Positions 1-13,698 of a stretch of DNA of 13,698 nt are shown here, one piece after another. Origin of the DNA: Thermoanaerobaculia bacterium (GTDB lineage Bacteria > Acidobacteriota > Thermoanaerobaculia > Multivoradales > UBA5704); assembly GCA_025937035.1 (NCBI GenBank), contig JAICSG010000035.1:1-13698 (forward strand), given 5' to 3'. Position 1 is the stretch's first letter, and every line of letters starts with the position of its first letter. The position numbers and the translations under genes were made by a program. The notes under the pieces were generated by a model. The model worked only from the letters and a program-made list of their open reading frames with translations. It was not told where the DNA came from and did not search any database.

Positions 1-8
1 GCGGGCCT

Positions 9-1481
9 GTGGTGCGGTATGGCATCGCGGTCCTGGCCGTGGCCGTGACCCTGGGGGTGCGGCTCGCGCTGCACCCCTTCCTCGGCCAGGGGGCGCCGTT
101 CCTCGCCTTCGTCCTGGCGATCTTGGTGGCCTCCGGTTTCGGCGGCTGGGGGCCGGGGCTGCTCGCGCTCGGGCTCGCCGCCCTGGCGGGCGACTACTTC
201 TTCCTGGCCCCGCCGAGGCATTTCGGGCTGACCGGCCCCCACCAGCTGTTCCTGATCGGGCTGTTCTGCGGCATCGGAGTCCTGATCTGCGCGGTCAACG
301 ACCGCTTGGTCGCCTCGGCGATGCGCGCCCACCAGGCGAACGAGGCCCTGGGGCAGACCGAGGAGCGTTTCCGGCTGCTGGTGGAGGGGATCTCCGACTA
401 CGCCCTCTTTCTGCTCGACCCGCGGGGGCGGATCGTGCTCTGGAATCCGGCCGCGGAGCGGATCTACGGCTACCGGCAGGAGGAGGTGTTGGGACGGGGC
501 TATGAGACCTTCTACACGCCGGAGGAGGCGGCCCTGGGCCTGCCGGAGCGGCATCTCCAGCGGGCCGCCGAGCAGGGAGCCCTCCGGGAGGAGGGGTGGC
601 GGGTCCGCCAGGACGGCTCGCGGTTCTGGGCCGAGAACCTGATCACCACGTTGCGTGCCCCGGACGGCGAGCTGCGCGGGTTCGCCAAGGTCGTGCACGA
701 CGCCACCGAGCGCCGGCTGGCCGACGAGGAGATCCGGCGGCTCAACGAGTCGCTGGAGCGGCGGGTCGAGGAGCGCACGGAGCAACTGGCGGAGGCCAAC
801 CAGGCGCTGGAGGCCTTCACCTATACGGTCTCCCACGACCTGCGTGCGCCGCTGCGGGGCGTCCAGGGGTTCTCCGAGGCGCTGCTGGAGGATTCCGGCG
901 ATCGGCTGGACGACGCCGGCCGCGAATACGCCCACCGGATCGTGAGCGCCGCCCAGCGCATGGAGGGGCTGATCCAGGACCTCCTGACCTACAGCCGGCT
1001 CTCCCGGGCGCAGATCGATCCGCAGCGGGTGGACCTCGACTCGGCGGTGGCGGACGCCTGGGAGCAGATCCGGGAGACCGCGCCTCCCGATGCCCGGTTG
1101 GAGGTCGAGGAACCGCTGCCGGCCGTGACCGGCCACCGGCCCACGCTGGTCCAGGTGCTGGCGAACCTGCTCGGCAACGCCGTCAAGTTCGTCCCACCGG
1201 GTGCCGCGCCGGAGGTGCGGGTGCGCGCCGAGGACCACGACGGCCGGGCCCGGGTCTGGGTCGAGGACCGCGGCATCGGCATCGATCCCGCCCACCAGGA
1301 GCGCATCTTCAACGTTTTCGAGCGGTTGCACGGCGGCGAGAGCTACCCGGGGACGGGCATCGGTCTTGCTATCGTCCGCAAGGGAATGGAGCGCATGGGC
1401 GGCCAGGCCGGAGTCGAGTCCCAGCCTGGAGAAGGCGCGCGATTCTGGATCGAGCTGCCCAGAGCCGGAGAAAGCGAGTGA
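9..1481 (+). CDS. Membrane PAS-domain sensor histidine kinase (5' end uncertain)
   Basis: This is an inner-membrane sensor kinase that autophosphorylates on His and feeds the receivers encoded downstream. Residues 1-98 are hydrophobic and resemble the KdpD-like DUF4118 membrane module, including a 'DYFFLAPP' segment. A PAS domain follows (about 118-236), then a coiled coil (about 238-270). The HisKA box 'SHDLRAPLR' has the phospho-acceptor H276. The HATPase has an N box (N390), a G1 box 'DRGIGI' (420-425) and a G2 box 'GTGIGLAI' (448-455). The C-terminal kinase core resembles that of phytochrome-type kinases, but no GAF/PHY chromophore region is present. Tandem GTG codons at 9 and 12 could start it. 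The frame is open to the window edge, so the true start may lie upstream. The stop overlaps the next gene by 4 bp (GTGA). The signal sensed is unknown. Confidence 0.9.
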   Translation: MVRYGIAVLAVAVTLGVRLALHPFLGQGAPFLAFVLAILVASGFGGWGPGLLALGLAALAGDYFFLAPPRHFGLTGPHQLFLIGLFCGIGVLICAVNDRLVASAMRAHQANEALGQTEERFRLLVEGISDYALFLLDPRGRIVLWNPAAERIYGYRQEEVLGRGYETFYTPEEAALGLPERHLQRAAEQGALREEGWRVRQDGSRFWAENLITTLRAPDGELRGFAKVVHDATERRLADEEIRRLNESLERRVEERTEQLAEANQALEAFTYTVSHDLRAPLRGVQGFSEALLEDSGDRLDDAGREYAHRIVSAAQRMEGLIQDLLTYSRLSRAQIDPQRVDLDSAVADAWEQIRETAPPDARLEVEEPLPAVTGHRPTLVQVLANLLGNAVKFVPPGAAPEVRVRAEDHDGRARVWVEDRGIGIDPAHQERIFNVFERLHGGESYPGTGIGLAIVRKGMERMGGQAGVESQPGEGARFWIELPRAGESE

Positions 1482-1927
1482 ACGAGGACCCTACCGTCCT
1501 GCTGGTCGAAGACGATCCGGACGACGTGCTGCTGACCCGCCGGGCCTTCGCCAAAGCACATTTCCCCGTCCCCCTGCACGTGGTCTCCGACGGCCAGGGG
1601 GCGATCGACTATCTCGGCGGCGCCGGCGAGTACGCCGACCGCGCCCGTTTCCCCCTGCCGCTGGTCCTGCTGCTCGACCTCAAGCTGCCGCGCCTCTCGG
1701 GATTCGAGGTGCTCCAATGGCTGCGCGGCCAGCCGGGGCTGCGCCGCATCCCCGTGGTGGTGCTCACCGGCTCCGGCCAGTCGGTCGACATCAACCGGGC
1801 CTACGACCTGGGCGCCAACTCCTACCTGGTCAAGCCGGTGCGGTCCGACGACCTGGCCGATCTGGTCAAGTCGCTGAACCTCTACTGGCTGCTGCTCAAC
1901 GAGAAGCCCGATCCCCGGGCGCCCTAG
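1478..1927 (+). CDS. Rcp1-type single-domain response regulator
   Basis: This 149-residue protein is a stand-alone receiver with no output domain. The start is the GTG at 1478, which overlaps the kinase stop as GTGA and indicates translational coupling. The acidic pocket is E11-D12-D13, the phospho-acceptor is D67 (in 'LLLDLKLPRLSG'), the switch Thr is T97 and the conserved Lys is K119 in 'VKPV'. The long loop before D67 and the C-terminal 'LNLYWLLLNE' segment are typical of the Rcp1 family, the cognate regulators of cyanobacterial phytochrome kinases. It probably shuttles phosphate between the upstream kinase and the downstream hybrid, or acts by protein-protein contact. The role is inferred; the family is clear. 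Confidence 0.92.
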   Translation: MNEDPTVLLVEDDPDDVLLTRRAFAKAHFPVPLHVVSDGQGAIDYLGGAGEYADRARFPLPLVLLLDLKLPRLSGFEVLQWLRGQPGLRRIPVVVLTGSGQSVDINRAYDLGANSYLVKPVRSDDLADLVKSLNLYWLLLNEKPDPRAP

Positions 1928-1941
1928 ACCGAGGCGGGCCG

Positions 1942-3528
<1,587 letters not shown>

Positions 3529-3534
<6 letters not shown>

Positions 3535-3546
3535 GCCCGCCTACCG
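3529..3546. repeat. Inverted repeat spanning two convergent stop codons
   Basis: The arms CGGTAGGC and GCCTACCG are perfect 8-bp complements around CC. The stop of the hybrid kinase (TAG, 3532-3534) and the stop of the rlpA-like gene (TAG on the minus strand, 3541-3543) fall symmetrically inside the arms. It could act as a short bidirectional hairpin, but there is no T-tract on either side. It may also arise simply because two similar gene ends face each other. Confidence 0.5.
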
Positions 3547-4200
3547 GGCCGACACCACCACCGCCTGCATGCCGATCGAGGCCAGCTCGCGGCGCAGCGA
3601 CTCGGCCTGGCCGCGGTCGTCGAAGGCGCCGATCTGGACGCGGCTCCAGGTGCCGTCCGAATCCACCACCGCCTCGGGATAGAGCCGCACGACCTCACGC
3701 TGGAGGGCGATCGCCCGCTCGGGCTCGCTGAAGGCGCCCACCTGGACGGTGAAGCGCGGCGGTGCGCCGGTCTCGGGCACCAGGTAGAGCTCGACGCTGG
3801 CGGTGCCCGGTCCCACCACCCCCACCTCCCTGGCGGCGGCGTAGGAGAGGTCGATGATGCGGTTCTTCGAGTAGGGGCCGCGGTCGTTGACCCGCACGAT
3901 CACCTCGCGGCCGGTACGGGTGTTGCGTACACCGATCTTCGAGCCGAAGGGGAGTGAGGGGTGGGCGGCCGTGAAGGCGTTCATGTCGTAACGCTCGCCG
4001 CTGGCGGTCATCTTGCCGTTGAACTTGGGACCGTACCAGGAGGCGATCCCCCGTTCGAGCGGCACGCCGAGCGTGGGAGGAGCTACGGTGGGCTGGCGGT
4101 TGCCGGAGCAGCCGACGGCCAGCAGCTCGACGAGGAGGAAGGCTGAAAGAGCGACTCGAGAGAGAACAACGACGAGCCGGGAGTCTTTCCGTGGGCGCAT
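3541..4200 (-). CDS. rlpA: RlpA-like septal/peptidoglycan lipoprotein with SPOR domain
   Basis: This 219-residue protein resembles RlpA, a double-psi beta-barrel protein that cleaves or binds denuded peptidoglycan at division sites. The start at 4200 was chosen because it puts a basic n-region and hydrophobic stretch first, ending in the lipobox-like 'LAVGC' (C31), and because GGAGG lies 10 nt upstream. The family-defining stretch begins 'GIASWYGPKFNGKMTASGE' (51-69). H80 and D106 (in 'VRVNDRGPY') match the conserved RlpA His and Asp. A SPOR domain (about 149-219), with 'FTVQVGAFSEPERA' and a second 'VQIGAF', should target it to septal glycan. One oddity is a Glu (E25) inside the signal-peptide core. 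It converges on the hybrid kinase with a 6-nt gap. Confidence 0.9.
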   Translation of the reverse strand: MRPRKDSRLVVVLSRVALSAFLLVELLAVGCSGNRQPTVAPPTLGVPLERGIASWYGPKFNGKMTASGERYDMNAFTAAHPSLPFGSKIGVRNTRTGREVIVRVNDRGPYSKNRIIDLSYAAAREVGVVGPGTASVELYLVPETGAPPRFTVQVGAFSEPERAIALQREVVRLYPEAVVDSDGTWSRVQIGAFDDRGQAESLRRELASIGMQAVVVSAR

Positions 4201-4285
4201 GGGCTTACGGCCTCCGTAAGGTGGTTGCGAGCCATCTTCGTGAGAGCTCTTGGGTCCGATAGCGCTGGAACGGCTTGCGCTCGAC

Positions 4286-4340
4286 CGGGATACTAGCACA
4301 GGGCCAGATTCACCCCGGTTCGGTGGGGCACGCCCCCACC
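4286..4340. other. purB-rlpA gap: hairpin and weak -10-like element
   Basis: The gap between purB and rlpA holds a perfect 7-bp stem, GGTGGGG (4322-4328) with CCCCACC (4334-4340), separated by 5 nt. It lies just after purB and has no U-tract, so a terminator role is only possible. On the minus strand TAGTAT (complement of 4292-4297) resembles a -10 box for rlpA, about 90 nt upstream of its ATG. I see no convincing -35. Confidence 0.35.
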
Positions 4341-4349
4341 CTCTATGCA

Positions 4350-4368
4350 CCCCCCTAGACGCGGGGGG
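4350..4368. repeat. C6/G6 hairpin enclosing the purB stop
   Basis: Six C (4350-4355) and six G (4363-4368) can pair around a 7-nt loop. The purB stop codon (complement of 4355-4357) lies at the edge of the loop. With the 7-bp stem at 4322-4340 it gives two adjacent GC hairpins at the purB 3' end. There is no T-tract, so an intrinsic terminator cannot be claimed. Confidence 0.4.
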
Positions 4369-5794
4369 CGGCAATCGCGGCGGCCTCGATCCCTTCCAGG
4401 GCGGGCGCCACGACTTCTTCCAGAAACTCGTCGACTTGATCGGCCGACCGGCCGGTGAAGGCGACCGGATCGAGCCAGGGCTCGACCTCCTCACGCGTGA
4501 GCCGGAACTCCGGGTCGCTCACGATGAGGTCGATGAGGGGATTCTCTCCCCCTTTTCTTTCCAAGGTGCTCTGGGCGTCGAAACTGTAGCCGCGGATGCG
4601 CTCGTGGAGCTGCTGGCGGTCGCCGCCGCGCAGCACGGACTCCATCAGCAGCGTCTCGGTGGCCATGAACGGCAGCTCGCGGGCCACCCGGGCGGCGATC
4701 GTCGACTCGCGCACCACCAGGCCCGCGGCGATGTGGGCCGCCAGCCCCAGCACGGCGTCGGCGTCCAGGAACGAATCCGGGATCACCAGGCGGCGGTTGG
4801 CCGAGTCGTCGAGGCTCCGCTCCAGCCACTGGGTGGCGGTGTTGAGCGGGCCGTTCAAGCTGTCGGTGATCAGCCGGCGGGCGAGGCCGCACATCCGCTC
4901 CGAGCGGACCGGATTGCGCTTGTAGGCCATGGCCGAGGAGCCCACCTGCTCGGCGTCGAACGGCTCGGAGAGCTCGCCTACCCCCTGGAGGAGGCGGAGG
5001 TCGGTGCCGAATTTGTGGCAGGTCTCGCCGAGGCCGGCCAGGGTCTGGAGCACCTGGCTGTCCTGCTTGCGCGAGTAGGTCTGGCCGGTCACCGGGAAGC
5101 TCGCGGCGAATCCCAGCTTGCGGGCGACGAGCCGGTCGAGCTCGCGCACTTTGGCGCCGTCGCTATGGAAGAGGGTCAGGAAGCTCGCCTGGGTGCCGGT
5201 GGTCCCCTTGACCCCCCGGCAGCGCAGGGTGGAGAGCCGGTGGCGGACCTCGGCGAGGTCCATCACGAAGTCCTGGATCCAGAGGCAGGCGCGCTTGCCC
5301 ACGGTGGTGAGCTGCGCCGGCTGGAAGTGGGTGTAGGCAAGCGTCGGGATCGCCCGCGTCCGCCGCGCGAAGGAGGAGAGCTCCCGGACGGTGGCCGTCA
5401 GGCGGCCGGCCAGCAGCTCCAGGGCCTCGCGGATCAGCAGGACGTCGGTGTTGTCGGTGATGAAGGCGCTGGTGGCCCCGAGGTGGAGGATGCCCCCCGC
5501 CCCCTCGTGGACCCGGTCCGCCTGCTCGGCGTAGTGGCGGATGTGGGCCACCACGTCGTGGCGGGTCCGGCGCTCGATCTCCGCCACCCGGTCGAGGTCG
5601 GCGTCGCCGGCCGTCTTCCGGAGGGCGTCGATCTGCTCGGCGGTGATCGGCAGGCCCAGCTCCCGCTCGCTCTCCGCCAGGGTGATCCACAGCCGCCGCC
5701 AGGCGCGGAAGCGGTGGCCGGAGGAGAAGATCCGGGCCATCTCCTGCGAGGCGTAGCGTTCGTAGAGGGGGTTCTGGGGGGAGTCGGTCAGCAT
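4355..5794 (-). CDS. purB: Adenylosuccinate lyase, eukaryote-like type
   Basis: PurB splits fumarate from SAICAR and from adenylosuccinate in de novo purine synthesis; it is a cytosolic homotetramer of the fumarase/aspartase superfamily. This 479-residue sequence tracks human ADSL and yeast Ade13 more closely than the shorter B. subtilis type. Examples are 'YASQEM', 'RHDVVAH', 'GATSAFITDNTD', 'YTHFQPAQLTTVGKR' (H156), 'GVKGTTGTQASF', 'LDDSANRR' and 'ELPFMATE'. The signature loop reads 'GSSAMAYKRNP' (S286/S287), with Ala290 where the superfamily usually has Pro. I chose the ATG at 5794; a TTG at 5815 is also in frame, but it lies upstream of the predicted transcription start. No Shine-Dalgarno is visible, which fits leaderless or near-leaderless initiation. 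It is divergent from arcA. Confidence 0.95.
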   Translation of the reverse strand: MLTDSPQNPLYERYASQEMARIFSSGHRFRAWRRLWITLAESERELGLPITAEQIDALRKTAGDADLDRVAEIERRTRHDVVAHIRHYAEQADRVHEGAGGILHLGATSAFITDNTDVLLIREALELLAGRLTATVRELSSFARRTRAIPTLAYTHFQPAQLTTVGKRACLWIQDFVMDLAEVRHRLSTLRCRGVKGTTGTQASFLTLFHSDGAKVRELDRLVARKLGFAASFPVTGQTYSRKQDSQVLQTLAGLGETCHKFGTDLRLLQGVGELSEPFDAEQVGSSAMAYKRNPVRSERMCGLARRLITDSLNGPLNTATQWLERSLDDSANRRLVIPDSFLDADAVLGLAAHIAAGLVVRESTIAARVARELPFMATETLLMESVLRGGDRQQLHERIRGYSFDAQSTLERKGGENPLIDLIVSDPEFRLTREEVEPWLDPVAFTGRSADQVDEFLEEVVAPALEGIEAAAIAAPRV

Positions 5795-5802
5795 GCCGGG
5801 GC

Positions 5803-5837
5803 CGGATTGTAGCAAACGGGCCCTCTGCTACAATCCG
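5803..5837. promoter_or_regulatory. 12-bp perfect inverted repeat between purB and arcA
   Basis: The arms CGGATTGTAGCA (5803-5814) and TGCTACAATCCG (5826-5837) are perfect complements separated by 11 nt. Each arm contains TACAAT, close to the sigma70 -10 consensus, reading outward: on the plus strand at 5829-5834 and on the minus strand at 5811-5806. The opposite arm supplies TTGTAG as a weak -35 at 16-nt spacing in each direction. The repeat therefore looks like two symmetric, fully overlapping divergent promoters, and could also be an operator for a dimeric regulator. It does not match the ArgR box. Confidence 0.7.
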
Positions 5838-5890
5838 CCGCCGCGACCCCCTTCCCGGGGCCGCGCCTCTCAGTCAGCCCAGAGCCCAAT

Positions 5891-7171
5891 ATGTCCCTAC
5901 GAGTCGATTCAGAAATCGGACGCCTGCGGCGCGTCCTGGTCCACCGCCCGGCCCGGGAGATCGACTGGATGGTCCCGGCCATGATGGAGACCCTCCTCTT
6001 CGACGACATCCTCGACGGCGACGAGGCCCGCGAGGAGCACGACCTCTTTTCACGGGTGCTGCGGCAGGCCGGCGCGGAGGTGCTCGAAGCCCAGGACCTG
6101 CTCGCCAGCGTCTTGCAGGAAGGCTCCGAGCCGCGCCGCCGGCTGCTCGACGAGCTGGAGGCCGAGTACGGCGTCTCCTTCAGCCTCGTGCGCCGGCTCG
6201 ACGAGCTGCCGCCGGTCGAGCTTGCCTCCGCCCTGATCGAGGGGATCCGCGCTCCCGCCGGGGTTTCCGATGCCGGCCGGCTGCAGTTCTTCGAGCTCAA
6301 CCCGGTGCCCAACTACTTCTTCCAGCGCGATCCCCAGGTGGTGATGGGCGATCGCGTGGTGATCTCCTCGATGGCGACCGGCGCCCGCGAGCGCGAGCCG
6401 CTCCTCGCCCGCACCCTCTTCGAGCACTGCCCGGCGCTCAAGACGGCGGGGATCTTCGAGATCGACGTCCCCCCCTCGGGCGCGCCGCAGCACAACCCGC
6501 ACTTCCCCTACCCCAATCTGGAGGGGGGCGACGTGCTGGTGGTGAGCCCGGAGATCGTCCTCGCCGGGCTCTCCGAGCGGACGAACCGGCGGGGGATCGA
6601 GACGCTGGCCGAATACCTGCGCCGGGAGGAGACCTCGTTCCGCCATCTGATCATGGTGGAGATGCCGCGCCGGCGCTCCTACATGCACCTCGATACCGTC
6701 TTCACCCTGATCGACCGCCACCTCTGCCTGGCCTACCTGCCCGTCATCCAGCCCGGCGGGCCCGAGTCGGCCCACGTCTACTCGGTGGACCTGTACTCCA
6801 AGGAGCTGACCTTCACCCTCCGCCCCTCGCTGCTGCGGACGCTGAGCGACTTAGGGGTGGAGCTGGAGGTGGTCCCCTGCGGCGGCGCCGCCGAGGCGAT
6901 CGACCAGCAGCGCGAGCAGTGGACGGACGGCGCCAACGCCTTCGCCCTCGCCCCCGGGCTGATCTGCCTCTACCGGCGCAACCACCGCACGATGGACGAG
7001 CTGGCGCGGCGCGGCTGGCGCATCCTGGCGGGAGAGGAGGCCGCGGCCGGCAAGCACGACCTGATCGGCGGCGGCCCGGCGGTGATCTCGCTCTGGTCCA
7101 ACGAGCTGTCGCGCGCCCGGGGCGGCCCCCGCTGCATGACCATGCCGCTCGAGAGAGACCCCATCGATTGA
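5891..7171 (+). CDS. arcA: Arginine deiminase
   Basis: ArcA hydrolyses arginine to citrulline and ammonia, the first step of the arginine deiminase pathway in the cytoplasm. At 426 residues it is close to the usual length of about 410. Guanidino-modifying family motifs are all present: 'FQRDP' (D147), 'NLEGGD' (E211-D214), 'YMHLDTVFT' (H266, D268) and the C-terminal nucleophile Cys415 in 'RGGPRCMTMPLERD'. The N-terminal 'SEIGRLRRVLVHRP' is also typical. The ATG at 5891 has no clear Shine-Dalgarno, and about 50 nt separate it from the predicted transcription start. The OTC gene follows 37 nt downstream, probably in the same operon. Neither carbamate kinase nor an arginine/ornithine antiporter is visible. 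Confidence 0.95.
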   Translation: MSLRVDSEIGRLRRVLVHRPAREIDWMVPAMMETLLFDDILDGDEAREEHDLFSRVLRQAGAEVLEAQDLLASVLQEGSEPRRRLLDELEAEYGVSFSLVRRLDELPPVELASALIEGIRAPAGVSDAGRLQFFELNPVPNYFFQRDPQVVMGDRVVISSMATGAREREPLLARTLFEHCPALKTAGIFEIDVPPSGAPQHNPHFPYPNLEGGDVLVVSPEIVLAGLSERTNRRGIETLAEYLRREETSFRHLIMVEMPRRRSYMHLDTVFTLIDRHLCLAYLPVIQPGGPESAHVYSVDLYSKELTFTLRPSLLRTLSDLGVELEVVPCGGAAEAIDQQREQWTDGANAFALAPGLICLYRRNHRTMDELARRGWRILAGEEAAAGKHDLIGGGPAVISLWSNELSRARGGPRCMTMPLERDPID

Positions 7172-7208
7172 TCCCCTTTCAAAACAGACTTCCGATTCTG
7201 GAGGAGAT

Positions 7209-8144
7209 ATGCCCCGTCACCTGATCTCGATCCACGACCTGACCGCCGCGGAGGTGGCCGGTCTGTTCCGTCTCGCCGCGGACGTCAAGGCGAACCGCTC
7301 GAAGTACGAGAACCACATGCACCGCAAGACGCTGGGGATGATCTTCGAGAAGTCCTCGACCCGCACCCGCGTCAGCTTCGAGGCGGGGATGGCCCAGATG
7401 GGCGGCCAAGCCCTCTTCCTCTCCAGCCGCGACATCCAGCTCGGCCGCGGCGAGCCGATCTCGGACACCGCCCAGGTGCTCTCCCGCTACATCGACGGCA
7501 TCATGGCTCGCACCTTCGCCCACCAGACGGTGACCGACCTCGCCAAATACGGCACGATCCCGGTGATCAACGGCCTCACCGACGACCTCCACCCCTGCCA
7601 GGGGCTCACCGACTACTTCACCCTGATGGAGGTCTTCGGCGGCCTCGACGCCCTGCGCGGCCGCAAGCTCGCCTACGTGGGGGATGGCAACAACATGGCC
7701 CATTCCCTGATGCTCGGCGCCACGAAGGTGGGGATGGACGTGGCGATCGCCTCGCCCAAGGGCTATGAGGTGAAGGAGCGCTACGCCGGCCTCGCTCGCC
7801 AGGACGCTCAAGCGGCCGGGACGAAGGTGATCCTGACCAACGATCCGGTGGAGGCGGTGAAGGACGCCTCGGCGGTCTACACCGACGTCTGGGCCTCGAT
7901 GGGGCAGGAGTCCGAGCAGCAGGAGCGGGTGAAGGCCTTCAAGGGCTTCACGGTCGATTCGGCGCTGATGTCCCACGCCCGCAAGGAGGCCGTCTTCCTC
8001 CACTGCCTGCCGGCCCACCGCGGCGAGGAGGTCTCCGCCGAGGTCTGCGACGGCCCCCAGAGCCGCATCTTCGACGAGGCCGAGAACCGCCTGCACGTCC
8101 AGAAGGCGATCATGCTGTGGCTGATGGCGGGGGTGGAGATCTAG
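7209..8144 (+). CDS. argF: Ornithine carbamoyltransferase
   Basis: OTC interconverts ornithine plus carbamoyl phosphate with citrulline plus phosphate. This 311-residue protein has the carbamoyl-phosphate loop 'STRTR', the 'HPCQ' motif, the ornithine-loop 'DVWASMGQE' and 'HCLPAHRGEEV', all expected for OTC rather than aspartate carbamoyltransferase. A strong GGAGGAG begins 8 nt before the ATG. Because it follows arcA it could run in the catabolic direction (arcB), using citrulline from ArcA. Sequence alone does not separate anabolic ArgF from catabolic ArcB, so the symbol is a default. The length is that of the shorter ArgF type; catabolic ArcB proteins are commonly longer, about 335 residues. 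Confidence 0.94.
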   Translation: MPRHLISIHDLTAAEVAGLFRLAADVKANRSKYENHMHRKTLGMIFEKSSTRTRVSFEAGMAQMGGQALFLSSRDIQLGRGEPISDTAQVLSRYIDGIMARTFAHQTVTDLAKYGTIPVINGLTDDLHPCQGLTDYFTLMEVFGGLDALRGRKLAYVGDGNNMAHSLMLGATKVGMDVAIASPKGYEVKERYAGLARQDAQAAGTKVILTNDPVEAVKDASAVYTDVWASMGQESEQQERVKAFKGFTVDSALMSHARKEAVFLHCLPAHRGEEVSAEVCDGPQSRIFDEAENRLHVQKAIMLWLMAGVEI

Positions 8145-8192
8145 GGCGCGGATCATGCCGCCAATTGCCCGTCCATCGTCTCTCGGAGTGAG

Positions 8193-8230
8193 GAATATCC
8201 CACCTGCCCGGCCCGGCAGGCGGGATATTC
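8193..8230. repeat. Array unit 1: 16-bp hairpin after argF
   Basis: The arms GAATATCCCACCTGCC (8193-8208) and GGCAGGCGGGATATTC (8215-8230) pair over 16 positions with a single A-C mismatch, which becomes a G-U wobble if transcribed from the minus strand. The loop is 6 nt. It starts 48 nt after the argF stop and lacks a T-tract. It may end or stabilise the argF transcript, or the minus-strand rdgB transcript. Confidence 0.8.
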
Positions 8231-8358
8231 TGGCCGGTATACCGTTTAACTTCCGGAATATGCGGTATGGAGGGCGTAATACGCCGCGTATTTTGGCCGA
8301 CACGCGGTATTTTTAAGAATATATGCCGCGTAATAAGGGAGGCAAGCGGTATTTTGAC

Positions 8359-8400
8359 CGGAATGTACCGCGTGCCTTGGGAGGCACGCGGCATATTCCG
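8359..8400. repeat. Array unit 5: 18-bp hairpin near the rdgB end
   Basis: The arms CGGAATGTACCGCGTGCC (8359-8376) and GGCACGCGGCATATTCCG (8383-8400) pair with one wobble and one mismatch around the loop TTGGGA. The inner 9 bp are perfect. This is the best-preserved copy of the repeat and the best query for a genome search. It lies about 50 nt past the rdgB stop on the minus strand. Confidence 0.8.
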
Positions 8401-8448
8401 CGCGGCGATAGAGATCTGCCTGGAATAGGCGGTATGCTCGCCAGTTGT

Positions 8449-9015
8449 CTACAACGACGCCAGCCGCTTCGCCATCTCCCGCCAAGCCTTCCCCCGGTGG
8501 CTCACCATGCCTTTTTCAGGGCCGGTGAGCTCGGCGAAGGTCAGCTCCGAGCCGTACGGCAGGAAGACCGGATCCCAGCCGAAGCCGTGGGTCCCGCGGC
8601 CAGGAAGGACGAGAGTGCCTTCCGTCCTCCCCTCGGCGACGATCTCGCGGTCTCCATCCTTGTAGAGAAGAAAGCAGTGCGCGGAGGCTTTGGGCTCCTT
8701 CAGGGATAGCGCCGCGCGGGAGAGCCCTTCGGCGCCGACAGCCTGGAGCATCCACTTGACGAGAGGTCCGGGAAAGCCGTTCAGGGCGGCGAGGTCGAGC
8801 CCCGCCTCCTCGACTACCAGGGGACGGCCGACGTGCCGCCACGCCTCTTCCGCCTTGGCCCGCAGGACCTCCAGATAGTCGAGCGACTGGATCTCGGGAA
8901 GATCCACCTCCACGGCTTCGAGGTCTGCTCCCATGGCGAGCCGGGCCTCGGCGATCTTGCCGGCGTTGCCGGTGACGAGGACGAAGGGGTGGGAGTTACT
9001 GGAAGGAGCGGTCAT
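8449..9015 (-). CDS. rdgB: RdgB/ITPA-type non-canonical purine NTP pyrophosphatase
   Basis: This 188-residue Ham1-family enzyme should hydrolyse ITP, dITP and XTP to monophosphates and so keep deaminated purines out of DNA and RNA. Family marks are 'VTGNAGKIAEA' (14-24), 'LNGFPGPLVKWML' (78-90), 'GFGWDPVFLP' and 'SHRGKAW'. The 'GPLVKWML' wording is nearer human ITPA ('GPYIKWFL') than E. coli RdgB. Where most members have an acidic 'EDSG'/'DDSG' motif, this one has 'EEAG' (E69-E70), replacing the conserved Asp by Glu. The ATG at 9015 was chosen over upstream in-frame starts because the domain begins soon after; only a weak GAGAG precedes it. It is convergent with argF across the palindrome array and divergent from the TIR pair. 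Confidence 0.9.
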   Translation of the reverse strand: MTAPSSNSHPFVLVTGNAGKIAEARLAMGADLEAVEVDLPEIQSLDYLEVLRAKAEEAWRHVGRPLVVEEAGLDLAALNGFPGPLVKWMLQAVGAEGLSRAALSLKEPKASAHCFLLYKDGDREIVAEGRTEGTLVLPGRGTHGFGWDPVFLPYGSELTFAELTGPEKGMVSHRGKAWREMAKRLASL

Positions 9016-9055
9016 AGTCTCTCGGCAAGGTACTACGGATTGTCGTTGTCGCGGA

Positions 9056-9078
9056 TTGATGATACCTTGTGCCATCAA
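9056..9078. promoter_or_regulatory. Small inverted repeat between rdgB and the TIR genes
   Basis: TTGATG (9056-9061) and CATCAA (9073-9078) are perfect 6-bp complements separated by 11 nt, in the 99-nt divergent gap. This could be an operator for the TIR pair or rdgB, but an inverted repeat this short is easily expected by chance. I see no good -35/-10 pair for either gene here. Confidence 0.25.
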
Positions 9079-9114
9079 CTGGCTGGATTCGTGCTTACTC
9101 TATAGGGGAACAGG

Positions 9115-9543
9115 GTGGCCCGGGGAGGGTCGAGACGTGGCGCCAAGGAAGAGCGGCCGTATGTGGTCTTCATCAGCCATTCTTCCCGGGATACCTGGAT
9201 CGCCAGGATGATGGCGGAGAAAGTATCCGCTCTCGGAGCTGTGGCTTGGCTCGACGTCAAGGATCTTGAGGGAGGAGACCTCATCAACGCCAAGATCCTC
9301 GAAGGTCTGGATGCCTGTCAGGAGGCGGTGGTGCTAGTCTCTCCCAATAGCGTGGTGTCGCAGTGGGTGGTATTCGAGATCGGAGCCGCCTTGGGACAGC
9401 ACAAGCGGGTCACCCCGATCCTGAACAACGCAAGCTTGGGTGCGATCGCCCCGCTGAAGGAGATCAAGGCCATCGATCTCAACGATTTCGGCCGGTTTTT
9501 GAGCGAGCTCAAGAAGAGAATTCAGAAGGCTTCAGAGGAATGA
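9115..9543 (+). CDS. Small TIR-domain protein, probable NADase
   Basis: This 142-residue protein is almost entirely a TIR domain. The betaA strand and BB-type start is 'YVVFISHSSRDTWIARMMAEKV' in two parts (16-24, 25-37). Then come 'AWLDVKDLEGGD' (44-55) and 'VVLVSPNSVVSQWVVFEIGAAL' (72-93, key residues W84 and E88). The W-x3-E spacing equals W638/E642 of SARM1, where the Glu is catalytic, so NAD+ cleavage is plausible. A GTG start at 9115 follows AGGGGA by 5 nt. G+C is visibly lower than in the neighbours (mid-50s % by eye), suggesting later acquisition. There is no transmembrane, STING, Sir2 or WD partner domain; the partner is the next gene, 3 nt away. The antiphage or signalling role is inference. 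Confidence 0.88.
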   Translation: MARGGSRRGAKEERPYVVFISHSSRDTWIARMMAEKVSALGAVAWLDVKDLEGGDLINAKILEGLDACQEAVVLVSPNSVVSQWVVFEIGAALGQHKRVTPILNNASLGAIAPLKEIKAIDLNDFGRFLSELKKRIQKASEE

Positions 9544-9546
9544 CCT

Positions 9547-9960
9547 ATGTCCTACCAGGTCCTGATCAGCTCGACGCCTAAGGATAGGGATCTCGCCGAG
9601 AACCTCGCCCAGTCCGTCCGGGACACCGGAGCCCTTGTCCTCTCCGTGGAACAAACTCCGACCCGCGGCGAGGCGATCGACTTCGACCTGCGTCGGTTGA
9701 TACGGAAGGCGGACGAGGTCGTCCTCATTCTGACCGACCGGTCTCTCAACAACCCATTTCTGCTACTCGAGATGGGTGCGGCCTTTTCTCTGCGCAAGCG
9801 GTTGATTCCGATCCTGGTCGGCATCGACGAATCCGAGATCCCGCCCCTGATCGCCGAGCTCGGGTATGTGCGGTACGCGAATCTGAGGGGCTATCTCTCC
9901 GAGCTCGAGCAGCGCGTCAGGTCGTCGACCAGTGAGCCCCCGGTCGCGGCGGCCCACTGA
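9547..9960 (+). CDS. TIR-like protein, second gene of the pair
   Basis: This 137-residue protein aligns by eye with its neighbour: 'YQVLISSTPKDRDLAENLAQSV' (3-24, in place of 'YVVFISHSSRD...'), a central acidic region, 'VVLILTDRSLNN' (58-69) and 'FLLLEMGAAF' (71-80). The Glu at the catalytic position is kept (E75), but the Trp four residues before it is F71. This could be a second NADase or nucleoside hydrolase-like TIR, or an inactive partner or scaffold. It starts 3 nt after the upstream stop with AGAGGAA as ribosome binding site, so the two are co-translated. Lower G+C continues here. The stop is 2 nt from the convergent coaE stop. TIR-fold assignment is by pattern, not search. Confidence 0.75.
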   Translation: MSYQVLISSTPKDRDLAENLAQSVRDTGALVLSVEQTPTRGEAIDFDLRRLIRKADEVVLILTDRSLNNPFLLLEMGAAFSLRKRLIPILVGIDESEIPPLIAELGYVRYANLRGYLSELEQRVRSSTSEPPVAAAH

Positions 9961-9962
9961 CG

Positions 9963-10568
9963 TCACTCCTGTCGCTGACTCGCCGCCCGGTTCAGCTCCT
10001 CGATCAGCTCATCCACCTGGCGCCGGAGGTGCTCGACATCGCCGGAGTTGTCGATCAGCCGGTGGGCGGCCTCGCGGCGCTCCTCGCCGTCGCCCTGGGC
10101 GAGGAGGCGGGCGCGGGTGGATTCGGGGTCCATCCCCCGCGCCACGGCCCGCTCGTAGCGGAGCTCGCATGGGGCCTCGACGGTGATGATGAAATCGAAC
10201 AGCGGAGCGTAGCCGGCCTCGACCAGCAGCGTGGCCTCGAGGACGACCACCCCCTGCGAGCGGGCCGCGATCTCCTCGAAGCGCTTCCGCACCAGGGGGT
10301 GGACCGCTGCCTCCAGCGCCTTGCGCGCCGCCGGATCGCTGAAGACGCGGGCGGCGACCTTGGCGTGGTCCACGCCGCCGCGCTCGTCGAGCATCCCGGG
10401 GCCGAAGAGGTCGCGCACGGCCGCCGCCCCCTCGCCGCCGGGCTGATGGAGCTCGGCCACCAAGCGGTCGGCGTCGACCACCTCGAAGCCCGCATCGCGC
10501 AGCCAGGCGGAGACGGTCGACTTGCCGCTGGCGAGACCTCCGGTCAGCCCGACGTTGAGATCGCTCAT
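9963..10568 (-). CDS. coaE: Dephospho-CoA kinase
   Basis: CoaE phosphorylates the 3'-hydroxyl of dephospho-CoA, the last step of coenzyme A synthesis. The 201-residue length is typical. The P-loop 'GLTGGLASGKST' is at 7-18, 'DADRLVAELHQPG' (CoA-binding region) follows, then the 'HPLVRKRFEEI' lid motif and the 'EATLLVEAGYAPLFD' segment. The ATG overlaps the folD stop by 4 bp (ATGA), so it is the third gene of the menG-folD-coaE operon. The C-terminal tail 'NRAASQRQE' adds little. Convergent with the TIR pair. Confidence 0.95.
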   Translation of the reverse strand: MSDLNVGLTGGLASGKSTVSAWLRDAGFEVVDADRLVAELHQPGGEGAAAVRDLFGPGMLDERGGVDHAKVAARVFSDPAARKALEAAVHPLVRKRFEEIAARSQGVVVLEATLLVEAGYAPLFDFIITVEAPCELRYERAVARGMDPESTRARLLAQGDGEERREAAHRLIDNSGDVEHLRRQVDELIEELNRAASQRQE

Positions 10569-11497
10569 GGCACGGCCGGGAGCCCCTGCCGGCGGCGGGA
10601 GGCCTTCAGGGTGTTGGCGATCACCATGGCGACCGTCAGCGGCCCGACGCCGCCGGGGACCGGGGTGATCCAGGACGCCTTGGGCGCCACGTGGGTGTAG
10701 TCGACGTCCCCGACCAGGGTGTACCCCTTGGTCTCGAATTGCCGGCGGCGGTCGGCATCGCCGGGATAGAGGCGCTCGATCTCGGCGCCGTCCGCCAGGC
10801 GGCTCATCCCCACGTCGATCACCACCGCTCCGTCGCGCACGTGCTCGGGACCGATCATCCCCGGGCGGCCGATGGCGGCCACCAGGATGTCGGCCTGGCG
10901 GGTGACGGCGGGGAGGTCGACCGTGCGGGAGTGGCAGACGGTGACCGTGCAGCTCTCCCGCAGCAGCAGGCCGGCCATGGGCTTGCCCACGATGGCGCTG
11001 CGCCCCACGATCACCGCCCGTTGGCCCGAGAGCTTGATGCCGTTGCGCTTCAGCAGGGCCACGATGCCGGTGGGGGTCGCGGGGGTGAGTCCGTCCTCGT
11101 CCAGCCAGAGGCGGCCGACGTTGACCGGGTGGAAGCCGTCGACGTCCTTGTCGGGATCGATGCGGTCGAGCACCCGCTTCTCGTGGATCTGTTTGGGGAG
11201 CGGGAGCTGGACCAGGATGCCGTCCACGGCGTCGTCGGCGTTGAGATCATCGAGCAGGGCGAGGAGCTCGTCCTCGGAGGTCTCGGCGGAGAGGCGGAGG
11301 GTGCGGCTCAGCATGCCGACCTCGGCGCACCCCTTGACCTTGCTGCCCACGTAGACCTGCGAGGCGGGGTCCTCGCCCACCAGCACGGCGACGAGCTGCG
11401 GCGGCCGGGCGCCGGCCTCGGCCATCGCGCGGGCGCTCGCCGCCGTTTCGGCGCGGATCTCGGCGGCGCCCGTCTTACCGTCGAGGATTTGGGTCAT
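10565..11497 (-). CDS. folD: Bifunctional methylenetetrahydrofolate dehydrogenase/cyclohydrolase
   Basis: FolD interconverts 5,10-methylene-THF, methenyl-THF and 10-formyl-THF, using NADP, in cytosolic one-carbon metabolism. The 310-residue protein has the active-site 'YVGSKVKGC' (Y49, K53), 'DGILVQLPLP' (92-101), 'DVDGFHPVN' (118-126), the dinucleotide-binding 'GRSAIVGKP' (165-173) and the C-terminal 'ITPVPGGVGPLTVAM'. One oddity is that between 'VIDVGMSR' and 'LVGDVDY' there are about 27 residues (234-260) instead of the usual 5-8. This insertion with 'EIERLYPGDADRRRQFETKG' resembles one I remember from acidobacterial FolD. The ATG at 11497 overlaps the upstream methyltransferase stop by 4 bp. 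Confidence 0.95.
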   Translation of the reverse strand: MTQILDGKTGAAEIRAETAASARAMAEAGARPPQLVAVLVGEDPASQVYVGSKVKGCAEVGMLSRTLRLSAETSEDELLALLDDLNADDAVDGILVQLPLPKQIHEKRVLDRIDPDKDVDGFHPVNVGRLWLDEDGLTPATPTGIVALLKRNGIKLSGQRAVIVGRSAIVGKPMAGLLLRESCTVTVCHSRTVDLPAVTRQADILVAAIGRPGMIGPEHVRDGAVVIDVGMSRLADGAEIERLYPGDADRRRQFETKGYTLVGDVDYTHVAPKASWITPVPGGVGPLTVAMVIANTLKASRRRQGLPAVP

Positions 11498-12216
11498 GAA
11501 GGAATCCTCCCTTGATGGATACAGACCGTGCCGCCCGAGAGGTCCTCCCAGGCGAGGCTGGCGAAGCCCGCGGCGGCCATGCGGTCGAGGAACGCCTGGC
11601 GCTGGGGGAAATCGACCACCGAGCTGGCCAGATAGGAATAAGCCGACCCCCGGGGGGAGACCAGCCGGCCGATCCACGGCAGCAGCCGCAGGAAATAGAA
11701 AAGATAGAGCCTCCGGAGCGGTGGCCAGCGCGGGACCGTGGCGTCGAGGACCACCAGCTTGCCGCCCGGCCGCAGCACCCGGGCGAGCTCGCGCAGGGCG
11801 GCGTCGAGGTCGGCGACGTTGCGCAGGCCGAAGGAGACGGTCGCGCCGGCGAAGTGCCGGTCGGGGAAGGGGAGCGAGAGGGCGTCGGCGGCGAGGGCAC
11901 CGGGCCGGGGCGCGTCCGTCCGCGCGAACTTGTGGCGGGCGATGGCGAGCATCGGCACGCAGAAGTCGGCCGCCGCCACGCGGGCCCCCCGGCGGCGGAG
12001 GGCGGTCGCTTGGTCCCCTGTGCCGCAGCAGAGGTCGAGCACGGGGGAGCCGGGCGGGGGCCCCAGAGCCGCCGCCGCCCGCCGCCGCCAGACCACGTCG
12101 AGGCTGGCGGAGAGCAGGTGGTTCAGGAAGTCGTACCGGGGCGCCACCCCCGCGAACATGTCGCGGATGGTCTTCCCGGATTTGTCGAGCGGAGCGGTGG
12201 CCATGGTGTCGGACAT
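11494..12216 (-). CDS. ubiE: Demethylmenaquinone (or demethoxybenzoquinol) methyltransferase
   Basis: This class I SAM methyltransferase makes menaquinone from demethylmenaquinone (MenG) and, in ubiquinone users, also acts in UbiE chemistry. Residues: 'MFAGVAPRYDFLNHLLS' (family signature 1), SAM-binding 'VLDLCCGTGD', 'DALSLPF', 'VSFGLRNV' (signature 2) and 'LARVLRPGGKLVVLD'. The length of 240 is usual. Starts at 12216 (chosen) and 12204 are both possible. No Shine-Dalgarno precedes either, but a TATGCT box ends 10 nt before 12216, fitting leaderless translation. It heads the operon with folD and coaE. With no ubiquinone genes in view, menG is equally apt. Confidence 0.92.
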   Translation of the reverse strand: MSDTMATAPLDKSGKTIRDMFAGVAPRYDFLNHLLSASLDVVWRRRAAAALGPPPGSPVLDLCCGTGDQATALRRRGARVAAADFCVPMLAIARHKFARTDAPRPGALAADALSLPFPDRHFAGATVSFGLRNVADLDAALRELARVLRPGGKLVVLDATVPRWPPLRRLYLFYFLRLLPWIGRLVSPRGSAYSYLASSVVDFPQRQAFLDRMAAAGFASLAWEDLSGGTVCIHQGRIPS

Positions 12217-12225
12217 CAGGAGGGA

Positions 12226-12253
12226 AGCATACCCCTTCCCGGCCGGTCCTCAA
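12226..12253 (-). promoter_or_regulatory. Predicted promoter of the ubiE-folD-coaE operon
   Basis: On the minus strand TTGAGG (complement of 12248-12253) and TATGCT (complement of 12226-12231) are 16 nt apart, each 4/6 to consensus. Transcription would begin near 12219, only about 3 nt before the ATG at 12216. Confidence 0.5.
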
Positions 12254-12316
12254 GACCCCGGCGGGAATAGCCCCCCTCTTGCCAAAGTTGGGGCTTTGAG
12301 CGAGACTTGAGGCTCG

Positions 12317-12334
12317 CCGGGGCTGGGACCCCGG
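12317..12334. repeat. GC hairpin between ubiE and rplM
   Basis: CCGGGG (12317-12322) and CCCCGG (12329-12334) form a 6-bp stem with a 6-nt loop upstream of the rplM promoter. No function is evident. Confidence 0.3.
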
Positions 12335-12358
12335 TCCGGGGGCTGTTAGCGTCCTCTC

Positions 12359-12387
12359 TTGACAAACTTCCCCTGCCCATCTACCAT
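12359..12387 (+). promoter_or_regulatory. Strong sigma70-like promoter for rplM-rpsI-rpsB
   Basis: A perfect TTGACA (12359-12364), a 17-nt spacer and TACCAT (12382-12387) make the best promoter in the window. Transcription should start near 12394, leaving a leader of about 80 nt before rplM. That leader could hold ribosomal-protein autoregulation, but I see no recognisable structure. Confidence 0.8.
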
Positions 12388-12474
12388 GTGGGTCCTTTGC
12401 GTCGCGAAGGCGGCTCAGGCACGCCGCGCCGAGGCAATACATTCCCAGCCAGAGCTGACCTGGAGAGATTGGAG

Positions 12475-12921
12475 ATGCTGAAGAAGACCTACAGCCCGAA
12501 GCTCGCCGAGATCGAGCATCGGTGGTACGTGCTGGATGCCGCGGGGATCCCTCTGGGGCGCCTGTCGTCGCTGGCGGCCCGTCTGCTGATGGGCAAGCAC
12601 AAGCCGACCTATGCCACCCACCTCGACACCGGGGACTTCGTAATCGTCATCAACGCCGAGAAGGCGGTGCTGACCGGCGGCAAGGAAGAGAAGAAGATCT
12701 ATCACTATCACACGGGGTATCCGGGTGGCCTGAAGTCGGAGACGGCGGCCAAGCGGCGGCAGCGCCGGCCCGCCAAGCTGGTCGAGGAGGCGGTGTGGGG
12801 CATGCTCCCCAAGGGGCCGCTCGGCCGCAAGCAGCTCCGCAAGCTCAAGGTCTACGCCGGGCCCTCGCACCCTCACCAGGCGCAGCAGCCCGAGAGCTTC
12901 GACGTCGCCGCGGCCCTGTAA
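12475..12921 (+). CDS. rplM: 50S ribosomal protein L13
   Basis: A 148-residue large-subunit protein. It has 'RWYVLDAAGIPLGRLSSLAARLLMGKHKPTY', the expected 'DTGDFVIVINAEK' and 'LTGGKEEKKIYHYHTGYPGG', then 'AVWGMLPKGPLGR' and 'LKVYAGPSHPHQAQQP'. The ATG at 12475 places the conserved N-terminus correctly and has GGAGA sites just upstream; an open frame extends back to 12307, but across the promoter. The next gene is 36 nt downstream. The order rplM-rpsI-rpsB is a common bacterial arrangement. Confidence 0.96.
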   Translation: MLKKTYSPKLAEIEHRWYVLDAAGIPLGRLSSLAARLLMGKHKPTYATHLDTGDFVIVINAEKAVLTGGKEEKKIYHYHTGYPGGLKSETAAKRRQRRPAKLVEEAVWGMLPKGPLGRKQLRKLKVYAGPSHPHQAQQPESFDVAAAL

Positions 12922-12957
12922 CGGACGATCCAGGCGGGAATCAAGGAGAGATCGCAA

Positions 12958-13350
12958 GTGAGCCAGACTCAGTATTACGGCACCGGCCGCCGCAAGACGG
13001 CCGCCGCCCGCGTGTATCTCCGGCCCGGCGCCGGCGAGATGAAGGTCAACGGTCGTACGCTCGACAGCTACTTCCCGAACGAAGTGCTGAAGATGGTCAT
13101 CAAGCAGCCCCTGCAGCTGACGGAGACGGTGGAGCGTTTCGACATCCACGTCACGGTGGCTGGCGGCGGCAGCGCGGGCCAGGCCGGCGCGATCCGGCAC
13201 GGGATCTCTCGCGCCCTGCTCGAGTTCAACGGCGAGTTGCGCGACCGCCTCAAGTCGGCCGGGTTCCTGACGCGCGATCCGCGCAAGAAGGAACGCAAGA
13301 AGTACGGCCAGAAGGGCGCCCGCGCCCGTTTCCAGTTCAGCAAGCGCTAG
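12958..13350 (+). CDS. rpsI: 30S ribosomal protein S9
   Basis: A 130-residue small-subunit protein whose tail reaches the decoding site. It has the N-terminal '[16 protein letters not shown]', the central '[21 protein letters not shown]', and the basic end '[17 protein letters not shown]', which finishes in the universal SKR. GTG start with AAGGAG 11-16 nt upstream. Co-transcribed with rplM; rpsB begins 22 nt later. Confidence 0.97.
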
Positions 13351-13372
13351 AAGGCCCAGAAGGGAGAATTCC

Positions 13373-13698
13373 TTGGTAGAAGTCACGATGAAGGAGCTGC
13401 TGGAGGCCGGTGTCCACTTCGGGCACCAGACCCGGCGTTGGAACCCGAAGATGAAGCCTTATATCTTCGGCAAGCGCAACGGCATCTACATCATCGACCT
13501 GCAGAAGACGCTGCGGATGTTCAACCAGGTCGCGGATTTCGTGCAGCAGCTCGCCTCGCAGGGCAAGCGCATCCTGTTCGTCGGCACGAAGCGGCAGGCG
13601 CAGGAGGCGATCGCCGAAGAGGCGGCCCGCTGCGGCGAGTTCTACGTCACGAACCGCTGGCTGGGCGGCACGCTGACCAACTTCGTCACCCTGCGCAC
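13373..13698 (+). CDS. rpsB: 30S ribosomal protein S2, truncated by window end
   Basis: This is the N-terminal 108 residues of S2: '[24 protein letters not shown]', '[17 protein letters not shown]', '[14 protein letters not shown]' and '[11 protein letters not shown]'. The reading frame is open to the end. I chose the TTG at 13373 because AGGGAG ends 6 nt before it and the N-terminus then matches typical '[13 protein letters not shown]'. The ATG at 13388, in frame, is the alternative. Further S2 sequence lies beyond the window. Confidence 0.93.

Follow-up and report, generated by a model that had tools for sequence, protein, structure and literature searches.

What is the repeat array that fills the gap between two convergent genes, argF and an rdgB-like gene, in this soil bacterium, and which of its properties is being kept? 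The original prediction had described phased palindromes whose spacing survives while their sequence drifts. Here, the array was analyzed within the window (the whole stretch of DNA under analysis, 13,698 nucleotides, to which all positions refer), in the genome it comes from (G000), and in related genomes.

A lattice of alternating half-sites between argF and rdgB

The gap measures 304 bp and is filled by a palindromic repeat array, the unit of which is a 21-bp half-site with the core AATAT-N-CCGC-N-T, repeated in alternating orientation on a 21-bp lattice. The following features were delineated:

7209 to 8144, forward strand: argF (ornithine carbamoyltransferase), convergent neighbor; TIGR00658, 408.3 bits against a cut-off of 280.85
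8449 to 9078, reverse strand: rdgB-like gene, convergent neighbor; TIGR00042 at E 4e-33, with 114.4 bits, below the cut-off of 145.35
8149 to 8441, no strand: whole array, 12 of 14 lattice places filled, 8170 and 8401 empty (PWM lattice scan, core positions modulo 42, autocorrelation)
8191 to 8400, no strand: array core, five 42-bp units or ten alternating half-sites (autocorrelation, half-site cutting)
8193 to 8230, no strand: unit 1, a strong inverted repeat with 89% complementarity between 19-nt arms
8359 to 8400, no strand: unit 5, likewise a strong inverted repeat (89% complementarity between 19-nt arms, 4-nt gap)
8149 to 8169, forward strand: outlying half-site in register, just 3' of the argF stop codon (PWM 7.6; left out of PWM training)
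8421 to 8441, reverse strand: outlying half-site, 1 bp off register (PWM 11.1; core at 8429, off by 1 modulo 42)

The original prediction had placed the array at 8191 to 8435 and taken a 42-bp palindrome as its unit. An array does lie there, but it is longer, with the half-site at 8149 in register and the one at 8421 displaced by 1 bp; similarly, the 42-bp register holds, but the quantum is 21 bp, with half-sites that alternate and dyads that lie on the unit junctions too (8274.5, 8316.5, and 8358.5). When 21-bp pieces were read on alternate strands, ten half-sites of alternating orientation emerged at 8191, 8212, and onward to 8380. The first two C residues and the last T of the core are present in all ten, and CCGC is intact in eight, while half-sites of the array match one another, on average, at about 11 of the 21 positions. 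The recurrence of GCGG on one register was confirmed, with five cores at 8220, 8262, 8304, 8346, and 8388. Nine T[ACG]CCGC cores occur in 8145 to 8448; all three on the forward strand share one residue modulo 42, and five of the six on the reverse strand share one residue, the sixth being 1 bp off. Autocorrelation of 8191 to 8437 exceeded 0.36 at lags 21, 42, 63, 84, 105, and 126 only (lags 10 to 129 tested), and its maximum was matched by none of 300 approximately dinucleotide-preserving shuffles. Tandem Repeats Finder did not report the window array, even at its lowest score (30).

A protein-coding repeat of 14-residue units would suit a period divisible by 3, and the window array has one frame free of stop codons. 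Such a repeat is extremely unlikely, as 2 of the 7 family arrays described below lack an open frame, an antisense-frame protein search found no relative at E <= 1, and some arrays of the wider class have lags of 20, 40, 41, 61, or 62.

Strong stems in the outer units

Five hairpin centers 42 bp apart had been proposed. Those at 8211.5 and 8379.5 are strong dyads (17 and 16 of 20 positions complementary), but the middle three are weak: 8253.5 and 8295.5 reach 10 of 20 each, a level attained by 1,181 of 27,316 centers in the window (4%), and 8337.5 falls outside the 20 best dyads listed. The arms of the middle three units agree at 9 to 10 of 21 positions, against a mean of 11.25 for different, non-adjacent places. 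These three units keep the 42-bp register but not the stem, and in the predicted fold of the forward strand they pair at a distance rather than internally.

These observations bear on an RNA element, in which hairpins would act as a bidirectional terminator or as a stabilizer of the transcripts of argF and rdgB. The two genes are convergent, and the predicted fold of each strand is more stable than those of all 200 shuffles (z -6.45 and -5.46), an outcome that an array of inverted sites is expected to give on both strands. Over the five units and both strands, pairs formed in 72.6% of cells in register, against 31% to 50% when slid by 1 to 3 columns. The proposed covariance analysis gave a divided answer: paired changes were not in excess over shuffles in the window's own five units, nor at the unit-center stems of 46 units from seven arrays (254 of 1,000 shuffles reached the number of paired cells and 261 that of double changes), whereas 38 junction stems had a modest excess (3 and 4 of 1,000 shuffles as good), these being counts on mutually related arrays and not probabilities. 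A search for intrinsic terminators, defined by a G/C-rich stem ahead of a T run, gave a single terminator-like site against a shuffle mean of 0.4, and that site is neither of the two strong hairpins; Rfam 15 gave no match at the gathering threshold in the window. As the middle units keep no stems, a role as a hairpin-RNA cluster, one of those originally suggested, is not favored, and we consider an RNA element unlikely.

The locus in related genomes

The element is present between argF and rdgB in the window's genome and absent from the matching locus of G001, a genome of the same genus, in which, read by eye, the argF stop abuts the end of rdgB. G001, which also holds the best named argF relative (a soil MAG called Thermoanaerobaculum sp., 83% identity), provided the only matching junction available for comparison; in G003, from another genus of the family, a different sequence lies 3' of argF.

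The same neighborhood holds two genes for small TIR-domain proteins (PF13676) at 9115 to 9960 on the forward strand, between the rdgB-like gene and coaE, and the first of these proteins also matches defense models. In the matching stretch of G001, rdgB is followed directly by coaE (by eye); next to the array, the two TIR-domain genes may represent a second insertion. Elsewhere, a 21-bp-period array outside the window's array family lies just past argF in Neobacillus terrae (L064:3981-4152).

A small dispersed family

The array very probably belongs to a small, dispersed family of two-turn repeat elements that lie between genes. Searching for the unit in this genome and its relatives, as had been recommended, yielded further copies in G000 (contigs C925 and C632) and in the related genome G002 (C217, C227, C799, C1022, and C1038). 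With the window array counted, this makes two or three arrays in G000 and, at other loci, at least five in G002, in genomes that are both incomplete and from searches in which the number of scored candidates was capped. The uncertainty in G000 concerns C632 and C925, which have a common right end with 17 differences in 177 aligned bases and both touch contig ends; they may be one or two loci. Since other copies exist, the locus is not the lone decayed copy by which a neutral tandem duplication was to be recognized.

Several searches contributed to this set. A first model, R1, with 150 candidates scored per genome, returned the window plus weak matches in several genomes, and G002:C1022, found in this way, is clearly a sister array when read by eye. 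The window reached 125.6 on an array score derived from its own sequence, against 88.9 for C1022 and 67.4 for C799, with every other locus then compared at -9.0 or below; among the loci examined from the weak matches in other genomes, only two in G002 scored as arrays. A motif search identified clusters at 42-bp steps in C217, C227, and C1038 of G002 and in C925 and C632 of G000. A second model, R2, run on 72 genomes of the order, gave matches with E <1e-4 in G000 and G002 only. Its matches at E 0.004 to 0.1 in 14 other genomes included none, among the loci examined, in the top 45 of the unit score, within which arrays reach at least 66.6. Among 396 genomes drawn from the phylum, with G002 taken as not drawn, matches were found in G000 and G430 only, and the latter (E 3.5e-4, the only match in the phylum outside the order) is without a periodic array and reads as a gene. 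Searches across more than 40 genomes used stricter filters.

Blastn with the array, against its own genome and the 72 genomes of the order, returned only short matches besides the array itself, and the seven of these loci that were read all look like gene sequence. In viral contigs, a pattern scan picked out 25 stretches, each containing a single exact match and showing no array within 60 bases on either side, while plasmids yielded two weak matches to the array and phages none. The core motif with one mismatch was commoner than its reversed control in 4 of 4 genomes (83 versus 49 in G001, 67 versus 31 in G003); this excess alone was rejected as proof of arrays, since G001 and G003 show it but R2 found no family array there.

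The family members sit in several unrelated gene neighborhoods. Whether they favor the 3' ends of genes was considered, but with so few arrays no such preference is claimed. A protein encoded near C1038 seemed transposase-like at first reading and has no Pfam family. Around the gene end that matches the one flanking C217, the stretches in G000, G001, and G003 carry no family array.

Homologous arrays differ mainly by whole half-units

A left flank of about 75 bp and a right end are common to C217, C227, and C925, which therefore look like copies of one longer element. Between C217 and C227, 54 substitutions in 354 core columns are accompanied by one indel of exactly 21 bp; between C217 and C925, 76 substitutions in 315 core columns by an indel of exactly 42 bp, plus one of 4 bp at the last core bases. 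The comparison of C217 with C1038 (100 substitutions in 331 columns) has five indels of 1 to 2 bp, four of which cancel in pairs. Flank alignments of 64, 112, and 46 columns contain 2 (cancelling), 3, and 4 indels, respectively. Judged from these alignments, array length has changed mainly, not only, in 21- or 42-bp steps; short of proof, this points to half-units being gained and lost and to spacing being somewhat constrained.

Stepwise change of this kind could also arise from selfish or neutral amplification, either by a Y1/RAYT-kind transposase or by replication slippage at hairpins, with the 21-bp quantum as the step of the enzyme or of slippage and without benefit to the cell. Unit-wise indels between homologous arrays and the differing positions of arrays in related genomes speak for this, as does the presence of Y1_Tnp (PF01797) genes, with 27 matches in four genomes (3 in G000, 12 in G001, 6 in G002, and 6 in G003). 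Among 13 of these 27 loci that were examined, 3 carry another array of about 20- to 21-bp or 42-bp period, but this is no clear excess over the roughly 1 expected from the survey density, and none of the 13 (two partly masked) carries the window's family. High array scores of L266 and L275 beside Y1_Tnp genes were produced by masked letters and were dropped. Amplification alone also does not predict A/T phasing at one helical turn. It is possible rather than probable, and nearly as likely as an element that is kept for its geometry and wrapped by a protein.

The 3 other arrays were L274:1784-2161 (G000:C489), whose 42-bp inverted units are unrelated in sequence and lie a few hundred bases upstream of a Y1_Tnp gene; L268:1990-2170 (G001:C126), with a period of about 21 bp; and L280 at about 3850-4180 (G002:C717), with a period of about 20 bp. 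At L275 (G002:C1059), the Y1_Tnp gene lies between GGTAGCCCGGG...CCCGGGCTACC palindromes resembling ordinary GTAG-tagged REPs.

Helical phasing of A/T content

In the window's family, A/T-rich blocks recur once per helical turn with G/C-rich blocks between them. The A/T indicator peaks at 10.45-10.55 bp with a power of 21.3-39.1 in 7 of 7 family arrays, which, as members of one family, represent one shared property and not seven independent findings; random sequence averages about 1, and the next peak more than 0.8 bp away has a power of at most 6.7. No 252-bp sliding window exceeded 16 in the G003 sample, among the 16,421 windows of G014 classed as coding or noncoding, or among 16,636 from 20 further genomes of the order. 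Above 16 were one locus of the G000 sample, two of G001, and five of G002, four of these last five being family arrays on contigs chosen because arrays were already known there. In a wedge model, four of the seven arrays, that of the window among them, were predicted to be more curved than all 200 of their mononucleotide shuffles; for the others, 11 (C925), 3 (C1022), and 1 (C799) of 200 shuffles were as curved. A/T content phased at this period makes the DNA helically phased and probably bendable.

Arrays with the same spacing and different sequence

We next consider periodic arrays outside the family. Periodicity was scanned at lags 14-70 in samples of 400 kb from G001, 238 kb from G000, 100 kb from G003, and 259 kb from G002; another 800 kb came from 21 genomes that belong to other families of the order. 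The contigs were ones that earlier searches had listed, mostly as near-matches to the core motif, and the G001 and G003 pieces were cut at round coordinates. G002 was excluded from the class test because it includes contigs chosen for known arrays. In G000, G001, and G003 together, 16 of 22 arrays had lags of 20-21, 40-42, or 60-63, versus 2 of 14 outside the bacterial family in the same order (Fisher p 0.0016, and 0.0016-0.004 across thresholds of 0.54-0.60), corresponding to 21.7 versus 2.5 per Mb (p 0.0004). Because the arrays of G001 and G000 had already been seen when the lag class was defined, both p values err on the optimistic side. G003, sampled after that definition, had 3 of 4 arrays in the class. 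Among 79 loci from diverse bacteria, 3 of 9 arrays fell in it, so the two-turn period is not exclusive to the family. A home-made gene predictor calls some arrays coding, labels that the class test ignores, and some lags that are multiples of 3 may reflect coding repeats, as L338 appears to.

Read by eye, the printed arrays of the wider class differ in sequence; many lack A/T phasing at half their period, which is strong in some only. Finding the same spacing with different sequence in related genomes hints that DNA shape is what matters. One may suppose, with more doubt than confidence, that this bacterial family has a genome-wide class of noncoding arrays set by geometry and not by sequence. 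Such arrays, numbering about 15-23 per Mb sampled, would have in common only a two-turn (20-21 bp) quantum, dyad symmetry, and growth by whole units, and would be candidate shape-read platforms for chromosome wrapping or supercoil handling.

Further individual arrays include a long run of a degenerate 21-bp G/C-rich unit in G003, predicted as coding (L387:4260-4890, contig C91); a second array family in G002, with 21-bp palindromes around the core AGGTCTGCCGCAGACCT (L243:1150-1400 and L244:2230-2460, contigs C858 and C595); and a 20-bp-period array outside the window's array family in an Acidobacteriota MAG (L038:2239-2487).

The sequence diversity of the wider class also bears on an operator or iteron array for one sequence-specific dimeric protein, be it a regulator or a protein of replication or partition. 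The conserved half-site core, found in several members, its alternating orientation, and the whole-turn spacing would all suit such a protein. Against it, members lie in several unrelated gene neighborhoods and the other arrays have only spacing in common; the operator array of the original prediction fits this diversity poorly, and we regard it as very unlikely.

A possible platform for DNA wrapping

The proposal that geometry is kept, in whole helical turns, while sequence drifts gains support from the large indels of 21 or 42 bp, from the phasing in all seven family arrays, and from the 20-21 bp quantum elsewhere. Some constraint on array geometry is rather probable. The best explanation, which we put forward tentatively, is a dispersed element kept for that geometry and wrapped by gyrase or another DNA-bending protein. 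Half-sites of 21 bp that alternate in orientation, and whose number rises and falls mainly through 21- or 42-bp steps, would provide about 300 bp of DNA that, to judge from the A/T phasing, bends the same way at every turn. The array could then serve as a platform for a protein that reads bendability instead of sequence, with DNA gyrase as the first candidate reader and an HU-like protein as the second. In the window, it lies between convergent genes, where transcription supercoils would meet.

Gyrase comes first because its Escherichia coli motif has phased GC content, and because its cleavage is in excess in BIME-2 and enriched downstream of highly transcribed operons, according to the excerpted source (PMC6379681). 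Gyrase-type wrapping of the array is a candidate mechanism and, from sequence features, a somewhat doubtful one. In the same excerpt, the gyrase signal in BIME-2 rises once transcription is stopped (PMC6379681), so that supercoils from neighboring genes need not be involved, and a simple role as a supercoil sink is disfavored.

Bacterial repeats are mostly recognized by their common sequence. If spacing and symmetry are kept instead, standard finders will miss the class: Tandem Repeats Finder passed over this array, and blastn recovered no true second copy of it in its own genome. Arrays kept for geometry would be test objects for the selection of bendable DNA for wrapping by gyrase or nucleoid proteins, and for the amplification of two-turn units.

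Comparison with known systems

Literature searches among open PubMed Central papers turned up no title or opening abstract describing such an array class. CRISPR arrays have near-identical repeats with unique, regular spacers, a pattern from which half-sites agreeing at about 11 of 21 positions depart. A histone-fold protein (PF00808) was found in 0 of 8 genomes, the window's own included.

REPs usually number more than 100 copies per genome, a level not approached by the two or three arrays found in G000 or the at least five in G002. The REP super-families carry a GTAG or CGTC tag, according to the excerpted source (PMC3733652). GTAG can be formed in at most 16 of 49 half-sites, and CGTC, looked for by eye only, was not recognized as a tag. 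The array thereby differs from REPs associated with RAYT (Y1) transposases, as that excerpt presents them, while resembling them in that PF01797 genes are present in the same genomes. The REP-like element of the original prediction thus survives in its architecture and fails on tag and copy number.

The E. coli gyrase motif, as excerpted (PMC6379681), has flanks with 10.75-bp periodic GC content, and thus resembles the array in a helically phased change of G/C content over tens of base pairs. It differs in period (10.75 bp against 10.45-10.55 bp), and it is not known as an array of tandem palindromes.

The closest likeness is to BIMEs, which consist of regularly spaced inverted units of alternating orientation between genes (PMC2817692, in the excerpted part). 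The array has these same features, its units being inverted, regularly spaced, alternating, and extragenic, and as in BIME-2 of E. coli and other bacteria (again by the excerpted descriptions), it occurs in several copies per genome and changes length unit-wise. Unlike BIME-2, it lacks a conserved GTAG tag, occurs in few copies, and is built on a 21-bp lattice, and the genomes that carry it hold sister arrays with the same spacing and other sequence. The element is BIME-like, and it is not a BIME.
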